In this document: one piece after another, positions 1-64,000 of the stretch
Position numbering within the stretch: the first letter of the stretch is position 1
Layout of the letters: each line of letters opens with the position of its first letter
NCBI RefSeq assembly: GCF_004801255.1
Contig: NZ_CP036295.1
Span: 2,628,001-2,692,000 of the forward strand
Reading direction: 5' to 3'
DNA length: 64,000 nucleotides
DNA from: Desulfovibrio desulfuricans
GTDB lineage: Bacteria; Desulfobacterota; Desulfovibrionia; Desulfovibrionales; Desulfovibrionaceae
Notes under the pieces: model-generated
Databases searched by the model: none
Told to the model about the DNA's origin: nothing
Seen by the model: only the letters and a program-made list of their open reading frames with translations
Program-made: the position numbers and the translations under genes

Positions 1-801
1 CAGTGGGTGCTGACGGCCCTTGAAACACTGAAAGACCCTGCGGTGGGGCTGGTGGGCGCGCGCATTGTAAGCAGGAATTACGGCGACCCCCTGTCGCGGG
101 GCATGCACTACGATTCGCTGCACAGCCCCCGCCAAAATCCGGCCCAGTTTGCGCCGGGGGGGCTTTGGCTCATGCGGCGGCAGTGCTTTGTCGACCTGGG
201 CGGCTTTGATGATTACCCGGACAGAACGCACGAAGACTGGTTTCTCTCGCGCAAAATTACGGCGGCGGGGCTGAAGATTGTCATCAACGAAGCTTTTCCG
301 GCAACAGAACTGCGGCGTTTTTGCCGCAAGACCTTTGTGCGGCGTGAATCCGCATATCTGCAGGAGAGCTATAGGGCCATTATCACCCGGCTGGAGCCCT
401 CGGCAGTGCTGGCGCACATTCAGCGGGAGCTCGCAGACGCCCTCGCCATAGCGGCCAGATACGATTGCGCCATGCTGGTTTATGTGCGGTTGGCAAGGAT
501 ACTGCGGGCGCTGGCATGTGTGCTGGACGTGTACGCCAGTGCGCCCCTCACGCAAGAGTTTGCCGCCGCCATTGATCAGACGTTTTGCCGCTACGCGAAC
601 GTGGCGGCGGCGCTGCGTGAAGACTGCGACATCCCCGCCAGCGACGGTGCTGCGCGGCCAGCCGCCATCGTTGATCTGGTGCGGTTTATGGTCGACTGCC
701 TGGGAGACGCCGTACTCGAAACGCTGGATACGGTGACCATACCCGAGAACAATGCCAGCGAAGCGCAGCGGGCGGCCGATTTTCATTACCTGTCGTGGTA
801 G
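1..801 (+). CDS. Glycosyltransferase family 2 protein, C-terminal part (5' end outside window)
   Basis: The reading frame is open from base 1, so the start codon and the N-terminal nucleotide-sugar-binding part lie outside the window. What remains has the second half of a GT2 (GT-A) catalytic domain: a GGLWLMRRQCFVDLGGFDD segment, the usual aromatic and glycine-rich acceptor-side strand, followed by HEDWFLSRKI, where the ED pair matches the catalytic-base motif of the family. The last ~150 residues are helical and unrecognised. Family knowledge suggests transfer of a sugar onto a cell-surface glycan at the cytoplasmic face of the membrane. The convergent neighbour is a WbsX-type protein, which supports a surface-polysaccharide locus. 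Donor and acceptor cannot be read from the sequence. Confidence 0.75.
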   Translation, partial: QWVLTALETLKDPAVGLVGARIVSRNYGDPLSRGMHYDSLHSPRQNPAQFAPGGLWLMRRQCFVDLGGFDDYPDRTHEDWFLSRKITAAGLKIVINEAFPATELRRFCRKTFVRRESAYLQESYRAIITRLEPSAVLAHIQRELADALAIAARYDCAMLVYVRLARILRALACVLDVYASAPLTQEFAAAIDQTFCRYANVAAALREDCDIPASDGAARPAAIVDLVRFMVDCLGDAVLETLDTVTIPENNASEAQRAADFHYLSW

Positions 802-882
802 CGCACCCAGCAAGCGCCCGCAGGCATGTGCGGCGACCGACGCCCCCCCCAACGGCGAGCACCTGCTGGCAATGCCTCTTGC

Positions 883-1929
883 CTAGCCTGCGGCCGGAGC
901 GTTGAACGCCTCCATTACGTCGCGCACCGCATGCAGATACGCAAAGCCATGCCGCTTATCCGGCTCCAGATGGCAACCCTCGCCCCATTCATTCCAGGCG
1001 TTGATAAAAACATACTGCATGCTGTCCGGCAGGTGTTCCTGGGTATGCGCCGCCATGGCGCGGAGCATGGAGGTGAAAACCTCTACCGACTCGCCCACAA
1101 AGGACAATCCGTGACTGCCCCGACGGGGGGTGTTGTCCCAACCGGGGAATGCGCAACGCAGCCGGGTGTAGTCGGGCGTCTGCTTCAGCAGCATGTCGCG
1201 CACCGTGCCCGCATAGTCGAACCGCCGGGGATTTTCCCCGGCGGGTGAAAGCATGTTTTTTTCGCTCAGGTTGGGCGCAAACTCCACCATGACGTCAAAA
1301 CCCAGATTGGCGGGGGGCTGCCCCACGTAGCACTCCACACCAGCCAGGCAAAGCTCTGTGCGCCTCATGGCCCAGGCTTCTTCGCGCCATACCTCGCTGT
1401 AGAGCTGCATCATGGGGTTGCGCTCGGGCGCAAAAACAAGCAGCAGGGGTTTGCCGTCTATTCTGATATAGCGCGGATTGTCAAAATACTGCACGAGATC
1501 CGTGACGAGTTGTTTTGCCTTTTCCCGCGAGTACTGCTGCGCGATAAAAGGCTCCCGCCGTGTGGGCCGGGTGTTGTCGTACCAGCTGTCGTGCGCCCAG
1601 CAAAGGCAAAATTCGTTGCGTATCAGACGGCTTTTGTTGATGAGATGCAGCGGCGCATCCAGAAGTGTGCGGCCAGCCATGTTATAGTAATAGTAACAGA
1701 AAGCCGGTACATTGTTGTCCCAGGCAATATGGTGCTGTTTTGTCAAAATCTTTTCATCTGTAAGATCGTAGTAGCCGAGTATTTCGTGAGGAACATGGGG
1801 CTGTAAATGCCCATTGTACAATGGAACGGCCTTGCGGACGTTGCACCACTCAGTAAAATTTTTGCCATAAATGTCATTTTCGGGAATGACGTGAAACTGC
1901 GGCAGATAGAACGCGATAGCTTTCATCAT
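883..1929 (-). CDS. WbsX-family glycosyltransferase/GH99-like protein
   Basis: A 348-residue protein starting MMKAIAFYLPQFHVIPEND, the hallmark opening of the WbsX family (YLPQFH, then a W in GKNFTEW, then GYYDL). These proteins are related to GH99-type (beta/alpha)8 barrels and sit in O-antigen, capsule or rhamnan loci, where they process or build surface polysaccharide. The C-terminal motif FINAWNEWGEGCHLEPD, typical of the family, is present, so the domain looks complete. I chose the start at 1929 because the family similarity begins there; about 70 open codons upstream show no conservation. No strong ribosome site precedes it. It faces the GT2 gene tail to tail with about 80 bases between. 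Confidence 0.8.
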   Translation of the reverse strand: MMKAIAFYLPQFHVIPENDIYGKNFTEWCNVRKAVPLYNGHLQPHVPHEILGYYDLTDEKILTKQHHIAWDNNVPAFCYYYYNMAGRTLLDAPLHLINKSRLIRNEFCLCWAHDSWYDNTRPTRREPFIAQQYSREKAKQLVTDLVQYFDNPRYIRIDGKPLLLVFAPERNPMMQLYSEVWREEAWAMRRTELCLAGVECYVGQPPANLGFDVMVEFAPNLSEKNMLSPAGENPRRFDYAGTVRDMLLKQTPDYTRLRCAFPGWDNTPRRGSHGLSFVGESVEVFTSMLRAMAAHTQEHLPDSMQYVFINAWNEWGEGCHLEPDKRHGFAYLHAVRDVMEAFNAPAAG

Positions 1930-2244
1930 AGTTAGCCGTTGCCGTCCATTGGGAGTATCAAAAACCATCAGGTTTGCCCGCAAAAATGAACCAGAGGCGC
2001 AGCACTCAAACGATTGTGAAACAGCTGTGCAATTCAGCAAAACACGAAGTAGCCCAAAAGTCACTACTCTTGCAGCGGCATTGAGCATTCCATTTTTTCC
2101 ATGATGCGGCGTTGCCGCAGCACGGCTAAGCATGCATTGCAACAAACAGGCATTGCGTCATGAACCCAACGCAACAACAGGCCTGAGCAACAGCGCGACG
2201 CGTACAACGCAGAAAAACCACGCAGCACGGCGGCTGCAAAGGCA
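1930..2244. other. Intergenic stretch, no convincing gene
   Basis: This 315-base gap separates two minus-strand genes and must carry the WbsX-type gene's promoter. A short perfect hairpin (TGCGGC, 3-base loop, GCCGCA) lies at 2105-2119 without a T-run on either side. Short open frames here have no ribosome sites and no recognisable content. I see no RNA gene. Confidence 0.5.
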
Positions 2245-3678
2245 CTAGGCATCGCTGCCAACGGCACTGTCTGCCACAAAACAGTCCCTTCCGGCCTTTT
2301 TGGCCGCGTACATTGTTTTGTCCGTTCTGCTGATCCAGTCGCCGAGCGACTCTTGCGGCAGTTTTTCGGTAACGCCGATGCTGAGCGTCATTATCAGCAG
2401 GTTGGGCATGGGCTCGCTCTTGACGGCCATGCTGATTTTTTTTGCCATGACGCATGCCGCAGAAAGGTTTACGCCGGGCAGCAGCACGACAAACTCCTCC
2501 CCGCCGTATCTGGCGAGCACATCCCCCGTTTTCAGGCATTGCTCAACGGCACTGGCCGTTCTTTTCAGCACCTCGTCGCCCACGGCGTGCCCATGCCTGT
2601 CGTTGACCAGCTTGAAAAAATCCAGGTCAAAAAAAAGCATGGCCACCGGCTCGCGCGACAGGTCCGTCTGTTCAATTATCTTCGCGCCATGGGCAAACAG
2701 ATACGACCGGTTAAAAGCCCGCGTCAGGTGATCGTGCGTGCTGAGAAAGTATATGTCCTGCTCCCTGCGCTTGCGCTCGTCAATATTGCGGCTGACGCCC
2801 ACAATCTCCACATGTCCTTGGGAATTGAGCAGGTACCTGGCATTGTATTCAACCCAAAAGCCCCGGCCATCGGGATCTATGAACTGCGCCTCGTGTTGCG
2901 CCACAATCGTCATGTCGGGGTTTTGCCGCAACCGCGCGGCGGAATTGTGGATGCGCGCCGACAATGCATCCAGAAATTCAGGCGTGACCACATCCTGCAG
3001 GGTCAACCCCTGCAGCCCGTTGTCAATATTTATGTTGTGCATGCACGAGCCGGGGTTGGCGTAGACAAATACTTTTTTATCCACGTTGTAGACCCAAATG
3101 GCGTCTGCGGTATTTTCCGTAATAAACCTTAATTTCTTTTCGCTTTCAGCCAAAATAACATTGAGCTCGCACAGCTCTGTGTTCTTTTTGTCTATCTCTG
3201 CGGCTCTTCTGGCATTCTGGCTCAACAGCTCGTGTATCTTCAGGTTGCCTTCAATCAGCATCCGCATTTTTTCAACGAGAGTTATGGTCTCTTGCGAAAA
3301 CGTATTTTCGCGGGAGTCAAGCAGACATATGGTGCCAAAAATTTCACCGTCAGCCCGCCGGAGGGGAAACCCAAGGTAGGCCAGCATGCCTGACTCCAGA
3401 TCTGGGTTCGAGTTCCAGCGCTCGGACTTCAGGGCGTTGGGCACAAGCAGCATCTGCCGCGACGTAATCACCTCTTCGCAGTAAAGACCTGACCCCAACA
3501 AATTGTGCTCCTCGCCGGGACAGTACGGGTTTCCTTGCGTAGCGCTGGAAACCAGCACGGAGAGGTCGTCTCCGCGAAGCTCCATAATCAGCCCCACGGG
3601 AACTTTTGCAACAAACGCTATCAGGTCAACAATTTGCTGCCATTCGGTCAAAAGATCGTGAGGAGTTTTTTTGTCCAT
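2245..3678 (-). CDS. Diguanylate cyclase with GAF, PAS and GGDEF domains
   Basis: A soluble 477-residue sensor with no membrane segment. An N-terminal GAF-like domain (about 20-150) is followed by a coiled linker, a PAS domain (about 180-300) and a GGDEF domain (about 310-465). The active-site motif is GGEEF at 392-396, and the metal-binding DLDFFK is at 351-356, so the enzyme should make cyclic di-GMP from two GTP. The product-inhibition I-site, normally RxxD five residues before the motif, reads KTGD, so its arginine is missing and feedback control is probably weak. The start is well supported by GGAGGAAATGGT before ATG. What the GAF and PAS domains sense is not visible. It is the only GGDEF protein here; an HD-GYP protein lies 9 kb away. 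Confidence 0.9.
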   Translation of the reverse strand: MDKKTPHDLLTEWQQIVDLIAFVAKVPVGLIMELRGDDLSVLVSSATQGNPYCPGEEHNLLGSGLYCEEVITSRQMLLVPNALKSERWNSNPDLESGMLAYLGFPLRRADGEIFGTICLLDSRENTFSQETITLVEKMRMLIEGNLKIHELLSQNARRAAEIDKKNTELCELNVILAESEKKLRFITENTADAIWVYNVDKKVFVYANPGSCMHNINIDNGLQGLTLQDVVTPEFLDALSARIHNSAARLRQNPDMTIVAQHEAQFIDPDGRGFWVEYNARYLLNSQGHVEIVGVSRNIDERKRREQDIYFLSTHDHLTRAFNRSYLFAHGAKIIEQTDLSREPVAMLFFDLDFFKLVNDRHGHAVGDEVLKRTASAVEQCLKTGDVLARYGGEEFVVLLPGVNLSAACVMAKKISMAVKSEPMPNLLIMTLSIGVTEKLPQESLGDWISRTDKTMYAAKKAGRDCFVADSAVGSDA

Positions 3679-3760
3679 ACCATTTCCTCCGGCGCTTTTT
3701 TGGGGGGGCTAAGCCGTATTGTGCTGCACAGCAAAGCAGCGCCTGGCCGGGGATCAGCAG

Positions 3761-4528
3761 TCAGGATGTTGTTGAAATGATGCTGCCTATATCGCGCAGC
3801 AGGGGGTCTTCTTCACTTGGCATGGCGTCATCAGCGGCCTTCTTCAGTATATTTGCCTGCTCCACCATATATTTTGCTTCGTCTGTATATGACGTTGCCA
3901 GTGAATTATTGCCGCTGTAGATGATATTTGCTGAAGTTATATTTGTGGAAAGACTGCTGATAAGAGCGTCAAGATCAAGCGATGAACTGCTCAGATCAAC
4001 GCTGTTTAAATAGCTGAGATACGACATGTCATTCAACGTAAACTTTGAACCATAGTATCCGAGCTGTATATTTAACGTTGATGAATTGCCATCACTGCTG
4101 ACTGTAAGGCGGCTGTCGTTGGCCCAGCCACTTTTGTCCACAAGCGAAATGTTGTTGTATTTTGCGGTGGATATGGTTGCGGATATCTCTTGAGCAAGCG
4201 ATTTGAATTCTGCGCTGTTGACGCTGCCCTGGGTCGGGTCCGCCTTTACCTCCTGGGCGAGGGTCAGCATGCTGGTCAGATTGTCGCGTATCGAGGAGGC
4301 GGAATTGGCAATAAGGGTTGCGATATTTGCCGCTTCGGTGGCGTTTTTTGAGCCCTGCTGCAGCATGGACGAATCGCTTCGTATGCGGCCCGTCAATGCC
4401 TCGGCCATCATCTCGCTGCCTGACTTGTAGCGGGCGACGGGCGCAGGCTGCGGCAGGTTGTCCAGCAGCAGGTTCAGGCTGCCGCTTTTTAAAAAGGAAT
4501 AGGCCATGAGCTGATCGTAGAAGTCCAT
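3761..4528 (-). CDS. Flagellin-like domain protein, orphan
   Basis: A 255-residue protein rich in Ser, Asn, Leu and Ala, with no cysteine, signal peptide or membrane helix. Residues about 60-140 resemble the flagellin D1 helices: a run like ATEAANIATLIANSASSIRD, then EFKSLAQEISATI and AKYNNISLVD, matching the flagellin pattern of paired helices followed by T-x-FNG-x-x-LLD. The terminal D0 segments that polymerise flagellin are weak or absent, so it may be a flagellin relative or a hook-associated-type protein rather than a filament subunit. The ATG at 4528 is preceded by GGGGAGGGG, which outranks a start 17 codons upstream. No flagellar genes lie nearby. Function is an inference from partial resemblance. 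Confidence 0.6.
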   Translation of the reverse strand: MDFYDQLMAYSFLKSGSLNLLLDNLPQPAPVARYKSGSEMMAEALTGRIRSDSSMLQQGSKNATEAANIATLIANSASSIRDNLTSMLTLAQEVKADPTQGSVNSAEFKSLAQEISATISTAKYNNISLVDKSGWANDSRLTVSSDGNSSTLNIQLGYYGSKFTLNDMSYLSYLNSVDLSSSSLDLDALISSLSTNITSANIIYSGNNSLATSYTDEAKYMVEQANILKKAADDAMPSEEDPLLRDIGSIISTTS

Positions 4529-4941
4529 CCAACACCCCTCCCCGTAGATGAATCCGCATCTAATCAGCCTATCGGCCATTTTTAAAATAAGCTTACCTGC
4601 CTGCGTTGTGGGCTACTTCCTCATCGCTGCCACCGCCCCCAATACTCCGGGAGTTAGCAGGAACGGCTACGGTGCAGAGGGCTGCGAATGGGATAGGATT
4701 TTCCCCTGCACCTAAAGCTGGCGCCAAAACAACCGTTGAATAATGAATAGATAATATGCTATTGTAAATTCAAATATATTCACGATTATATCAACTTTAA
4801 TTATTTTTTAATCTTTTTACTTTTTGGTTCGACTTAACTATCCAGAAACTCGAAGCAAAAAAAACAGGCATTACATTATCACCCATGATACAAAGCCCTT
4901 GACGTTTGCGACCCATACCTTGAAACCGGTGAGGTATTTGC
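4529..4941. other. Divergent intergenic region with a foldable leader on the minus strand
   Basis: This 413-base region separates the flagellin-like gene (minus) from a chemoreceptor (plus). The part near the chemoreceptor (about 4735-4860) is very AT-rich and probably holds promoters. The part near the flagellin-like gene (about 4595-4725) is GC-rich and, read on the minus strand, can form a stem from GGTGCAG and CTGCACC about 25 bases apart, followed by CTCCCGGAG. It would be part of that gene's 5' leader. It matches no riboswitch consensus I know. Confidence 0.4.
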
Positions 4942-6765
4942 ATGAGCATCAAGTTCAAAGTTCTGCTCCTCTCCATTATCGGCCCCACGCTGCTGGCAAT
5001 CACCATTTTTTTCAATGCGGTGCAAAACATCTGGACGTCTGAGGAGCAAGCAGTCATCCATTCCGCAAAAGGGATTGTCAGCATGGCTGAGTCAGCCCGC
5101 AACGAAATGGCCATGAAGTTTGACGGAGTGATCAGGCCCTTTGGGGAAATACCTCGCGACAAACTTATTGATGCTGTACCCATCATCACCGCCATAAAAA
5201 TGGCACGGCAAAATGCGGAAAAACTTGGATATAAATTCCGTGTGCCCAAGTTTTCGCCACGCAATCCAGCAAATGAACCCAATGCTTTGGAAAGAACAGC
5301 TCTGGAACAGATAGCGTCCAAGGGTTTGCCAGAGCTTATTGTCCGCCAAAAGGATGCAATACACTATTTTAAACCCATAGTTCTTACTGCTGAATGCATG
5401 TTTTGCCACGGCGACCCCAAGGGAACCACTGACCCCATTGGTGGAACAAAGGAAGGCTGGAAAGCCGGGGAAATACACGGTGCTTTCGAAATTATTTATT
5501 CACTGGATGAAGCAGTTGCCAAAACTAAAGCGGCAGCAGTTTCCGTTGGCATAGCAACCGCTGCCATTCTAGTTTTTATTATTTGCGCTGTCTGGCTTAT
5601 TATGCGCAACAGTCTGGTCGCCCCGCTGGTACGGCTGCAACAATTCGCACGACAGGTTTCAGAAGGCGAGCTCAACACACAGCCCCGCGGCACATTCAAG
5701 GCCGAGTTGCAGGCGCTTGAACAGGCTTTGACCGCCATGGTCGTGCGGCTTAAAGAAAAAATCTCTTTCTCGGAACAAAAAACAGCAGAGGCCAAGGCAG
5801 CAGAGGCTCGGGCGCAGCAACACGCCGACGAAGCTGCGGAAGCTCGTGACGATGCGCTTAAATCACGGGCGCAGGGAATGACCGAAGCGGCAAACATGCT
5901 TGAAGGTGTGATCAGTTCAGTTACCTCGGCGTCGCAGGAAATATCGGCACAGGTTGAGCAGTCCAGTAATTTTGCGGCAAGCCAGGCCAGCAGCATGAAC
6001 GCTGTGGCCGCAGCCATGGAAGAAATGAACTCCTCTATTTCTGCGGTTTCAGATAACGCGGCCCAGGCCTCCGCCTCTTCTGAGATTATCAAGGTAAACG
6101 CCAACAAGGAGCTCAAAGAAGTTAATGTCATGGTGGATGCCATCAAATCAGTGCAAACCATGGCTGATGCGCTTAAATCCGGCATGAGCGAATTGGGGCA
6201 CCAGGCTGAAGATATTGGAAAAATTATGAATGTCATCAACGATATTGCCGACCAGACAAACCTGTTGGCGCTTAATGCCGCTATCGAAGCCGCCAGAGCT
6301 GGCGATGCTGGACGAGGCTTTGCCGTTGTTGCCGACGAGGTGCGCAAACTGGCCGAAAAAACCATGCTGGCGGTTACAGAGGTTGGAAACGCCATCCAAT
6401 CTGTACAGCAAGGCACAAAAAATAATGTCGACAGCGTAGATATGGCTGTTGATGCCATTTCAAAGGTCAACAGCATGGCCGAGGGTACAGGAGAGGCAAT
6501 CAGCCAGATCACCTTGCATGTCAATGAAATGGCTGAACAGATTCAGGCAATCGCCCGTTCGGTGGATGAACAGACGCGGGCGTCGGCAGACATCACAAAG
6601 TCCATTTCCATGGCTGATCAAGACTCTTCTGAAACGTCGGCTGCGCTGCAAGAGATATCCACGGCGCTAATAGATCTTTCACAGCAAAGCCAAATACTTA
6701 CGTCTCTCATTGTCAAGTTGCAAGATGGAGCCAAACATATTACTGCGCAGTTTAACGAGATATAA
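4942..6765 (+). CDS. Methyl-accepting chemotaxis protein with Tll0287-like (DUF3365) heme sensor domain
   Basis: A 607-residue transducer. A first membrane helix (about 7-25) leads into a periplasmic domain of the DUF3365/Tll0287 type, which carries one CxxCH heme c motif, CMFCH at 152-156. A second helix (about 199-221) is followed by a HAMP linker and a long cytoplasmic coiled coil. The conserved signalling tip [20 protein letters not shown] begins near residue 435 and contacts CheA/CheW. There is no C-terminal pentapeptide tether for CheR. Family knowledge suggests redox or gas sensing through the covalent heme; the ligand is not deducible. GGTGAGG precedes the ATG. No che genes are close, so it would feed a remote chemotaxis array. 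Confidence 0.93.
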
Positions 6766-6782
6766 TGATGTTGGCCTAACAT

Positions 6783-6861
6783 CCCCCGAAGAGTCTGCCA
6801 TTGAAACATTAGCGCTCCTATGTAAGGAATATTAACGTTTCAATGGCATACTCTTCGGGGG
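6783..6861. repeat. Long inverted repeat (25-base arms, 24 matching) after the chemoreceptor gene
   Basis: The left arm at 6783-6807 and right arm at 6837-6861 are reverse complements at 24 of 25 positions, starting CCCCCGAAGAG on the left. A 29-base AT-rich loop separates them. The repeat begins 17 bases after the chemoreceptor stop codon and would fold into a very stable hairpin, but no T-run follows the right arm. It could be a terminator without the classic tail, an mRNA-stabilising hairpin or a miniature mobile element. No target-site duplication is visible at the flanks. Confidence 0.8.
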
Positions 6862-6888
6862 GAGGGGCAATATGGGCAGCCTATAAAT

Positions 6889-6915
6889 AAAAAGACCGCC
6901 CATTTCTGAGCGGCC
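6889..6915. terminator. Terminator-like hairpin
   Basis: GACCGC at 6894-6899 and GCGGCC at 6910-6915 form a six-base-pair stem. Read on the minus strand the single imperfect pair becomes a G-U pair and the stem is followed by five T, so it would work better leftward. On the plus strand only TTT follows. No minus-strand gene lies upstream of it, so its client is unclear; it may be a leftover of a rearrangement. Confidence 0.4.
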
Positions 6916-7109
6916 TTTCGAATGAACGCCTTATGAAGATATCGTGGCAGAAATATTCCATTTAAGGTGCTGGCCAAAATCGAACTCTTTTCTTTATTCA
7001 TTAGGATGGCGGCACGAGCTTGACAAGCAAACTCAATTTTAAGAAACGCCTAAATACAAACCTAAAAAGCAAACTTGTCGTGGACGAAAGAATTCGTTAG
7101 TCTATTTCA

Positions 7110-8479
7110 ATGCTAATAAATCCTAGACTAACAGATTTTTACGGCATCCAGTGTGCACAGGAACAAATAGACTTTGCTATCCCTTTCTTTAATGAGGATA
7201 TCCCGCTCTATTTGGATCCTTTTTTGCTCTGGAAGTCTCCGTCTATGCAAGACAATGCTCTCCATGCCTCGCTAATGACTTTTTTTAATGACCTCGGTGC
7301 TAAATTCTTGTCAGGTCAAAAGAACGATGCCATAAATAGTCTTATTATTGCTTCTGAGTGCCATGAAGTAAAAATGGGGACTTCCCTCAGCGGTAAAGGT
7401 AGACGGATGTCCGTAAAGCTTGCTGAAATGATTCTTGGAACATTTCAGATTGCAGAGCGTGCAGGAATACATGGTTTTCGGCACTTAGAAGAGATTCAGC
7501 TACTTATAAATGGTATTTCGAAAGACAGAATTAGTGACATAGCATGTTCATTCATTAAATCATATCTTATTGACTACACCATTGATCAATGTTTAGAGCT
7601 GGGTATTCCTGTTGAAAATACACATGTCGATAATATTTTTCATATGCAAAACCATAAACCTATTTCAGAACAAGTAGCATTACCGATTAATCCAGTGCAC
7701 AAGGAGCCAATAATTTTAGTCCCAAAACGTTATTTGCGCTTTGTTCCTTGGATTAATTTTGATGAGTATTATGCTAAAAGTTGTCCGCAAGATGCGGCGT
7801 CCAGCCGCCGCAGGAACTGTCAAGAGGGGCTGTCTTAAATTTCAATCGGAACAATTACGATGTTATCCAAGAGTATATTACTTTAAAAGAACGTACAGCA
7901 GAAGACTGCAAAAACGATCCTCTCTTTTCTGCGATTCCAGTACTTTCGGCAAAACGACGATTAAAGCAGCTTCTCAATCTGCCAAGCGGAACACAAAATC
8001 TTTCACATCAAAAATATGAAAAGGCTATTGAGTCTTTATTCCCATCGTTGCTTTATCCCTATTTGGACTTTGCAGCAGCGCAAAGTCGAACTGATAGCGG
8101 GACAAGCATCCGTGATTTAATTTTTTACAACACCGCAACTCACCATTTTCTCAAGCAAATCAGCGAAGAATATCACTCACAGCAAATCGTTATGGAACTA
8201 AAAAATGTTCATGAGCTGTCTCGTGAACATGTCGATCAACTCAACCGTTATATGACCGAAGGGCTTGGGCGTTTTGGAATTCTTGTTACGCGGCATGAGC
8301 CGAAAAAGGCAATTCGACAGCGCATTATTGACCTATGGTCTGGACAAAGAAAATGCATTATAGTCCTTTCTGATAGCGATATTGAACAAATGGTGGATGT
8401 CTTTGAAACTAAACAGCGCGAACCAATAGACGTTCTTGTCAAAAAATACGTTGAATTTCAACGTTGTTGCCCATGTTAA
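7110..8479 (+). pseudogene. PD-(D/E)xK nuclease-like protein, split by a -1 frameshift
   Basis: Two overlapping open frames read as one protein of about 455 residues. The first (7110-7838) begins MLINPRLTDFYGIQ and is a helical domain of unknown function ending around KRYLRFVPWINFDEYY. The second (open from 7781, stop at 8479) continues with LNFNRNNYDVIQEYITLKER and ends in a restriction-endonuclease-like core: the D in TSIRDLIFYN followed by IVMELKNV, matching the D...ExK pattern, then helix ENxHVDQLNRY-like and a LVTRHEP strand. The switch must fall between about 7778 and 7822, where a GC-rich hairpin (7793-7812) interrupts an otherwise AT-rich gene. This could be a disabled gene, a sequencing error or programmed frameshifting. 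Composition unlike the neighbours suggests transfer. A nucleic-acid-cutting or defence role is inferred from the fold only. Confidence 0.7.
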
Positions 8480-8483
8480 TACC

Positions 8484-8882
8484 ATGAAAAAAAATGATAT
8501 CATTATATGCGAAAAATCTAGGAAGCAACTTCAAGCTCTATATACTGAGCTTCACCCATATGCGCTAAAAAAACCGCATGACACTGTAACGAAGTTTAAA
8601 TTAAATGTTGTTAATAGCCTTCTGGGAACTATTGATAATTTGATCGGGCAAGAAAATCTTCCCATTGCTGGTTTCACCCTTTTTGATGAAGACAGCATGC
8701 CTAATATTAGCGACATCTCCCTAGTGCTTAATCAATACATTCAGGCTCTTGAGATTTTCAGATCTAGAAATATAGAGCTTGATGATGAAGATGAAAATAT
8801 ATGGATCTACAAAATAGATGATGCCGATAACGATGAAGATTATTTGATCATACAAACCGATCCCCCAACATCATTCAGGTAG
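8484..8882 (+). CDS. Small acidic hypothetical protein, paralogue of the next gene
   Basis: A 132-residue protein starting MKKNDIIICEKSRKQLQALY, with no recognised domain. It is predicted to be helical and has a strongly acidic C-terminus (LDDEDENIWIYKIDDADNDE). The central part aligns with the next gene: LFDEDSMPNISDISLVLNQY here against LLDDDELPQFSDALLILAQY there, followed by ALEIF/ALKSF. The ATG at 8484 lies 4 bases after the nuclease-like gene's stop and has no clear ribosome site, so translation is probably coupled. A TTG start inside the upstream gene is an alternative. Gene order suggests a partner, inhibitor or immunity-like factor for the nuclease-like protein, but this is context only. 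Confidence 0.65.
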   Translation: MKKNDIIICEKSRKQLQALYTELHPYALKKPHDTVTKFKLNVVNSLLGTIDNLIGQENLPIAGFTLFDEDSMPNISDISLVLNQYIQALEIFRSRNIELDDEDENIWIYKIDDADNDEDYLIIQTDPPTSFR

Positions 8883-8886
8883 TGTC

Positions 8887-9231
8887 ATGAATAAGACAAA
8901 CACTCAGTTTACACAAAGAACGGCTTTATACGAATCCGTCAAGGATATATTTGATTCTGTTTTTTCCGAACTACAAGGCATGGCCAAGAAAAAACCGGAT
9001 GGGACTCTTAGTAAAACTAAAATCATCCACTTAAATAGGATTTTGACAGATATAAAGCTTATTTTCGACGGATATCCTGAAGCAAAATATTTGGACTTGC
9101 TTGATGATGACGAGTTGCCCCAGTTTAGTGATGCTTTGTTAATTTTGGCTCAATACAATGGGGCATTAAAAAGTTTCCATAATAAACACTGGAAGTTTAA
9201 TGGAATTGATTGGGATTGGATGAAGAATTGA
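8887..9231 (+). CDS. Small hypothetical protein, paralogue of the preceding gene
   Basis: A 114-residue protein starting MNKTNTQFTQRTALYESVKD, with no recognised domain, signal peptide or membrane segment. It shares an architecture with the protein before it: a helical start, a KKPDGTLSKTKIIHLNRIL segment matching KKPHDTVTKFKLNVVNSLL, and a conserved LLDDDELPQFSDALLILAQY block. The two look like an old tandem duplication that has diverged. The ATG is 4 bases after the previous stop, so the three genes probably form one transcript. AT-rich like the rest of the patch. Function unknown. Confidence 0.65.
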   Translation: MNKTNTQFTQRTALYESVKDIFDSVFSELQGMAKKKPDGTLSKTKIIHLNRILTDIKLIFDGYPEAKYLDLLDDDELPQFSDALLILAQYNGALKSFHNKHWKFNGIDWDWMKN

Positions 9232-9620
9232 TTCATGGCGTACTTATATTGCGAGACCAGAAAAAAAACGCACTTCTAAGCAGGAATTAGCAAAGAGCTT
9301 AGCAAGTGCCCTTAAGTTGAGCTAGTTTCGACTTGCTCTGGCGGTCGCTTCATTTTGATGCTCACGTCCCTACCGCCACGATTGATGGGAGTTCTGCCAT
9401 TCCCACACCAACCCACGCGCCAAACGATCCCATGTCCGCAAGTATTTGTATCGCTGATGCAACTCTTTAACTTGTGGCCATGTGGCGCAATAATTTTCAT
9501 TATATATTGAATTGTTACATGAATTTTCCCAGAAATTCTGCCACACGCCACATTTGGCGACCCCATTCAACGCAGAAAAGGGATAGCCGGGTTTTCACCT
9601 AACTATCCCTTTCGGTTATT
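9232..9620. other. Gene-remnant region at the right edge of the AT-rich patch
   Basis: No intact gene is supported. On the plus strand, 9224-9325 reads as the tail of a basic protein (WRTYIARPEKKRTSKQELAK, then a stop) with no start of its own, which looks like the 3' end of a deleted gene. On the minus strand, 9312-9570 carries two overlapping short frames of plausible protein-like content (for example ATWPQVKELHQRYKYLRTWD), perhaps fragments of one decayed gene split by a frameshift. Neither fragment is recognised. Confidence 0.35.
9577..9612 (-). terminator. Probable terminator of the tRNA-His/tRNA-Pro unit
   Basis: The ten-base arms AAAGGGATAG (9577-9586) and CTATCCCTTT (9603-9612) are perfectly complementary, with a 16-base loop. 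On the minus strand the stem ends in TTTTC directly downstream of the tRNA-Pro 3' end. Confidence 0.6.
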
Positions 9621-9697
9621 TGGTCGGAGCGAAAGGATTCGAACCTTCGACTTCCTGCTCCCAAAGCAGGTGCGCTACCAGGCTGCGCCACGCTCCG
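9621..9697 (-). tRNA. tRNA-Pro (anticodon UGG)
   Basis: Read on the minus strand, the 77-base gene starts CGGAGCGTGGCGCAGCCTGG and ends in an encoded CCA. The anticodon loop TTTGGGA gives anticodon TGG, and the T-loop is TTCGAAT. The acceptor stem CGGAGCG pairs with CGCTCCG. It lies 36 bases downstream of tRNA-His on the same strand. The AT-rich accessory patch begins directly beyond its 3' end. Confidence 0.95.
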
Positions 9698-9726
9698 AAA
9701 AAAAACCCGCGCCGTTGCGGCGCGGG
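9698..9726 (-). terminator. Terminator-like hairpin between tRNA-His and tRNA-Pro
   Basis: Perfect nine-base-pair stem CCCGCGCCG/CGGCGCGGG (9706-9714 and 9718-9726) with a 3-base loop. On the minus strand it is followed by eight T (9698-9705), the textbook intrinsic terminator shape. It fills almost the whole spacer between the two tRNA genes. Confidence 0.75.
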
Positions 9727-9733
9727 AAAATTG

Positions 9734-9810
9734 TGGGGCGAAAGATGGGACTTGAACCCACGGCCACCTGGGCCACAACCAGGTGCTCTACCAACTGAGC
9801 TACTTCCGCC
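9734..9810 (-). tRNA. tRNA-His (anticodon GUG)
   Basis: On the minus strand the gene reads GGCGGAAGTAGCTCAGTTGG onward and ends in an encoded CCA. The anticodon loop TTGTGGC gives GTG. Aligning TA at positions 8-9 and the TTCAAGT T-loop shows that the extra G at position -1, characteristic of tRNA-His, is encoded and faces C73. Confidence 0.95.
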
Positions 9811-9821
9811 ACGGGAAATTT

Positions 9822-9850
9822 CATATACGCAGGATATTTTCCTTTGGCAA
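9822..9850 (-). promoter_or_regulatory. Sigma-70-type promoter for tRNA-His
   Basis: On the minus strand TTGCCA (9845-9850) and TATATG (9822-9827) are 17 bases apart, and the -10 element ends 11 bases before the tRNA 5' end. Confidence 0.65.
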
Positions 9851-10042
9851 GCGTTTTTTCTAAAAACCTCCATCTGGATTTTATCTAGAAAAGCAACTAC
9901 ACTCTTTTTCGGTTGTCCGGAGCTGGGGCGCAGACCCGCCAAAGCACCGCGGCAATCCCTCATTTTACAAGCCTTCCGCGCCTAAAGGCGACATATCCGA
10001 CGCAGACGGCATTTCAGAAGTAAACTTTTTTCGGGGACACTC

Positions 10043-11293
10043 ATGGACAAACTGGTCATCGAAGGCGGCGTTCCGCTCACTGGCGGCATTGATGTCAGCG
10101 GCTCAAAAAATGCGGCCCTGCCCATTCTTTTTGCCTGCATCCTGCTGTCAGAGCCTGTCACCATCACCAATGTGCCCAATCTGCGCGATATACACACCAC
10201 CATCAAGCTCCTGAACATGTTGGGCTGCACCTGCGAATTCGCCGATCATCGGGTGCAGGTGCGGCCCGGCAATTTATTGCCCGAGGCTCCCTATGACCTC
10301 GTGCGCACCATGCGCGCCTCTGTTCTGTGCCTGGGCCCGTTGCTGGCCCGCATCGGTCAGGCCCGCGTGGCTCTGCCCGGCGGTTGCGCCATCGGCGCGC
10401 GCCCGGTGGATCAACACCTGAAAGGCCTCGAGCTGATGGGGGCGAGCTTCCAGCTTGAAGAGGGGTACATTATGGGGCGCTGCCGCCAGCTCAAAGGCGC
10501 GCATATTTCTTTTGACATGCCCACCGTGGGCGGCACGGAAAACCTGCTCATGGCCGCAGCGCTGGCAGAAGGCGAAACCATACTTGAAAACGCCGCCCGC
10601 GAGCCGGAAGTGGTCGACCTCGCCAACTTTTTGCGAGCCTGCGGCGCCCACATTGAAGGACACGGCACGTCCGTTATCCGCATACAGGGCGTCACCTCGC
10701 TGCACGACGGCGAATACGCCGTCATGTCTGACCGCATCGAGGCGGGCACGTTTCTTGTGGCGGCGGGCATCACAGGCGGCGAGCTGATGCTGCGCAACTG
10801 CCCTTTCAAAGACCTGGAGGCCGTCATCCTCAAGCTGCGCAGCATGGGCATGGAGATCAGCAGTACGCCCGAAGGCGTGCTGGCGCGCTGCGCGGGCCCC
10901 CTGCGCGGCACGGACGTAAAAACCCAGCCTTACCCCGGTTTTCCCACCGACATGCAGGCCCAGCTTATGGCCCTCATGTGCATGGCCGAGGGAGCCAGCG
11001 TGGTGGAAGAAAGTATTTTTGAAAACCGCTTTATGCATGTTCTTGAACTCATGCGCATGGGCGCGCAGATCAAGGTTTCGGGCCACACCGCCATGGTGCG
11101 CGGCGTGCAGAAGCTTACGGGCGCGCCCGTCATGGCCTCTGACCTGCGCGCCAGCGCCTCGCTGGTTCTGGCCGGTCTTGCGGCCAAGGGCGTTACCGAG
11201 GTACGGCGCATCTACCACCTTGACCGCGGCTATGAGAGCATTGAGCATAAACTGAACGCTGTTGGCGCGCGCATCCGCCGCGAGCAGGAATAA
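10043..11293 (+). CDS. murA: UDP-N-acetylglucosamine 1-carboxyvinyltransferase
   Basis: A 416-residue enzyme that transfers enolpyruvate from PEP to UDP-GlcNAc, the first committed step of peptidoglycan synthesis, in the cytosol. It has the EPSP-synthase-type two-domain fold. Conserved landmarks are [10 protein letters not shown] at 19-28, containing the catalytic Lys-Asn pair, and [15 protein letters not shown], whose Cys115 is the fosfomycin-sensitive active-site residue, so a Cys-to-Asp resistant form is not present. [11 protein letters not shown] and FPTDMQAQ are also intact. Length is normal. GGGGA lies before the ATG. A BON lipoprotein gene follows on the same strand after 83 bases. Confidence 0.98.
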
Positions 11294-11376
11294 CGCCTGG
11301 GGCGCTCCTTTTTTTTGGGGGGTTCCCTGCCTGATGAATGAAGTTTTGCCCGCTACGCGGGCCTCAGGAGGATTCC

Positions 11377-12072
11377 ATGAAACGACTGGCGCTTTTTATG
11401 CTGCTGCTTTGCGTCACACTGCTCAACGGCTGCGCATATTCCGGCTACGGCATCTACGACGATCAGCGTCTGATGGGAACCATGTCGGACGACAAAGAAC
11501 TCTCCGCCAAAATAAAAACCGCCCTGCTGGACGAGAGCTTTTCCGGCGGGTGGTCGGTGGCTGTTTACAGCTTCTACGGACATGTATTCTTGGTAGGCGA
11601 AGTGCCCGAACACATGCAGGGCAAGGCTGTGACCATAGCCAACCGCTACAAGCCGCGCTCGGTCACTACGCACTGGTTCACCCCTGCCGCCAGCGACACC
11701 AGCAATTTTGTGCTGGCCACCAAGCTGCGCAAGGACCTCATCAGCACCAAGGGCCTTTCGTCCACACGCATAGAGACAGAGGTAAACTCCGGGCGCGTGG
11801 TTTTGCTGGGCGTGGTGAAGGATGAATCGGAAAAGCAGATCGCCATTCAGGCGGCTCGCGGCGTGGCCGGTGTAACCGGCGTTACAAGCTATCTTATGCT
11901 GCCCCAGAAGGCGGGCCAGCTTGACAACATGCGTCCGGAGCACGCCGCTGGCGTCAGCCCCATGGACGGAAGCACCGAACCCGCAGGCGGCAGCACCCCT
12001 GTCTCCGGCGGCGCGGGCAGTTCAAGCCCGGCCAGCCCAGCTGGCGGCGTAGAGTCGCGCGATCTGCCCTAG
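11377..12072 (+). CDS. BON-domain outer-membrane lipoprotein
   Basis: A 231-residue protein with a type II signal peptide ending in the lipobox LLNGC, so it should be lipidated and probably placed in the outer membrane. Two BON domains follow (about 40-110 and 120-185), the second containing GRVVLLGVVKDESEKQIAIQ. This layout resembles DolP/YraP-type envelope-integrity proteins. The last ~50 residues are a low-complexity tail of Gly, Ser, Pro and Ala. AGGAGG lies 7 bases before the ATG at 11377; an upstream in-frame ATG lacks such a site. It may be co-transcribed with murA, a reasonable partnership for envelope maintenance. Confidence 0.88.
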   Translation: MKRLALFMLLLCVTLLNGCAYSGYGIYDDQRLMGTMSDDKELSAKIKTALLDESFSGGWSVAVYSFYGHVFLVGEVPEHMQGKAVTIANRYKPRSVTTHWFTPAASDTSNFVLATKLRKDLISTKGLSSTRIETEVNSGRVVLLGVVKDESEKQIAIQAARGVAGVTGVTSYLMLPQKAGQLDNMRPEHAAGVSPMDGSTEPAGGSTPVSGGAGSSSPASPAGGVESRDLP

Positions 12073-12126
12073 GCGTATTGCACGCAAAAAAGCGACCGGC
12101 CAATATTGCCCCATAGCTGGCAGTAC

Positions 12127-13371
12127 TTACGGTAAGGTCCAGCAGCACAGCTTGCGCATGGAAAGAAATTTTGCCGCCGCATCACGCTGTGCGCTGGACC
12201 TTACCTTGTTAATCTGCAACGCATTTTGCGTAACCAGATCAACAACGTCCCCGTCCAGCTGGCGGGCAGCCGCCATGGACGACATGCACTCCAGCACGCT
12301 TGAAAGCTCCATGCCAGGCCGGTACGGACGGTTTTCCGTCATTGCCGTAAAAACGTCGGCAACCGCCATGACACGCATGGGCAACGATAGCTTCTCCGCC
12401 CCCAGTCCGTAGGGGTACCCCCCGCCGTCCAGCCTTTCGTGGTGCATGCCGCCCCAGTCGCACACGCAGCGAAAGCCCGGTATTGTCCTGAGCAGATCCA
12501 CGCCTATCTTTGCATGTTCTTTTATTTCTTGCCGTTCCAGATTCGAGAGCGGCCCCGCCTTTTCAAGTATATCCACGGACACGGCCAGTTTGCCGATGTC
12601 ATGCAGCAGCCCCGCCATATAAATTGTCAGGCCGTCTTCATCCGAGGCCAGCCCCGTCTGCATGAGAATTGCCTGGGCTGTACGGGCGACGCCGTGCGAA
12701 TGCGTTGCCGTAAACGGGCTTTTGGAGTCAATAATTTGCGAAAACAGGTCGCACAAAGTCAGCAGGTTTTCTATGGAAAGAATTCCGTTGCCAGCCGTGT
12801 TGACAAGATAGGCTTCCATGGCGCTGTGTGACGGATACCGGTCGGTCAGATCACTGCGCAGGGAGATTTGGGCCAGAGCCTTGAGGCCAGCGGGGGAAAA
12901 ACTGCCAGCAGTTTCTTCCGCTGCTGCTGCCGCTGCCCATTCGGCAAATGGCAATTCTGGTTGCTCCTGCGCCTGAGCGTCAATAAAATCTGCAAGATAA
13001 ATGCAATTTGCAGCCAGAGCGTTGTCGTCTATGGCACCCATGGCCCGCCACGGGGTTTTGCGCAGCAGCACCATATTGCAAACAGCTTCGGGCAGTTTTG
13101 CCGTTCTGCAAAACGCCCATCCTGCAATGCAATAATCTTCTTTTTCAAAAACTATATTTGTCAATCCGTTCTTTTTAGGAATAGTGCCTATCTCGTGCAA
13201 CATTGTTGCTACAAGCAGATATCTTCGTTCCTGCGGCTCCATCCCACAAAAATTTGCCAACAGCTGCGTCAGATAGGCTACACGTACATTGTGGCCTCTC
13301 AAATCATGGTACGCAAGACCCAGGGCCCGTGAAAACCCCGAAAGCAAATCGTAAAGAAAAACTGACTCCAT
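12127..13371 (-). CDS. HD-GYP domain protein, probable cyclic di-GMP phosphodiesterase
   Basis: A 414-residue cytosolic protein with two HD-type halves. The N-terminal half has HN and LHEIG remnants but not a full HD pair, so it is a degenerate HDOD/HD-like domain. The C-terminal half is a true HD-GYP domain: HDIGK at 257-261, HHERLDGGGYP at 310-320 and a following DVFTAMTENRPYRP, so metal and substrate residues are intact and it should hydrolyse cyclic di-GMP. The third G of GGGYP replaces the usual S. An ATG at 13371, preceded by AGGTG, is preferred over a GTG three codons upstream. The extreme C-terminus (LCCWTLP) is encoded by one arm of an inverted duplication. It may oppose the GGDEF protein at 2245-3678. 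Confidence 0.88.
   Translation of the reverse strand: MESVFLYDLLSGFSRALGLAYHDLRGHNVRVAYLTQLLANFCGMEPQERRYLLVATMLHEIGTIPKKNGLTNIVFEKEDYCIAGWAFCRTAKLPEAVCNMVLLRKTPWRAMGAIDDNALAANCIYLADFIDAQAQEQPELPFAEWAAAAAAEETAGSFSPAGLKALAQISLRSDLTDRYPSHSAMEAYLVNTAGNGILSIENLLTLCDLFSQIIDSKSPFTATHSHGVARTAQAILMQTGLASDEDGLTIYMAGLLHDIGKLAVSVDILEKAGPLSNLERQEIKEHAKIGVDLLRTIPGFRCVCDWGGMHHERLDGGGYPYGLGAEKLSLPMRVMAVADVFTAMTENRPYRPGMELSSVLECMSSMAAARQLDGDVVDLVTQNALQINKVRSSAQRDAAAKFLSMRKLCCWTLP
12131..12205. repeat. Inverted duplication at the 3' end of the HD-GYP gene
   Basis: GGTAAGGTCCAGC plus GCACAGC on the left (12131-12151, with one extra A between the blocks) is repeated in inverted orientation at 12186-12205. Twenty bases pair with a single bulge across a 34-base spacer. 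The whole structure lies inside the last 26 codons of the HD-GYP gene and stops 4 bases before its stop codon. Confidence 0.85.
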
Positions 13372-13652
13372 ATGTACCACACCTAGTCCTGCAGGATTCG
13401 TTACCCTTTCCTTTTTTTCACATCCATTGTTCCTGCACTAAGGGTTATTATCAAACTGCTCTGGTTTTACACTTCGCCAGCAGAGGGCATCCTACGGCAA
13501 TGCGCCCGCAGCCCCGCGCCGAAAGCATTGCGGGTGGGCATTGATGGGCACCCAGCGGAACACTGACGCAACAGGCCCTTGCCGCGACAGACTACTGCCG
13601 GGCGCAGACTGTCGTGCAGAACAGCGCTCTCCCGCGCCAGCTCTTCGCCCGG

Positions 13653-15410
13653 CTAGCCGTTGCGCATCTCAGCAATAAGGGTTGCAAGCTTGCCAGCCTG
13701 AACCGCAAGATCGCTCACTGCCTTGGCGGCCTCGGCCATGGCCTCGGCGGTCTGGCGCGACATGTCGTTTACCTCGATAATTGTATGATTAATTTCTTCG
13801 CTGGCGGCAGACTGCTCTTCACTGGCGGTGGCGATGGCATTGGCCTGATCCGCTGTAACCTCGGCCGTGACCACAATTTCGCTCAGAGCCTGACCCGACA
13901 GACTGGCGCTCTCCGTGGCGGTGTTGACCTGCTCAACGGCGTTATCCATGGATACGCGGCTCTTGGAGGTACTTTCCTGAATAGCTCTGATCACGCGCCC
14001 CACATCAATGGTTGAGGCCATGGTCTTTTCGGCCAGTTTGCGCACCTCGTCGGCAACAACGGCAAAGCCTCGTCCTGCCTCGCCAGCGCGCGCGGCTTCA
14101 ATGGCGGCGTTAAGCGCCAGCAGGTTGGTTTGATCGGCAATGTCCGAGATAACGGTCATGATCTGCGAGACATCCTGCGCGTGGCTGTCGAGCTGCGCCA
14201 TGTCGTCCTTGAGCTCCATTGAAAGCTGATGCACCAGCTGGATGCTCTGCAGCGAGCTGCCCACGATAGTGGCCCCATGCTCGGCTTTTGCCTTGGTTTC
14301 CGCAGAGGCAGAGGAGGCCGCGCCGGCATTTTTAGCAACTTCCTGCACGGTAGCGTTCATTTCGTTCATGGCTGTGGCAGCCTCGCCCAGGCGTTGCGCG
14401 GTTTGCAAAGCGCCCCTGTCGGCCTGCTCTATCTGAGCCGAGAGCTGCGTCGAGGCCGAGCTGACCGCATGGGCGACCTCCTCCAGCTGGGCGGCCGCCG
14501 TCAACATGGCCGACGTTTTTGCCTGAGCATTGTTTTCCGCTTTTTCGGCATTGCGCATGGCTTCGGTGGCCTTGACGGCCTGATCATGGGCCTTGACGGA
14601 TTCGGCCTGAGCTTTTTCCATATTAGCTTTCAACGCTTCCACCATCGAGACTATGGAACCGTAGACGCCAGCCCGGCTGCTGCCGTCGGCGATGTCGTAA
14701 TCGCCGTCCACAACCCGGCGGGCAATGGTGTTCAGCACGCCAGGGTCTTTGCCCAGCTGGCGCATCACGCTGCGCGTCAGCACGTACGTAATCACCACGC
14801 TGATAACAATCGCGACCAGGCTGAGGATAAGGCCGGTATTTTTGGCCATGGCTCCAAGCGTTATGGCCTCTTGCATGTTCTCCTTGCTGCTCGCGGCCGT
14901 CAGATTGACGAGCTCTTCATACACAGGCGCAAGCTTGCGAAACTGCGGACTATAGTTGGCATCAAACAGCGCTGTGGCCTCGTCAAATTTTCCCTCCGCG
15001 ACAAGCTTTGTCGCATTTTTTCTCACTGTGCCCATACTTGCAGAAATTTCATCAATCTGGCGTAAAAGATTTTTTGCCTTGACTGCAGTATCTCTATCAA
15101 ACAGTTCAGTATATTTTAAATACTTACGTTGACCGTCAGCTATCTCTTGCAGTGATTCTTTAATACGTGAGCCATACGTTTCAGCAGCCGACTCATTGCG
15201 TTTAAGCAACATGGTTGTCAAATTTGTCCTGACTTCCCAAAAATTCAAATGCATAGTTCCAACAGCTATAACAGCTGGAATATATGCTTTATCAACATCA
15301 TCAATACTTTCATTCATCCGGGAAGTGCTGAACATTGAAGCTGCAGAAATAGCCACAATAACAATTATCATGCCAGCAAAAGACATGATAAGCTTTGTTG
15401 ATAAACGCAT
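13653..15410 (-). CDS. Methyl-accepting chemotaxis protein with four-helix-bundle sensor
   Basis: A 585-residue transducer with a first membrane helix at about 7-28, a periplasmic helical domain of about 150 residues of the 4HB_MCP type, a second membrane helix near 190-210 and a HAMP-like linker. A long cytoplasmic coiled coil contains the conserved tip [20 protein letters not shown] and the following [18 protein letters not shown]. No CheR-binding pentapeptide is seen. I chose the ATG at 15410 ([11 protein letters not shown]) because GGAG lies 11 bases upstream and the membrane helix follows at once; 13 upstream codons look untranslated. The ligand is unknown. It lies next to the HD-GYP gene on the same strand but 281 bases away. 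Confidence 0.92.
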
Positions 15411-15900
15411 CTTTTGTCTCCGCCATACGTGAATGTTATTTGTCGTCAATCAAAACATGCTAACTTTTCCGCAAAAGCAATCTTTGAGTATTTGCAGATG
15501 CCAATCAGATTGTTGGCGTGCACATCTCAATTCAGCAGCTCCAAAATCCCGCAGACAGTACGTATTGTGCGTACAATTTACGCGCGTTCAATAGTTGCTA
15601 TACTATCCGGCGACATTCATCTGCCATTACTCTATTTTAGTAGGTTACCAGCAAGGATGGGTAAAATATTATTTTTGCATACTGCATGCACTCAGCAAAT
15701 ACTTGAATTTATATTGATTTATTGACAAAAATAAGTTATGCTACCATACAAAAACCATTATGCAATAATATATTGGCACAGTGAAAAAAATCTTTAAAGT
15801 CAAAACAAACACCGAGCAATACCATTTCAAATTAAATGATTACTGTGTCTAAAGATTCCACCAACAGAACAAATTTGCCCTTGATGCATTAGGTACGGCC
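15411..15900. other. AT-rich divergent promoter region
   Basis: This 490-base region separates the chemoreceptor (minus) from a LysR gene (plus). It is markedly AT-rich and has no supported gene. A TTGACA at 15722-15727 with a weak CATACA 17 bases on could serve rightward transcription. LysR-type T-N11-A sites are too degenerate to call in sequence this AT-rich. Confidence 0.35.
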
Positions 15901-16782
15901 ATGGAAATTAAGCATCTTAAAACGTTAATGATGGTTGCATCGACAAGGAGCATCTCAAAGGCATCCAACCAACTGCACCTCTCCCAACCATCGGTAACAA
16001 GAATTATACAAGAAATAGAAAGCATTGTTGGCGTACCGCTATTTTCAAGAACAAAAAACGGTATGGTTCTTACAGGAGCTGGAAAAAATTTTTATACGCA
16101 AGCAACGCGCATTGTTTCAACACTTCACGATGTTGTTGCAGAGTTAAAAGCTCCATATGAAAGCAATATAATAAATATTGGTTTTTGCCCGAGCGTTCTC
16201 ATATTCGATTTCATTGAACAACTACGATACAGCAATTACCGCATGGATTATATCAGGTTTCATGAGCTTTCCGAAAAGCGTCAATTCCTTGCACTGGCAA
16301 ACAAGTACATTGATATTTCGATAGCGAGGAGCCTAAACACTGGCAGCAAGATGGGGTTGGAGCAGATTATTCTGAACAAGGCAGAGCTGTTTGCCGTCAT
16401 CCCTGCATCTCACAGGCTCTCAGGCAAAAAGATGATCAGCCTGGATGAACTTAAAAACGATCCCTTTGTCGCACTGTCCGAAAAATCATTTCCTGCATAC
16501 AGCAACAATATAGTAAAGCTCTGCAAAAAATCCGGATTTACACCCAACATCACTTTTCAGGCAAATGGATATATAGCGGCGCTCGCGACAATTTCCGCTG
16601 GAGCTTGCGTGGGTATTTTTCCAAGAAACATCGTCAATTCAATTGTCCCTGGATACGTATACGTACCTATCCACAGCAATAAAGATTTCTTTGATATATC
16701 GTGCTATATACGAAAAAATGAAACCAGGGTTGAAATTCTTGACCTTGTTGCAAAAGTACAGGAACAGTTTCGTAGCAGATAG
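15901..16782 (+). CDS. LysR-family transcriptional regulator
   Basis: A 293-residue protein with an N-terminal winged helix-turn-helix (residues 1-60: SISKASNQLHLSQPSVTRII) and a periplasmic-binding-like effector domain (about 90-293). The start ATG opens the conserved MEIKHLKTLMMVAST block, so it is secure. The DNA is more AT-rich than its neighbours, with lysine- and isoleucine-rich protein, which suggests recent acquisition. No metabolic gene is adjacent on either strand, so the target cannot be guessed beyond likely autoregulation in the large upstream region. Confidence 0.88.
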   Translation: MEIKHLKTLMMVASTRSISKASNQLHLSQPSVTRIIQEIESIVGVPLFSRTKNGMVLTGAGKNFYTQATRIVSTLHDVVAELKAPYESNIINIGFCPSVLIFDFIEQLRYSNYRMDYIRFHELSEKRQFLALANKYIDISIARSLNTGSKMGLEQIILNKAELFAVIPASHRLSGKKMISLDELKNDPFVALSEKSFPAYSNNIVKLCKKSGFTPNITFQANGYIAALATISAGACVGIFPRNIVNSIVPGYVYVPIHSNKDFFDISCYIRKNETRVEILDLVAKVQEQFRSR

Positions 16783-16860
16783 TTCTATGTATCGGGCGGT
16801 TATGGTCGCTGCAAAAAGCTTTTCCACCAGTTTCCGCGCACAGAGGCCCATGACATGGGC

Positions 16861-16882
16861 AAAAAAACAGCCCCGCCGGGGC
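16861..16882 (-). terminator. Intrinsic terminator after the deoxyribosyltransferase-like gene
   Basis: GCCCC/GGGGC stem (16870-16874 and 16878-16882) followed on the minus strand by TG and seven T. It lies 60 bases beyond the stop codon of the minus-strand gene that ends at 16942. Confidence 0.7.
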
Positions 16883-16941
16883 CTCTGAAAAGGCGCTCCC
16901 GGCAGGGCAATAGACACGACAAAAAAAATGCAACGAGAGGG

Positions 16942-17457
16942 CTACCGCTCCCTGGGCCAGCTGTGTGCCCGCAGTTTTTCACCCAGTCGCAGCAGTACAG
17001 GGTTCGCCTGCTCTTCAAAGTTTTGCCAGCCGCTCTCGGCATAGGCCAACAGCGCGGCCACCGTATCCAGCGCTTCCTCAACACTGTCCACCCAAGCGCT
17101 CGCCGCGCCGTGCAGCATGAGCCCCGGCCCCTCCAGCGGCCCGCGAATGCCCAGCACGGGCACTCCGGCCCCGACGGCCAGCCCCACCTCAACACCCGCG
17201 TCCTGCCCGGAAGCGCCGTAATAGATGACCAGATCGGCGGTCAGGCAGGCGTGGCGACAAAAGGCGTACACCTCGCCGCCGTCGCGGTCGGTATCCATCC
17301 AGATACGTCGTTCCGCCGGGGTCAACCCCGGAGGGGGAACGGCCTTGTCCGTCCAGTCCAGCATCCGGCAGCCCATGCTCCGCAGCTCGCGCCCCAACAG
17401 TCGCACGCCGTGCTTGTGTTTGAAAGACCCTGCAACATAGATGGTCAACGCAGCCAT
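16942..17457 (-). CDS. Nucleoside 2-deoxyribosyltransferase-like protein
   Basis: A 171-residue cytosolic protein with a Rossmann-like start (LTIYVAGSFKHKHGVRLL) and a later segment ADLVIYYGASGQDAGVEVGL that matches the substrate pocket of the nucleoside 2-deoxyribosyltransferase superfamily. The Glu in GVEVGLA is in the place of the catalytic nucleophile, and the preceding Asp is in GQDAG. Family members move deoxyribose between bases or hydrolyse modified nucleotides. The substrate here is unknown. It lies 40 bases downstream of cobO on the same strand and has its own terminator, so it may be the last gene of that unit. Confidence 0.65.
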   Translation of the reverse strand: MAALTIYVAGSFKHKHGVRLLGRELRSMGCRMLDWTDKAVPPPGLTPAERRIWMDTDRDGGEVYAFCRHACLTADLVIYYGASGQDAGVEVGLAVGAGVPVLGIRGPLEGPGLMLHGAASAWVDSVEEALDTVAALLAYAESGWQNFEEQANPVLLRLGEKLRAHSWPRER

Positions 17458-17497
17458 GCAACATCCTTTACAGCAATGAAATGAACCCGGATTGCGA

Positions 17498-18001
17498 TTA
17501 AAATTCTATGCCTGGCGCAGCCTTTACGCCCGTGCGCCAAGGGTGCTTGATTTCCGTCATGGAGGTCACAAGGTCGGCCGACTCCACCAGCCAGTGGGGA
17601 GCATTGCGGCCGGAGAGAACCAGATGACGGTTGCTGGCGCGGGCAAGCGCCATAATCTGTTCCAGCTCCTGCTGCTCGAGAATGCCCGCGCTGAGCGCAT
17701 ACAGGGTTTCATCCAGCACCAGCATGTCCACCTGTTCAAGCTGTACCTGCGCCCATGCAACCACGCTCAGGGCGGCCTCGCGGTGCGCGGGGCGGTCCGC
17801 ATCGTTGCGCAAAAAGCCAAGCCCCCCCGCAAAAAACCGCCCGTCCAGCAGTTTGGCAAGCATGGCCTGCTCGCCCGCCTGCCCATCACGCTTCATAAAC
17901 TGCCCAAAGGCCACGCTCAGGCCCTGCCCCATGGCGCGTACGGCCTGCCCCACGCAGGCGCTGGTTTTTCCCTTGCCGTCGCCCGTGTACACAAGAATCA
18001 T
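17498..18001 (-). CDS. cobO: Cob(I)alamin/corrinoid adenosyltransferase, CobA/CobO type
   Basis: A 167-residue enzyme that transfers adenosyl from ATP to a cob(I)inamide-type corrinoid. The P-loop GDGKGKTS lies at residues 7-14, and the family blocks VDMLVLDETLYALSAG and LVLSGRNAP follow. It is slightly shorter than the ~195-residue enteric proteins because the N-terminal extension is missing. The ATG at 18001 overlaps the amrS stop codon by one base (TAATG), so translation is coupled. No other cobalamin gene is in the window, and no cobalamin riboswitch is seen upstream. Confidence 0.92.
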   Translation of the reverse strand: MILVYTGDGKGKTSACVGQAVRAMGQGLSVAFGQFMKRDGQAGEQAMLAKLLDGRFFAGGLGFLRNDADRPAHREAALSVVAWAQVQLEQVDMLVLDETLYALSAGILEQQELEQIMALARASNRHLVLSGRNAPHWLVESADLVTSMTEIKHPWRTGVKAAPGIEF

Positions 18002-19005
18002 TATTTCCAGACTCCCGGAATCTGCTCGCCGCACGAGGGGCATTTGCCGCCCACGCCGTGCAGCCGCGTTGCGTAGGCATCCCGCTCAATAACCACAGCT
18101 CCGCACGAGGGGCAAAAGGTGTTGCTGCCCAGGGCGCTGCGGGCGTTGCCGATATATACGTGCTGCAACCCGGCCTGCCGCCCGATGTTGCGGCTCGCCT
18201 CAAGTGTAGCCAGCGGCGTGTCGGGATGGTTTGCCATGAGATGCGCGCCGTGAAAACCAGAGACATGCCAGGGGGTTTCCGGCCCCAGTTCGTCCCGAAT
18301 AAATGCCGCCAGATCCGCCAGCTCGGCGGGACTGTCGTTGACGCCCGGTATAACCAGGGTTGTGACCTCAAGCCACCAGCCAAGTTTTTTTATGGCCTTG
18401 AGGTTTTCAAGCACAGGCTGCAGGTGGGCTCCGCAATATTTGCGGTAAAAGTCCTCGCTGAAGGATTTTAAATCCACATTGGCGGCGCAGATGCACCGGC
18501 CCAGCGCAGAAAGGCAGTCCTTGGACATGTAACCGTTGGTGACAAGCACGCTGCGTATGCCCTTTTTGGCCGCAATGCCCGCTGTTTCGTACAGCAGCTC
18601 AAAAAAAACCGTCGGCTCGTTGTAGGTAAAGGCCATGCTCTGGGCATGATTGGTGAGGGCCAGCGCCAGCAGATCCTCGGGCGCAGCGCGCTTGCCGGGC
18701 ACTATGCCGTTTTCCGGCACATGCGCTATGCTGTTGTTCTGGCAGAATTTGCACGAAAAATTGCACCCCGCGCTGCCCACGGAAAAAATCTGGCTGCCGG
18801 GCAAAAAATGGTACAGGGGCTTTTTTTCCACAGGGTCCATGCCCACAGCAGTGACAACCCTGCTGACCAGCGAAACAAGCTCGCCCCGCAGGTTGACGCG
18901 TACACCGCAAATGCCCTTGGCCCCCTTGCGCAACCGGCAACGGTGGGCGCACAGGCGGCACGCAACTGATCCATCAGGCTGAGAATCCCATAGCGCGGCA
19001 AGCAT
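18001..19005 (-). CDS. amrS: AmmeMemoRadiSam-system radical SAM enzyme
   Basis: A 334-residue radical SAM protein of the AmrS/PflA-like group. An N-terminal cysteine cluster (CRLCAHRCRLRKGAKGICG) precedes the iron-sulfur motif CNFSCKFC, whose cysteines are 81, 85 and 88. SAM-binding blocks follow (AFTYNEPTVFFE, LVTNGYMS). The C-terminus has a zinc-ribbon-like pair CPSCG...CPSCG. Usual partners AmrA (AMMECR1) and AmrB (Memo) are not in the window. The ATG at 19005, one base after the previous stop and preceded by GGGAGA, fits the family start; open codons upstream overlap the neighbour. The target of the enzyme is not established for the family. Confidence 0.9.
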   Translation of the reverse strand: MLAALWDSQPDGSVACRLCAHRCRLRKGAKGICGVRVNLRGELVSLVSRVVTAVGMDPVEKKPLYHFLPGSQIFSVGSAGCNFSCKFCQNNSIAHVPENGIVPGKRAAPEDLLALALTNHAQSMAFTYNEPTVFFELLYETAGIAAKKGIRSVLVTNGYMSKDCLSALGRCICAANVDLKSFSEDFYRKYCGAHLQPVLENLKAIKKLGWWLEVTTLVIPGVNDSPAELADLAAFIRDELGPETPWHVSGFHGAHLMANHPDTPLATLEASRNIGRQAGLQHVYIGNARSALGSNTFCPSCGAVVIERDAYATRLHGVGGKCPSCGEQIPGVWK

Positions 19006-19006
19006 G

Positions 19007-20116
19007 CTAGCGTCTCTCCCTTCCATCGCGGCTTCTGTCCGCATCGCGCTGGTCATAGGGTGCATTGCCCTGAGGGCCAGGGCGGGTATCGTACCTGTCG
19101 CCGCTGCGCCGCCCGTACCCGTCGTCGTAGCCTCGCTCCTCATGCCGCCTGTCGTCATGGCGATGCCGGTGCTTGTCGGCAGGCATGCCGGGTTGCCAGG
19201 TGACAGAGGGCGAAACGTAGGGCTGGCCGGGACGCGGCATGGGGCCGTAGGGGCTGGGGCCCCAGGGCCTGCCGTTGGGGTAGATTTGCGGGGCCACAAA
19301 AATGGTTCCGTAGTCCGGCTGGTCCTGCTGGCTGGGCGGCACCACAGAGGTGACGATGTCGCCGGTCAGCGGATCGCGGTACTGGCTGACGCTGCCCCTG
19401 TCGTCAAAATTGTTTCCCTGCAGCTGCCCAGTGCCGTAGACGACATCGCCTCCCTGCCCCTGAGCGTCAAAAGCGGCGGCTGGCGGATAAGGGCCTGGCG
19501 CATAGCCCGGAGGCGGCGCATAGCCGGGGACATAGCCAGCTGGCGGCAATGGCGGCGGTGCAAAACCAGCCGCGGGATTTACCGGGGCGCTGGCGGCCGG
19601 ATTGGCGACCGGATTTGCGGCCGGATTGGCGACCGGATTGTCGGCAGGGTTGGCAGCCGGGGCTGCGGACGGGAAACTTGCGGGGTCAGATGCGGGCGGC
19701 AGCGCTCCCAGTGCGGAATAGGGCATCATGGTTCCGGACGGGGAGGACGCGGGCCATGGCGTTGGCTGGCCGGGCGCGGTTTGCCCGGGCGCATATTGGC
19801 CCAACCCGTTTTGTCCCGAGGCGTTTTGGCCGGGGGCGGATTGTCCGGGCTGGCCTTGCCCCGTGGGTTGCCCCGCCGTCTGCGGTTGGGGCGAGCTGGT
19901 CCGGGCCTGTCCAGACACCCCGGCGGCAGGCCCTGCGGCTCCTGCCGCGCCCGATTGCGCGGGCTGGCCAGGCGAGACAGGCCCCAGCTTTGCGCTGGTG
20001 ACAGGCGCGCGGTATTCCGCCGCGTTTTCTGGCGCGTTTTCTGCCGCGCTGGGCGCGGCGGGAGAAACGAACGTCAGTACGGCGCAGAAAAAGCTCAGAC
20101 AGATGTATCCACGCAT
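19007..20116 (-). CDS. Proline/alanine/glycine-rich exported protein, unknown function
   Basis: A 369-residue protein with a clear signal peptide (MRGYICLSFFCAVLTFVSPA, cleavage near AAPSAA). Almost all the rest is low complexity: PGQ repeats, NPAANPVANPA repeats from two 24-base tandem units at 19593-19640, then PPGYAPGP-type stretches and a charged RHRHDDRRHEERG tail. One short ordered-looking block, QYRDPLTGDIVTSVVPPSQQ, recurs in envelope proteins of related bacteria in my memory, but I do not assign it. AAGGAG precedes the ATG. It probably resides in the periplasm or envelope. The stop is one base from the amrS start, so it heads that transcript. Confidence 0.75.
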   Translation of the reverse strand: MRGYICLSFFCAVLTFVSPAAPSAAENAPENAAEYRAPVTSAKLGPVSPGQPAQSGAAGAAGPAAGVSGQARTSSPQPQTAGQPTGQGQPGQSAPGQNASGQNGLGQYAPGQTAPGQPTPWPASSPSGTMMPYSALGALPPASDPASFPSAAPAANPADNPVANPAANPVANPAASAPVNPAAGFAPPPLPPAGYVPGYAPPPGYAPGPYPPAAAFDAQGQGGDVVYGTGQLQGNNFDDRGSVSQYRDPLTGDIVTSVVPPSQQDQPDYGTIFVAPQIYPNGRPWGPSPYGPMPRPGQPYVSPSVTWQPGMPADKHRHRHDDRRHEERGYDDGYGRRSGDRYDTRPGPQGNAPYDQRDADRSRDGRERR

Positions 20117-20260
20117 GGCTACGCTCCTTACCCCTCCGGCTTTATCCTAGCAGCGGCGGCACAGCCGGTCTATGAAAAAACACGCGGGGACGGCCTTAAA
20201 AAGTCGCTTGGGGTTTGGCCGAACCTGTGTTATGTAGCGCAGATTCAAAGGAGGCAACGG

Positions 20261-21319
20261 ATGTCCAGCGACCGCGCAAAAGCCTACACCCAGGCAGGCG
20301 TTGATATTGAGGCGGGAAACTCACTGGTTTCTCGCATCAAAGGCATGGTTCAGAGCACGCAGACCAGAGGCGTCATTTCCGATATTGGCGGCTTCGGCGG
20401 CCTGTTCCGGCCTGACCTCAACGGCATGACCGAGCCTGTGCTGGTTTCTTCCACCGATGGTGTGGGAACCAAGCTCAAAGTGGCTTTTGCCTGCAACAAG
20501 CATGATACCGTGGGCATCGACCTTGTGGCCATGAGTGTCAACGACATTTTGGTCCAGGGCGCCACCCCCCTGTTTTTTCTCGACTATTTTGCAACCGGCA
20601 AGCTTGATGTCGACACGGCCCAGACCGTCATCGGCGGCGTGGCCGAGGGCTGCCGTCAGGCCGCATGCGCCCTGCTCGGCGGCGAAACCGCTGAAATGCC
20701 CGACATGTACGCGCCGGGCGAATACGATCTGGCCGGTTTTTGCGTAGGCATTGTGGACAATGCCAAGCTTATCGACGGCTCGGGCATTCAGGTGGGCGAC
20801 AAGATCATCGGCATCGCCTCGTCGGGCCTGCATTCCAACGGTTATTCGCTGGCCCGCAAGGTACTTGACCAGAGCGGCCTGGCCTTTACCGACCCCTTCC
20901 CCGGCGGGGACGGAGCAACCGTGGGCGACGTGCTGCTGACCCCCACCACCATTTACGTGGAAGCCGTGCGTCCCCTGCTGCGCGACATGAACGTAAAAGG
21001 CATGGCCCACATCACGGGCGGCGGTTTTTACGACAATATCCCCCGTGTACTGCCCTCGCAGGTGGAGGCGCGCATCAATTTTGGCAGCTGGCAAATGCCC
21101 CAGGTCTTCAACTGGCTCAAAGAAACGGGCGACCTCAGCTGGCCGGAAATTTTGCAGATATTCAACGGCGGCATCGGCTTTGTGCTGGTGGTGCCTGCCG
21201 ATCAGGCCGAGGAAGCGATCAACCGCATCCAGGCCTTCAAGCTGCGGGCCTGGTGCATAGGCGACATAGCCCGCCGCGCCAAGGATGACGCGCAGGAACA
21301 GGTCATCATCAACTTCTAG
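20261..21319 (+). CDS. purM: Phosphoribosylformylglycinamidine cyclo-ligase
   Basis: A 352-residue AIR synthetase, converting FGAM and ATP to aminoimidazole ribotide in purine synthesis in the cytosol. Family blocks are intact: AGVDIEAGNSLV at the N-terminus, STDGVGTKLKVA, the substrate-binding DLVAMSVNDILVQGA, GGETAEMPDMY and ASSGLHSNGYSL. Length is standard. The ATG at 20261 follows AAAGGAGG with ideal spacing; the frame is open far upstream but that part is a shadow of the opposite-strand proline-rich gene. Confidence 0.97.
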   Translation: MSSDRAKAYTQAGVDIEAGNSLVSRIKGMVQSTQTRGVISDIGGFGGLFRPDLNGMTEPVLVSSTDGVGTKLKVAFACNKHDTVGIDLVAMSVNDILVQGATPLFFLDYFATGKLDVDTAQTVIGGVAEGCRQAACALLGGETAEMPDMYAPGEYDLAGFCVGIVDNAKLIDGSGIQVGDKIIGIASSGLHSNGYSLARKVLDQSGLAFTDPFPGGDGATVGDVLLTPTTIYVEAVRPLLRDMNVKGMAHITGGGFYDNIPRVLPSQVEARINFGSWQMPQVFNWLKETGDLSWPEILQIFNGGIGFVLVVPADQAEEAINRIQAFKLRAWCIGDIARRAKDDAQEQVIINF

Positions 21320-21327
21320 CCAAACAC

Positions 21328-21357
21328 GGGCCGCACGGAACAACCGCGCGGCCCTTT
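21328..21357 (+). terminator. Hairpin terminator after purM
   Basis: Arms GGGCCGCACGG (21328-21338) and CCGCGCGGCCC (21344-21354) pair at 10 of 11 positions and are followed by TTT. It lies 9 bases after the purM stop and before the ribosome site of the next gene, so some read-through is likely. Confidence 0.55.
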
Positions 21358-21373
21358 CCATCAGGAGCACCTT

Positions 21374-21841
21374 ATGAACAGCACAATCAGCTGCCTTGGC
21401 AACGTCATCTGGTTTTTATGCGGCGGCATTGTCATGGGGCTTGTGTGGTGGCTCTACGGGCTGCTCTGCTTTATTTCCATAGTGGGCATACCCTGGGGCA
21501 AAGCCTGCTTTGTCATGGGCAGCTTTGCCTTTTTTCCTTTTGGCAAAATGCCCGTGGCGCGTGACGTGCTCACAGGCTTTCAGGATGTGGGCACCGGCCC
21601 CTGGGGCACGGTAGGCAACATAATATGGCTTGTGCTGGCTGGCGTATGGATTGCCATGGGGCATCTGATTTCCGCCGCCATGTGCGCGGTCACCATTATT
21701 GGCATTCCCTTTGCATGGCAGCATGTAAAGCTTGCGGCTCTGGCACTTTGCCCCATTGGCAAAACCATTGTGCCTGCCCCGCTTGCCGATGCCGCTGAGC
21801 GTGCCGCCGCTGAGCGCGGATTTCGCGAGGGGCGCTTTTAG
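21374..21841 (+). CDS. YccF-domain inner-membrane protein
   Basis: A 155-residue integral membrane protein with two copies of the YccF domain. Each copy has a hydrophobic helix pair and a conserved IVGIPWGKACF or IIGIPFAWQHVKLA motif followed by a phenylalanine/proline turn (FFPFGK, LCPIGK). Four membrane segments are predicted from hydrophobic runs. The family has no established biochemical role. AGGAG lies before the ATG. It follows purM by 54 bases with a hairpin between, so the link to purine synthesis is positional only. Confidence 0.88.
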   Translation: MNSTISCLGNVIWFLCGGIVMGLVWWLYGLLCFISIVGIPWGKACFVMGSFAFFPFGKMPVARDVLTGFQDVGTGPWGTVGNIIWLVLAGVWIAMGHLISAAMCAVTIIGIPFAWQHVKLAALALCPIGKTIVPAPLADAAERAAAERGFREGRF

Positions 21842-22018
21842 GTTGCCGCTAAGGGCCCTTGCGCAGCCGATTGCCCAAGCTGGGCTGTAGTTGAGGCTGG
21901 CAGCCGCCGAGCAGGCATTTGTGTACTGGCATAGCCGCGCCGCCATTGTCCATGTCGGGCCGCGTCAGGGGCCGCGTCAGGGGACACGTTGACCGCATGC
22001 GCCAGTCCGGCATACGGC

Positions 22019-22624
22019 TCACGCCTGTCTGTCGGTATTGTCCCCAAACAGCTCCGCCATCTGGCGGGCGTAAAACCGCTTCATATATTCCACATCAATC
22101 GCTGGCGAGTTTTTGCCGCGCAGCAGGTTGACCACCAGGGCGGCCCCCATCAGCTGCGCCAGTATCAGCTCGGCCCGCGCGGCCCGCTGCTCGCCCGGCA
22201 GTATGGCCATGATCTGCTCGCGTACGGCGTCGTAGGTTTGCGCCATCACATCGGACACATTGGGGTCCAGCGCAGAAAGCGCCGTGATGCGAAAATCCGT
22301 CACCCAGGCGCTCTGTGCGCCGTCGCTCAGTATGCTGTTCATGGCCAGGGTGGTCCTTTCCAGCGGCGGCGCGTCGGGCAGGGCCGCGTTGCCCTCCTCG
22401 TTGAGCAAGGCCGCCACCTCAAGAAAGAGATTGCGCTTTGAACCAAAATAGCGGCTGATCAAAGCCGGGTTTACCCCTGCCGCAGCGCCAATTTCCCGAA
22501 TCCCCACGCTGACATAATTGGCTCCGGAAAAGAGCCGTCGCGCGGCCTGGAGCAAACGCATACGAGTTTCTGCAGCATTGCGCTTCTGTTGCGGCACTAC
22601 GACTTTTTTTTGATCGGATATCAT
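22019..22624 (-). CDS. TetR/AcrR-family transcriptional regulator
   Basis: A 201-residue repressor-type protein. The N-terminal helix-turn-helix (about 15-65) has ETRMRLLQAARRLFSGANYVS and IREIGAAAGVNPALISRYFG, and the C-terminal helical domain binds an unknown ligand. AGAGG precedes the ATG. It is transcribed divergently from the MipA/OmpV gene across 121 bases that contain a palindromic candidate operator, so control of that outer-membrane protein and itself is likely. Confidence 0.92.
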   Translation of the reverse strand: MISDQKKVVVPQQKRNAAETRMRLLQAARRLFSGANYVSVGIREIGAAAGVNPALISRYFGSKRNLFLEVAALLNEEGNAALPDAPPLERTTLAMNSILSDGAQSAWVTDFRITALSALDPNVSDVMAQTYDAVREQIMAILPGEQRAARAELILAQLMGAALVVNLLRGKNSPAIDVEYMKRFYARQMAELFGDNTDRQA

Positions 22625-22683
22625 TACGACCTCTTGCAGTTATCGCGCCTTGACACGGCTGCAGTGTCGGCGCTAACATTTAT

Positions 22684-22703
22684 TGTAATCAATCGATTAT
22701 ACA
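22684..22703. promoter_or_regulatory. Palindromic candidate operator between tetR-type gene and mipA-type gene
   Basis: TAATC (22686-22690) and GATTA (22695-22699) are inverted around AATC and are flanked by TGT on the left and TACA on the right, giving a near-symmetric 20-base site. It lies in the divergent promoter region where a TetR dimer would bind. Confidence 0.5.
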
Positions 22704-22745
22704 TTTTTCAAAAAAAGTGCAAGCCCCGGCTGCACTGGAGGAATC

Positions 22746-23522
22746 ATGCGCAAAAGGATACTGCCGCAGGTCGCGGCAATAGCCATTATACTTATTACGG
22801 CCTTTGCCGCGCAGGCAGAGGAAAACAAGGGCGACAGCAACAGGTGGGGATTCAACCTCGGCGTTGGCGCGACAGTTTCCACCAGTGAATACCGGGGCGT
22901 GGAGCGGTTGGGCACAGCGTTGCCCCTGCTGGGCTATGAAGGTGAATGGCTGTATCTGCGGGGGCTGAGCGGCGGCGTGCATCTGTTCAAAAACGAGAAC
23001 CACGAGCTCAATGCGCAGCTTTCGTATTTGCCGCAGCACTTCAATGCATCGTGGAGCGAAAGCTCAGCCATCAAAAAACTGGATGACAGGTATTCCACAG
23101 CCATGGCCGGCATCAACTATCGTCTGCGCACCGACCTGGGAGTGCTGGCGGCGACACTTTCGACAGACGCTCTGGGCGTAAACAACGGCTTGATGGGCGA
23201 GGCCTCGTACTCGTACCCGATCCGCCTTGTCGACATGTCGATCATTCCGGCTCTGGGCGTGCAGTGGACCAATGCAAACTATAACGACTACTACTACGGC
23301 GTAAGCAAAAGCGAGGCGCAGGCCAGCGGTCTGAGCCACTATTCGCCAGAAGGATCAGTGGCCCCATACGGAGAGCTGACCATGCGCCTGGGGCTTACTG
23401 AACGCTGGAGTGTCTTTGTGAACGGCAAGGCGCTTTTTTTGGGCGACGAGGTGAGCAACAGCCCCATGGTTGAACACAGCAACAAGTATTCGCTGAGCGG
23501 GGGCTTTTTGTACGCATTTTAA
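22746..23522 (+). CDS. MipA/OmpV-family outer-membrane protein
   Basis: A 258-residue protein with a signal peptide ending around AFAAQA. The mature part alternates short amphipathic strands and opens with GFNLGVGATVSTSEYRGVE, the typical MipA/OmpV start with its SxYxG block, and ends with an aromatic residue (LYAF), as outer-membrane barrels do. The family includes MltA-interacting scaffold proteins and porin-like proteins. Only the barrel location is safe here. TGGAGG before the ATG supports the start. It is probably controlled by the divergent TetR-type gene. Confidence 0.88.
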   Translation: MRKRILPQVAAIAIILITAFAAQAEENKGDSNRWGFNLGVGATVSTSEYRGVERLGTALPLLGYEGEWLYLRGLSGGVHLFKNENHELNAQLSYLPQHFNASWSESSAIKKLDDRYSTAMAGINYRLRTDLGVLAATLSTDALGVNNGLMGEASYSYPIRLVDMSIIPALGVQWTNANYNDYYYGVSKSEAQASGLSHYSPEGSVAPYGELTMRLGLTERWSVFVNGKALFLGDEVSNSPMVEHSNKYSLSGGFLYAF

Positions 23523-23533
23523 CTCTGTCGCAG

Positions 23534-23566
23534 TGGGTTGATCCCATGGGGACAACCCATGCGTTT
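23534..23566 (+). terminator. Possible terminator after the MipA/OmpV gene
   Basis: TGGGTTG (23534-23540) and CAACCCA (23553-23559) pair perfectly around a 12-base loop, and a run of four T follows shortly. It lies between two convergent genes. Confidence 0.4.
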
Positions 23567-23612
23567 TCAGGGCGATTGGCCGTTGCGGGCTTTTGCCGCA
23601 GCCTGCGATGGC

Positions 23613-24320
23613 CTACCGCTCGGAGGCGCACCCCCCCTGACACAAATGACTGGGGCCAAAAGGTACAAGCCTGCCCGCGGCAAAGGCGTTGAGACAGTCT
23701 GCCACGCTGGGCAGGTTGGCATTGTAGTACACGGCTATGCCTGCCTCCTGCAAAGCCCGCAGGGGGCGCATGCCCATGCCGCCCGCCAGCAGCGTGGTTA
23801 CCCCAAACCGCAAAAGGGCCTGTACCGGCCCCGCGCAGTCGCCCCCCTGATGCATGGGGTTGGGCTGCACGCTGATTTCTGCAATCTTGCCGTCTTCCAC
23901 CCTGGCGAGGGTATAGAGCTGACATCGGCCAAAGTGCCCGCAGGGCGCGGCATCCGGGCCGCCGGGCGTCAGACTGGGCACAGCCACAAGCATACCGCCC
24001 GGCGCGGCAGGCTCAGGCTCCGCGTCTGAGTCCAGAGCGCAAACCCCGCCCTCAATGCGCAGGGCCTGCCCCAGCACCAGGGCCTGGGCCACGCCCCGCC
24101 GCGCACGGCGCAAAAGCCTGCCAAAAGTATGCCGCGAAACTCCCATGCGGGCAGCGGCCTCATCCATGTTCAAATCTTCAAAATCGGCAAGTCGCAAGGC
24201 CTCCAGGCCATCCAGAGACAGCACCACTTCCTCAAGTTCGTGCAGAGGGATACCGGCGGGTTTAAAACAGCTGTTTTTCGGCAGGGCGCTGACACGCCTG
24301 CAATGACAAGGTCTTGGCAT
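23613..24320 (-). CDS. DUF134 helix-turn-helix protein fused to a dinitrogenase FeMo-cofactor (NifX/NifB-type) domain
   Basis: A 235-residue two-domain protein. The N-terminal ~100 residues match DUF134: MPRPCHCRRVSALPKNSCFK, then LEEVVLSLDGLEALRLADFE and a helix-turn-helix in MDEAAARMGVSRHTFGRLLR, so DNA binding is likely. The C-terminal ~115 residues are a Di-Nase_FeMo-co domain with the conserved HFGRCQLYTL and LLAGGMGMRPL blocks and a QGGDC segment. The start at 24320 is where DUF134 similarity begins. Last gene of the ORP-type operon, separated by 216 bases. A metal-cluster-responsive regulator of this operon is a reasonable inference. It is not evidence for nitrogen fixation. Confidence 0.85.
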   Translation of the reverse strand: MPRPCHCRRVSALPKNSCFKPAGIPLHELEEVVLSLDGLEALRLADFEDLNMDEAAARMGVSRHTFGRLLRRARRGVAQALVLGQALRIEGGVCALDSDAEPEPAAPGGMLVAVPSLTPGGPDAAPCGHFGRCQLYTLARVEDGKIAEISVQPNPMHQGGDCAGPVQALLRFGVTTLLAGGMGMRPLRALQEAGIAVYYNANLPSVADCLNAFAAGRLVPFGPSHLCQGGCASER

Positions 24321-24536
24321 AATTTCCCAGCAATATGGTTTTATTTGAGAATAAGCCAATGAGGGGGCATGCGCAAGAGGCCAGCCGTGGGGCGTGCGCC
24401 TTGGGCACAGGCCGCATCGCGACCCACAGTGCCGATACGCCGCAGGGCCGACAGTCAACAGCAAACCACGGCTGGCGCGGCAAAATCGCCGCAGCAAATG
24501 ACCGCTCAGGCTCCGACACGTATACGGACGTGTTGC

Positions 24537-24902
24537 TTACGCCTGAAGCTCCGCCAACAGATGGGCCAGACGCCGGGCGTCGTCAGCCGAGGGCTGTGAA
24601 GGCAAGGCGGCAAGTATGCCCAGGCCCTCCATGGCGTCGTGAAAGACATCTTCGGCCATATCCGTCACCACTGCCGTATGCACCAGTGCGTTGACGCGCA
24701 TGATGCCGATGACCTCACGCCGCGCTTCTTCCTGCGAGGCCGCGTCAACCACAATCAACGCAGGCGTCTGCCGCTGCATGTCCGCCTGGCGCGCTGCGGC
24801 GTCTGGCGCAAGGGTAACGGCGCAGCCCTGCCGTTCAAGTTCTTCCACAAAGGCTGCAAATACGGCGGGACGCGCTGTCTGCAACAGTATGGAGCGCTTC
24901 AT
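24537..24902 (-). CDS. Degenerate receiver-like (CheY-fold) small protein
   Basis: A 121-residue protein with the secondary-structure rhythm of a response-regulator receiver: a first strand (SILLQTAR), a third strand ending in Asp53 (ALIVVDAAS), a fourth strand HTAVVTDM and a fifth GILAALPSQPS. The acidic pair normally after strand one is absent, and the conserved Lys before the final Pro is replaced by Gln, so ordinary phosphorylation is unlikely. It has no output domain. It lies 6 bases after the preceding gene of the ORP-type operon, so it is co-expressed with it. A protein-interaction role is an inference. Confidence 0.55.
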   Translation of the reverse strand: MKRSILLQTARPAVFAAFVEELERQGCAVTLAPDAAARQADMQRQTPALIVVDAASQEEARREVIGIMRVNALVHTAVVTDMAEDVFHDAMEGLGILAALPSQPSADDARRLAHLLAELQA

Positions 24903-24908
24903 GGCAGC

Positions 24909-25286
24909 CTAATGCCCGCCGCCGCAGGTGTGCTCGGGCGTGAATTCTATCAGCTTGCCCTGGCAAAAGGCCTGTACGGCCGCGCCCACAGTGGGTTGAT
25001 TGCCCGCAAAATACACGCTTATGCCCATCTGGTTAAAACCCATGAGCGGGCGCATGCCCATACCGCCCGCCAGCAGCGCAGTAACGCCGTGCGCTGCCAG
25101 ATGCTGCACCGGGGCCATGCAGCCGCCCTGCTGGTGCGGGATAGATTCGAGGGTGGACTGGGCTACGACCTTGCCGTCTTCCAGCTCGACAATGGTGTAA
25201 ATGTCGCAGTGACCAAAGTGCATGCCCATGCCGGAATCCATGCCGCCGGGCATCTGCGAGGGAATCGCCAGAATAGTCTTGCTCAT
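24909..25286 (-). CDS. Dinitrogenase iron-molybdenum cofactor-domain protein (ORP-operon type)
   Basis: A 125-residue stand-alone Di-Nase_FeMo-co domain. It shows HFGHCDIYTIVELEDGKV, the GG-rich QQGGCMAPVQHL segment with a cysteine, and LLAGGMGMRPLMGF. The C-terminus ends in a Cys/His-rich TCGGGH that may bind metal. It differs from the gene at 27114-27464 and is closer to the domain of the DUF134 fusion. It lies 12 bases after the second MinD-type ATPase gene. Family members carry or deliver metal-sulfur clusters. Confidence 0.85.
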   Translation of the reverse strand: MSKTILAIPSQMPGGMDSGMGMHFGHCDIYTIVELEDGKVVAQSTLESIPHQQGGCMAPVQHLAAHGVTALLAGGMGMRPLMGFNQMGISVYFAGNQPTVGAAVQAFCQGKLIEFTPEHTCGGGH

Positions 25287-25298
25287 GATTTCATCCTT

Positions 25299-26210
25299 TT
25301 ACAGAGTGTTTATTGCGCCCCGTCGCTCCGGCTGCGCTGCCAGAGCGCACACGCGCTCCCAGGCTGCTGCCAGTATCCCGGCAAGGGCTGAATTTTCTTC
25401 GGTAAGTGCGTGCCGCCGCACCATGGCTTGCGTCACCAGCGGGCTGAAGGGCATATCGCCCAGCAGGTGGTGACCGCTCTCGGCGGCCATGGCGTGGATA
25501 CGGGAGGTCTCGTCGGCATTCAGGTCGGACTTGTTGACAAGCACCGCTACAGGAATGCGAAAATGCGCGCACAGCTCGGCAACACGGCCAAAGTCGTGCC
25601 GCCCCGACGGCGTGGGTTCCACCACCGCCACGGCCAGCGCCGCGCCCGAAAGCGAGCTGATGACGGGGCACCCCACGCCGGGCGAGCCGTCGCACAGCAC
25701 AAACTCCGCCCCCATGGCGGCAGCCTTGTCGCGCGCCTGCCGCTTGAGCAGCGCGACGAGCCTGCCGGAATTTTCCTGCCCCGGGTCAAGCTGGGCGTGC
25801 ACAAAGGGGCCAAATCGGGTATCGCTCACGTACCACACCCCGCAGCGCCGCTCGGGAAATTCCACAGCCTGCGCCGGGCAAAGCTTGTAGCATACGCCGC
25901 AACCCTCGCAGCCCAACTCGTCAATGGTGTATGCGCCGTCTACGAGCCGCACGGCGTCAAACCGGCACAACTCGGCGCAACGCCCGCAGCCCGTGCAGGC
26001 CGCAGCATTTATGCGGGCCGTATTGCCCGAGATAAAAACCTCGCGCTGCCGTACCTGGGGGTCCAGCAAAATGTGCATGTCGGGCACATCTACATCCAGA
26101 TCGCAGAGCACGGCCTTTTGCCCCTGCGCATGCGCAAGGGCCGCAAATGCGGCGCAGACGGTGGTTTTTCCCGTGCCGCCCTTGCCGCTGACAACAACAA
26201 TTTCACGCAT
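25299..26210 (-). CDS. MinD/Mrp-type P-loop ATPase with inserted ferredoxin domain (second copy)
   Basis: A 303-residue cytosolic protein. The deviant Walker A motif GKGGTGKTT is at the N-terminus (about 9-17). An inserted 2[4Fe-4S] ferredoxin domain follows (CTGCGRCAELC, then CEGCGVCYKLC), and the switch/ADP blocks LCDGSPGVGCPV and VLVNKSD come later. Such proteins assemble or transfer iron-sulfur or mixed-metal clusters. The ATG at 26210 overlaps the upstream ATPase gene by 8 bases, so the two are translationally coupled and probably act as a heterodimer, as reported for ORP-complex ATPases of Desulfovibrio. Confidence 0.9.
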   Translation of the reverse strand: MREIVVVSGKGGTGKTTVCAAFAALAHAQGQKAVLCDLDVDVPDMHILLDPQVRQREVFISGNTARINAAACTGCGRCAELCRFDAVRLVDGAYTIDELGCEGCGVCYKLCPAQAVEFPERRCGVWYVSDTRFGPFVHAQLDPGQENSGRLVALLKRQARDKAAAMGAEFVLCDGSPGVGCPVISSLSGAALAVAVVEPTPSGRHDFGRVAELCAHFRIPVAVLVNKSDLNADETSRIHAMAAESGHHLLGDMPFSPLVTQAMVRRHALTEENSALAGILAAAWERVCALAAQPERRGAINTL

Positions 26211-27108
26211 GGCCCGCGCCCTCCGCAAAAGTACGCAGTTTTGCCGCCAATCCGGCAAAACGCTGCCGCCATTCCCGCCCGGTCGCGCCCTGAGCCTCTG
26301 TGGGCGGCAAACCGCACGCGTAGGCCTCCGCGGCTTCGCGCTGAAAAGGCAGCTCGGCCAGCACCGGCAACCCGGCCCCTGCGCACCATGCCCGCAGCTC
26401 GTCCTCGCAAGCCAGGTTGCCCTCCATGCCCACGCGGTTCATGACCACGGCGACGGGTCGCCCGAGCTGTGCAAAGGCAGCGTGCGCCAGCTTGAAATCA
26501 TAAAACCCGAAAGGCGTCGGCTCCGCCACCAGCAGCACGGCGTCCGCGCCGCGAGCGGCTGTCATGGCCGGGCAACTCACGCCGGGCGGCGCGTCCATAA
26601 GCACATCCGCCGGGTGCGCCCGCAGCAGGTCGGCAAGTTTGCGCTCCTGCGCGCGCAGGAGCGGCGGGGTCATGGCCTCGCCCACGCGTGTGCGGCCCAT
26701 AAGAAAAGGCACAGACCGCTCTCCAGCCCGGACCTTGCCCAGCAGCAGCGCACCCAGCTCACGCCGGGCCACGCGCAGGGCATGCTCGGGGCAGACCGCA
26801 AAGCAGCCGCCGCAGCCGTGGCACATATCCTGAAAATACACGGGCTTTGCGCCCAGCATGGCTATGGCCCCATAGGCGCACATGGGGCGGCACGCCCCGC
26901 AGCCCGTGCAGACATCTGCCGCAAGCTCCGGAACCTCAAGGAACACGGGTTCCGGCGGCTCAAGGTCGGGATGCAGCAAAAGGTGCAGGTTGGGGGCCTC
27001 CACATCGGCATCCGCAAGCAGCAGTTCGCCCGCCCACTGACCGGCAAGGCAGGCCGTCACCGTGGTTTTGCCCGCTCCACCCTTGCCGCTGGCAATTACA
27101 ATGCGCAT
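26203..27108 (-). CDS. MinD/Mrp-type P-loop ATPase with inserted ferredoxin domain (first copy)
   Basis: A 301-residue paralogue of the next gene. Walker A GKGGAGKTT lies near residues 8-16, DADVEAPNLH gives the family's switch I block, and two cysteine clusters CTGCGACRPMC and CHGCGGCFAVC should hold two [4Fe-4S] centres. MDAPPGVSCPAM and VMNRVG complete the nucleotide pocket. It follows the ORP-like gene by 5 bases and overlaps the next ATPase. The pair matches the two MinD-like ATPases of Desulfovibrio ORP clusters, which have been linked to cell-division and metal-cluster functions. Confidence 0.9.
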   Translation of the reverse strand: MRIVIASGKGGAGKTTVTACLAGQWAGELLLADADVEAPNLHLLLHPDLEPPEPVFLEVPELAADVCTGCGACRPMCAYGAIAMLGAKPVYFQDMCHGCGGCFAVCPEHALRVARRELGALLLGKVRAGERSVPFLMGRTRVGEAMTPPLLRAQERKLADLLRAHPADVLMDAPPGVSCPAMTAARGADAVLLVAEPTPFGFYDFKLAHAAFAQLGRPVAVVMNRVGMEGNLACEDELRAWCAGAGLPVLAELPFQREAAEAYACGLPPTEAQGATGREWRQRFAGLAAKLRTFAEGAGHA

Positions 27109-27113
27109 AGGGT

Positions 27114-27464
27114 CTACTTGTTGGGCGCCGAGGCCGGGCTGACCGAGCCATCGGCAAGGCAGCGCACGGCGTCGCCAACGCTGCGGTTTTCCATGTCCTG
27201 GTACACGTCAAGCCCTGCCGCCTTAAGCGCCATAAAGGCCTTGGGCCCCACATAGCCGCTCATGACCGCCTGCACGCCCAGGCCGGCCAGTCTCTCCGCC
27301 GTCTGGATGCCCGCGCCCTGAGCCGCAGCCTGCGATGCGCCGTTATCCACATAGTCTGCCTGCATGGTTTCCATATCGACAATGACAAAACCGCCAGCCC
27401 GGCCAAATCGCGGATCCACCTGCGATTCCAGCCCCGGCCCTTCACTTGAAACGGCAACTTTCAT
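27114..27464 (-). CDS. Orange-protein-like (ORP) metal-sulfur cluster protein
   Basis: A 116-residue stand-alone Di-Nase_FeMo-co domain beginning MKVAVSSEGPGLESQVDPRF, very close in length and opening to Desulfovibrio ORP, which binds a noncovalent Mo-Cu sulfide cluster. It has a GRAGGFVIVD strand and AVMSGYVGPKAF, with alanine and serine rather than the GG-M-G of the other two copies, and no cysteine, as expected if the cluster is held noncovalently. The ATG at 27464 has GGGAG at good spacing. It is the first gene of the operon, right after a sigma-70-type promoter. Assignment as ORP is by resemblance and context. Confidence 0.75.
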   Translation of the reverse strand: MKVAVSSEGPGLESQVDPRFGRAGGFVIVDMETMQADYVDNGASQAAAQGAGIQTAERLAGLGVQAVMSGYVGPKAFMALKAAGLDVYQDMENRSVGDAVRCLADGSVSPASAPNK

Positions 27465-27481
27465 GTGTGCTCCCTTGTTTT

Positions 27482-27519
27482 TGCTCAAACGAGCATAACC
27501 TCGCGGGCTGGATTGTCAA
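27482..27519 (-). promoter_or_regulatory. Sigma-70 promoter with overlapping palindrome for the ORP-type operon
   Basis: On the minus strand TTGACA (27514-27519) and TATGCT (27492-27497) are 16 bases apart. A palindrome, TGCTC-AAAC-GAGCA (27482-27495), overlaps the -10 element and the expected transcription start, a good position for a repressor. No sigma-54 signature is visible. Confidence 0.6.
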
Positions 27520-27523
27520 GCGT

Positions 27524-27561
27524 AAAAAAGCCGCCGCACCAGTTTTTGCTGATGCGGCGGC
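27524..27561 (-). terminator. Intrinsic terminator of the oxidoreductase gene
   Basis: Arms at 27530-27542 and 27549-27561 pair at 12 of 13 positions (GCCGCCGCACCAG on the plus strand). On the minus strand six T follow. It lies 37 bases beyond the stop at 27598 and insulates the ORP-type operon. Confidence 0.8.
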
Positions 27562-27597
27562 TGCACCGCCATGGGCGGCCGGGGGGGAAGAAAAAAA

Positions 27598-28674
27598 CTA
27601 CCTGTTCACATAAAAGTCGAGGGGCTTTACCCGATAGCTGTTGACTGGCATGAGGTCTGTGGTCACATAGCCGGGCCTTGCATTGATCAGGTCGGGGATG
27701 CGGTTGACAATGGTGGCGCAGGTCAGCTCCACGGTGGCGGGCTGGGTAATGACCACCTGCGTGTCCGGCTCGCCCATGAGGGTCCAGTCGTTGCGGTCAA
27801 CCTCGCCGGGGGCGTAGACCTTGCCCACGCACTCGCTTTCAATGACGATGCCCTCCTGCGTTTCGGTGGTCACCACAGCTGACATGCCCGTGGCGTGCCC
27901 GGCGGGAATGGTCATGCCCAGCGTCTCGGAATGCAGCTCGGTGGCGTGGGTCTGCGGCACGCACTTTTGCACCTGACTTTTGACCGTAAGGCCAAGGCGC
28001 TCTGCCAGCCAGCCGTTGACGTTCCACATGTAGGACGGCAAAAACTCGCCCCGCTCGATCAGCGCTTGCCGTTCGGCGGACGAAATGGCGTCGGCTGCGG
28101 CAATTTCCTTTTCAAACGCGGGCAGATCAAGGCCAGCGCCGTGCACCTTGGCCAGCGCGATGCCGTAGTCTTCCACATTATAGCTGGAGCTGCCCTTTAT
28201 TTTGCTGATGCTGTGCATGGCCCCGGCCAGCGTGGCGATCAGGTTGCCCCAGAACACGTCCTGATAGCCCGAGCCGCAAATGGTGCAGCCGGTCTTTTTG
28301 GCCATGGCGTCCACCTCGCGGGTGAGCACGGGCGACGAATTCATGGGAAAGATGGCTTCCTCATTGGTGGTGATGGCATTGACGCCGTTTTCAGCGCAGA
28401 CCATGAGCGCCTCAATGATGTCGCGCATCAGGCTCATGGTGGTGATGATGCAGGCATCGGGCTTCAGGGCCGCAAGCGTCTTGCCAGCCTCTTGCGCGTG
28501 CCGCACCACAACGCCCCTGTCCGGGCCGCCTAGAATGGAACCGATATCGCGCCCCACCACCGCCGGGTTGACGTCAAAGGCTGCGACAATTTCCGCTCCT
28601 TTTTCATATACATATCGCATTGAATACTTTGACATCTTTCCACAACCATACTGGGCAATCCGCAATTTGCTCAT
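27598..28674 (-). CDS. 2,4-diaminopentanoate dehydrogenase/DapB-like NAD(P)-dependent oxidoreductase
   Basis: A 358-residue cytosolic enzyme with an N-terminal Rossmann fold (RIAQYGCGKMSKYSMRYV) and a DapB-like catalytic half. Blocks such as VNAITTNEEAIFP and TICGSGYQDVFWGNLIATLA match the Ord-type family that includes 2,4-diaminopentanoate dehydrogenase of ornithine fermentation. True DapB is about 270 residues, so this is not the lysine-pathway enzyme. No ornithine-fermentation partner genes are nearby, so the substrate is open. AGGAGG before the ATG fixes the start. Transcribed after the EamA exporter gene on the same strand. Confidence 0.75.
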   Translation of the reverse strand: MSKLRIAQYGCGKMSKYSMRYVYEKGAEIVAAFDVNPAVVGRDIGSILGGPDRGVVVRHAQEAGKTLAALKPDACIITTMSLMRDIIEALMVCAENGVNAITTNEEAIFPMNSSPVLTREVDAMAKKTGCTICGSGYQDVFWGNLIATLAGAMHSISKIKGSSSYNVEDYGIALAKVHGAGLDLPAFEKEIAAADAISSAERQALIERGEFLPSYMWNVNGWLAERLGLTVKSQVQKCVPQTHATELHSETLGMTIPAGHATGMSAVVTTETQEGIVIESECVGKVYAPGEVDRNDWTLMGEPDTQVVITQPATVELTCATIVNRIPDLINARPGYVTTDLMPVNSYRVKPLDFYVNR

Positions 28675-28759
28675 GAGTTTCCTCCTGGTTTGGATATTCA
28701 TTATGCTGAAATTATCTTTCAACTACAGCATACGCCCAGCTTGTGAAAAAACAAGCATG

Positions 28760-29728
28760 TCACGAATGATAAAAAATAGCGCCTCTATGGCAGCACGCCA
28801 GAGCCACGGCAAGGCCCGCCACAATTGCGGCAGACCCCGCCACATCGGCGGGCAGGATTGGCAAGCCCAGAAACAGAACCGAAAGGGCCAGCCCGCTCAG
28901 GGGATTGAGCATATTGTACGCGGCAGCAGTTGACGCCCCTTGCGTGCGGATGAGCAACAGCCACAGAGCCATGCCCAGCAGGCTCACCACTGCTAGCCAG
29001 CCAAGCGCCAGCAGGGCCTGAATGGAAACTGCAAGTGGCGTCACCGCGCTACGCATGCCCGCCGGAGCAAAAAAGAACATGGCGCAAACTGACATCCAAA
29101 AATTGACCGGCAGCAGCGGCATGTTGCTGTATCTGCCGCGAAACAGCACCGCGCCTACGGAAAAAGCCACGGTTGCCCCTGAAGCCAGCAGCAAGCCCAG
29201 CACGGCCCCGCCCTCAAGCCTGCCCACACCCACCATGACCACAATACCAGCCAGCGACAAACCAAAGCCCAGCAACTTTGCCGCGCTGAACGATTCCAGC
29301 CTGCGAGCAACGCCAAGTATAAGGGTGACAAAGGGCGAGCAGGACACAATGACCACAACCCAGGGGGGCGACACCAGTTGCAGGGCGGAAAAACTCAGCC
29401 CCAGATAGCCCACGTTGTTCAGCAGGCCAAGCACAAATCCCACCCGCAACGCCCTGCCCGCATGCGGCCCCCACAGTCTTTTACCGCACAAGAAGCCAAG
29501 CACAAAAACGGTACCCACAAAACGGTAAAACAGGCTTACGAATGGCCCCATTTCCGTTACCACTATCTTGCCCGCCACAAAGGCCGAACTCCAGATAATG
29601 CTGAAGCACACGCCCACAGCCACGTGCCGCCAGCTCAGACGCTTTTGGGCCGTGTTTCCCGCGCTTCCATTTCCCAATCCTGGCTTGTGCGCTTCCAGCG
29701 ACCTTTCCACACTTGCTGATTTTTCCAT
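28760..29728 (-). CDS. EamA-family (DMT superfamily) transporter
   Basis: A 322-residue inner-membrane protein with a 30-residue charged N-terminus and ten hydrophobic segments in two EamA repeats. The first repeat begins SIIWSSAFVAGKIVVTEMGP, a typical EamA helix-1 motif, and the last helix ends LAVALACCHRG. The family exports amino acids and small metabolites. It has AGGGG before the ATG and lies 85 bases upstream of the DapB-like gene, suggesting they act on one metabolite. A divergent LysR gene probably controls it. Confidence 0.88.
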   Translation of the reverse strand: MEKSASVERSLEAHKPGLGNGSAGNTAQKRLSWRHVAVGVCFSIIWSSAFVAGKIVVTEMGPFVSLFYRFVGTVFVLGFLCGKRLWGPHAGRALRVGFVLGLLNNVGYLGLSFSALQLVSPPWVVVIVSCSPFVTLILGVARRLESFSAAKLLGFGLSLAGIVVMVGVGRLEGGAVLGLLLASGATVAFSVGAVLFRGRYSNMPLLPVNFWMSVCAMFFFAPAGMRSAVTPLAVSIQALLALGWLAVVSLLGMALWLLLIRTQGASTAAAYNMLNPLSGLALSVLFLGLPILPADVAGSAAIVAGLAVALACCHRGAIFYHS

Positions 29729-29786
29729 TTTTCACCCCTAACCTTTGCGGCAATATAATTGCGTCCACAGTAGGCGGGGGCTTGAT

Positions 29787-29820
29787 AATTTGTAAAATTT
29801 ATTTTTATCATGAACAAATT
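29787..29820. promoter_or_regulatory. Inverted repeat between EamA and LysR genes, candidate LysR site
   Basis: AATTTGT (29787-29793) and ACAAATT (29814-29820) are perfect inverted copies 20 bases apart in the AT-rich divergent region, which fits a LysR-type regulatory site. Its composition makes chance occurrence possible. Confidence 0.35.
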
Positions 29821-29851
29821 ACCTTGTCTTATTTTAAGGTGGTCAGCAGTT

Positions 29852-30757
29852 ATGGAACTCCCGTCAGACACGCGCAGCATTACCCTTGAGCATATGCGGG
29901 CTTTTATTGCCGTGGCCCATTTCCGCAGTTTTCAGAAAGCCGGGGAGCAGCTCTGCCGCAGCCAGTCAGCGGTGACGCAGTCTGTCAAAAGGCTGGAGAC
30001 GCACCTCAACTGTACACTGGTGGCGAGGGGCAATGGGCACACCTTTGGCCTCACCACGGCGGGGCAACGCCTGCTGCCGGAACTGGAGGATATTCTGCTG
30101 CGCTTTGACGCAGTCTTGCGCGCTGCCCGGCAACCTGAATTGCGGGGGCGCATCACGGTGGGCATTCCGCCAAGTTTCAGCACTGTGGAGTTGCAGGCAG
30201 CTGTGGCGCGCCTGCTGGCCCTCAATCCTGACCTTCAGAGCGGGATTATTTCGGCCATGTCTGCGGATATTGACCGCATGCTGGCGGACGGCAGCCTGGA
30301 TGTGGGCCTGATCAACCAGTACCGCTTTGACAGCAGCCATGCGGTCGAGGGCATATTCGAGGTATTGGCCCAGCAGCCCCTGCACTGGGCAAGCGGCGGA
30401 CACATTGCGCTCGCGCCAACCACGCCAGTGCCGCTGGCCACCTACAGCGAGGGCAGCCCCTGGCGCGCCGCCACGCTGGAAGTCCTCAATGTCGCAGGCA
30501 GAAGCTATGATTTTGCCTATGTGAGCGCCTCGTACGAAAGCCTGTGCAGCTCAGTGCTGGCGGGTTTTGGCATAACTGCTCTGCCCGACTGGGATATGGA
30601 CGGACGCTTTGTCATCCTAGACGGCACGTGCGGCCTGCCGCCTCTGCCGCAGGTGCGCACAGTACTTAAAACTGCCGTGTACAGCCCGGTGCTGCGCCAG
30701 TTTTGCGACTTCATTATGCAACTGCCGTTTTTTAAAAACCTGCGTCCTCGGGCCTGA
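29852..30757 (+). CDS. LysR-family transcriptional regulator, divergent from an EamA transporter
   Basis: A 301-residue protein with an N-terminal winged helix (SITLEHMRAFIAVAHFRSFQ, then LCRSQSAVTQSVKRLETHL) and a substrate-binding-like effector domain from about residue 95. The ATG at 29852 follows AAGGTGG; an upstream ATG at 29810 would add 14 unconserved residues and lies in the probable operator. Divergent placement next to the exporter and oxidoreductase genes points to them as targets, with their substrate or product as inducer. Confidence 0.88.
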   Translation: MELPSDTRSITLEHMRAFIAVAHFRSFQKAGEQLCRSQSAVTQSVKRLETHLNCTLVARGNGHTFGLTTAGQRLLPELEDILLRFDAVLRAARQPELRGRITVGIPPSFSTVELQAAVARLLALNPDLQSGIISAMSADIDRMLADGSLDVGLINQYRFDSSHAVEGIFEVLAQQPLHWASGGHIALAPTTPVPLATYSEGSPWRAATLEVLNVAGRSYDFAYVSASYESLCSSVLAGFGITALPDWDMDGRFVILDGTCGLPPLPQVRTVLKTAVYSPVLRQFCDFIMQLPFFKNLRPRA

Positions 30758-30765
30758 GCGACACG

Positions 30766-30798
30766 CAAAAAGCCCCCGAATCCAAAGACCCGGAGGCT
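30766..30798 (-). terminator. Intrinsic terminator after pgk
   Basis: AGCCCCCG (30771-30778) and CGGAGGCT (30791-30798) form an eight-base stem with one G-U pair on the minus strand, followed by TTTTTG. It ends the long minus-strand transcript. Confidence 0.65.
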
Positions 30799-30875
30799 TC
30801 AATCAACCAGCAATTTTGCCCGCCGCAAGTGCGGGATTAAGAGCAGGCGCGCGGTGCGCGACGAGGTAAAGGGGC

Positions 30876-32045
30876 CTAGCCCCTGTCTTCCAGCGCTGCC
30901 ACAGAGGGCAGCACCTTGCCTTCAAGCAGCTCCAGCGACGCGCCGCCGCCGGTGGAGATATAGCCCATCTTTTCCGACAGGCCGTATTTTTCCACCGCCG
31001 CCACAGAGTCGCCGCCGCCCACAACCACAAAAGCCTTGGAATCGGCAAGATAGTGGGCCAGAGCCTTGGTGCCTTCGCCAAAGGGATCGGTTTCAAACGC
31101 GCCCACAGGGCCGTTCCACACCACTGTGGCCGCCTTGGCGAGCAGCTTTTTGTACTGCATGACCGTATCGCGCCCGATGTCCAGAATCATCTGGTCGGCG
31201 GGCACGTCGCCCACGGCGCGGGTGGTTGCCGCCTGGCCGGGGGCCAGTTCTTCGGCTGTGACCACATCCTCGGGCAGGGGCAGCTCCCTGTTCAGGTTCT
31301 TGGCCTGCTCCATGATGCGTTTGGCTTCGGGCACCAGCTCTTCTTCATACAGCGACTTGCCCACCATGTACCCGGCAGCCGCCAGAAACGTATTGGCAAT
31401 GCCGCCGCCCAGGATAAGCACGTCCACTTTTTCAAGCAGGTTCTCGAGCAGGGCCAGCTTGGTGGACACCTTTGAACCGCCGATAATGGCGGCCAGCGGG
31501 CGGGCGGGGTTGTTCAGCACCTTGGCAAAGGCGGTAAGCTCGGCCTGGAGCAGCGGCCCGGCGCAGGCCACCTTGGCCACGCGCACCGCGCCCTCGGTGG
31601 AGGCATGCGCCCTGTGGGCCGCCCCAAAGGCGTCCATCACATACACGTCGCCCAGTGCGGCAAGCTGCGCGGCCAGAGCGGGGTCGTTCTTTTTTTCGCC
31701 CTTGAGAAACCGTACGTTTTCAAGCAGGGTCACCGCGCCGGGGGCCGCTTTGGCCTCGTCCAGCGTAGCAGCCAGCGCAACGGGCTTGCCCAGCAGTTCC
31801 GAAAGGCGCGCCGCCACAGGTTTGAGCGAAAACTGCTCTTCGTACTGCCCCTCGGTGGGCCGCCCCAGATGCGACAGCAGCACCACGCCAGCGCCCTTTT
31901 CCAGAGCCATGCTGATGGTGGGCAGCGAAGCGCGGATGCGCTTGTCGTTGGCAACCTGTCCGTCCTTCATGGGCACGTTGAGGTCTTCACGGATCACAAC
32001 GGTTTTGCCCGTAAGGTCCAAATCCTGCATTTTTTTGATAGGCAT
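30876..32045 (-). CDS. pgk: Phosphoglycerate kinase
   Basis: A 389-residue glycolytic enzyme transferring phosphate between 1,3-bisphosphoglycerate and ADP. Family blocks are complete: [29 protein letters not shown], the hinge [34 protein letters not shown] and the C-terminal [11 protein letters not shown] with [13 protein letters not shown]. Length is standard. GGGAG precedes the ATG. It is the last gene of the rpe-tkt-pgk run, 44 bases after tkt, so pentose-phosphate and glycolytic functions are co-expressed. Confidence 0.97.
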
Positions 32046-32089
32046 ATGCGGTCTCCCTGTCAGAGAATTTGCTTTGTTGGGCAGGCTGG

Positions 32090-34096
32090 CTACTTCGCGC
32101 CCTGCTGCAAAAGGTTTTCCGCCAGTTCCAGCACATGCGCCACGGTAAAGCCCAGGCGCTCAAAAATAATCTTGGCGGGAGCGGACGCGCCAAAGCGCAC
32201 CATGCCGACCACCGCGCCGTCCAGCCCCACATACTTGCGCCAGTAATCCGCAGCGGCGGCCTCAATGGCTATGCGGGCGCGCACGCCGCGCGGCAGCACG
32301 CTCTCCTTGTAGGCCGCGTCCTGCGCGTCAAAAATTTCGGCGCAAGGCATGGAAACCACGCGGGCCTTGCGCCCGTCGGCTGTCAGCTGGTCGGCCGCTT
32401 CAAGGGCAAGGGACACTTCCGAGCCAGTGGCAATAAGAATGATTTCGGGCGTGCCGTCGCACTCGCGCAGCACATAGCCGCCGCGCGCAATGGCCGCCAC
32501 CTGGGCGTCGCTGCGCTGGCAGAAGGGCAGATTTTGCCGCGAGAGCGAAAGCCCCGTGGGAGTGTGCACGCTCTCAATGGCGCTACGCCAGGCCACGGCG
32601 GTTTCCACCGTGTCGCAGGGCCGCCAGAGATTGAAATTGGGCATGAGGCGCAGCATGCCAAGCTGTTCTACAGGCTGGTGGGTGGGGCCGTCCTCGCCCA
32701 CGCCGATGGAGTCGTGCGTCAGCACCCACACCGAACGGATGCCCATGATGGCCGCCAGACGCAGGGCGTTTTTGGCCTGATCGGCAAAGGACAAGAACGT
32801 GCCCGCGTAGGGGATAAAGCCCCCGTGCAGGGCAAAGCCGTTCATGATGGCGCTCATGCCGAATTCGCGCACGCCGTATGAAATATAGTTGCCCTCGTGG
32901 CTCTGGATGTCCAGATGCACGGAAGAGCTCGTCAGCGTGCCCACAGAGCCGGTAAGGTCGGCGGAGCCGCCCACCAGTTCGGGCAGACGCGGCACAAGGC
33001 ACTCAAGGGTTTTCTTGGAGGCCACGCGCGTTGCCGTGGTTTCGGCCTTGCTTACGGCCTCCGCCACCATATTTTGGGCGATACCCGCCCAGTCGGCGGG
33101 CAGGTCGCCGCGCATGCGGCGGGTAAACTCGGCGGCCAGCTCGGGGTTGGCCTTGGCGTACGCCGCAAAGGTATGCTCCCAGGCGGCCTCGGCGGCCTTG
33201 CCCTTTTCACGCGCGTCCCAGGCGTCGTACAGCTCCTGCGGCATGCTGAACGGAGCTTCGGTCCAGCCAAGGGCCGCGCGGGTGGCGGCAATGCCCTCGT
33301 CCCCGAGGGGCGAGCCGTGGCAGGAGGAGGAGTCGGCCTTGGGCGAGCCAAAACCGATGTGCGTGCGGCAGATAATCAGGCTGGGGCGGCTGTGATCGGC
33401 CTTGGCCTCGGCAATGGCTGCGTCAAGCGCGGAGGCGTCGTGCCCGTTGATGGGGCCGATAACCTGCCAGTGATAGGCGCGAAAGCGCGCGGCCACATCC
33501 TCGTTGAACCAGCCGTCGATCTTGCCGTCAATGGAGATGCCGTTGGAATCGTACAAGGCAATGAGCTTGCCCAGGCCCCACGTGCCGGCCAGCGAGCAGG
33601 CCTCGTGCGACACGCCTTCCATCAGGCAGCCGTCGCCGGTAAACACATAGGTGTGGTGATCCACAACCGTATGCTCGGGCGTATTGTAACGGGCGGCCAG
33701 CATGCTTTCGGCAAGGGCCATGCCCACTGCGGACGAAATGCCCTGCCCCAGGGGGCCGGTGGTCATTTCGATGCCCAGGTCGGGTTCATATTCCGGGTGA
33801 CCAGCCGTTTTGGCTCCCCACTGGCGAAAATTGCGCAGCTCTTCCATGGGCAGGTCGTAGCCCGTGAGGTGCAGCAGGGCGTACAGCAGCATGGAGGCGT
33901 GGCCGTTGGAAAGCACAAACCGGTCGCGGTCGAACCAGCGGGGGTTGGAGGGATTGTGCTTGAAACCGTGACGCCACAGGGCTTCGGCCATGTCGGCCAT
34001 ACCCAGGGGAGCGCCGGGGTGGCCGGAGCGGGCTTTTTCAATGGCGTCCATGGCAAGGGCGCGGATGGCGTTGGCGCACTGTCTGCGGGTGGGCAT
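32090..34096 (-). CDS. tkt: Transketolase
   Basis: A 668-residue thiamine-diphosphate enzyme moving two-carbon units between sugar phosphates. It has the N-terminal [20 protein letters not shown], the ThDP-binding [18 protein letters not shown], the substrate histidine region and the pyrimidine-domain block [20 protein letters not shown]. All three domains are present and the length is normal. AGAGG precedes the ATG. It starts 11 bases after the rpe stop, indicating one transcript. Confidence 0.97.
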
Positions 34097-34107
34097 GACT
34101 CGTACCT

Positions 34108-34827
34108 CTATTTTTGCGTGATATTGTTGGCGGCGCGGCGTCTCAGGGATACTTCCGCATGTCGGGGCGTTTTGCCCGCCAGCGGGGCCATAAAGGCGGC
34201 AAGCCGTTTGTCGTAAGGTTTATGGCCAAAAAAGGCCGAGCCGGAAACAAGTACCTCTGCCCCGGCATCCACAAGCTGGGCCGTGTTTTCGGGGCATACC
34301 CCGCCGTCGATCTGGATAAGCGCTTCGGCCCCGCCGCTGGCGTCAAGCAGTTGCCGGGCGGCGCGAATTTTGTCGTATGTGGAGGGGATGAACGCCTGAC
34401 CCGAAAAACCGGGGTTCACGCTCATGAGCAGCAGCATGTCCATATCCGCCGCCAGCCACCGCGCCGCGCTCACGTCCGTGCCGGGGTTGAGGGCAAGCCC
34501 GGCCTTGCAGCCCATGGCCCTTATGGCCGTGAGCGTGCGCTGGGGATGCCTGTCGGCCTCGGCATGGATGACCAGCATGTCGGCCCCGGCCTTGTAAAAG
34601 TCGGCAATGTAGCGGGCAGGGTCATTCACCATCAGGTGCACGTCAAAAAAAAGCCCGCTGACAGACCGCAAGGCCTTGATCAACGGGGGACCAAAGGTGA
34701 TGTTGGGCACAAAGGCCCCGTCCATCACGTCAAGATGCAGCCAGGCGACCCCGGCTGCTTCAAGAGCGGCAAGCTCATCGGCCAGACGGGCAAAATCAGC
34801 GGACAGCAATGAGGGCGATAAGATCAT
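34108..34827 (-). CDS. rpe: Ribulose-phosphate 3-epimerase
   Basis: A 239-residue TIM-barrel enzyme interconverting ribulose 5-phosphate and xylulose 5-phosphate. It shows [12 protein letters not shown], the metal and acid/base residues in [38 protein letters not shown] and IQIDGGV. It is about 20 residues longer than usual, owing to a basic C-terminal tail that reads [18 protein letters not shown]. No strong ribosome site is seen before the ATG, but the family start is conserved. It heads the rpe-tkt-pgk run. Confidence 0.96.
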
Positions 34828-34982
34828 GATTATATAGCGGGGTGAGCGTGTTGCCGGGGAGGACCATCAACAGAAAGGGCCGCCTCCCCCGCGTCCCTTC
34901 CCTAGAAATCTGCATTGCAGCGGCCACTGCCGCCCCAGGTGTCGCCCGCGCGCCCGCACTGAGCGAACGCCCGTCCTGTCGG

Positions 34983-35336
34983 CTATCTGTCGCTCAGCAG
35001 GCGGCGCAACGAAATCAGCTCGCGCTGCAGCATGCGCATAAAATCCGGGTCCGGCACGGCCGCCACGCGCTCTGGCAGACTTTCATCCACCACGGCGCTG
35101 CCCGAAAGCACGCGCCGCGCGCCTTCAATAGTCATGCCCTGCTCGTGCAGCAACTGCTGGATGCGCCGCAGCAGGGCCACGTTTTCTTCAGTGTACAGGC
35201 GCTGGCCCTTGCCGGTGCGCAGGGGGGCCAGCTGGGGAAACTCCGTCTCCCAGAAGCGCAGCACATGGGTCTTGAGGTCGAGCAGTTCCGCAACCTCACC
35301 TATGCGATAGGTATTGTCGGGCGTATGGTCCGACAT
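34983..35336 (-). CDS. MerR-family transcriptional regulator
   Basis: A 117-residue protein with an N-terminal MerR winged helix: YRIGEVAELLDLKTHVLRFW, then GQRLYTEENVALLRRIQQLL. A short helical C-terminus lacks the cysteines of metal-sensing MerR proteins. GGGAGG precedes the ATG at 35336. Small MerR genes directly after pheT are common in bacteria related to this one, and their role is unclear. It follows pheT by 76 bases with a strong hairpin between. Confidence 0.88.
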   Translation of the reverse strand: MSDHTPDNTYRIGEVAELLDLKTHVLRFWETEFPQLAPLRTGKGQRLYTEENVALLRRIQQLLHEQGMTIEGARRVLSGSAVVDESLPERVAAVPDPDFMRMLQRELISLRRLLSDR

Positions 35337-35376
35337 GGCATGCCTCCCTGACAATCTCTGAACATGTGCCCGTATT

Positions 35377-35404
35377 GCGCAGACCCGAAAAAACGGGTCT
35401 GCGC
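35377..35404. terminator. Perfect hairpin between pheT and the merR-type gene
   Basis: GCGCAGACCCG (35377-35387) and CGGGTCTGCGC (35394-35404) form an 11-base-pair stem with a 6-base loop of A (plus) or T (minus). It has no T-run after the stem, so it may be a processing or stabilising hairpin rather than a full terminator. Confidence 0.5.
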
Positions 35405-35412
35405 GGGATGTG

Positions 35413-37824
35413 CTAGATACTGACGCCCAGAGCGCTCACCAGAGACTGTGCCACCTTCTCCCGTTCCTTGTCCACTTCCGTATCCTTGAGGGTGCGCTCC
35501 GCATGGCGGAAAGTAAGACGGAAGGTAAGGTTGCGCACGGGCTCTTCGCCCTGCTCCACCTTGGGTTCAAAGCAGTCCACCAGGGCCACGTCTTCCAGCA
35601 GGGCAAGCTTGAGGCCCCGCACATGGGCCGTGACGTCGGCAACCTTGAGGCCCGGTCCGGCGGTGACTGTGATGTCGCGCCGCACAGGCGGATACACGGG
35701 CAGCGGTTCAAAACGCACCCTGGCCGCATCGTGCATCTCGCGCAGGGTTTCCAGATTCAGCTCGGCCAGCCACACGTCCTTGCGGGCGTGGTATTCGTCG
35801 GCCATGGCGGGTTTTACCCGGCCCATAAAGCCCACGACGCGTCCATTGACCAGTATGTTGACGCCGGGCAGCAAAAAGGGATGCTCCGCTGCCAGCTCGC
35901 AGGCGGGCGCATCAAGATGCAGGTAGTGCAGCAGGTTTTCCACCACGCCCTTGAGGTCGGCGTAGTCCATGTCGCCCTCGGCCTGGGGCCAGGCCGTGTC
36001 GTAGCGCGTGCCGTAGAGCAGCACGCCCAGCATGCCTGTTTCGCGGGCGGTGGTTTCGGAAGCGGCGTCGGCCTCAAAGATGTTGGCCAGTTCAAACAGC
36101 CGCAGCCCCTGAGCGCCTTGGGCAAGGTTGTTGCGCAGGTCGTACAGCAGGCCGGGGGCCAGCGCGGTGCGCAGGGCATCCTGCTCCGCCGAAAGGGGAT
36201 TCATGATGGAGATGCGCCCCTCGCGCGGCAGGGTGAGGTGATCCATGTCCTTGTGGCCCACAAAGCTGTAGTTCACGGCTTCATTGAGACCCAGGCCAGC
36301 GCCCCAGTGCTTGAGGCGCGACCAGAAGCCAAAGCGCGATTCCGGCTCGCCGGCGCGGTCAAGGTTGCGGGCAATGGCGGGCAACACAGGCGCGATGGTG
36401 TCCAGCCCGTGCACGCGGCCCACTTCTTCAATAAGGTCGGCCTCGCGGGTGAGGTCGGGACGCCACGAGGGCTGGCTGACGCGCCACACAGGGCTGTTTT
36501 CGCCCTTGTCCACGTTGCAGCCCATGCCGGTGAGCACCTTTTCGTCAAAGTCGTTGGCGAGGTGCACGCCCAGCAGGGAGTCGGCACGGGCAGGACGGAA
36601 TTCGATGCTTGCCGCCTTGAAGGGGCAAGGCTCGCTGATGGAAAGGCCGCGCTGCACGCGCCCGCCGCTGACGGCGGCCATCATGGCGCAGGCGCGGTCG
36701 AGCGCCCACACGGTACGCTGCTGGTCGATGCCGCGTTCAAAGCGGTACGAGGACTCGGACGAAAGCCCCAGCCGACGCGAAGTCTTGCGGATGGTCGCAG
36801 GTTTGAAGACCGCGCTTTCCAGAAACACGTTGGTGCTGGCGTCGGTAATTTCGCTGTCCAGGCCGCCCATGACGCCAGCCAGAGCCACGGCGCGCGCGCC
36901 ATCGCGGATGCAGAGGTCGGCGGCGGTAAGCACGCGCTCCTGCCCGTCGAGAGTGGTGAACTTGTCGCCGTCGTGGGCGCGGCGCACCACGATGCGGCCG
37001 CCTTCCAGCTTGTCCATGTCAAAGGAGTGCAAGGGTTGCCCGCACTCAAAAAGGATATAGTTGGTCACGTCCACAATGTTGGAAATGGGGCGCACGCCAT
37101 GGGCATGCAGTCGGTGACGCAGACGCATGGGCGAAGGCCCGATTTTTACGCCCGTAATGACGCGGCCAGAATACAGCCAGCAGTGCTCGGGGTCTTCGAT
37201 ATCAATGGGTACCAGCACTTCCGGCCCGGAGGCGTCGAGCTGCAGCGGCAGATCGGGGATGCCGAGGGGCAGGTTGCAGGCGAGGGCCGTCTCGCGCGCA
37301 AGGCCGAGCACCGAAAGGCAGTCGGCACGGTTGGGCGTGATGGAGATATCCAGCACTTCGCGGTCCAGCTCCAGCTGATCCACCAGGGGCTTGCCCACCA
37401 CAAAGTTCTGGGGCAGCACCATGATGCCGGAGTGGTCTTCGGTCAGGCCAAGCTCGCGCTCGGAGCAGATCATGCCAAAGGAGGGCGCGCCGCGCAGTTT
37501 GGCTTTTTTGATCACCATGCCGTCGGGCATTTTTGTGCCCACAAGCGCCACAGGAACCTTCTGCCCGGCAGCCACGTTGGGCGCGCCGCAGACGATATCA
37601 AGCAGCTCGCCTTGTCCGGCGTCAACCTTGCAGACGTGCAGGTGGTCTGATTCCGGATGGTTGTCGCACGAAACCACATGCCCCACCACAATGGAGCTGA
37701 TGCCATCATAGGGCCGACTGATGTCTTCCAGCTCAAGGCCGAGCATGGTCAGGCGGTCGCCCAGCGCCTCAGCCGTTCCTTCATACGGAGTAAATTCACG
37801 CAGCCATGAAAGTGAGAGCAGCAT
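35413..37824 (-). CDS. pheT: Phenylalanine-tRNA ligase beta subunit
   Basis: An 803-residue subunit of the alpha2-beta2 enzyme that charges tRNA-Phe. In order it has the N-terminal EMAP/tRNA-binding domain (about 40-150, including CGAPNVAAGQKVPVAL), the B3/B4 editing region, B5 (about 405-475), the catalytic-like core with SYRFERGIDQ, and the C-terminal anticodon-binding FDX-ACB domain (YPPVRRDITV). Length is standard. AGGA precedes the ATG. It is separated from pheS by a small exported-protein gene, which is unusual. Confidence 0.97.
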   Translation of the reverse strand: MLLSLSWLREFTPYEGTAEALGDRLTMLGLELEDISRPYDGISSIVVGHVVSCDNHPESDHLHVCKVDAGQGELLDIVCGAPNVAAGQKVPVALVGTKMPDGMVIKKAKLRGAPSFGMICSERELGLTEDHSGIMVLPQNFVVGKPLVDQLELDREVLDISITPNRADCLSVLGLARETALACNLPLGIPDLPLQLDASGPEVLVPIDIEDPEHCWLYSGRVITGVKIGPSPMRLRHRLHAHGVRPISNIVDVTNYILFECGQPLHSFDMDKLEGGRIVVRRAHDGDKFTTLDGQERVLTAADLCIRDGARAVALAGVMGGLDSEITDASTNVFLESAVFKPATIRKTSRRLGLSSESSYRFERGIDQQRTVWALDRACAMMAAVSGGRVQRGLSISEPCPFKAASIEFRPARADSLLGVHLANDFDEKVLTGMGCNVDKGENSPVWRVSQPSWRPDLTREADLIEEVGRVHGLDTIAPVLPAIARNLDRAGEPESRFGFWSRLKHWGAGLGLNEAVNYSFVGHKDMDHLTLPREGRISIMNPLSAEQDALRTALAPGLLYDLRNNLAQGAQGLRLFELANIFEADAASETTARETGMLGVLLYGTRYDTAWPQAEGDMDYADLKGVVENLLHYLHLDAPACELAAEHPFLLPGVNILVNGRVVGFMGRVKPAMADEYHARKDVWLAELNLETLREMHDAARVRFEPLPVYPPVRRDITVTAGPGLKVADVTAHVRGLKLALLEDVALVDCFEPKVEQGEEPVRNLTFRLTFRHAERTLKDTEVDKEREKVAQSLVSALGVSI

Positions 37825-37854
37825 AGTTCGTCCTGTTTCCGCGCCGTGGCGTGG

Positions 37855-38292
37855 TTATTTGAAACTCCAGGCAGGAGTTTGATTTTGCGGATCGGGCAGT
37901 GGGCGCTCGTAGCGCTTTTCCTTGCCCGCGCCCGGACCGTAGGCCCCCGGCAGGGGACGCTTACGCTCGGGTTTTTCTTCCGGCTGGCGGTCGTCAATGG
38001 TGTTGCCGTAGGCGTCAGTGTAGCCCATGCCGCCCTCGGCCGTACGCCCGGCGCTTTTGCTGGGCAACGACTCGATGCGCTTGGGCTCGCCCGGCGCGTC
38101 CATGCCCGAATTGCGCGGGCTGTAGGCCGAGGCCGCCAGAGCCGCACGCGGCGCGAGCCACTGCGGGCCGCAGGGGGCCAGCAGGGAGGCCGTCAGCAAG
38201 GCCAGCAACGCGCACGCCATGGTCGACGCCCACGTGCGGCGCGACCGGGCAGCTCTGTCGCTGCGGGCTATGCGGCTAATGACAACGGGCAT
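37855..38292 (-). CDS. Small exported hypothetical protein between pheS and pheT
   Basis: A 145-residue protein. A basic N-terminus (SRIARSDRAARSRRTWAS) precedes a hydrophobic stretch MACALLALLTASLLAP and a likely signal-peptidase site near AALAAS. The mature part is hydrophilic, with PEEKPERKRPLPGAYGPG, and has no known domain. It starts 6 bases after pheS and ends 30 bases before pheT, so it must be co-transcribed. AGGTAGGA lies before the ATG. An envelope protein inside an aminoacyl-tRNA-synthetase operon has no obvious functional link. Confidence 0.65.
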   Translation of the reverse strand: MPVVISRIARSDRAARSRRTWASTMACALLALLTASLLAPCGPQWLAPRAALAASAYSPRNSGMDAPGEPKRIESLPSKSAGRTAEGGMGYTDAYGNTIDDRQPEEKPERKRPLPGAYGPGAGKEKRYERPLPDPQNQTPAWSFK

Positions 38293-38298
38293 ACTGTC

Positions 38299-39336
38299 CT
38301 ACCTGGCAAACTGCCCAAGAAAGCGTACGTCGTTTTCAAAAAACATGCGCAGGTCGCCGATGCCGTACTTGAGCATGGTCACGCGCTCAACGCCCATGCC
38401 AAAGGCAAAACCGCTGACGTCCGCCGGGTAGCCCACGGCCTCAAACACAGCCGGGTCAACCATGCCGCAGCCCAAAATTTCAACCCAGCCGGTGGTCTTG
38501 CACACGCGGCAGGGCGCGTCGCCGATGTGGCCCTTGCCGCCGCACATGCAGCACGAGATGTCCACCTCGGCCGAAGGCTCGGTAAAGGGGAAAAAGCTGG
38601 GACGAAAGCGCACCTGGGTTTCTGCGCCAAAGACCGCGCGCACAAAGGCCGTAAGCGTGCCGCGCAGATGGGCCATGCTGATGCCCTCGCCCACCACAAG
38701 ACCTTCGATCTGGTGGAACATGGGGGTATGGGTGATGTCGCTGTCGCGGCGGTACACCTTGCCGGGAACGATGACGGACAGGGGAGGCTTGCGCGTCAGC
38801 ATGGTGCGGGCCTGCACCGGCGAGGTGTGCGTGCGCATGAGCACCTTGTCGGTGATGTACAGGGTATCCTGCATGTCGCGGGCGGGGTGCTCGGGGGGCA
38901 TGTTGAGGGCTTCAAAATTGTAGTAGTCGATTTCCACTTCCGGCCCGGAAGCCACGTCAAACCCCAGCCCCTCAAAAATCTGGCAGATTTCTTCCGTCAC
39001 CAGGGTGGTGGGATGCAGGCTGCCGCGCCAGGGGGCGCGACCGGGCACAGAGGGGTCAAACCGGCGCAGGGCTTCGGCCTCGCGCCCAGCTTCAAGGGCG
39101 GCCTTGCGTGACTCGAACAGGGCGTTGCAGCGCTCTTTGACGCTGTTGGCAGTCTGCCCCACTGCGGGACGCTCCGCCGGGGCCAGCGAGGGCAGCTGAG
39201 CCATGATCTGGGCAATGCGGCCCTTGCGGCCCAGAACATCCACGCGCAAAGCCTCAAGGGCATCCAACGAAGAAGCCTGGCCCAGACCTTTTTCAAGTTC
39301 GGGAACCAGGCTTTCCAGTGCAGAAATCAGATCCAT
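38299..39336 (-). CDS. pheS: Phenylalanine-tRNA ligase alpha subunit
   Basis: A 345-residue catalytic subunit. It has the N-terminal coiled coil, [20 protein letters not shown], class II motif 2 ([20 protein letters not shown]) and motif 3 ([18 protein letters not shown]). A cysteine-rich insert, CMCGGKG followed by CRVCKTTGW, in motif-2-to-3 territory resembles a zinc knuckle known from some bacterial PheS proteins. The ATG at 39336 begins the conserved helix; a long open stretch upstream has no similarity. Confidence 0.97.
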
Positions 39337-39658
39337 AGCGGATATCCCAATGCCGCGTGGCGCGGCTTTTGTTAAGGGAGGCGCGGATGTCGAAACGGCG
39401 GCAACGGGGTAAGGCCCATGCTGACAGACCCTGCCGCCCCGCAGCGACGTTACCGTTTTTGCCCACGCATCCTCACGGCATGAATTCGCCCTGCCTGCCG
39501 GACTATTGCCAGCAACACAAAAAATCAAGGCGCGGACGGCGCTTGTGCACCGCCCGCGCCTTATACCATACAAGGCCCCGCTCCCGCAAGCCGCGCGCAC
39601 CATCAGGGTGCGGGCGTCGCTGCCAGGAGGCTGCCCTCCGGCGCGGGGAGCGCCACTC
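39337..39658. other. Spacer between rplT and pheS with the rplT terminator
   Basis: A 322-base gap inside an operon that is usually tighter. It contains a strong hairpin after rplT (separate entry). The remaining sequence upstream of pheS would hold a promoter or leader. I looked for a phenylalanine-rich leader peptide and found none; one 15-codon frame ending near 39370 has a single Phe. Confidence 0.5.
39519..39562 (-). terminator. Intrinsic terminator after rplT
   Basis: AAGGCGCGGACGG (39527-39539) and CCGCCCGCGCCTT (39550-39562) pair at 12 of 13 positions. On the minus strand the stem is followed by GA and six T. It separates the infC-rpmI-rplT unit from pheS. Confidence 0.75.
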
Positions 39659-40012
39659 TTACTTCAGAGCGGCCTTGGCCAGATCGACGATCTTGGCGAA
39701 GTCGTCCTTGTGATACACGGCGAGGTCAGCCAGAACCTTGCGGTTCAGCTCGATGCCAGCCTGCTTGAGGCCGAACATGAAGCGGCTGTAAGACAGGCCG
39801 CTAAGACGGGCGCCAGCGTTGATGCGGAGAATCCACAGCGTACGGAAATCGCGTTTCCTCTGCTTGCGGCCCACATAGGAATACTGCATCGAGCGTTCCA
39901 CAGCCTCGCGCGCGGTGCGGTACAAACGGCTGCGACCGCCGCGGAAACCCTTGGCTGCGGTCAAATATTTTTTGTGACGACGATGACTTACAAGACCTCT
40001 CTTTACACGCAT
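39659..40012 (-). CDS. rplT: 50S ribosomal protein L20
   Basis: A 117-residue protein, the standard length, starting [15 protein letters not shown] and containing [20 protein letters not shown], the conserved rRNA-binding block. It is needed early in 50S assembly and in many bacteria represses its own operon. GGAGG lies 8 bases before the ATG. An unusual 369-base spacer separates it from rpmI. Confidence 0.98.
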
Positions 40013-40381
40013 ATGCGTTGCCTCCTTCTCCCAACCAAGGCGGAGGAATGCCCGTTGGGGAGCGTAAAAACTTCAGGCCCTCGCAATGAGGGATGCGGAT
40101 TGAACGTCAGTCGCGGCTCCACATGCGCCGCCGACGCCGTAGCGTCGCGCTGATTTACCGATTCTAAACCTAACGAATCTGCTTTACCCATACCTCAGCA
40201 AGCTGTGGTGTGAGATGCGTTGCCTTGCTGTTTCTGCGGCCTGCAATGCAGACGGCTGACGCAGCTAATTCGTTCGTTGGCGAAAAAGCCAAGGGAAGCG
40301 CCGAGCGGAGCATAGTTAGACCTATGTGACCGAGGCGCGCCCCGCAGGCTGAAAAAGCCAACGGGCGAATGCGCAAGTCAG
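40013..40381 (-). repeat. Long rpmI-rplT spacer carrying a palindromic element
   Basis: rpmI and rplT normally lie within about 100 bases of each other; here 369 bases intervene. At 40274-40366 the element has outer arms CGTTGGC and GCCAACG, inner purine runs GAAAAAGCC and CTGAAAAAGCC, and a core of GCGCC...CATAG and CTATG...GGCGC around TTAGAC. The whole folds into one long imperfect hairpin. Two open frames (40003-40191 and 40170-40376, minus) cross the spacer but have no ribosome sites. Similar spacer sequences recur in Desulfovibrio genomes as far as I recall, which suggests a dispersed repeat; no second copy is in this window. Confidence 0.55.
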
Positions 40382-40579
40382 CTAGCCGTTGGGCAGCATC
40401 CTGCGCACAGCCTTCTCGTTGGTCTGATCCACGAGGGTGGACTGACCCAAACGCATTTTGCGGCTGGCGGCCTTCTTGGTCAGAATGTGGCGCAAGTTCT
40501 GGCGGCGACGCTTGAACTTGCCGCTGCCGGTCTGCGAAAAACGCTTGGCGGCGGAACGCCGGGTTTTGATCTTGGGCAT
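40382..40579 (-). CDS. rpmI: 50S ribosomal protein L35
   Basis: A 65-residue basic protein of standard length starting MPKIKTRRSAAKRFSQTGSG and ending in VRRMLPNG, the family's LP-x-G type tail. AAGGAG precedes the ATG. It lies 127 bases after infC in the usual infC-rpmI-rplT order. Confidence 0.98.
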   Translation of the reverse strand: MPKIKTRRSAAKRFSQTGSGKFKRRRQNLRHILTKKAASRKMRLGQSTLVDQTNEKAVRRMLPNG

Positions 40580-40706
40580 GGCGTACTCCTTAAAAACGTA
40601 TACACTCGGACGCCGTTTTACGGGCGCACCGAGGGAAGGGCATAATGCCCCAAAGCACCGTACCGCGCAAGGGAAAATTCACCCCCCTGCGCATAAGGCA
40701 AATCGG

Positions 40707-41237
40707 CTACTTTTTGGGAACCAGCATCATCTGCAGAGTACGGCCTTCCGCGCGGGCTTCCTGGTCAACCTTGGCCACATCGGCCAGGTCCTGCACCACC
40801 CGTTCAAGAATGCTCATACCGCGATCCTTGTGGACAATTTCGCGGCCTCTGAAAAACACCGTAATCTTACAGCGGTCTCCGTCTTCCAGAAAACGGCGGA
40901 TGTGGCGGATTTTGGTTTCGTAATCATGGTCGTCCGTCTTGGGGCGAACCTTGATTTCCTTAATCTGCACCACGGCCTGTCGCTTTTTGGCTTCCTGCTT
41001 CTTTTTCTGCTGCTCGTACTTGAACTTTCCGTAGTCCATTATGCGACAAACGGGCGGTTCGGAAGTGGAAGCCACCTCCACAAGATCCATGCCGGCTTCC
41101 TTAGCCAGGGCAATAGCATCGTTACGTTGCAGAATTCCAAGCTGCTCGCCATCGGCGGCGATCACGCGCACTTCACGGGCGCGGATCATCTCGTTGCGAC
41201 GCACGCCGTCCTGCGGCATGTCGCGACGGAATCTCAT
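40707..41237 (-). CDS. infC: Translation initiation factor IF-3
   Basis: IF-3 binds the 30S subunit and proofreads start-codon selection. With the ATG at 41237 the protein has 176 residues: N-domain (MIRAREVRVIAADGEQLGIL, PVCRIMDYGKFKYE), a lysine-rich linker (KKKQEAKKRQ) and C-domain (KTDDHDYETKIRHIRRFLED). This ATG lies one base after the thrS stop and has no ribosome site. An in-frame ATA at 41250-41252 instead has AAGGAGGG at ideal distance. infC often uses a rare start for self-regulation, so the true start may be the ATA, giving five more residues (IASPN). Confidence 0.95.
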   Translation of the reverse strand: MRFRRDMPQDGVRRNEMIRAREVRVIAADGEQLGILQRNDAIALAKEAGMDLVEVASTSEPPVCRIMDYGKFKYEQQKKKQEAKKRQAVVQIKEIKVRPKTDDHDYETKIRHIRRFLEDGDRCKITVFFRGREIVHKDRGMSILERVVQDLADVAKVDQEARAEGRTLQMMLVPKK

Positions 41238-41238
41238 A

Positions 41239-43170
41239 TTAGGCGAAGCTATAGCGCATCCCTCCTTGTTTGAAAGGCTCCTCGGCGTCCGCCCGGATAA
41301 GCGCGGCGATTTCCGCGACGGATTTGAGCCCCAGATTGTCCCCACTGCGCAGGCGCACATTAGCGCCGCCCGCCTGCACTTCCTTTTCACCTACCACCAG
41401 AATATACGGAACCTTGGCAAGCTGCGCCTCGCGCACCTTGAAGCCCAGCTTCTCATTGCGCGTGTCGGCTGTAACGCGGATGCCCAGCGCCTTCAGCTCG
41501 TCGCACATTTTCAGGGCGGCTTCGTCGCCCGCTTCCGTCACCGTAAGCAGACGGGCCTGCTCGGGCGCAAGCCAGGTGGGCAGCGCACCGGCAAAGTTTT
41601 CGACCAGTATGCCGATGAACCGCTCAAGCGAACCCATGATGGCCCTGTGCACCATGACCGGCCTATGCCGCTCGCCGTCCTGCCCCACATAGGTGAGGTC
41701 AAAACGTTCCGGCAAGGTAAAATCAACCTGAATAGTCGAGCATTGCCATTCACGGCCGATACAGTCAAGCAGGCGCACGTCAATTTTGGGCCCGTAAAAA
41801 GCACCGTCGCCAGCGTTGATCTCGTAGGGCAGACCGGCTTTTTCCACAGCCTGGGTAAGGGCGTTGGTGGCCAGCTCCCACGCTTCGTCGGTGCCAATGC
41901 TGCTTTCAGGCCGGGTTGAGACGGCAACCTTGTACTGAAAGCCAAATAGATTCATGAGGTCGCGGATAAGGTGGATGACCTCAAGAATTTCGCCTTCAAG
42001 CTGCTCGGGGGCGCACAAAATGTGCGCATCGTCCTGGGTAAACTGGCGCACCCGCAAAAGCCCGTGCAGCACGCCGCTTTTTTCGTGGCGATGCACCACG
42101 CCCAGCTCAAAATAGCGCTGGGGCAGGTCGCGGTAGCTGTGCAGCTCGTTGCCGTAAATAAGCATGTGCGAGATGCAGTTCATGGGCTTGACGCCGTAGG
42201 TGTCTTCGTCAATCTTGGTAAAATACATGTTTTCGCGGTAGTGGTCGTAGTGGCCCGACTTCTGCCACGTTTCCACGCGCAGCAGCTGCGGCCCCTGCAC
42301 GATTTCGTACCCGCGCTTGAGGTGCTCGCGCCGCCAGAAGTCTTCAAGGATGGTGCGCACCATCATGCCTCTGGGCAGCCAAAAGACCATGCCGGGCGCG
42401 ACGTCTTCCTTGAAGGTAAAGAGGTTGAGCTCGCGGCCAAGCTTGCGGTGGTCGCGGCGCTTGGCTTCTTCAAGCTGCTTGAGGTAGGCGTCCAGCGCTT
42501 TTTGGTCGGCAAATGCCGTACCATAAATCCGCGAAAGCATGCGATTTTTTTCATCGCCGCGCCAGTAGGCCCCGGCAACGCTCATGAGCTTTGAGGCCTT
42601 GGCAAAACCGGTATGCGGCACGTGGGGGCCACGGCACAGATCGGTAAAATCGCCACATGTATAGAGCGACACCGTGTCTGCGTCGATGCTTTCAATAAGC
42701 TCGACCTTATAATTTTCGCCCATGGCGCGAAAAACTTCAACGGCCTCCGCCTTGGGCAGCACCTTGCAGGTAAATGGCTCGCGCGCGTCGGCGATACGCT
42801 GCATTTCCGCTTCTATAGAAGGAAAATTCTCGCTGGAGAAGGGCTTTTCGACGTCAAAATCGTAGTAAAAGCCGGTGTCGATGGAAGGGCCTATAGTGAC
42901 CTTGGCAGTGGGAAAGAGGCGCTTGACCGCCGCCGCCATGACGTGGGCGGTGGAATGGCGGATCATCTGCAGCCCCTCGGGCGAGTCGGCGTACACGGGC
43001 GCAAGCTCGGTGCAACCGGCAGGCAGGCAGGCGGAAAGATCCAGCAGCACGCCGTTATCGGCGCGCGCCGCCACAACGGCCTTGAACTTTTTGCCGCTCA
43101 AGGCTTTTTGCAGGGCAGAGGCGACAGAATCTCCGGCCTCGACCATCTGCCCTTCCACACGGACTTCCAT
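41239..43170 (-). CDS. thrS: Threonine-tRNA ligase
   Basis: A 643-residue class II synthetase. It has an N-terminal TGS-like domain (1-60), the editing domain with [16 protein letters not shown] and, further on, the conserved Cys/His region of the second additional domain. The catalytic core has [10 protein letters not shown] and [20 protein letters not shown] (motif 2), the motif 3 segment [17 protein letters not shown] and a C-terminal anticodon-binding domain. AAGGAG lies before the ATG at 43170; upstream open codons are not conserved. It heads the thrS-infC-rpmI-rplT run. Confidence 0.98.
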
Positions 43171-43204
43171 GAAAAACTCCTTACACGAACAACCGGTGCG
43201 GCAC

Positions 43205-43236
43205 ATAAAACAAAGTGGGGAGGTAAACCTCCCCAC
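43205..43236 (-). terminator. Hairpin between tRNA-Val and thrS
   Basis: GTGGGGAGGT (43215-43224) and ACCTCCCCAC (43227-43236) pair perfectly. On the minus strand the stem is followed by TTTGTTTT. It ends tRNA-Val transcription and may also act as an attenuator in the thrS leader. Confidence 0.65.
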
Positions 43237-43333
43237 TGCGCCGATTCCGGTCTTCGGGCCGCTCAAGCGACCTGTGCTATGGGCGGGGCCAAGGCCTTCC
43301 GCCGTTAAGGGGAACGATCCCCGAAGAGTCATT

Positions 43334-43410
43334 TGGTAGGAACGAACAGACTTGAACTGTTGACCCCTTCCGTGTCAAGGAAGTGCTCTAGCCACCTGAG
43401 CTACGCTCCT
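43334..43410 (-). tRNA. tRNA-Val (anticodon GAC)
   Basis: On the minus strand the 77-base gene reads AGGAGCGTAGCTCAGGTGGC onward and ends in an encoded CCA. The anticodon loop TTGACAC gives GAC, the T-loop is TTCAAGT, and the acceptor stem AGGAGCG pairs with CGTTCCT. It stands alone upstream of thrS. Confidence 0.95.
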
Positions 43411-43425
43411 ACATGGGCAAGAGGC

Positions 43426-43454
43426 TATATAGCTATTCCCCATACCGCCGTCAA
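43426..43454 (-). promoter_or_regulatory. Strong sigma-70-type promoter for tRNA-Val
   Basis: On the minus strand TTGACG (43449-43454) and TATATA (43426-43431) are separated by exactly 17 bases, and the -10 element ends 15 bases before the tRNA. Confidence 0.75.
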
Positions 43455-43675
43455 CACTTTTTTGTCGCATTGCCGCAAATTATTGCAAAATCTCCCCAAA
43501 ACCACCCGAGGGGCCAAAACTTTTGGCGTTGTTGCCGCAGGGTCGTTTGCGATTTTTGACCGCCAGGTCTACAGCTTTTCCTTCAGTCTAAAAGAAAAGT
43601 TTCTGGATCCCTGGCAGCTGCAAGACAGTTGCGCACCCGGCGCAAGGCCATTGCCTACGCAGCAGGTTCACCGGG

Positions 43676-45043
43676 CTACAGGGTCTCGCCCTGCCGCAAG
43701 GCCGCCAGCCAGTTGCCAAATGCCTCTTGCGCACGGGCGGAATACAGGGCCTTGCGGTCTTTTTTGCGGGCTTTTTCGCCCAGCTCCGGCACAAGGCCAA
43801 AGTGCGCGTTGGAGGGCTGAAAGTGCTTTACCGGGGTGCGCAGGTGGTTGAGCAGCCCGCCAAGAGCGCTCTCAACCGGCGGGAGCGGCAGCTCGCGCCC
43901 GTGGGCGCGCGCGTCAAGCAGCATACCCAGCCACAAGCCGCTGGCGGCTGATTCCACATAGCCTTCCACACCGGTGATCTGCCCCGCCAGATACACGCCG
44001 GGGCGCGCCCGCAGCGACAGGTCCGGGGCCAGCACATCTGGCGCGTTGACGTAGGTATTGCGGTGCATGCTGCCAAAGCGCGCAAACTCGGCATTTTCCA
44101 GCCCCGGCACCAACCGGAACACGCGGGCCTGCTCGCCCTGCGTGAGCTTGGTCTGGCAGCCCACGAGGTTGCAGGTTTCGCTGTTGGCGTTTTCGGCCCG
44201 CAGCTGCAGTATGGCCCATGGGCGACGCCCCGTCCGCGGATCCACAAAACCCACGGGTTTGAGCGGCCCAAAGGTCAGGGTGCGGGGACCGCGTTCGGCC
44301 AGAGCCTCAACCGGCATGCAGCCTTCAAAATGCTTTTCCTGCTCAAATTCGCGGGCCGAGACCTTTTGCGCCTCAAGCAGGGCCGCATAAAAAACATCAT
44401 ATTCGTCGCGGCTCATGGGGCAGTTGAGGTAGTCGCCCTCGCCGTCGGCCTCGCCGTTTTCCTGCCCGTAGCGCGAGGAACGAAACACCACGTCCATATT
44501 AAGGGAGTGCGTCCACACGATGGGAGCGATGGCATCATAAAAATAGCAGTGTTTGGCCCCCACCGCTTCGGCCAGAGAGGCAGAAAGCCCCTCGGAGGCC
44601 ATGGGCCCCGCAGCCAGCACCACAGCCCTGCCCTCGCCGTAAAAAGGCGCGAGCACGGGGTCGTCCAGCGACGCAACCTGATGCTCCACGAGGGCAATAT
44701 TGCCCTGCGCGCGCACCCGCTCGGTCATGGCGCGGGCAAAGGCCTCGCGGTCAACGGCCAAAGCCTTGCCCGCAGGCACGCGGTGGGCGTCGGCCAGTTC
44801 CATAAAGTCGCTGCCAAGGGCGCGCATCTCGGCCTTGAGCAACCCCACGCCAGAAGTGAGTTCATCAGAGCGCAAGGAATTGGAGCACACAAGCTCTGCA
44901 AGATGCTCGCTGATGTGGGCAGCCGACCTGTGGGTCGGCTTTTGTTCAAACAGGGTTACGGCGTGGCCAGCACGGGCCAGGCGCAGAGCGCATTCGCACC
45001 CGGCAAGGCCGCCGCCCACAACGGCTATGGACATGATTTGCAT
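43676..45043 (-). CDS. trmFO: Methylenetetrahydrofolate-tRNA-(uracil-5-)-methyltransferase
   Basis: A 455-residue flavoprotein that makes ribothymidine at position 54 of tRNA using folate. The FAD-binding motif VVGGGLAGCECALRLARAGH lies near the N-terminus. Family blocks ELVCSNSLRSDELTSGVGLL and YVNAPDVLAPDL, and the C-terminal GQITGVEGYVESAASG, are intact. AAGGAG precedes the ATG at 45043. No other tRNA-modification gene is adjacent; mnmE is 9 kb away. Confidence 0.97.
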   Translation of the reverse strand: MQIMSIAVVGGGLAGCECALRLARAGHAVTLFEQKPTHRSAAHISEHLAELVCSNSLRSDELTSGVGLLKAEMRALGSDFMELADAHRVPAGKALAVDREAFARAMTERVRAQGNIALVEHQVASLDDPVLAPFYGEGRAVVLAAGPMASEGLSASLAEAVGAKHCYFYDAIAPIVWTHSLNMDVVFRSSRYGQENGEADGEGDYLNCPMSRDEYDVFYAALLEAQKVSAREFEQEKHFEGCMPVEALAERGPRTLTFGPLKPVGFVDPRTGRRPWAILQLRAENANSETCNLVGCQTKLTQGEQARVFRLVPGLENAEFARFGSMHRNTYVNAPDVLAPDLSLRARPGVYLAGQITGVEGYVESAASGLWLGMLLDARAHGRELPLPPVESALGGLLNHLRTPVKHFQPSNAHFGLVPELGEKARKKDRKALYSARAQEAFGNWLAALRQGETL

Positions 45044-45202
45044 ACAGTCTCCTTGCCGCGCAGCTTGAAAGAAAACCCTGCTGTTGGCAAGGGGCGTCCG
45101 CAATCACGCGCAGTACAAAAAGCGCTCCGCCAGAGCGGAGCGCTTTTGCCATGCCGTATGGGCGGGGACGTTTACAGCCCGCAAGTTACTCACGCCCGGG
45201 CA

Positions 45203-45487
45203 TCAACATACCCGGGCGGCTGGCCCGCAGGCCGCAAGAATCTTGTAGACCGCCTTTTGCGAGAGAAAATACCGCTCAGCCAGCTGCGCAACAGACCAGC
45301 CCGCCCTGCGCCTTGCGGCAATTTCGCGGTTTCTGGCGGCTCTGCATGCGTGGCTTGGGGCAGCATCTCCCCAGTGTTTTTTATTTTCCTGTTTGCGGGG
45401 AATATACAGATATTCTCCGTCAACATACTCCTGTATGGCCTGCAGCAGATGCTGCGGCAGAACATTTGCGGCTTTTTTATAGCCCAT
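45203..45487 (-). CDS. CD3324-like small helix-turn-helix protein
   Basis: A 94-residue protein starting MGYKKAANVLPQHLLQAIQE, followed by YVDGEYLYIPRKQENKKHWG. This matches the pattern of the CD3324 family. The C-terminal third has a helix-turn-helix, VAQLAERYFLSQKAVYKIL, preceded by a basic RNREIAARRRAG stretch. AGGAGG precedes the ATG at 45487, and a longer start has no such site. It stands alone with gaps on both sides. DNA binding is likely; targets are unknown. Confidence 0.78.
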   Translation of the reverse strand: MGYKKAANVLPQHLLQAIQEYVDGEYLYIPRKQENKKHWGDAAPSHACRAARNREIAARRRAGWSVAQLAERYFLSQKAVYKILAACGPAARVC

Positions 45488-45724
45488 TGTGCTTCCTCCT
45501 GCTGTAGCGTCAGGACGGAGCAAGGGCTATTGCCAAAACAATCAAGCTGTTATGCAATAGCCCCTGCTAAGCACAACAGACAGAATCCTTGTAAGTATAC
45601 ATCCAATAATCCTGTTAGATGGTTGCTGTTGCCTGTTTTTTATACGCGGCATTGTTGCGCGTCAACCGGGCGGACGTTCAAAACCGCTCTTGCCCCCGCC
45701 GAAAAGCTGCGCTACTAACAACCG

Positions 45725-46270
45725 ATGCACGACGACCCTTTACCACAGCACGCAGCCGCTCCGACAAACGGCACCAATACGGGCCCAGCCTCCGACGGCA
45801 TGGCCCCGGTTGATATTGCCTTTGTCCGCGCCGGTGCGCGTGAGCTCTACGCCCAGGGGCAGGATGACTTTCTGGCCCCGGCTACCAGCCAGTCGGCAGG
45901 CATGGATCTGCGCGCCTGCCTTGACGGGCCGGACGCCGTGATTCCCGCCGGGGGCAGGCTCAAGGTTCGCACCGGCATAAGCGTGCAGCCCCGTTTGGCG
46001 GGCATCGCCGGCTTTGTCTACTCGCGCAGCGGCCTGGGCGCGCGCGACGGCATCACCGTAGCCCAGGGCGTTGGCATCATCGACCCGGACTATACCGGCG
46101 AAATTCTGGTGTTTCTTCTAAACACCTCAGGCCAGGAGCGACGCATTAAAAACGGCGAGCGCGTGGCCCAGCTTATCTTTCAGCCCTTTGTGCGACCGCG
46201 ATGGCGCGAAGTAACGGAACTGACGGCCACAGAACGCGGTTCCGGCGGTTTCGGTCACACCGGGCGCTGA
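45725..46270 (+). CDS. dut: Deoxyuridine 5'-triphosphate nucleotidohydrolase (dUTPase)
   Basis: A 181-residue trimeric-type dUTPase that removes dUTP and supplies dUMP. All five motifs are present: SAGMDLRA, YSRSGLGARDGI, GIIDPDYTGEI, RVAQLIFQP and RGSGGFGHTG. The N-terminal ~27 residues before MAPVDIAFVRAG are an unconserved extension, and the ATG at 45725 has no ribosome site, so a start at 45800 is possible. argD follows after 74 bases on the same strand. Confidence 0.95.
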   Translation: MHDDPLPQHAAAPTNGTNTGPASDGMAPVDIAFVRAGARELYAQGQDDFLAPATSQSAGMDLRACLDGPDAVIPAGGRLKVRTGISVQPRLAGIAGFVYSRSGLGARDGITVAQGVGIIDPDYTGEILVFLLNTSGQERRIKNGERVAQLIFQPFVRPRWREVTELTATERGSGGFGHTGR

Positions 46271-46344
46271 TACTCTGCGCTGGCAACAGCCGGCGTCTTT
46301 CATCCATTCCACCATTCATACGTTCACCGAGAAGGAGTTTGTCC

Positions 46345-47544
46345 ATGTCACAAGCTTTTGCCGCCGTGAAAGCCGGGGAAGAGAGTCTGCTCTGCCGTTC
46401 CTACAGCCGTTACCCGCTGGCTATCGTGCGAGGCAAAGGCGCGCGACTCTGGGACGTGGACGGCAAGGAATATGTCGACCTGCTGGCGGGCATTGCCGTG
46501 ACGGCGCTTGGGCACTGCAACGACGAAATCTGCGCGGCGCTTGAAGCACAGGCCCGCAAGCTCTGGCACGTGAGCAACCTGTTTTATCAGGAAGAACAGC
46601 TTGAGCTGGCGCGGTTGCTGCTCTCCACCAGCCACCACGGCAAGGCATTTTTTTGCAATTCGGGGGCGGAAGCCAACGAGGCCTGCATCAAGCTGGCGCG
46701 CCGCTACATGCGCAGCGTAAAAAAACGCGACGCCTATGAAATCATCACCCTTGAGGGATGCTTTCATGGCCGCACCCTCGGCTCGCTGGCCGCCACCGGC
46801 CGCGAGAGCCTGAGCCAGGGCTTCACCCCCCTGCCCGAAGGCTTCAAGCAGGTTCCGGCAAACGACCTTGCAGCGATGGAGGCCGCCATCACTCCCGCCA
46901 CCGCAGCCGTCATGGTTGAAGTGGTGCAGGGCGAAGGCGGCATCGTGCCCCTGCCCGCCGACTACCTGCACGGCGTTGAGGCCCTGTGCCGCAAGCACGA
47001 CGTCCTGTTTATCTGCGACGAGGTCCAGGCGGGCATGTGCCGTACGGGCAAGTTCTGGGCCTTCCAGACCTGCGGGCTCACGCCCGACATCATCAGCATG
47101 GCCAAATCACTGGCCAACGGCCTGCCCATGGGCGCCATGCTGGCGACCGACGAGGTGGCGCAAGGCTTTGCGGCGGGCAGCCACGCCACAACCTTTGGCG
47201 GCGGCGCGCTTGTTTCCGCAGTGGCGGCCAAAACGATTGAAATCATGCTGCGCGACAAGCTGGCCGACCGTGCAGGCGCGCTCGGCGAGCACATGAAAAA
47301 CCAGCTGGCAGCCCTGCAGCAGCGCCTGCCCGGCAAAATCCGCGAAATACGCGGCCTGGGCCTCATGCTGGGCATCGAGCTGACCGTTTCGGGCAAGGAC
47401 GTGTGGGAAGAACTGCTGCGCCGGGGCTACATATGCAACCTGAGCCACGGCGTAACCCTGCGTCTGCTGCCGCCGCTCAACATCGACCAGGCGGATCTGG
47501 ATGGTTTTGTGACCACGCTTGAGGATATTCTGAAGGCTTTTTAA
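46345..47544 (+). CDS. argD: Acetylornithine/succinyldiaminopimelate-type aminotransferase
   Basis: A 399-residue class III PLP aminotransferase of arginine synthesis. It shows the substrate block LWDVDGKEYVDLLAGIAVTALGH (cited in part), FCNSGAEANEACIKLARRY, the PLP Asp in FICDEVQAGMCRTGKF and the PLP lysine in DIISMAKSLANGLPMGAM, followed by THATTFGGG-like HATTFGGGAL. Length is typical of ArgD. AAGGAG precedes the ATG at 46345. A dual role in lysine synthesis is common for this family, but cannot be told here. Confidence 0.94.
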   Translation: MSQAFAAVKAGEESLLCRSYSRYPLAIVRGKGARLWDVDGKEYVDLLAGIAVTALGHCNDEICAALEAQARKLWHVSNLFYQEEQLELARLLLSTSHHGKAFFCNSGAEANEACIKLARRYMRSVKKRDAYEIITLEGCFHGRTLGSLAATGRESLSQGFTPLPEGFKQVPANDLAAMEAAITPATAAVMVEVVQGEGGIVPLPADYLHGVEALCRKHDVLFICDEVQAGMCRTGKFWAFQTCGLTPDIISMAKSLANGLPMGAMLATDEVAQGFAAGSHATTFGGGALVSAVAAKTIEIMLRDKLADRAGALGEHMKNQLAALQQRLPGKIREIRGLGLMLGIELTVSGKDVWEELLRRGYICNLSHGVTLRLLPPLNIDQADLDGFVTTLEDILKAF

Positions 47545-47550
47545 AAAAAT

Positions 47551-47569
47551 AGCCCCTCGCGGGGCTTTA
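47551..47569 (+). terminator. Short terminator hairpin after argD
   Basis: AGCCCC (47551-47556) and GGGGCT (47561-47566) flank TCGC, followed by TTT on the plus strand and by seven T on the minus strand after TA. It lies 6 bases after the argD stop. Confidence 0.6.
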
Positions 47570-47624
47570 CAGAAGCACGATTGTAAACTACATAGTGCTT
47601 CCTGAAAATATTCTGCAATTCATA

Positions 47625-47651
47625 CGGCAACCCCGCTCTGCGGGGTTGCCG
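47625..47651. terminator. Perfect 12-base-pair hairpin upstream of the zinc-finger gene
   Basis: CGGCAACCCCGC (47625-47636) and GCGGGGTTGCCG (47640-47651) with a TCT loop. There is no adjacent T-run. It lies 24 bases before the next start codon and could insulate or regulate that gene. Confidence 0.5.
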
Positions 47652-47675
47652 CTTGCTTTACACAAGGAGTGACGA

Positions 47676-47897
47676 ATGGACGTTTTTGACCAGGCTACCG
47701 AGCTGGAGCGCCTCGACCGCGAATCAGCCCTCATGCGCGCGCGTGCCGCTGTGGACCGAGGGGGCCCGGAAATGATCAACGGCGTGGCCTGCTGCCGCGA
47801 ATGCGGCGAACCAATCCCCGCAAAGCGCCTTGCCGCTCTGCCCGGCGTTGGCCTTTGCCGCGCCTGTCAGGAAGAACGCGAAGGCGGACACGACTAG
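47676..47897 (+). CDS. DksA/TraR-type C4 zinc-finger protein
   Basis: A 73-residue protein with a helical N-terminus (FDQATELERLDRESALMRAR) and a C-terminal zinc finger CRECGEPIPAKRLAAL...CRAC. Short forms of this family bind RNA polymerase in its secondary channel or are phage/plasmid-borne TraR relatives. AAGGAG precedes the ATG. It lacks the long coiled coil of true DksA, so it may be of prophage origin, although no phage gene is adjacent. Confidence 0.88.
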   Translation: MDVFDQATELERLDRESALMRARAAVDRGGPEMINGVACCRECGEPIPAKRLAALPGVGLCRACQEEREGGHD

Positions 47898-48102
47898 GCA
47901 GACCCGGTTTTATCAGCCGCATGCGACCGAAATTCTGCCGTTGCGCTTGCTGACATCCGAGCTTACCGCGTTCCTTGTCGTTGGCGGAGCGCCTCACGGC
48001 GACCGCCAGGCCTTGTCTGCCGCCCGCGCACGTCGCGGGTTTGCGTACGTCACGGCCCGCGTGGGGCTGCCCCGCTTCCACATCCCCGGCCAACACGCCC
48101 AA

Positions 48103-48132
48103 GGGCCTGCCGCACGGCAGGGCCTTTTTTTT
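48103..48132 (+). terminator. Intrinsic terminator, plus strand
   Basis: GGGCCTGCC and GGCAGGGCC form a GC-rich stem with one bulge, followed directly by eight T (48125-48132). It is the first strong terminator downstream of the DksA/TraR-type gene. Confidence 0.7.
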
Positions 48133-48216
48133 CGCCCGCCGTTCCGCTGCCCGGCTCCGCCCAGGTGCCAGCGTTCCGCCAGCAACGGCTGCGACAAACC
48201 GCCGCTGGCCTCCAAA

Positions 48217-48255
48217 TGCAAAACGCCCTGTCTGCAAATTCGCAGGCAGGGCGTT
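48217..48255 (-). terminator. Intrinsic terminator after the phosphate-transporter gene
   Basis: AACGCCCTGTCTGC (48222-48235) and GCAGGCAGGGCGTT (48242-48255) pair at 13 of 14 positions. On the minus strand TTGCATTT follows. It lies 57 bases past the transporter stop. Confidence 0.65.
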
Positions 48256-48311
48256 GAAATTATAGACCGGGGCCTCCGGCGACCAGCACCAACGCCTACA
48301 GCCAACAGCTG

Positions 48312-49316
48312 TCAGTTCCAGATAAAGTGCAGCAACCAGTATGAGATAAAGCCGATAACGCCAGCTGCGGGCAGGGTGAGCACCCACGCCGTTACCAGGT
48401 TAGCCGCCACGCTCCAGCGCACGGCCGAAAGCCGCTTGGTGGAGCCCACGCCAAAAATGCAGGCCGAGATGGTGTGCGTGGTGCTGACCGGCGCACCCAT
48501 CAGCGACGCGCCGGTGATCACGATGGCCGCTGAGCTTTCGGCGGCAAAACCGTGCACCGGCTCCAGCTTGAAAATACGATGCCCCATGGTTTTGACGATC
48601 TTCCAGCCGCCCACGGCGGTTCCCATGGCCATGGCCCCGGCGCAGGAAAACTTGACCCACAGCGGCACTTCGACCGTGTCGATTTTGCCGAATATCATCA
48701 GGGCAAGGGTAACGATGCCCATCGTTTTTTGCGCGTCGTTGAGCCCGTGACTGATCGCCATAAATGCGGCGGAAACAAGCTGCAGCCGCCGAAACGAGGC
48801 ATTTACCTTACGCCTGTGGATGCGTCCGCATATCCAGTAGATGCTCCACATGCAGCAAAACCCGACCATATAGCCGGCCAGGGGCGAGGCCACCAGCGGA
48901 ACCAGCACCTTGTCCCATATGCCTTTGCCGTTCAGCGCGCCAAAGCCCGCATCGGCCACGGCTGCGCCGATAAGCCCGCCAATAAGCGCGTGCGACGACG
49001 ACGAAGGGATGCCGAAATACCAGGTGATGCAGTTCCAGGCAATGGCCCCCACCAGCGCCGCCAGAACAAGCACATGGCTGCCGTCCACGACCTGCGGCAG
49101 CACAATGCCGCTGCCCAGGGTTTTGGCCACTTCCGTGCCCAGCAGCGCCCCGCCGAGGTTCAACACCGCCGCAGCCCCTACTGCAAAACGCGGCGTCACC
49201 ACTTTGGTAGATACCACGGTGGCAATGGCGTTGGCGCAGTCGTGCGCGCCGTTGGTGAAGTCGAACACCAGGGCCACCAGCACGATAAGCGCCAGCAGCA
49301 CGGGGATATCAAACAT
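48312..49316 (-). CDS. Inorganic phosphate transporter, PiT family
   Basis: A 334-residue inner-membrane protein with about ten hydrophobic segments. The two inverted PiT signature repeats are present: FDFTNGAHDCANAIATVVST at the N-terminus and SHGLNDAQKTMGIVTLAL in the second half. Each carries the conserved Asp/Asn ion-binding residues. It should take up phosphate with protons or sodium. It overlaps the upstream DUF47 gene by 8 bases, the classic DUF47-pit pair, so the two proteins are made together. Confidence 0.93.
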   Translation of the reverse strand: MFDIPVLLALIVLVALVFDFTNGAHDCANAIATVVSTKVVTPRFAVGAAAVLNLGGALLGTEVAKTLGSGIVLPQVVDGSHVLVLAALVGAIAWNCITWYFGIPSSSSHALIGGLIGAAVADAGFGALNGKGIWDKVLVPLVASPLAGYMVGFCCMWSIYWICGRIHRRKVNASFRRLQLVSAAFMAISHGLNDAQKTMGIVTLALMIFGKIDTVEVPLWVKFSCAGAMAMGTAVGGWKIVKTMGHRIFKLEPVHGFAAESSAAIVITGASLMGAPVSTTHTISACIFGVGSTKRLSAVRWSVAANLVTAWVLTLPAAGVIGFISYWLLHFIWN

Positions 49317-49938
49317 TTTTCATCACCGCTTCTTCGATGGTTTCCGCCAGGGCATTGACCTGTTCGAGCAGAATATTCATACGCTCGTAAGCCTGGCTCC
49401 ATTTGAGCACCCGCATGAGCGCCTTGCTTGTCAGCTCCTGATGCTCGTCCATCAGCTCGGCAAGGCCCACGGCCAGCACCATGTCGCATTCGCTGCGCAG
49501 GGTGCGGAAAACTCGGGTTTTGTGGCAGTCGCGCCGGGCGGCAAGGCCAACCAGCATGTCGCGGGTCAGGTCAAGCATGGAACTGATGGTGCGCGCCATC
49601 TGCAGGGCGGGAAACCGAATGGCGGAAAATTCAAAAATATGCAGCCGCGTGCTCAGGCTGTGCAGGCAGTCCATGCACTCTTCCTGCTCCTGATTGATAC
49701 GCAGGATGTCCTCGCGGTCAATAGGCGTGATAAAGGTCTGCGAAAGCGCGCGGATAATCTTGCCATGCAGCAGGTCGGCCTCTTCTTCCAGAAAGGCTAT
49801 TTCCTTATGCACGTGATCCATGTTGGAGACGTCTTCCAGCATGTTTACAAGCAGTGCGGCCATGCGGCGCAGCAGATCGTTCTGCTCTTCCAGCATGGAA
49901 AAAAACGGTGCGGATTTGGGCAATAGAGCAGGAAACAT
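49309..49938 (-). CDS. DUF47-family (PhoU-like) phosphate transport accessory protein
   Basis: A 209-residue all-helical cytosolic protein with the PhoU-like pattern: FFSMLEEQNDLLRRMAALLV, then EEEADLLHGKIIRALSQTFI and TPIDREDILRI, where the acidic and histidine residues bind metal in relatives. DUF47 proteins sit beside PiT transporters and modulate them. AAGGAG before the ATG and an 8-base overlap with the transporter gene support translational coupling. Confidence 0.92.
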   Translation of the reverse strand: MFPALLPKSAPFFSMLEEQNDLLRRMAALLVNMLEDVSNMDHVHKEIAFLEEEADLLHGKIIRALSQTFITPIDREDILRINQEQEECMDCLHSLSTRLHIFEFSAIRFPALQMARTISSMLDLTRDMLVGLAARRDCHKTRVFRTLRSECDMVLAVGLAELMDEHQELTSKALMRVLKWSQAYERMNILLEQVNALAETIEEAVMKNV

Positions 49939-50303
49939 CCCTTCTCCTTAAACTGGTTGCAAGCGCCGTGCGCCAACGAATGGTTGCTGCGACCCGTTGC
50001 CCGGGCAGGCAGCGTCAGGGGGGCGAACACCACATAGCCTCCCAGCCTGTTTGACCTCTTCCATTTATACCGGGCAGAACTTTGTGCCAAGAGAAAAGAA
50101 GGGGACAAATTAAACTTTTCAATTTTTTTAAAAGAAATCAAATCATAGTGGTATGTTATAAAAACATTTTTTTGCGCATCTTGGCTGCTGACGCCGTTTT
50201 TTGCGGCAGACCACGATCACGGGTTGAGTGCTCAATCCATAGATCAGAGACACGCATTATACAATGGTCCGGCACGGGAAATTCATACCTGCGCGTCAGA
50301 GGC
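49939..50303. other. Upstream region of the DUF47-pit pair
   Basis: A 365-base gap with no supported gene. The part at about 50095-50165 is AT-rich. On the minus strand TTGGCA (50085-50090) and TATAAA (50064-50069) are 15 bases apart, a weak sigma-70 candidate. No clear Pho-box repeats are visible. Confidence 0.35.
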
Positions 50304-51443
50304 TCAGCAGCCGGTGGCCAGCCATTCCAGGGCACGGCGCGCCGCGGTTTCTGACAAAAAAGTCCAGGAAGGCTTCACAACGCAGCTTGCCTCGGGTAGC
50401 CAAAGGCCGCCGTGATGCAAAAAAAAGCGAGAGGAGGAAGTGCCGGGCGCGGCCTGAGGATCGCCGTCGCCGTACAGGGGATCGTTCCACAGGGGATGCC
50501 CAAAAGCCGCAGCGTGGGCGCGTATCTGGTGACGCGCCCCCCGCCGGATGCGGCAGCCCGCAAGCGTCAGCCCCACCCGGTGAAATTGAGAATCTTCGGT
50601 CAGCGCGGGCAGGTTGAGCTCCGCGCCGTCAAAGTAGTGCAGGGGCAAAAACTCCGTCCAGCGCGACCGGCCAGCGTCGCAGTCAAGCACGCGGGTTTTG
50701 CTGCGTTTGTCGGTGCGCAGGGCAAGCCTGACGGTATAATATTCCTCCAGCCGACCGGCCAGCAGAGCCACATAGCGTTTTTCGCAGCGCCCGGCCGCCT
50801 CCGCCCGTCGAAAATCCTGCGCGGCCTCCAGGGTCAGCGCCGCGCAGACAATGCCCGACGTGCCGCGATCAAGGCGCTGCAGCAGCTGGGGGGCAAAAAC
50901 TCCGCCTTGACCCAACGATTGCCCCGCCGCTTGCCCTGCGCTTGCAGCGGCAAAGGCTACAGGGTCCGCCTGTCCGGCCAGCAGCTGCGGCAGCATACCC
51001 TCCAGACTGGGAGCTGTGCTCCCGGTCAACGCTGCCGTGTGCAACCCCTCAGGCTTGTAAAAAAAGCACAGATCGCCCTGCCTGCACACAAAACGCGGTT
51101 GCTCCTGCCCGCCTGTCAGGCCAGCGCCGCACGCCTGAGGCTGCCCCTCATGGCCCTCGGCTCGCGCCGACGGAGCAGGCATTGCAGACCGTGGCGAAGC
51201 CTCGACCAGCTCGACCACATCGCCCTTGCGCAAGCGCTGGGCCGCCGTGCAGGAGCGGCCGTTTACCACGACCAGCCCGCTGTCGATGCAGCGCTTGCGC
51301 CCGCGCAGGCCCATCTGCGGCAAAAGCAGACTCAGCGCGTAGTCGAGCCGCTGGCCCGCCATGTCCGCGTCAGCAGCCTCAAACCGCCTTGCAACCGGTT
51401 GACCCGACGCGGCAGGGATATTTGCACCATCATGGCTACTCAC
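50304..51443 (-). CDS. RluA-family pseudouridine synthase
   Basis: A 379-residue protein with an N-terminal S4 RNA-binding domain (about 25-85; LDYALSLLLPQMGLRGRKRC) and a catalytic domain. The signature LQRLDRGTSGIVCAAL contains the catalytic Asp, and ARHQIRAHAAAFGHPLWNDP is the second family block. A ~35-residue low-complexity insert separates the S4 and catalytic parts. The start overlaps the stop of the CofD-like gene by 4 bases (ATGA). It should isomerise uridine in rRNA or tRNA; the exact site is not predictable. Confidence 0.9.
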   Translation of the reverse strand: MSSHDGANIPAASGQPVARRFEAADADMAGQRLDYALSLLLPQMGLRGRKRCIDSGLVVVNGRSCTAAQRLRKGDVVELVEASPRSAMPAPSARAEGHEGQPQACGAGLTGGQEQPRFVCRQGDLCFFYKPEGLHTAALTGSTAPSLEGMLPQLLAGQADPVAFAAASAGQAAGQSLGQGGVFAPQLLQRLDRGTSGIVCAALTLEAAQDFRRAEAAGRCEKRYVALLAGRLEEYYTVRLALRTDKRSKTRVLDCDAGRSRWTEFLPLHYFDGAELNLPALTEDSQFHRVGLTLAGCRIRRGARHQIRAHAAAFGHPLWNDPLYGDGDPQAAPGTSSSRFFLHHGGLWLPEASCVVKPSWTFLSETAARRALEWLATGC

Positions 51444-52639
51444 AGGGACACCGAGCTGCCGGGCACCAGTTCCAGCAGAGCCTTGGCCGTCAGTTCCGGC
51501 ACATGCCGCTGCGGATCATTTTCGTGCACCAGGTCTCTCTCCACCAGCCGCACGCCCATGTCGGCGAGGGCCGTTCGTTCTCCAGCGTCAAGCCCGCCCT
51601 CATAGCGGCCGTGGCGGGGGTCGACCAGCACGGCATGCAGCAGCGCCTCGCTTGCGGCTGCGGGCGCGTCCTCGCGCAGATGGCGCAGAATCATGGCCGC
51701 CTGCCCCGCCACTGTGAGGCCGTGCAGTTCGACATCTGTGCCCGTATTGGGGATAAATATTTTGGGGCAGGAGACCGCTGCAACGGTACGTCCCACATTT
51801 TGCGGCAGCAGGTTGGCCAGAACGCTGGTGTAAAAGCTGCCCATGGGATAGCAGATGGCCCCTGCGGAACGCAGGTAGGCCACGGATGCCGGGGCAAGAG
51901 GCGGGCGGCACGGCGTCTGCATTTTTTTTGCGTCGTCCGTTCCCCGGTCCGGCTCGTGCACGGTCAAAAAAAGCCGCCGCACAGCGCCGCTCAGCTCTTT
52001 AAAGCGGTGCTGCCCCACGACCACCGAGCCGTCTTCAAGCTCTGCCGCCAGATGCAGGCTCTCGCTCACAATGGGCAGAACCACGCCGCGCGTTTGCAAC
52101 AAGCGGCTCAAAAAAGCCATGACAGGGCCAAACACACGTTTGTGGTGCAGATAGCCGCCAGCCAGAATCAGGTTGCCCAGACAGGCCCTGAAAGGGTCAA
52201 AATCTTCGGGCATGCGCTGCAGAAAAAAATTGAGGTGCAGCCTCAGGGCATCGGCAAACAGGGGCGGCATCCCTCCCCAGACTGGATGCGACAGGCTGCC
52301 CATTTGCCGCAGCTGCAGCCGCAACAACTCGGGGTCACTATGCTCGGGGGATTTGTCCGGCAGCCGGCTCGCGCAAAAATCCGTAACCGCAGCAGGCACC
52401 ACCGCGCTGTCAGCCAGGGCCAGCAGGCGATTGCGGATATCGCCCACGGCAGGCATGGCAAAGGCCCGCCGCAGCGCGGCGGAACTGCCGCCGGAATCAA
52501 ACGGCGTGACCAGATGGACGGAATTGTGGGTATAATGGATCAGCTCGCGGCTGAGGTCGCGCAGGGCTGTGCCCCCTGTAAAAAAAACCAGCCTGGGGCC
52601 AAGCGGCGGAAAACAGAACGGCGAAAACTTTTCACTCAC
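51440..52639 (-). CDS. CofD/YvcK-superfamily protein
   Basis: A 399-residue cytosolic protein. It opens with a Rossmann-like LVFFTGGTALRDLSRELIHY and the family block VTPFDSGGSSAALRRAF, then GDIRNRLLALAD, and later PMGSFYTSVLANLLP and KIFIPNTGTD. These are hallmarks of the UPF0052/CofD superfamily, which includes the cofactor F420 enzyme CofD and the cell-shape factor YvcK. It is longer than YvcK and may belong to the CofD-related group of the 'GAK system', but no other GAK gene is visible. GTG at 52639 overlaps the previous stop (GTGA) with AGGGAG upstream. Confidence 0.85.
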   Translation of the reverse strand: MSEKFSPFCFPPLGPRLVFFTGGTALRDLSRELIHYTHNSVHLVTPFDSGGSSAALRRAFAMPAVGDIRNRLLALADSAVVPAAVTDFCASRLPDKSPEHSDPELLRLQLRQMGSLSHPVWGGMPPLFADALRLHLNFFLQRMPEDFDPFRACLGNLILAGGYLHHKRVFGPVMAFLSRLLQTRGVVLPIVSESLHLAAELEDGSVVVGQHRFKELSGAVRRLFLTVHEPDRGTDDAKKMQTPCRPPLAPASVAYLRSAGAICYPMGSFYTSVLANLLPQNVGRTVAAVSCPKIFIPNTGTDVELHGLTVAGQAAMILRHLREDAPAAASEALLHAVLVDPRHGRYEGGLDAGERTALADMGVRLVERDLVHENDPQRHVPELTAKALLELVPGSSVSL

Positions 52640-53295
52640 ACCGGGCTCCCTGCGGCCGCCAGATAGTCCTCCGGCAGAGGCTCGCAAAGATTGCGACAGG
52701 AGGGGATCAGCCCCATTTCACACATCCGCAAAAAGATCAGCCTGCCAATCCAGGCGTCGGTTGCGGCATAGGCGATCTGACGGGGCGTCAGCTCCATGAG
52801 GCTCCAGTTGGAGCACTGCGACCCCTTGGAGATACGCCAGCCAAAAAAGTTTGCCGTCAGCGTGCGCAGGCCTTGGCTGGGCATCTTGTGCGCACGGGCC
52901 ACGCCGCCAAGATCGACCAGGCCCGCGGGTTCAAAGTCGTACAGGCGGGCAAGATCACGCATGTCGTCGCGTATGCCCACGCCAGCTTTGACCTGATCAG
53001 GATTTGCCAGAATTTCAACAAGATGCGGCCCAAATGGCAAAAATGCCAGCTGCACCAGATATACGGCACTGGCGGTAGCCAGCTGGATAAGCGCCGGAGA
53101 ATTGCGGCGTCCCTTGCGGAACGAGGGCCGCGTTTCCGTATCAAACCCGATCAGGTCAGCCGAACGCAAATCTGGCAGCGCGTTCTTCCAGTCCTCGAGA
53201 GTGCGAATGACCTGCACTGCCCCTTCGTAATGGCAAAGGGGCATGGCGTTGATTTCTTCGCAACTCAGCCGACGGCGCAATACGTCCATATCCAT
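52636..53295 (-). CDS. DEDDy 3'-5' exonuclease (RNase D-like)
   Basis: A 219-residue protein consisting of one exonuclease domain. Motif I is in LIGFDTETRPSF (D, E), motif II in GVGIRDDMRDLARL, and motif III in YAATDAWIGRLIF, with Tyr four residues before the Asp as in the DEDDy class. It lacks the HRDC domains of RNase D, so it may trim small RNAs or act on DNA. It begins 3 bases after mnmE and overlaps the CofD-like gene by 4 bases, so it is tightly embedded in this operon. Confidence 0.9.
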   Translation of the reverse strand: MDMDVLRRRLSCEEINAMPLCHYEGAVQVIRTLEDWKNALPDLRSADLIGFDTETRPSFRKGRRNSPALIQLATASAVYLVQLAFLPFGPHLVEILANPDQVKAGVGIRDDMRDLARLYDFEPAGLVDLGGVARAHKMPSQGLRTLTANFFGWRISKGSQCSNWSLMELTPRQIAYAATDAWIGRLIFLRMCEMGLIPSCRNLCEPLPEDYLAAAGSPV

Positions 53296-53298
53296 AGG

Positions 53299-54723
53299 TT
53301 ACTTACCGATGCAGAATTGGGCAAATATGCTGTTCAGCACTTCAGCCGGGCTGGAGAGCCCGGTAACTTCCCCCAGATACGCGACGGCCATGTCCAGTCT
53401 GACCGCGCAACAATCGTAAGGCTGCCCAGCGACAACATCCGCGCGCAGCCCTTCAAGTTCTTTCAATGCATTTTCGAGCGCCAGAGATTGCCGCGCGTTG
53501 GGCGCAAGGCCTTCTTCCGGCGCGCTCTCGGCACTGCCCCCAAGCAGAACCGCACGCAACGTACCCGCAAGCTCTTCAACATATGTATCGGAAAGTGCGC
53601 TTACTGCGCAACAGGTTCGCGGCCCAATCCACCGTGGGGGAAACACTTTTGGCATGCAAATGTCGCATTTGTTCCACACCACGAGCAGCGGCGTATCGCC
53701 CGCAGAATCAAGCACCTCGCGGGCTGCAGGGTCGGGGCAGGACTCTGCCGCCGCGCCCTCTTCGCCAAGTTTGGCGCCGTCGAGCACCAGCACAACAAGG
53801 TCGGCCTGCAAAAGTTTTTCGCGGCTGCGGGTTACGCCCAGTTGCTCGACCATTTCTGCGGCCTGCCGCAAACCTGCCGTATCCGTAAGGCGCACGGGCA
53901 GACCGTCGAGCACGCAGGTTTCTTCCAAAAAATCTCTGGTGGTGCCGGGAATATCCGTCACCAGCGCGCGCTCCCGCCCCAGCAGGGCGTTGAGCAGGCT
54001 GGACTTGCCCGCATTGACGGCCCCGGCCAGCACGACCAGTGCCCCCTGCTGCGCGATCTGCGCACGGCGGCTGCCCGCCAGCAGGCGGCGCACCGAATGC
54101 ATGACGCCATCAAGCACCTGACACAAAGCTTCTGGCTCCATGCCTTCCACTTCTTCTTCGGGAAAATCCACCGCAAGGCACATCTGCGCCCGCAGCATTT
54201 CAAGCTCGTCGCGTAGTTCAACGGTACGCTGACCAAGCAGCCCCTCAAGACGGTTGAGGCCGTAACGCAGGGCCTCGCGCGAGGGCGCGGCAATAAGCTC
54301 GGCCACCGCCTCAGCCTGGCTGAGATCAATGCGCCCGTTCACAAAGGCCCGCCGCGAAAACTCGCCCCGTTCCGCCTGACGCGCCCCATAGCGCAGCGCG
54401 CTCTCAAGCACGGCCTGCACCAGATACGCGCCCCCGTGGCTGTGTATCTCGGCCACATCCTCGCCGGTAAAGGTTCGCGGCCCAGGCATAAAAACGGCCA
54501 AAGCGTCGTCCAGGGCTTCGCCGTTCCAGTCGATGACGCGGCCCCGGTGCAGATGCCAGGGAATAAAATTTTCCACCTGCGCGGACAGGGGTAGAAACAT
54601 GCGGGCCAGAACTTCCTTGGCGCGTGGGCCGGAGAGCCTCACAATGCCGATGCCCCCCGAGCCGGGCGGGGTGGCAATGGCGGCAATGGTGTCGCCGCGT
54701 TCTGTCTGCACTGCTGTTTCCAT
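53299..54723 (-). CDS. mnmE: tRNA uridine-5-carboxymethylaminomethyl(34) synthesis GTPase
   Basis: A 474-residue GTPase that works with MnmG on wobble uridine 34. It has an N-terminal folate-binding domain (DTIAAIATPPGSGGIGIVRL), a helical domain interrupted by the G domain with GAVNAGKSSLLNALLG, DIPGTTRD and NKCD, and the C-terminal catalytic-type end FCIGK with its conserved cysteine. Length is normal. It follows jag in the common rpmH-rnpA-yidD-yidC-jag-mnmE order, though a terminator stands between jag and it. Confidence 0.97.
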   Translation of the reverse strand: METAVQTERGDTIAAIATPPGSGGIGIVRLSGPRAKEVLARMFLPLSAQVENFIPWHLHRGRVIDWNGEALDDALAVFMPGPRTFTGEDVAEIHSHGGAYLVQAVLESALRYGARQAERGEFSRRAFVNGRIDLSQAEAVAELIAAPSREALRYGLNRLEGLLGQRTVELRDELEMLRAQMCLAVDFPEEEVEGMEPEALCQVLDGVMHSVRRLLAGSRRAQIAQQGALVVLAGAVNAGKSSLLNALLGRERALVTDIPGTTRDFLEETCVLDGLPVRLTDTAGLRQAAEMVEQLGVTRSREKLLQADLVVLVLDGAKLGEEGAAAESCPDPAAREVLDSAGDTPLLVVWNKCDICMPKVFPPRWIGPRTCCAVSALSDTYVEELAGTLRAVLLGGSAESAPEEGLAPNARQSLALENALKELEGLRADVVAGQPYDCCAVRLDMAVAYLGEVTGLSSPAEVLNSIFAQFCIGK

Positions 54724-54810
54724 ATCTGCCCTTTACTCTTGCGCGTAACGCCGTTTTTTGCATCTGTCCGGCGTCCAACCCCGGCCATACCGTGCGGCGT
54801 GCGGAACTTT

Positions 54811-54862
54811 AAAAAAGCGTTGCCGGAGACTTTGCCCTGCTGGGCCGTTTCTCCGGCAACGC
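54811..54862 (-). terminator. Strong terminator between jag and mnmE
   Basis: GCGTTGCCGGAGA (54817-54829) and TCTCCGGCAACGC (54850-54862) are perfectly complementary, with a 20-base loop. On the minus strand six T follow. It lies 70 bases after the jag stop. Confidence 0.8.
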
Positions 54863-54932
54863 TACAAGCTTTCAGACAACGATGGCCCAGCTTGCAATCA
54901 GCGCTTACGCGCATGTGCCGTACGGCCTCAAA

Positions 54933-56342
54933 CTAGGGGCGGTCTCCCTTTTTACGCATGATCACCACACGCTTCATGGGGCCGTCGCCGGTGCTGCGGG
55001 TCTGCACGTCAGCCGCTTCCTGCAGGCAGACATGCACAATGCGACGGTGATACGACGAAAGCGGACGCGTGGAATATGAACGGCCGCTTTGGCGAACCTT
55101 ATCCGCCAGGGCCAGGGCCATTTCGCGCAGTTTTTCGTCCTGACGGCGGCGGTATTCGCCAGCGTCCAGCTGCACGCGCACGGCGGCGTTCATGCCGCGC
55201 GAAACAATGCGCGAAATCATATACTGCAGAGCGGCCAGGGTCTGTCCCTCGCGCCCGATCAGCAGCCCTGAATCCTCGTCGCACTCAATACCCACGTACA
55301 CCCTGCCGCCGCCGATTTTAACGGCAATGCCCACCTCGTCGCCGGTAATGGGGCGAATGAGCTTGCGGACGGTTTCGTCCACCAGGGCCTCAAGCTTGGG
55401 TGCATCGAGTTGCTCAAGCGGCGTTACGGGCAGGCCCTCGCCAGCGGCGTCAAAGTCGTCTTCAAGTCCCTCCGCAGGGGCCTCGACGCGAGGGGCGCGC
55501 TCTGGCCGCCCGCCGTCGCGGTGCGGCGCCCGGACTTCGCCCTTGCCGTTGCCCCGGCCATCCTGACGGACATCGTTGCGGCGGCCCCGTGGCTCACGCC
55601 CGTTGGCTTCCGCAGCATTGACTGTTTCGACGGTTTCGTCGCCGTCGGCATTTTTGGCGGCACGGTCGCGCCCGCGATCATTTTTGCCATTACGGTTTGA
55701 CGGCCGGTTGCTGTTTCTGTCGGGCTTGCCATTGCGTTCGCGACGGTCAAAGGGCTTTTCTGCCGGTTTTTCTATCACGTTGCCGTTACAGGCCGCATCC
55801 AGCGCGTCTTCACTTTCATAAGCGTCGAGCGGCTGTGGTTTGTTGCGGTTGCGCCCACGGTTGCGCCGGTCGTCCTGCTGTCCGCGCGGCACGCGGGACT
55901 CTTGCAGACGCGGTGTCTCGCGGGTTTCGTCCCGCCCCATGTCGTTCTGGGCTTCAGACGCCTTGGGTGCGGCATCGGCACCGGCATCATTGCTGGCCTC
56001 AGCCTCTGCTACGGGCGTCGGCGCTGGTTTTGCGTTGCCGGTCTTGCGCGGTTCGACCGCTGCAGCCGTCTGCTCGCCGGTAACGGCAGCGGCCTCGGGC
56101 GGCGTTGGGGGCAAAGAGCCCTCGCCGCCTTTTCTGCCCAGGATGCTGTCCACCGTTTCGCGCAACTGCACGCGGCGGGCGCGCACCTTGGCCTTGCGCG
56201 CTCCCACTATGCCGAAAATGCCAGACTTTGCGTCCTCCACAATTTCGATTTCAAGCTTTTCCCGCGCGGTATTAAAATAGCCGCAGGCTTCCTCAATGGC
56301 GCCGTCAAGATCCTTGCCCTGGAATTCTTTAAATCCTTCCAT
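54933..56342 (-). CDS. jag: Jag/KhpB-type RNA-binding protein with long disordered linker
   Basis: A 469-residue protein. The N-terminal Jag-N domain (MEGFKEFQGKDLDGAIEEAC) is followed by about 230 residues of charged, Arg/Asn/Asp-rich low-complexity sequence with many RNGR- and NRN-type patches. The C-terminal KH domain (VGIECDEDSGLLIGREGQTL) and R3H domain (RPLSSYHRRIVH) bind RNA. Typical Jag proteins are 200-350 residues, so the linker is unusually long. ATG at 56342 follows AAGGGG; a GTG seven codons earlier is less likely. It follows yidC by 40 bases. Confidence 0.94.
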   Translation of the reverse strand: MEGFKEFQGKDLDGAIEEACGYFNTAREKLEIEIVEDAKSGIFGIVGARKAKVRARRVQLRETVDSILGRKGGEGSLPPTPPEAAAVTGEQTAAAVEPRKTGNAKPAPTPVAEAEASNDAGADAAPKASEAQNDMGRDETRETPRLQESRVPRGQQDDRRNRGRNRNKPQPLDAYESEDALDAACNGNVIEKPAEKPFDRRERNGKPDRNSNRPSNRNGKNDRGRDRAAKNADGDETVETVNAAEANGREPRGRRNDVRQDGRGNGKGEVRAPHRDGGRPERAPRVEAPAEGLEDDFDAAGEGLPVTPLEQLDAPKLEALVDETVRKLIRPITGDEVGIAVKIGGGRVYVGIECDEDSGLLIGREGQTLAALQYMISRIVSRGMNAAVRVQLDAGEYRRRQDEKLREMALALADKVRQSGRSYSTRPLSSYHRRIVHVCLQEAADVQTRSTGDGPMKRVVIMRKKGDRP

Positions 56343-56382
56343 ACGAACCCCTTGCTGTGTCACGCGAACCCGCCGGGGCGGC

Positions 56383-58032
56383 CTATTTCGCTGCGGCTGT
56401 AGAGAACTTCTTGGCCATCATCCTCTGCTGCGCAATGGACAGGATGTTGTTGACCAGCCAGTACACCACCAAACCAGAGGGGAAGCTCAGGAACATGGCC
56501 GTGAAGATCAACGGCAAGAACATCATGACCTTCTGCTGGGTGGGGTCTGTGGCCGGGGGGCTCATCTTTTGCTGAATAAACATGGTCAGGCCCATAACGA
56601 TGGGCGTGATGTAGAAGGGATCCTTGGCCGAAAGGTCTGCCAGCCAGATGATGTCCGTGCCTGGCAAATAGGAAATAAAGGGGGCGTGACGCAGCTCGAT
56701 GGACGTGAGCAGCGCCTGGTACAGACCAAAAAACACGGGCATCTGAATAAGGATGGGTACGCAGCCGCTGGCCGGGTTGACCCCGTAGGTCTTGTAGAGC
56801 GCCATGACTTCCTTGTTCATGAGCTCCTTGTCATCCTTGTACTTCTCGCGAAGAACCGTCATGTGCGGCTGCAGTTTTTTCATCTTTTCCATGGAGGCGT
56901 AGCTCTTGGCCGTAAGCGGCCAGAACAGCGCCTTGATGAGAACCGTCAGCAGGATGATGGCGACGCCCCAGTTGTTCACGTATTGCTGGAAAAATTCAAG
57001 CAGCCATAGCAGGCCCTTGGCAATCACATGAAACATGCCGAGATCGATGCTCTTGGCCAACTGGTCGGAAACAGCGGCAAGCCTTTCGCGCTCCTTGGGT
57101 CCGAGCCAGTACGAAACGGTCAGCTCGCGCTCCTGCCCGGGGCCGAGCATCACTTCCGGCTCTTCCACTGCGGCGCGAAACACGTTCTGTTGCATGCGGC
57201 CCTTGACGGTCACGTTGCTTGTATCACCGGGAAGCACCGCCGCCAGAAAATAGGTGCTCATGGTGCCCGCCCAGTAAATCTTGCCGGAAACCTGCGCCCC
57301 CGTTGTCTCAAGAGTTTTGGACGAAGATTCTTCGCTGAGGCTGCCGTCGTTATCCCAGGCGAGGCGCATGGCGTCGTAGCGGCCGCCGGCGGCGTTGCTG
57401 GCGTCGGCAGCCACAGTGTAGCTCACGCGTACGCTGCGGGCCTGATCGGTGGTGTTCACCACGCGGATTTTTTCGCGGATAAGATAGCTGTCGGCGCTAA
57501 AGGTCATTTCGCGCACGACGCGCAGGTTGTCCACTTCGCCGTTAAAGCGCAGCACAGCCTGCTGGCCTGCAGCAATGTTCAGACCGTTTTCGGCATTTTC
57601 CACAGACCACTGACCGGTGCTCCACGAGGGCTGGCTGTTGATCACCAGGCCCAGCGGGGCCACTGTGGCGGTCTGGGGATCCACAAGATTGACCAGAGGA
57701 GAATCGGCATCAAGGCCGGTCTGGTACTGCTTGAGCTTAAAGGAGCGCAGCGCACCGCCACCCGTGTGAAAAACCGCTTCATAAAGCGGAGAATTGACCG
57801 TCAGATCGCGGCCAGAGGCAGGCGTAAACACAGGCAGGGCCTGTTGCACCGCAGTAGCGGCCTGTTGCTGCGCCTGCTGTTGCTGGACGGCCTGCTGGGC
57901 CTGCTGTTGTTGCGCAACAACGGCCGGGTCGGGCTTGCGGACCCAGCCCATATGTTCGGACAGGTAACTCCAGCCCACAATAACGACGAGGCACAAAAGG
58001 ATGGCGATGATCAGATTTTTTCCGTCTTGCAT
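56383..58032 (-). CDS. yidC: Membrane protein insertase YidC
   Basis: A 549-residue inner-membrane protein that inserts and folds membrane proteins with or without SecYEG. It has an N-terminal signal-anchor helix (NLIIAILLCLVVIVGWSYL), a large periplasmic domain with a Gln-rich stretch near residues 40-65, and a C-terminal five-helix core starting GLLWLLEFFQQYVNNWG. The core includes KMKKLQPHMTVLREKYKDD and PVFFGLYQAL. I prefer ATG at 58032 (MQDGKN) for family agreement and AGGAG upstream; GTG at 58044, overlapping yidD by 4 bases, is the alternative. Confidence 0.97.
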   Translation of the reverse strand: MQDGKNLIIAILLCLVVIVGWSYLSEHMGWVRKPDPAVVAQQQQAQQAVQQQQAQQQAATAVQQALPVFTPASGRDLTVNSPLYEAVFHTGGGALRSFKLKQYQTGLDADSPLVNLVDPQTATVAPLGLVINSQPSWSTGQWSVENAENGLNIAAGQQAVLRFNGEVDNLRVVREMTFSADSYLIREKIRVVNTTDQARSVRVSYTVAADASNAAGGRYDAMRLAWDNDGSLSEESSSKTLETTGAQVSGKIYWAGTMSTYFLAAVLPGDTSNVTVKGRMQQNVFRAAVEEPEVMLGPGQERELTVSYWLGPKERERLAAVSDQLAKSIDLGMFHVIAKGLLWLLEFFQQYVNNWGVAIILLTVLIKALFWPLTAKSYASMEKMKKLQPHMTVLREKYKDDKELMNKEVMALYKTYGVNPASGCVPILIQMPVFFGLYQALLTSIELRHAPFISYLPGTDIIWLADLSAKDPFYITPIVMGLTMFIQQKMSPPATDPTQQKVMMFLPLIFTAMFLSFPSGLVVYWLVNNILSIAQQRMMAKKFSTAAAK

Positions 58033-58040
58033 GAGGGCGT

Positions 58041-58304
58041 TCACTCCTGGGACAGTGGCGGGACGTCACGAGGACGCCTTGGTGGTGGAACAGGGTCGTA
58101 GCCTGAGCCGCCCCACGGGTGGCATCTGGCAAGACGCTTGAGCGCAAGCCAGCCCCCCCGGAAAATGCCGTGGGTCATGATGGCCTCTGCGGCATAGGCG
58201 GAACAGGTGGGATAAAACCGACAGGCGGGGGGAAGCACTGGCGAGATGCAAAGCTGGTATACGCGTATAGGTAATATGCACAGGTTACGCAGCAAATGAC
58301 TCAT
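58041..58304 (-). CDS. yidD: Membrane protein insertion efficiency factor YidD
   Basis: An 87-residue protein with the family's amphipathic start ([20 protein letters not shown]) and signature [19 protein letters not shown], then [20 protein letters not shown]. It helps YidC-dependent insertion at the inner membrane. It overlaps rnpA by 4 bases (ATGA) and lies just before yidC. Confidence 0.96.
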
Positions 58305-58705
58305 GGCAGCCCATCCAATGCCGGGCGGCCCGGCTCGCGCCGAACCATGCGCCGCATCAGCGGCAAAAGCTCGGCGGCCACGCTGGCCAAATCCAGCGCA
58401 GCCTCTCCGGCATGTTTTTTGGCAACGGTAACGATGTCGGCTTTATTGGGCAAATCGTCGCGATGCAAACGATAAAACTCCCGCAAAAGCCTTTTGACGC
58501 GATTTCGCACAACAGCATTGCCAACCTTGCGGGAAACAGCCATGCCAGTGCGCGTAGCTAGACCGGGACAATTGCCCGACAGCACAAATACAAGAAAATG
58601 CTCGGTGTGCAGACGCCTGCCCCGCTCATAGCACGCTACGAATTCCGCCCTGCGACGTATCCGCAAATGCTGCGGCAGACCATTCTGATGCATGGGAATA
58701 CCCAT
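58301..58705 (-). CDS. rnpA: Ribonuclease P protein component
   Basis: A 134-residue basic protein that assists RNase P RNA in 5' maturation of tRNA. The signature [21 protein letters not shown] is present (quoted in part: [17 protein letters not shown]) along with [20 protein letters not shown]. Start at 58705 or the ATG four codons later (58693); neither has a strong ribosome site, and it lies 24 bases after rpmH. Confidence 0.95.
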
Positions 58706-58729
58706 GTCGAACGGGGCAAGCCCGCCCCG

Positions 58730-58864
58730 CTAGGCGCTCAGAACCTTACGGCCCTTGGCGCGGCGGCGACGAATAATCGCGCGCCCGCTGGGGGTGGCCA
58801 TGCGGGTGCGGAACCCATGGGTGCGGGCCCTTCTGATTTTGCTCGGCTGGTATGTTCTTTTCAT
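58730..58864 (-). CDS. rpmH: 50S ribosomal protein L34
   Basis: A 44-residue very basic protein: [20 protein letters not shown] at the N-terminus and [13 protein letters not shown] at the end, an exact fit to L34. AAGGAG lies before the ATG. It is first in the rpmH-rnpA-yidD-yidC-jag run. GGGGC and GCCCC just after its stop form a short hairpin in the gap to rnpA. Confidence 0.98.
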
Positions 58865-59397
58865 TGCAGACTCCTTAAAAAATTTCCGGCAGGGCCTTGG
58901 GCCGACCACCGGAGCGATGCGGCACGCCGGGCCTGAGCGGTTTTGGGGCTACCCCCCGGCTTTTAAGCGCGGAAGGGCGGCATTGCCCTGGCGTTAAAAT
59001 ATATGGAACAAGCTACATACACGCCAGCAAGCGCTCCGTCAAGCGCCAGATGCCCCAAACAACGCGCGACTATCATGCACGTGCAGCCGCAAGGGCGCAA
59101 GGGCAAAGATGCCCTGCCTGAATAAATCCATCGCTGATGATTGCAGCCCGGCCTGACTGCCAGCTATTGCCCCGCACCGCCACCGCAGAGGGCGGCAGTG
59201 CTCGGCATGCAAAAGGGAGCACACGGCCTATCCAAGCTGCAATACTCCCAATCATGCCCCCCAGCAATAGGGCGGAACCTTACGGCAAACGGTGTGCACG
59301 GTCGGCCGCGCTATTCACACGCGGCACATACGCGCTGACCGCGCCTTTTTACAAGCCAAACGGATCGGCGCAAGGCAACAAACAGCGCGAAACCCGC
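58865..59397. other. Upstream region of rpmH, no gene seen
   Basis: A 533-base gap between rpmH and an exported-protein gene, both on the minus strand. It holds the rpmH promoter and leader. In many bacteria dnaA and the replication origin lie beside rpmH; I found no TTATCCACA-type DnaA boxes and no dnaA here. Open frames on the plus strand have no ribosome sites. Confidence 0.5.
59014..59042 (-). promoter_or_regulatory. Sigma-70-type promoter for the rpmH operon
   Basis: On the minus strand TTGACG (59037-59042) and TATGTA (59014-59019) are separated by 17 bases. It lies 150 bases upstream of rpmH and is the best promoter candidate in the gap. Confidence 0.6.
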
Positions 59398-60000
59398 TCA
59401 GGGCCGGGCGTTGGCGCGGGGCAACAAATCGTCGGCTGAAAAGCCCGGTGCAGGTGCTGCGCCTGTGGATGCGCCAGCCCCTCCGCCCGTCACCCCGCCC
59501 ACCGGCGAAGCCGCTGCGGACGAATAAGGGACGTCGGCTCCTGCGCCAGCCGGGGCAGAGCCAGCACTGCCCGGTGCTCCCAGAGGCGGTATGGCGCTGC
59601 TCTGGCTTGCCGGAGCCTGCAGTGAAGTTTTGCCGACGCCCTTGGGCACTGCCGCCGGGGCGGCCTTGGGGGCGGCCTTGCTTACCTTGACCTTGCGGCT
59701 GGCGTGCCGCACGGGCTTCTTTTTGTCAGCAGGGGGCGTCATGGCCAGTTCGGGCACTGCCGCAGGATCCTCAAACCGCGCCCCTTCAAGGGCGATCTGC
59801 CGAGGCGCGACCAGAGTATTCCAGTACAGACGGCCGCCCCCGCTGTGCAGCCACACGTCGTTGATATTTGTAGCTCCAGAGGGCGTGCGCGCAGGAACCT
59901 GCGGCGGCAGGGGCTGCACATCAACAGCGGCAGCCTCCGAAACAGGGCAGACAAAAAACGCCAAAAAGGCCAGCAATGGCAGCATAACTGATTTGCGCAT
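59398..60000 (-). CDS. Exported Pro/Ala/Gly-rich hypothetical protein
   Basis: A 200-residue protein with a signal peptide (MRKSVMLPLLAFLAFFVCPV, cleavage near SEAAA). An ordered region follows (about 35-85), containing NINDVWLHSGGGRLYWNTLV, then a lysine/alanine-rich stretch (RHASRKVKVSKAAPKAAPAA) and a Gly/Ala/Pro-rich tail. GAGGTGAG precedes the ATG at 60000. No known domain is recognised. It is likely periplasmic or envelope-bound. Its low-complexity style recalls the exported protein at 19007-20116, but the ordered parts differ. Confidence 0.7.
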   Translation of the reverse strand: MRKSVMLPLLAFLAFFVCPVSEAAAVDVQPLPPQVPARTPSGATNINDVWLHSGGGRLYWNTLVAPRQIALEGARFEDPAAVPELAMTPPADKKKPVRHASRKVKVSKAAPKAAPAAVPKGVGKTSLQAPASQSSAIPPLGAPGSAGSAPAGAGADVPYSSAAASPVGGVTGGGAGASTGAAPAPGFSADDLLPRANARP

Positions 60001-60288
60001 GGAACTCACCTCTACAGCCCTTATCGGCAGGCGCAGCCGCAAACTTTAGCCCTGCCGCTGGGGCGTCGATCTCTTTTGTCGGCACGCCGGGCACAATGAA
60101 ACTGCCGCGCCGCAGGGCCGCAATCCATTTTCCGGAGAAGCGTCACGCCGGAGGATGTACGCGCATTGACAGGCAGCTTTTGCTTGGGCACATTCGCACC
60201 AAGACAATCATCAGCAATGCGCCGCAGTTCGCCGCAGGCAATGCGGGGCGATTCGGGTTTACCGTTCAGGCAACAATCAGGAGCCAGC

Positions 60289-60852
60289 ATGTCCACCAAG
60301 CCAAATCTCACCGCCGCGCCGTCCGCGCCAGCCCCCTGCATCACCCTTATTGGCATGGCCGGAGCGGGCAAATCCACGGTAGGTTCAGCCCTGGCCCAAG
60401 AGCTGGGCTGGGCTCTGGTTGACAGCGACCACCTTATTGAAGCCGCCTATGGCGCACGCCTGCAGGATATTACCGACACCCTGGGCAAGTCGGCCTTTCT
60501 GGATACCGAGGCAAAGGTGATCAGCGCCATCAAGGCCAACCGTACGGTTATCGCCACCGGCGGCAGCGTTGTTTACCGCGATGTCGCCATGAAGCACCTG
60601 GCCGCCCTGGGGCCAATTGTCTTTATTGACGTGCCCTTTCGCCTTATTGAAGAGCGCGTCGCCCGTAACCCCGAGCGCGGCATTGCCATGAACCCAGGTG
60701 AAAAACTTGAAGATATTTTTAATGAGCGCCAGTCCCTGTATACGCGCTACGCAACACTGCGCTGCCGGGCCGAGGGCAAAAACCCGACCCAGTGCGCACA
60801 CTGGATACACACCCACCTGCCCCCGGATGTGCTGCAAGGCGACGGCGCGTAG
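60289..60852 (+). CDS. Shikimate-kinase-fold small-molecule kinase
   Basis: A 187-residue P-loop kinase. Walker A GMAGAGKSTVG lies near residues 22-32, followed by DSDHLIEAAYG (substrate acid pair), FLDTEAKVI and TGGSVVYRD with the GG of the substrate-binding loop. This is the AroK/AroL pattern, but the lid region is altered (RNPERGIAMN). As I recall, related proteins in Desulfovibrio have been annotated as either shikimate kinase or homoserine kinase, so I give no symbol. AGGAG precedes the ATG at 60289. It stands alone on the plus strand. Confidence 0.82.
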   Translation: MSTKPNLTAAPSAPAPCITLIGMAGAGKSTVGSALAQELGWALVDSDHLIEAAYGARLQDITDTLGKSAFLDTEAKVISAIKANRTVIATGGSVVYRDVAMKHLAALGPIVFIDVPFRLIEERVARNPERGIAMNPGEKLEDIFNERQSLYTRYATLRCRAEGKNPTQCAHWIHTHLPPDVLQGDGA

Positions 60853-61219
60853 CCCCCGACATGCAGCGCACAGGAGCCTGCTGTACCGCATGGCGGAGCA
60901 TTTCCGCCAGACTCACAGGCTCCCTGACAATGTGCCTGCCTTGAGACAGCTGGCAGACATCGCCAGGGTTGCCAAACGTCGACCAACACCAAAGCCAGCA
61001 ATACAAACGCGGCCTGAGCCTCAACGCCCCCTGCGGCCTGACCCGCAGGCCGCCTCCGCTTGTTCCCAAGCATCCGCAGCCGTTTTGCCCGGCAGCAAAA
61101 AATAAAGCGGGGCCGAAGCCCCGCCAAAATTTCAGTACGCGTCACTTGCCGCGCAAAGGACATCCGCTCCGGCAGAACGCAGCAATGCGGCGTGCGGCCA
61201 GAGCGGCGTCACAACAATA
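60853..61219. other. Gap between convergent genes
   Basis: A 367-base stretch with no supported gene. GCGGCCTG (61033-61040) and CAGGCCGC (61046-61053) form a plus-strand hairpin without a T-run that could end the kinase transcript. A minus-strand terminator lies at 61096-61124. Confidence 0.45.
61096..61124 (-). terminator. Intrinsic terminator after the lipoprotein gene
   Basis: GCGGGGC (61107-61113) and GCCCCGC (61118-61124) flank CGAA, a stable tetraloop. On the minus strand TTTATTTTTT follows. Confidence 0.7.
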
Positions 61220-61804
61220 CTAGTACTGCCAGGTCGAACCGTCGTAACGAATAAGTTCGTTAAGGTTACGCGCTTTGACCTGCTGGCACGAAGCGGTGGT
61301 GATGGCTTCCTGCTTGGTTTTGCCGCGGCACTCCATTATCTTTTCCTGATAACGGACATACCCCACGTACTGACCAGTGGCGCCGGGGTGCAGTTCGGTG
61401 GTCACATTGGATGCGTCGACGTCGACGTAGCTTGCAACGTAGTCTTTGCCGTCCTGGCGCACTTCCTTGGCGGACTTGGAAGGCATCACCGTGCGAGCAG
61501 CCTGGGCGGCAAGCCTGTTGCCCACCATGGTGAGCTCGGCCGCGATCTGGGCTTCAGTCTTCACGACCTTTTTGGAAGCGACAGGTTTGGCTTCAGCCTG
61601 CTTTTCGGCCTTGGTCTTGGCCTTGGTCTTGCCCTTGCCCTTGACGTCCTTGGCAGGAACTTCAGGAGCCGGAGCCGGTTCGGGGGCAGCAACCTGTTCC
61701 TGCGGCTGGGCGGGCTTTGCTTCTTCAGAAGAAGAGCCGCCGAACCAGGCGCAACCGCCGGAGGCCAAACCCATAGTGAGAATAAGTGCCAAAATCTTAC
61801 GCAT
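61220..61804 (-). CDS. Lipoprotein with lysine/alanine-rich linker
   Basis: A 194-residue protein with a type II signal peptide and lipobox ASGGC at about residues 14-18. A Pro/Ala/Glu- then Lys-rich linker (about 30-80; KGKGKTKAKTKAEKQAEAK) joins it to a C-terminal domain of about 110 residues with no recognised family. That domain contains DYVASYVDVDASNVTTELHP, VRYQEKIMECRGKTKQEAI and two cysteines. It may be attached to the outer membrane, with the basic linker crossing peptidoglycan. It lies downstream of a VWA-OmpA gene on the same strand, with a terminator between. Confidence 0.72.
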   Translation of the reverse strand: MRKILALILTMGLASGGCAWFGGSSSEEAKPAQPQEQVAAPEPAPAPEVPAKDVKGKGKTKAKTKAEKQAEAKPVASKKVVKTEAQIAAELTMVGNRLAAQAARTVMPSKSAKEVRQDGKDYVASYVDVDASNVTTELHPGATGQYVGYVRYQEKIMECRGKTKQEAITTASCQQVKARNLNELIRYDGSTWQY

Positions 61805-61820
61805 GTGCGATGCACCTCAT

Positions 61821-61853
61821 AAAAAGCCGGGCGGCATAGACCACCCGGCTTTT
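61821..61853 (-). terminator. Intrinsic terminator after the VWA-OmpA gene
   Basis: AAAAGCCGGGCGG (61822-61834) and CCACCCGGCTTTT (61841-61853) pair with one G-U pair. On the minus strand the stem ends in a run of T. It also lies in the leader of the next lipoprotein gene. Confidence 0.7.
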
Positions 61854-61884
61854 GCTTTAATTCGACAGAAGCGAAGGCCTGCGA

Positions 61885-62880
61885 TTACTCGAAGGACACT
61901 TCGGTGCGGCGGTTCATGGCGCGCCCTTCGTCGGTCTTGTTGTCATACTTGAAGGACTTGCCACGACCAATGGCGGTCATGCGGCTGGCGGGGATGCCCT
62001 GCTTCACCAGGTAGTTCTTCACGGAGCTGGCGCGTTCCTGCGAAAGCTTCATGTTGTAGGCGTCGGAGCCCACAAAGTCGGTCCAGCCAGAGAGAACAAC
62101 GCGCTTGTTGGGGTTGTTCTTGATCAGGGTGGCGGCTTCGTTCAGGATGCCCATGGCCTTGCCGTCGAGGGCGAACGAATTGAAGGCAAAATGCACGCCG
62201 CGCAGCACGATGACGTCTTCGTCCTTGCAGAACACGGAAAGCACAAAGCGTTCAACAGCGGCGTCGCTGGTGGCGAGCTCTTCAGCGCGCACCACAACGG
62301 CGTTGGAATTCAGAGCGGCGATCTTTTTGACGGTGGCTTCACCGTTGGGGGTGTCGGCCAGAGAGATCACATGCACAACCAGGTTACGCTGGCTGGCGTA
62401 CATCTGGCTCACAACCTGCACGAGGTCGGTACCGCGGTTGTTGTCGCCGTCGGTAACGAGGATCAAGGCGGCGTCGCGCTTCATGCTGGAGATGAAGGGT
62501 TCATACGCCTGCAGGCCGTTGCCCATGCTGGTCATGCGGCCAAAAATCTGGAAGTCGCTGCTCAGCTTCTTGAGACCAGCGGCCATGGCGGCGCGGTCCC
62601 AGGGGCCCTGGGCCACAATGGCGCCGTTGGGCGAAAGGGTGTGCAAACCACCGTTGTAGCTCAGAGCGGGAATAGCGGCGTTAACGCGCGTGAGCACGTT
62701 TTTGGCCACAATGATCTTGTCCTGCTTGAGCCTGTCGTTCTTCATCATCATGGAACCAGAGTAGTCCACGACGAAGTCGAAGCTTTCAATTTTCTTGTTG
62801 CACGCCGGAGCGGCCGCAGCGGCCACGGCGTAGCTCAGAACAAGAGCGGCCGCAAGAGCAAGAAGACGAAACGATTTCAT
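61885..62880 (-). CDS. VWA-domain and OmpA-domain periplasmic/outer-membrane protein
   Basis: A 331-residue protein with a signal peptide (MKSFRLLALAAALVLSYAVA, cleavage near AAAAPA). A von Willebrand factor A-like domain follows (about 35-215) with the MIDAS start DYSGSMMM and LILVTDGDNN, so metal binding is likely. The C-terminal OmpA domain (about 225-331; VVLSGWTDFVGSDAYNMKLS, ending RGRAMNRRTEV-like) should bind peptidoglycan. The combination suggests an envelope-anchored adhesion or assembly factor. GGGAGG precedes the ATG at 62880. Confidence 0.9.
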   Translation of the reverse strand: MKSFRLLALAAALVLSYAVAAAAAPACNKKIESFDFVVDYSGSMMMKNDRLKQDKIIVAKNVLTRVNAAIPALSYNGGLHTLSPNGAIVAQGPWDRAAMAAGLKKLSSDFQIFGRMTSMGNGLQAYEPFISSMKRDAALILVTDGDNNRGTDLVQVVSQMYASQRNLVVHVISLADTPNGEATVKKIAALNSNAVVVRAEELATSDAAVERFVLSVFCKDEDVIVLRGVHFAFNSFALDGKAMGILNEAATLIKNNPNKRVVLSGWTDFVGSDAYNMKLSQERASSVKNYLVKQGIPASRMTAIGRGKSFKYDNKTDEGRAMNRRTEVSFE

Positions 62881-63193
62881 ACTGCCTCCCAAACGTTGTT
62901 AGTGTCGTCGATTACCGTCAACAACAGTAAATCGCGGTGTGCCCGCCACGTTACCGGCTCACTCACAGCCATAGGCCTTGGAGACGGCAACTGCCTTTGA
63001 CATACCCGCGTTTGGGAAAAACCGCAAGTTGTAAATAGGAAAGACTCTTTCGCTTTTACGTCACTCTTTAATTGATGCACACGCGATTATTTTTCACCGC
63101 ACTATTCAAAGTCCCCTTTTGCGCCCGGCAGCGGGCAGCGCTGGACAGCCCGCCGGGGCTGGGGCATACTTATGCGTGAACCAAGGATTTTCC
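62881..63193. other. Divergent promoter region between the VWA-OmpA gene and the racemase-like gene
   Basis: A 313-base gap with no supported gene. An AT-rich part (about 63020-63115) probably holds promoters for one or both directions. I looked for a Zur- or Fur-like palindrome ahead of the racemase-like gene and saw none that was convincing. Confidence 0.35.
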
Positions 63194-64000
63194 ATGCCCG
63201 CACTGACTTTTTCCAAGTGGAGCCCAGGGGGCAACACAACACTGCTCTTTCCCGACGTCGGACAGCGACCTGCCGAGCAGGCCCGTCTTGCGGGTCTGGC
63301 GCTTGATTCCGCCATACTTGGGGGCGAGCAGGCGGGCTTTGTAAATTTGTCTCAGGGCAAACTGCGCATGGCTGGCGGCGAATTTTGCGTCAACGCCACC
63401 CGCGCGGTGGGGGCGCTGCTGGCCTACACGGCCCAGAACGCAAACCCTGATCAGGCTCCGCTTGAGGGCATTGCCCCCGGCGCAGCGCCTGCTGCGGGCT
63501 GCGGCAGCGACCAGGCCGAGCGCATTGACGAAGTTCTGGTCTCTGGCTGGCACAGCCCGGTGCGGTTGCGCACCAGAGGGTGCGCCCCGCTCTGGCAGGT
63601 AGAGGCCCTGTTGCGTCTGCCTTCGTGCAGCATCGCCACTGTCGGGCAGGGCGCGCACCTTGTGCGCCTGCCGGGCATTTGTCACCTGCTGCTTGGCGGC
63701 CCGGTCCATCATCTGCCCGAAGACTGCTACGCGGCTGCGGCCCAGATGCGCGAACAGCACAATCTTGAGGCGGAGCCTGCGGCCGGTGTTATCTGGTGGC
63801 GCGAGCAGCAGGGCCAGCTGGAAATGCTGCCCCTCGTGCACGTGCGCGATGCAGGCACGACGTTTATTGAAAACGCCTGCGGTTCCGGGGCGCTGGCGCT
63901 TGCATTGTGTCTGTCGCGGACAGGCACGCGCCGGATGTTTTCCATCATGCAGCCCGGCGGCTCCCCACTGGACGTGCGCCTGTTTGCCGAAAACGGCGCC
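63194..64000 (+). CDS. DapF-superfamily racemase resembling histidine racemase CntK (3' end outside window)
   Basis: 269 residues are visible before the window ends. The start LTFSKWSPGGNTTLLF resembles the opening of CntK-type racemases, which make D-histidine for staphylopine-like metallophores. Two catalytic cysteines typical of cofactor-free diaminopimelate-epimerase-fold racemases are present: Cys65 in GGEFCVNATRA and Cys229 in ENACGSGALAL. True DapF has a different start (usually FxKMHGxGNDF), so this is not the lysine-pathway enzyme. AAGGA lies before the ATG. If the next genes outside the window encode a nicotianamine-synthase-like enzyme and an opine dehydrogenase, the locus would make a metal chelator. 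That is inference. Confidence 0.78.
   Translation, partial: MPALTFSKWSPGGNTTLLFPDVGQRPAEQARLAGLALDSAILGGEQAGFVNLSQGKLRMAGGEFCVNATRAVGALLAYTAQNANPDQAPLEGIAPGAAPAAGCGSDQAERIDEVLVSGWHSPVRLRTRGCAPLWQVEALLRLPSCSIATVGQGAHLVRLPGICHLLLGGPVHHLPEDCYAAAAQMREQHNLEAEPAAGVIWWREQQGQLEMLPLVHVRDAGTTFIENACGSGALALALCLSRTGTRRMFSIMQPGGSPLDVRLFAENGA

Follow-up and report, generated by a model that had tools for sequence, protein, structure and literature searches.

What is encoded by the AT-rich stretch that adjoins the tRNA-Pro and tRNA-His genes of Desulfovibrio desulfuricans, and to which system does it belong? We addressed this question in a window of 64,000 nucleotides of contig NZ_CP036295.1, in which the unit spans positions 7110 to 9231 (Table 1). 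The GC content is ~0.38 over positions 7001 to 9000 versus ~0.60 for most of the window, and the low-GC stretch extends slightly past the unit on both sides (~6750 to 9500). The plus strand carries open reading frames (ORFs) at 7110 to 7838 and, in another frame, at 7781 to 8479, followed by two small genes, each preceded by a 4-base spacing. An earlier sequence-only reading had described an AT-rich three-gene unit beside tRNA genes, and the base composition, ORF coordinates, 4-base gaps, and tRNA positions all agree with that description. The neighbors of the window copy resemble chemotaxis receptors and murA, and no known defense gene was identified by resemblance next to this copy. A promoter and terminator scan revealed no excess over shuffled sequences.

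Table 1. Features of the PDC-M36 locus and of the adjoining tRNA genes (window coordinates)
Feature	Position	Strand	Evidence
M36A N-terminal half	7110..7838	+	PDC-M36A profile 3-234, E 3e-99
Break in M36A	7803..7815	+	DNA alignment gap; profile resumes at 235/236 in other frame
M36A C-terminal half, PD-(D/E)xK nuclease domain	7820..8479	+	PDC-M36A profile 236-456, E 7e-105; PDDEXK_3 E 8e-5; fold
M36B1, first small helical partner, 132 aa	8484..8882	+	PDC-M36B E 9e-31; first-position clade
M36B2, second small helical partner, 114 aa	8887..9231	+	PDC-M36B E 7e-35; second-position clade
Probable integrated-element end abutting tRNA-Pro 3' end	9402..9620	.	Repeats in G051; synteny limit in genus
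tRNA-Pro (TGG), likely integration site	9621..9697	-	
tRNA-His (GTG)	9734..9809	-	

Profile searches revealed that both ORFs of the large protein match one 457-position PADLOC profile, PDC-M36A, and that both small proteins match PDC-M36B. By these matches, the unit is a copy of PDC-M36 (genes A, B1, and B2), a phage-defense candidate of PADLOC-DB 2.0. The sequence-only reading had joined the two ORFs into a protein of ~455 residues, which proved real, since both fall on a single profile and since, compared with five intact homologues, the window copy is one base short. Its statement that the unit matched no nameable system did not hold, since a catalogue entry exists. PDC systems are phage-defense candidates obtained by a guilt-by-embedding approach, most of them without validation (PMC12988326; PMC10855318; PMC11811056). 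The literature searched contained neither a mention of PDC-M36 by name nor a report of its anti-phage activity. The window copy has the protein families, gene order, and co-occurrence of the catalogue entry but differs from it in that M36A is split by the loss of one base. In PADLOC the small proteins make up a single family, M36B, represented by two models, whereas our tree separates two old paralogues. The candidate system is known yet uncharacterized, and the unit is a genuine member of it, in broken form.

In Pfam, only PDDEXK_3 scored above its cut-off, on the C-terminal half and by a narrow margin, and the match of NCBIfam GxxExxY to the same domain remained below its cut-off. Both models have the catalytic core of the M36A C-terminal domain in common with it, but the match spans ~40 residues and leaves out the N-terminal domain and the B partners. 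The Shedu protein SduA is a defense nuclease in which a variable N-terminal part precedes a PD-(D/E)xK domain at the C terminus. M36A has a similar organization, but Shedu is a single-gene system, and Pfam and PADLOC profile searches detected no match to DUF4263 or SduA.

The gene order proved strict among homologues. A scan of genome contigs recovered 135 relatives, of which 80 loci were kept, spanning Pseudomonadota, Bacteroidota, Cyanobacteriota, Bacillota, Acidobacteriota, Chloroflexota, Planctomycetota, and other phyla; conservation of the unit as a whole in 80 loci is far beyond chance. Two loci (L036 and L044) were left out of the partner count because their contigs end too early. In all 78 informative loci, A was followed by at least one B gene, and 73 of the 78 had at least two. 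The remaining five (L062, L063, L066, L078, and L080) had one, indicating that a heteromer is not obligatory everywhere. Three of these single-B loci, from Acidobacteriota, have a B1-type gene only, and two, from Bacteroidota, a B2-type gene only. Among 395 genomes of the phylum of the window, the B profile matched in no genome lacking A, and the B family was present in this genome only (1/395), so that PDC-M36 is rare in this phylum.

The two small proteins had been read as diverged relatives of each other, and this relationship was confirmed, since the two PADLOC families matched by one are also matched by the other, and both have invariant residues in common with 83 homologues. In a tree of 85 B proteins, first- and second-position proteins formed two clades with 100/100 support, the sole exception being an Acidobacterial second gene (L055). 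On this topology, B1 and B2 are ancient paralogues that would stem from one old duplication, in a fixed gene order. The B proteins evolve faster than A (mean identities of 0.47 and 0.41 versus 0.58 and 0.61), a difference consistent with exposure to phage proteins but also with simple looseness. Partial mirror-tree correlations, computed on 73 loci, were modest, and the sequence pairs are mutually dependent: B1 gave 0.24 with the N-terminal versus 0.10 with the C-terminal domain of A (same direction in 93% of subsamples), and B2 gave 0.34 with the C-terminal versus 0.16 with the N-terminal domain (98%), values that are no more than suggestive of B1 tracking the N-terminal domain and B2 the C-terminal domain.

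The fold of the large protein was analyzed on an AlphaFold model of the Ruegeria homologue of M36A (mean pLDDT of 89). Residues 297 to 421 display the strand and helix order of PD-(D/E)xK enzymes, with strands at 320-326, 337-342, 360-365, and 390-394 and flanking helices. Residues E305, D337, E364-x-K366, and Q378 are conserved in the family, and the C-terminal half encoded in the window carries residues of the catalytic type (YEK, IRDLIFYN, ELKNV, and QLNRY). The best Foldseek matches were the BspD6I nickase, FokI, MspJI, EcoT38I, and RPB5, with weak E-values (best, 3e-3) and low whole-chain TM-scores. The jaw domain of RPB5 also has a PD-(D/E)xK fold. On the basis of the motifs, the predicted model, and Foldseek, the C-terminal domain of M36A is assigned as a PD-(D/E)xK nuclease domain. 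The sequence-only fold call is thereby backed by the predicted fold, the conserved D/ExK/Q residues, and restriction endonuclease matches, albeit of weak E-value. The N-terminal half is a conserved domain of ~230 residues, which in the window ends at the frameshift and is 55% identical to that of an intact Methylobacterium homologue. Its fold has no known match, neither a sequence-profile search of the PDB nor Foldseek having returned a solved structure. Comparison of the A and B profiles with PDB sequences gave nothing credible. The M36B model consists of three helices and a small sheet (pLDDT of 94) and had no structural match in the PDB or among viral models.

The N-terminal domain extends beyond PDC-M36. 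Besides G167, 8 more genomes of the phylum matched in a search with this domain; conserved throughout the family are a D residue, an E residue, an LGxS...G stretch, and the motifs D..SD and PK. Like M36A, the divergent relatives combine a homologous N-terminal domain with a PD-(D/E)xK-like C-terminal domain, but the latter belongs to other variants (ECKNY type or DFK...EFK type), and M36B is absent from all of them. Several lie in defense loci: after HsdR-HsdM-HsdS in a type I restriction-modification (RM) context (L134), beside a DrmMI-like gene and a helicase in a DISARM-like context (L132), following McrC (L138), and, in a Lamassu-like context, following an ATPase that matches PDC-M68B and LmuB (L137); the labels Hsd, helicase, and McrC come from inspection of the sequences rather than from profiles. 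It is possible, although doubtful, that the N-terminal domain is an unsolved adaptor fold of several defense nucleases (those of PDC-M36 and of the type I RM, DISARM-like, McrC, and Lamassu-like loci) and that B1-B2 is a new two-paralogue control unit, in which each domain of the nuclease is governed by one of the small proteins. A Rhodococcus protein (L006:5404-6504) joins an Mrr-type N-terminal domain to the M36A nuclease domain, with no M36B nearby.

The genomic contexts of the homologues agree with the earlier proposal of a mobile defense or conflict module, since the homologues adjoin restriction and defense genes, lie in prophages, and are carried by plasmids. Their nearest neighbors match models for XhoI, EcoO109I, GmrSD, type I and IIG enzymes, AbiEi, KwaB, PD-T4-6, HEC-05, and DruM. 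Proteins near the unit matched 280 and 258 PADLOC models (133 and 134 proteins, respectively) versus 63 for 119 proteins located more than 6 kb away; this contrast is only a rough sign of enrichment because the models are redundant, the counts being of models and not of independent systems, and some of the distant genes are also defense genes. A scan of viral contigs with the C-terminal half of the window copy alone returned nothing, and a later alignment-based query identified seven viral contigs carrying A. In one of these (L117) the unit is flanked by portal and head-protease genes, and in another (L116) it is beside an integrase; at L119, it is downstream of two DNA methyltransferases. Phage records gave no match to the unit. 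Two distinct plasmids, from Methylobacterium and Leptolyngbya, carry it downstream of umuC, yet umuC and umuD were not matched in any of the 80 genome loci, indicating that this proximity is a coincidence.

Gene identity, nuclease fold class, fixed gene order, paralogy, and mobile and defense-linked contexts are the observations from which we infer that PDC-M36 is probably the nuclease effector of a defense against mobile genetic elements controlled by the B1-B2 pair. In the mechanism that we propose, comprising the defensive role, the complex, its inhibition and release, and the substrate, A would be a two-domain DNase combining the N-terminal domain common to nucleases of other defense contexts with the C-terminal PD-(D/E)xK nuclease. 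B1 and B2, encoded directly downstream, would most likely be a pair bound to A, with B1 contacting the N-terminal domain and B2 the nuclease domain, and would either block the activity of A or determine what it targets. On entry of a phage or plasmid, one of its products would shift the A-B1-B2 complex, and A would then cut DNA, either the invader's or the cell's own. PDC-M36 is thus far catalogued but uncharacterized, and the survey establishes it as a strict A-B1-B2 unit across many phyla, its A protein being tied to a wider set of defense nucleases through an N-terminal domain with no solved relative. The placement of B1 on the N-terminal domain and of B2 on the nuclease is a testable prediction, and intact homologues exist.

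The obligatory presence of small partners in the M36 subfamily, their absence from the B-less relatives, and the tight operon could also be accounted for by abortive infection of the toxin-antitoxin style, in which the DNase A would poison its own cell and the B proteins would be antitoxins that disappear or are degraded upon infection; addiction would agree with a nuclease that depends on partners and is carried by plasmids and prophages. We consider this unlikely, since two distinct B proteins have been kept since an ancient duplication, a pair that a single antitoxin does not require, the toxin gene would come first, hosts tolerate B-less relatives of A, and the Pfam search detected no antitoxin family. 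Modification- or sequence-dependent restriction, with the N-terminal domain reading a DNA mark, the C-terminal domain cutting, and the B proteins acting as structural subunits, is in our estimation unlikely too. It would explain why the Foldseek neighbors are restriction enzymes, including the modification-dependent MspJI, why relatives of A occur in type I RM, DISARM-like, and McrC loci, and why the Rhodococcus relative joins the C-terminal domain to an Mrr-type domain, but no methyltransferase consistently adjoins the unit, and the N-terminal domain matches no solved DNA-reading domain.

The preferred reading, a nuclease effector controlled by B1-B2, applies to the family rather than to the window copy, which matters little because it is broken. 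DNA alignment with the five intact homologues revealed a single-column gap at ~7814, placing the missing base in the linker between the two M36A domains. The break lies within a 7-bp GC-rich inverted repeat (TGCGGCG-TCCAGC-CGCCGCA, read from the sequence), a structure that might have promoted a true deletion or an error in sequencing. Among 40 loci, the window copy is the most diverged in the N-terminal domain, B1, and B2, as expected of a decaying locus, and the second most diverged in the C-terminal domain. Because the reading frame of A is interrupted, we filed the unit as a broken, not a working, member of PDC-M36. Barring a sequencing error at that base, or halves that can function separately, the split of M36A by one-base loss probably renders the copy inactive. 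That the copy works as separate N- and C-terminal proteins, or through frameshifting, appears quite unlikely to us. The ORFs do overlap by 58 bases, the break is at the domain border, and both halves keep the family residues and similar constraint, but no homologue in this survey is split likewise, the second ORF would start with TTG, and the copy is the most diverged of the 40 in three of its parts. Programmed frameshifting was rejected, since no slippery heptamer precedes the break and no notable fold was detected (z = -1.4).

Synteny within the genus ends at 9577 to 9621, the 3' end of tRNA-Pro. In genome G051, the contig that carries the stretch 9402 to 9665, with the tRNA 3' end, has two further copies of it at distances of ~40 and 60 kb, a pattern that the ends of elements should produce at a tRNA attachment site. 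On these sequence grounds, an integrated element probably ends next to tRNA-Pro, which is its likely integration site. A second att copy was not found in the genome of the window, so that the left border of the element is not fixed. Plasmids, prophages, and a tRNA hot spot as locations could also suit a module that serves the maintenance or competition of mobile elements and has no role in defense, an improbable alternative given the restriction-gene neighborhoods in chromosomes of many phyla and the relatives embedded in defense loci. The tRNA-Pro gene resembles an integration hot spot in the genus, G051 and G021 each having partial tRNA-Pro copies that recur on one contig. Upstream of the unit, a terminator-like stretch (6883 to 6927) is common to the window and G013. 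The window contains a second AT-rich stretch, at 15001 to 16900 (GC content of ~0.38 to 0.44), with an ORF resembling a LysR-type regulator at 15901 to 16782.
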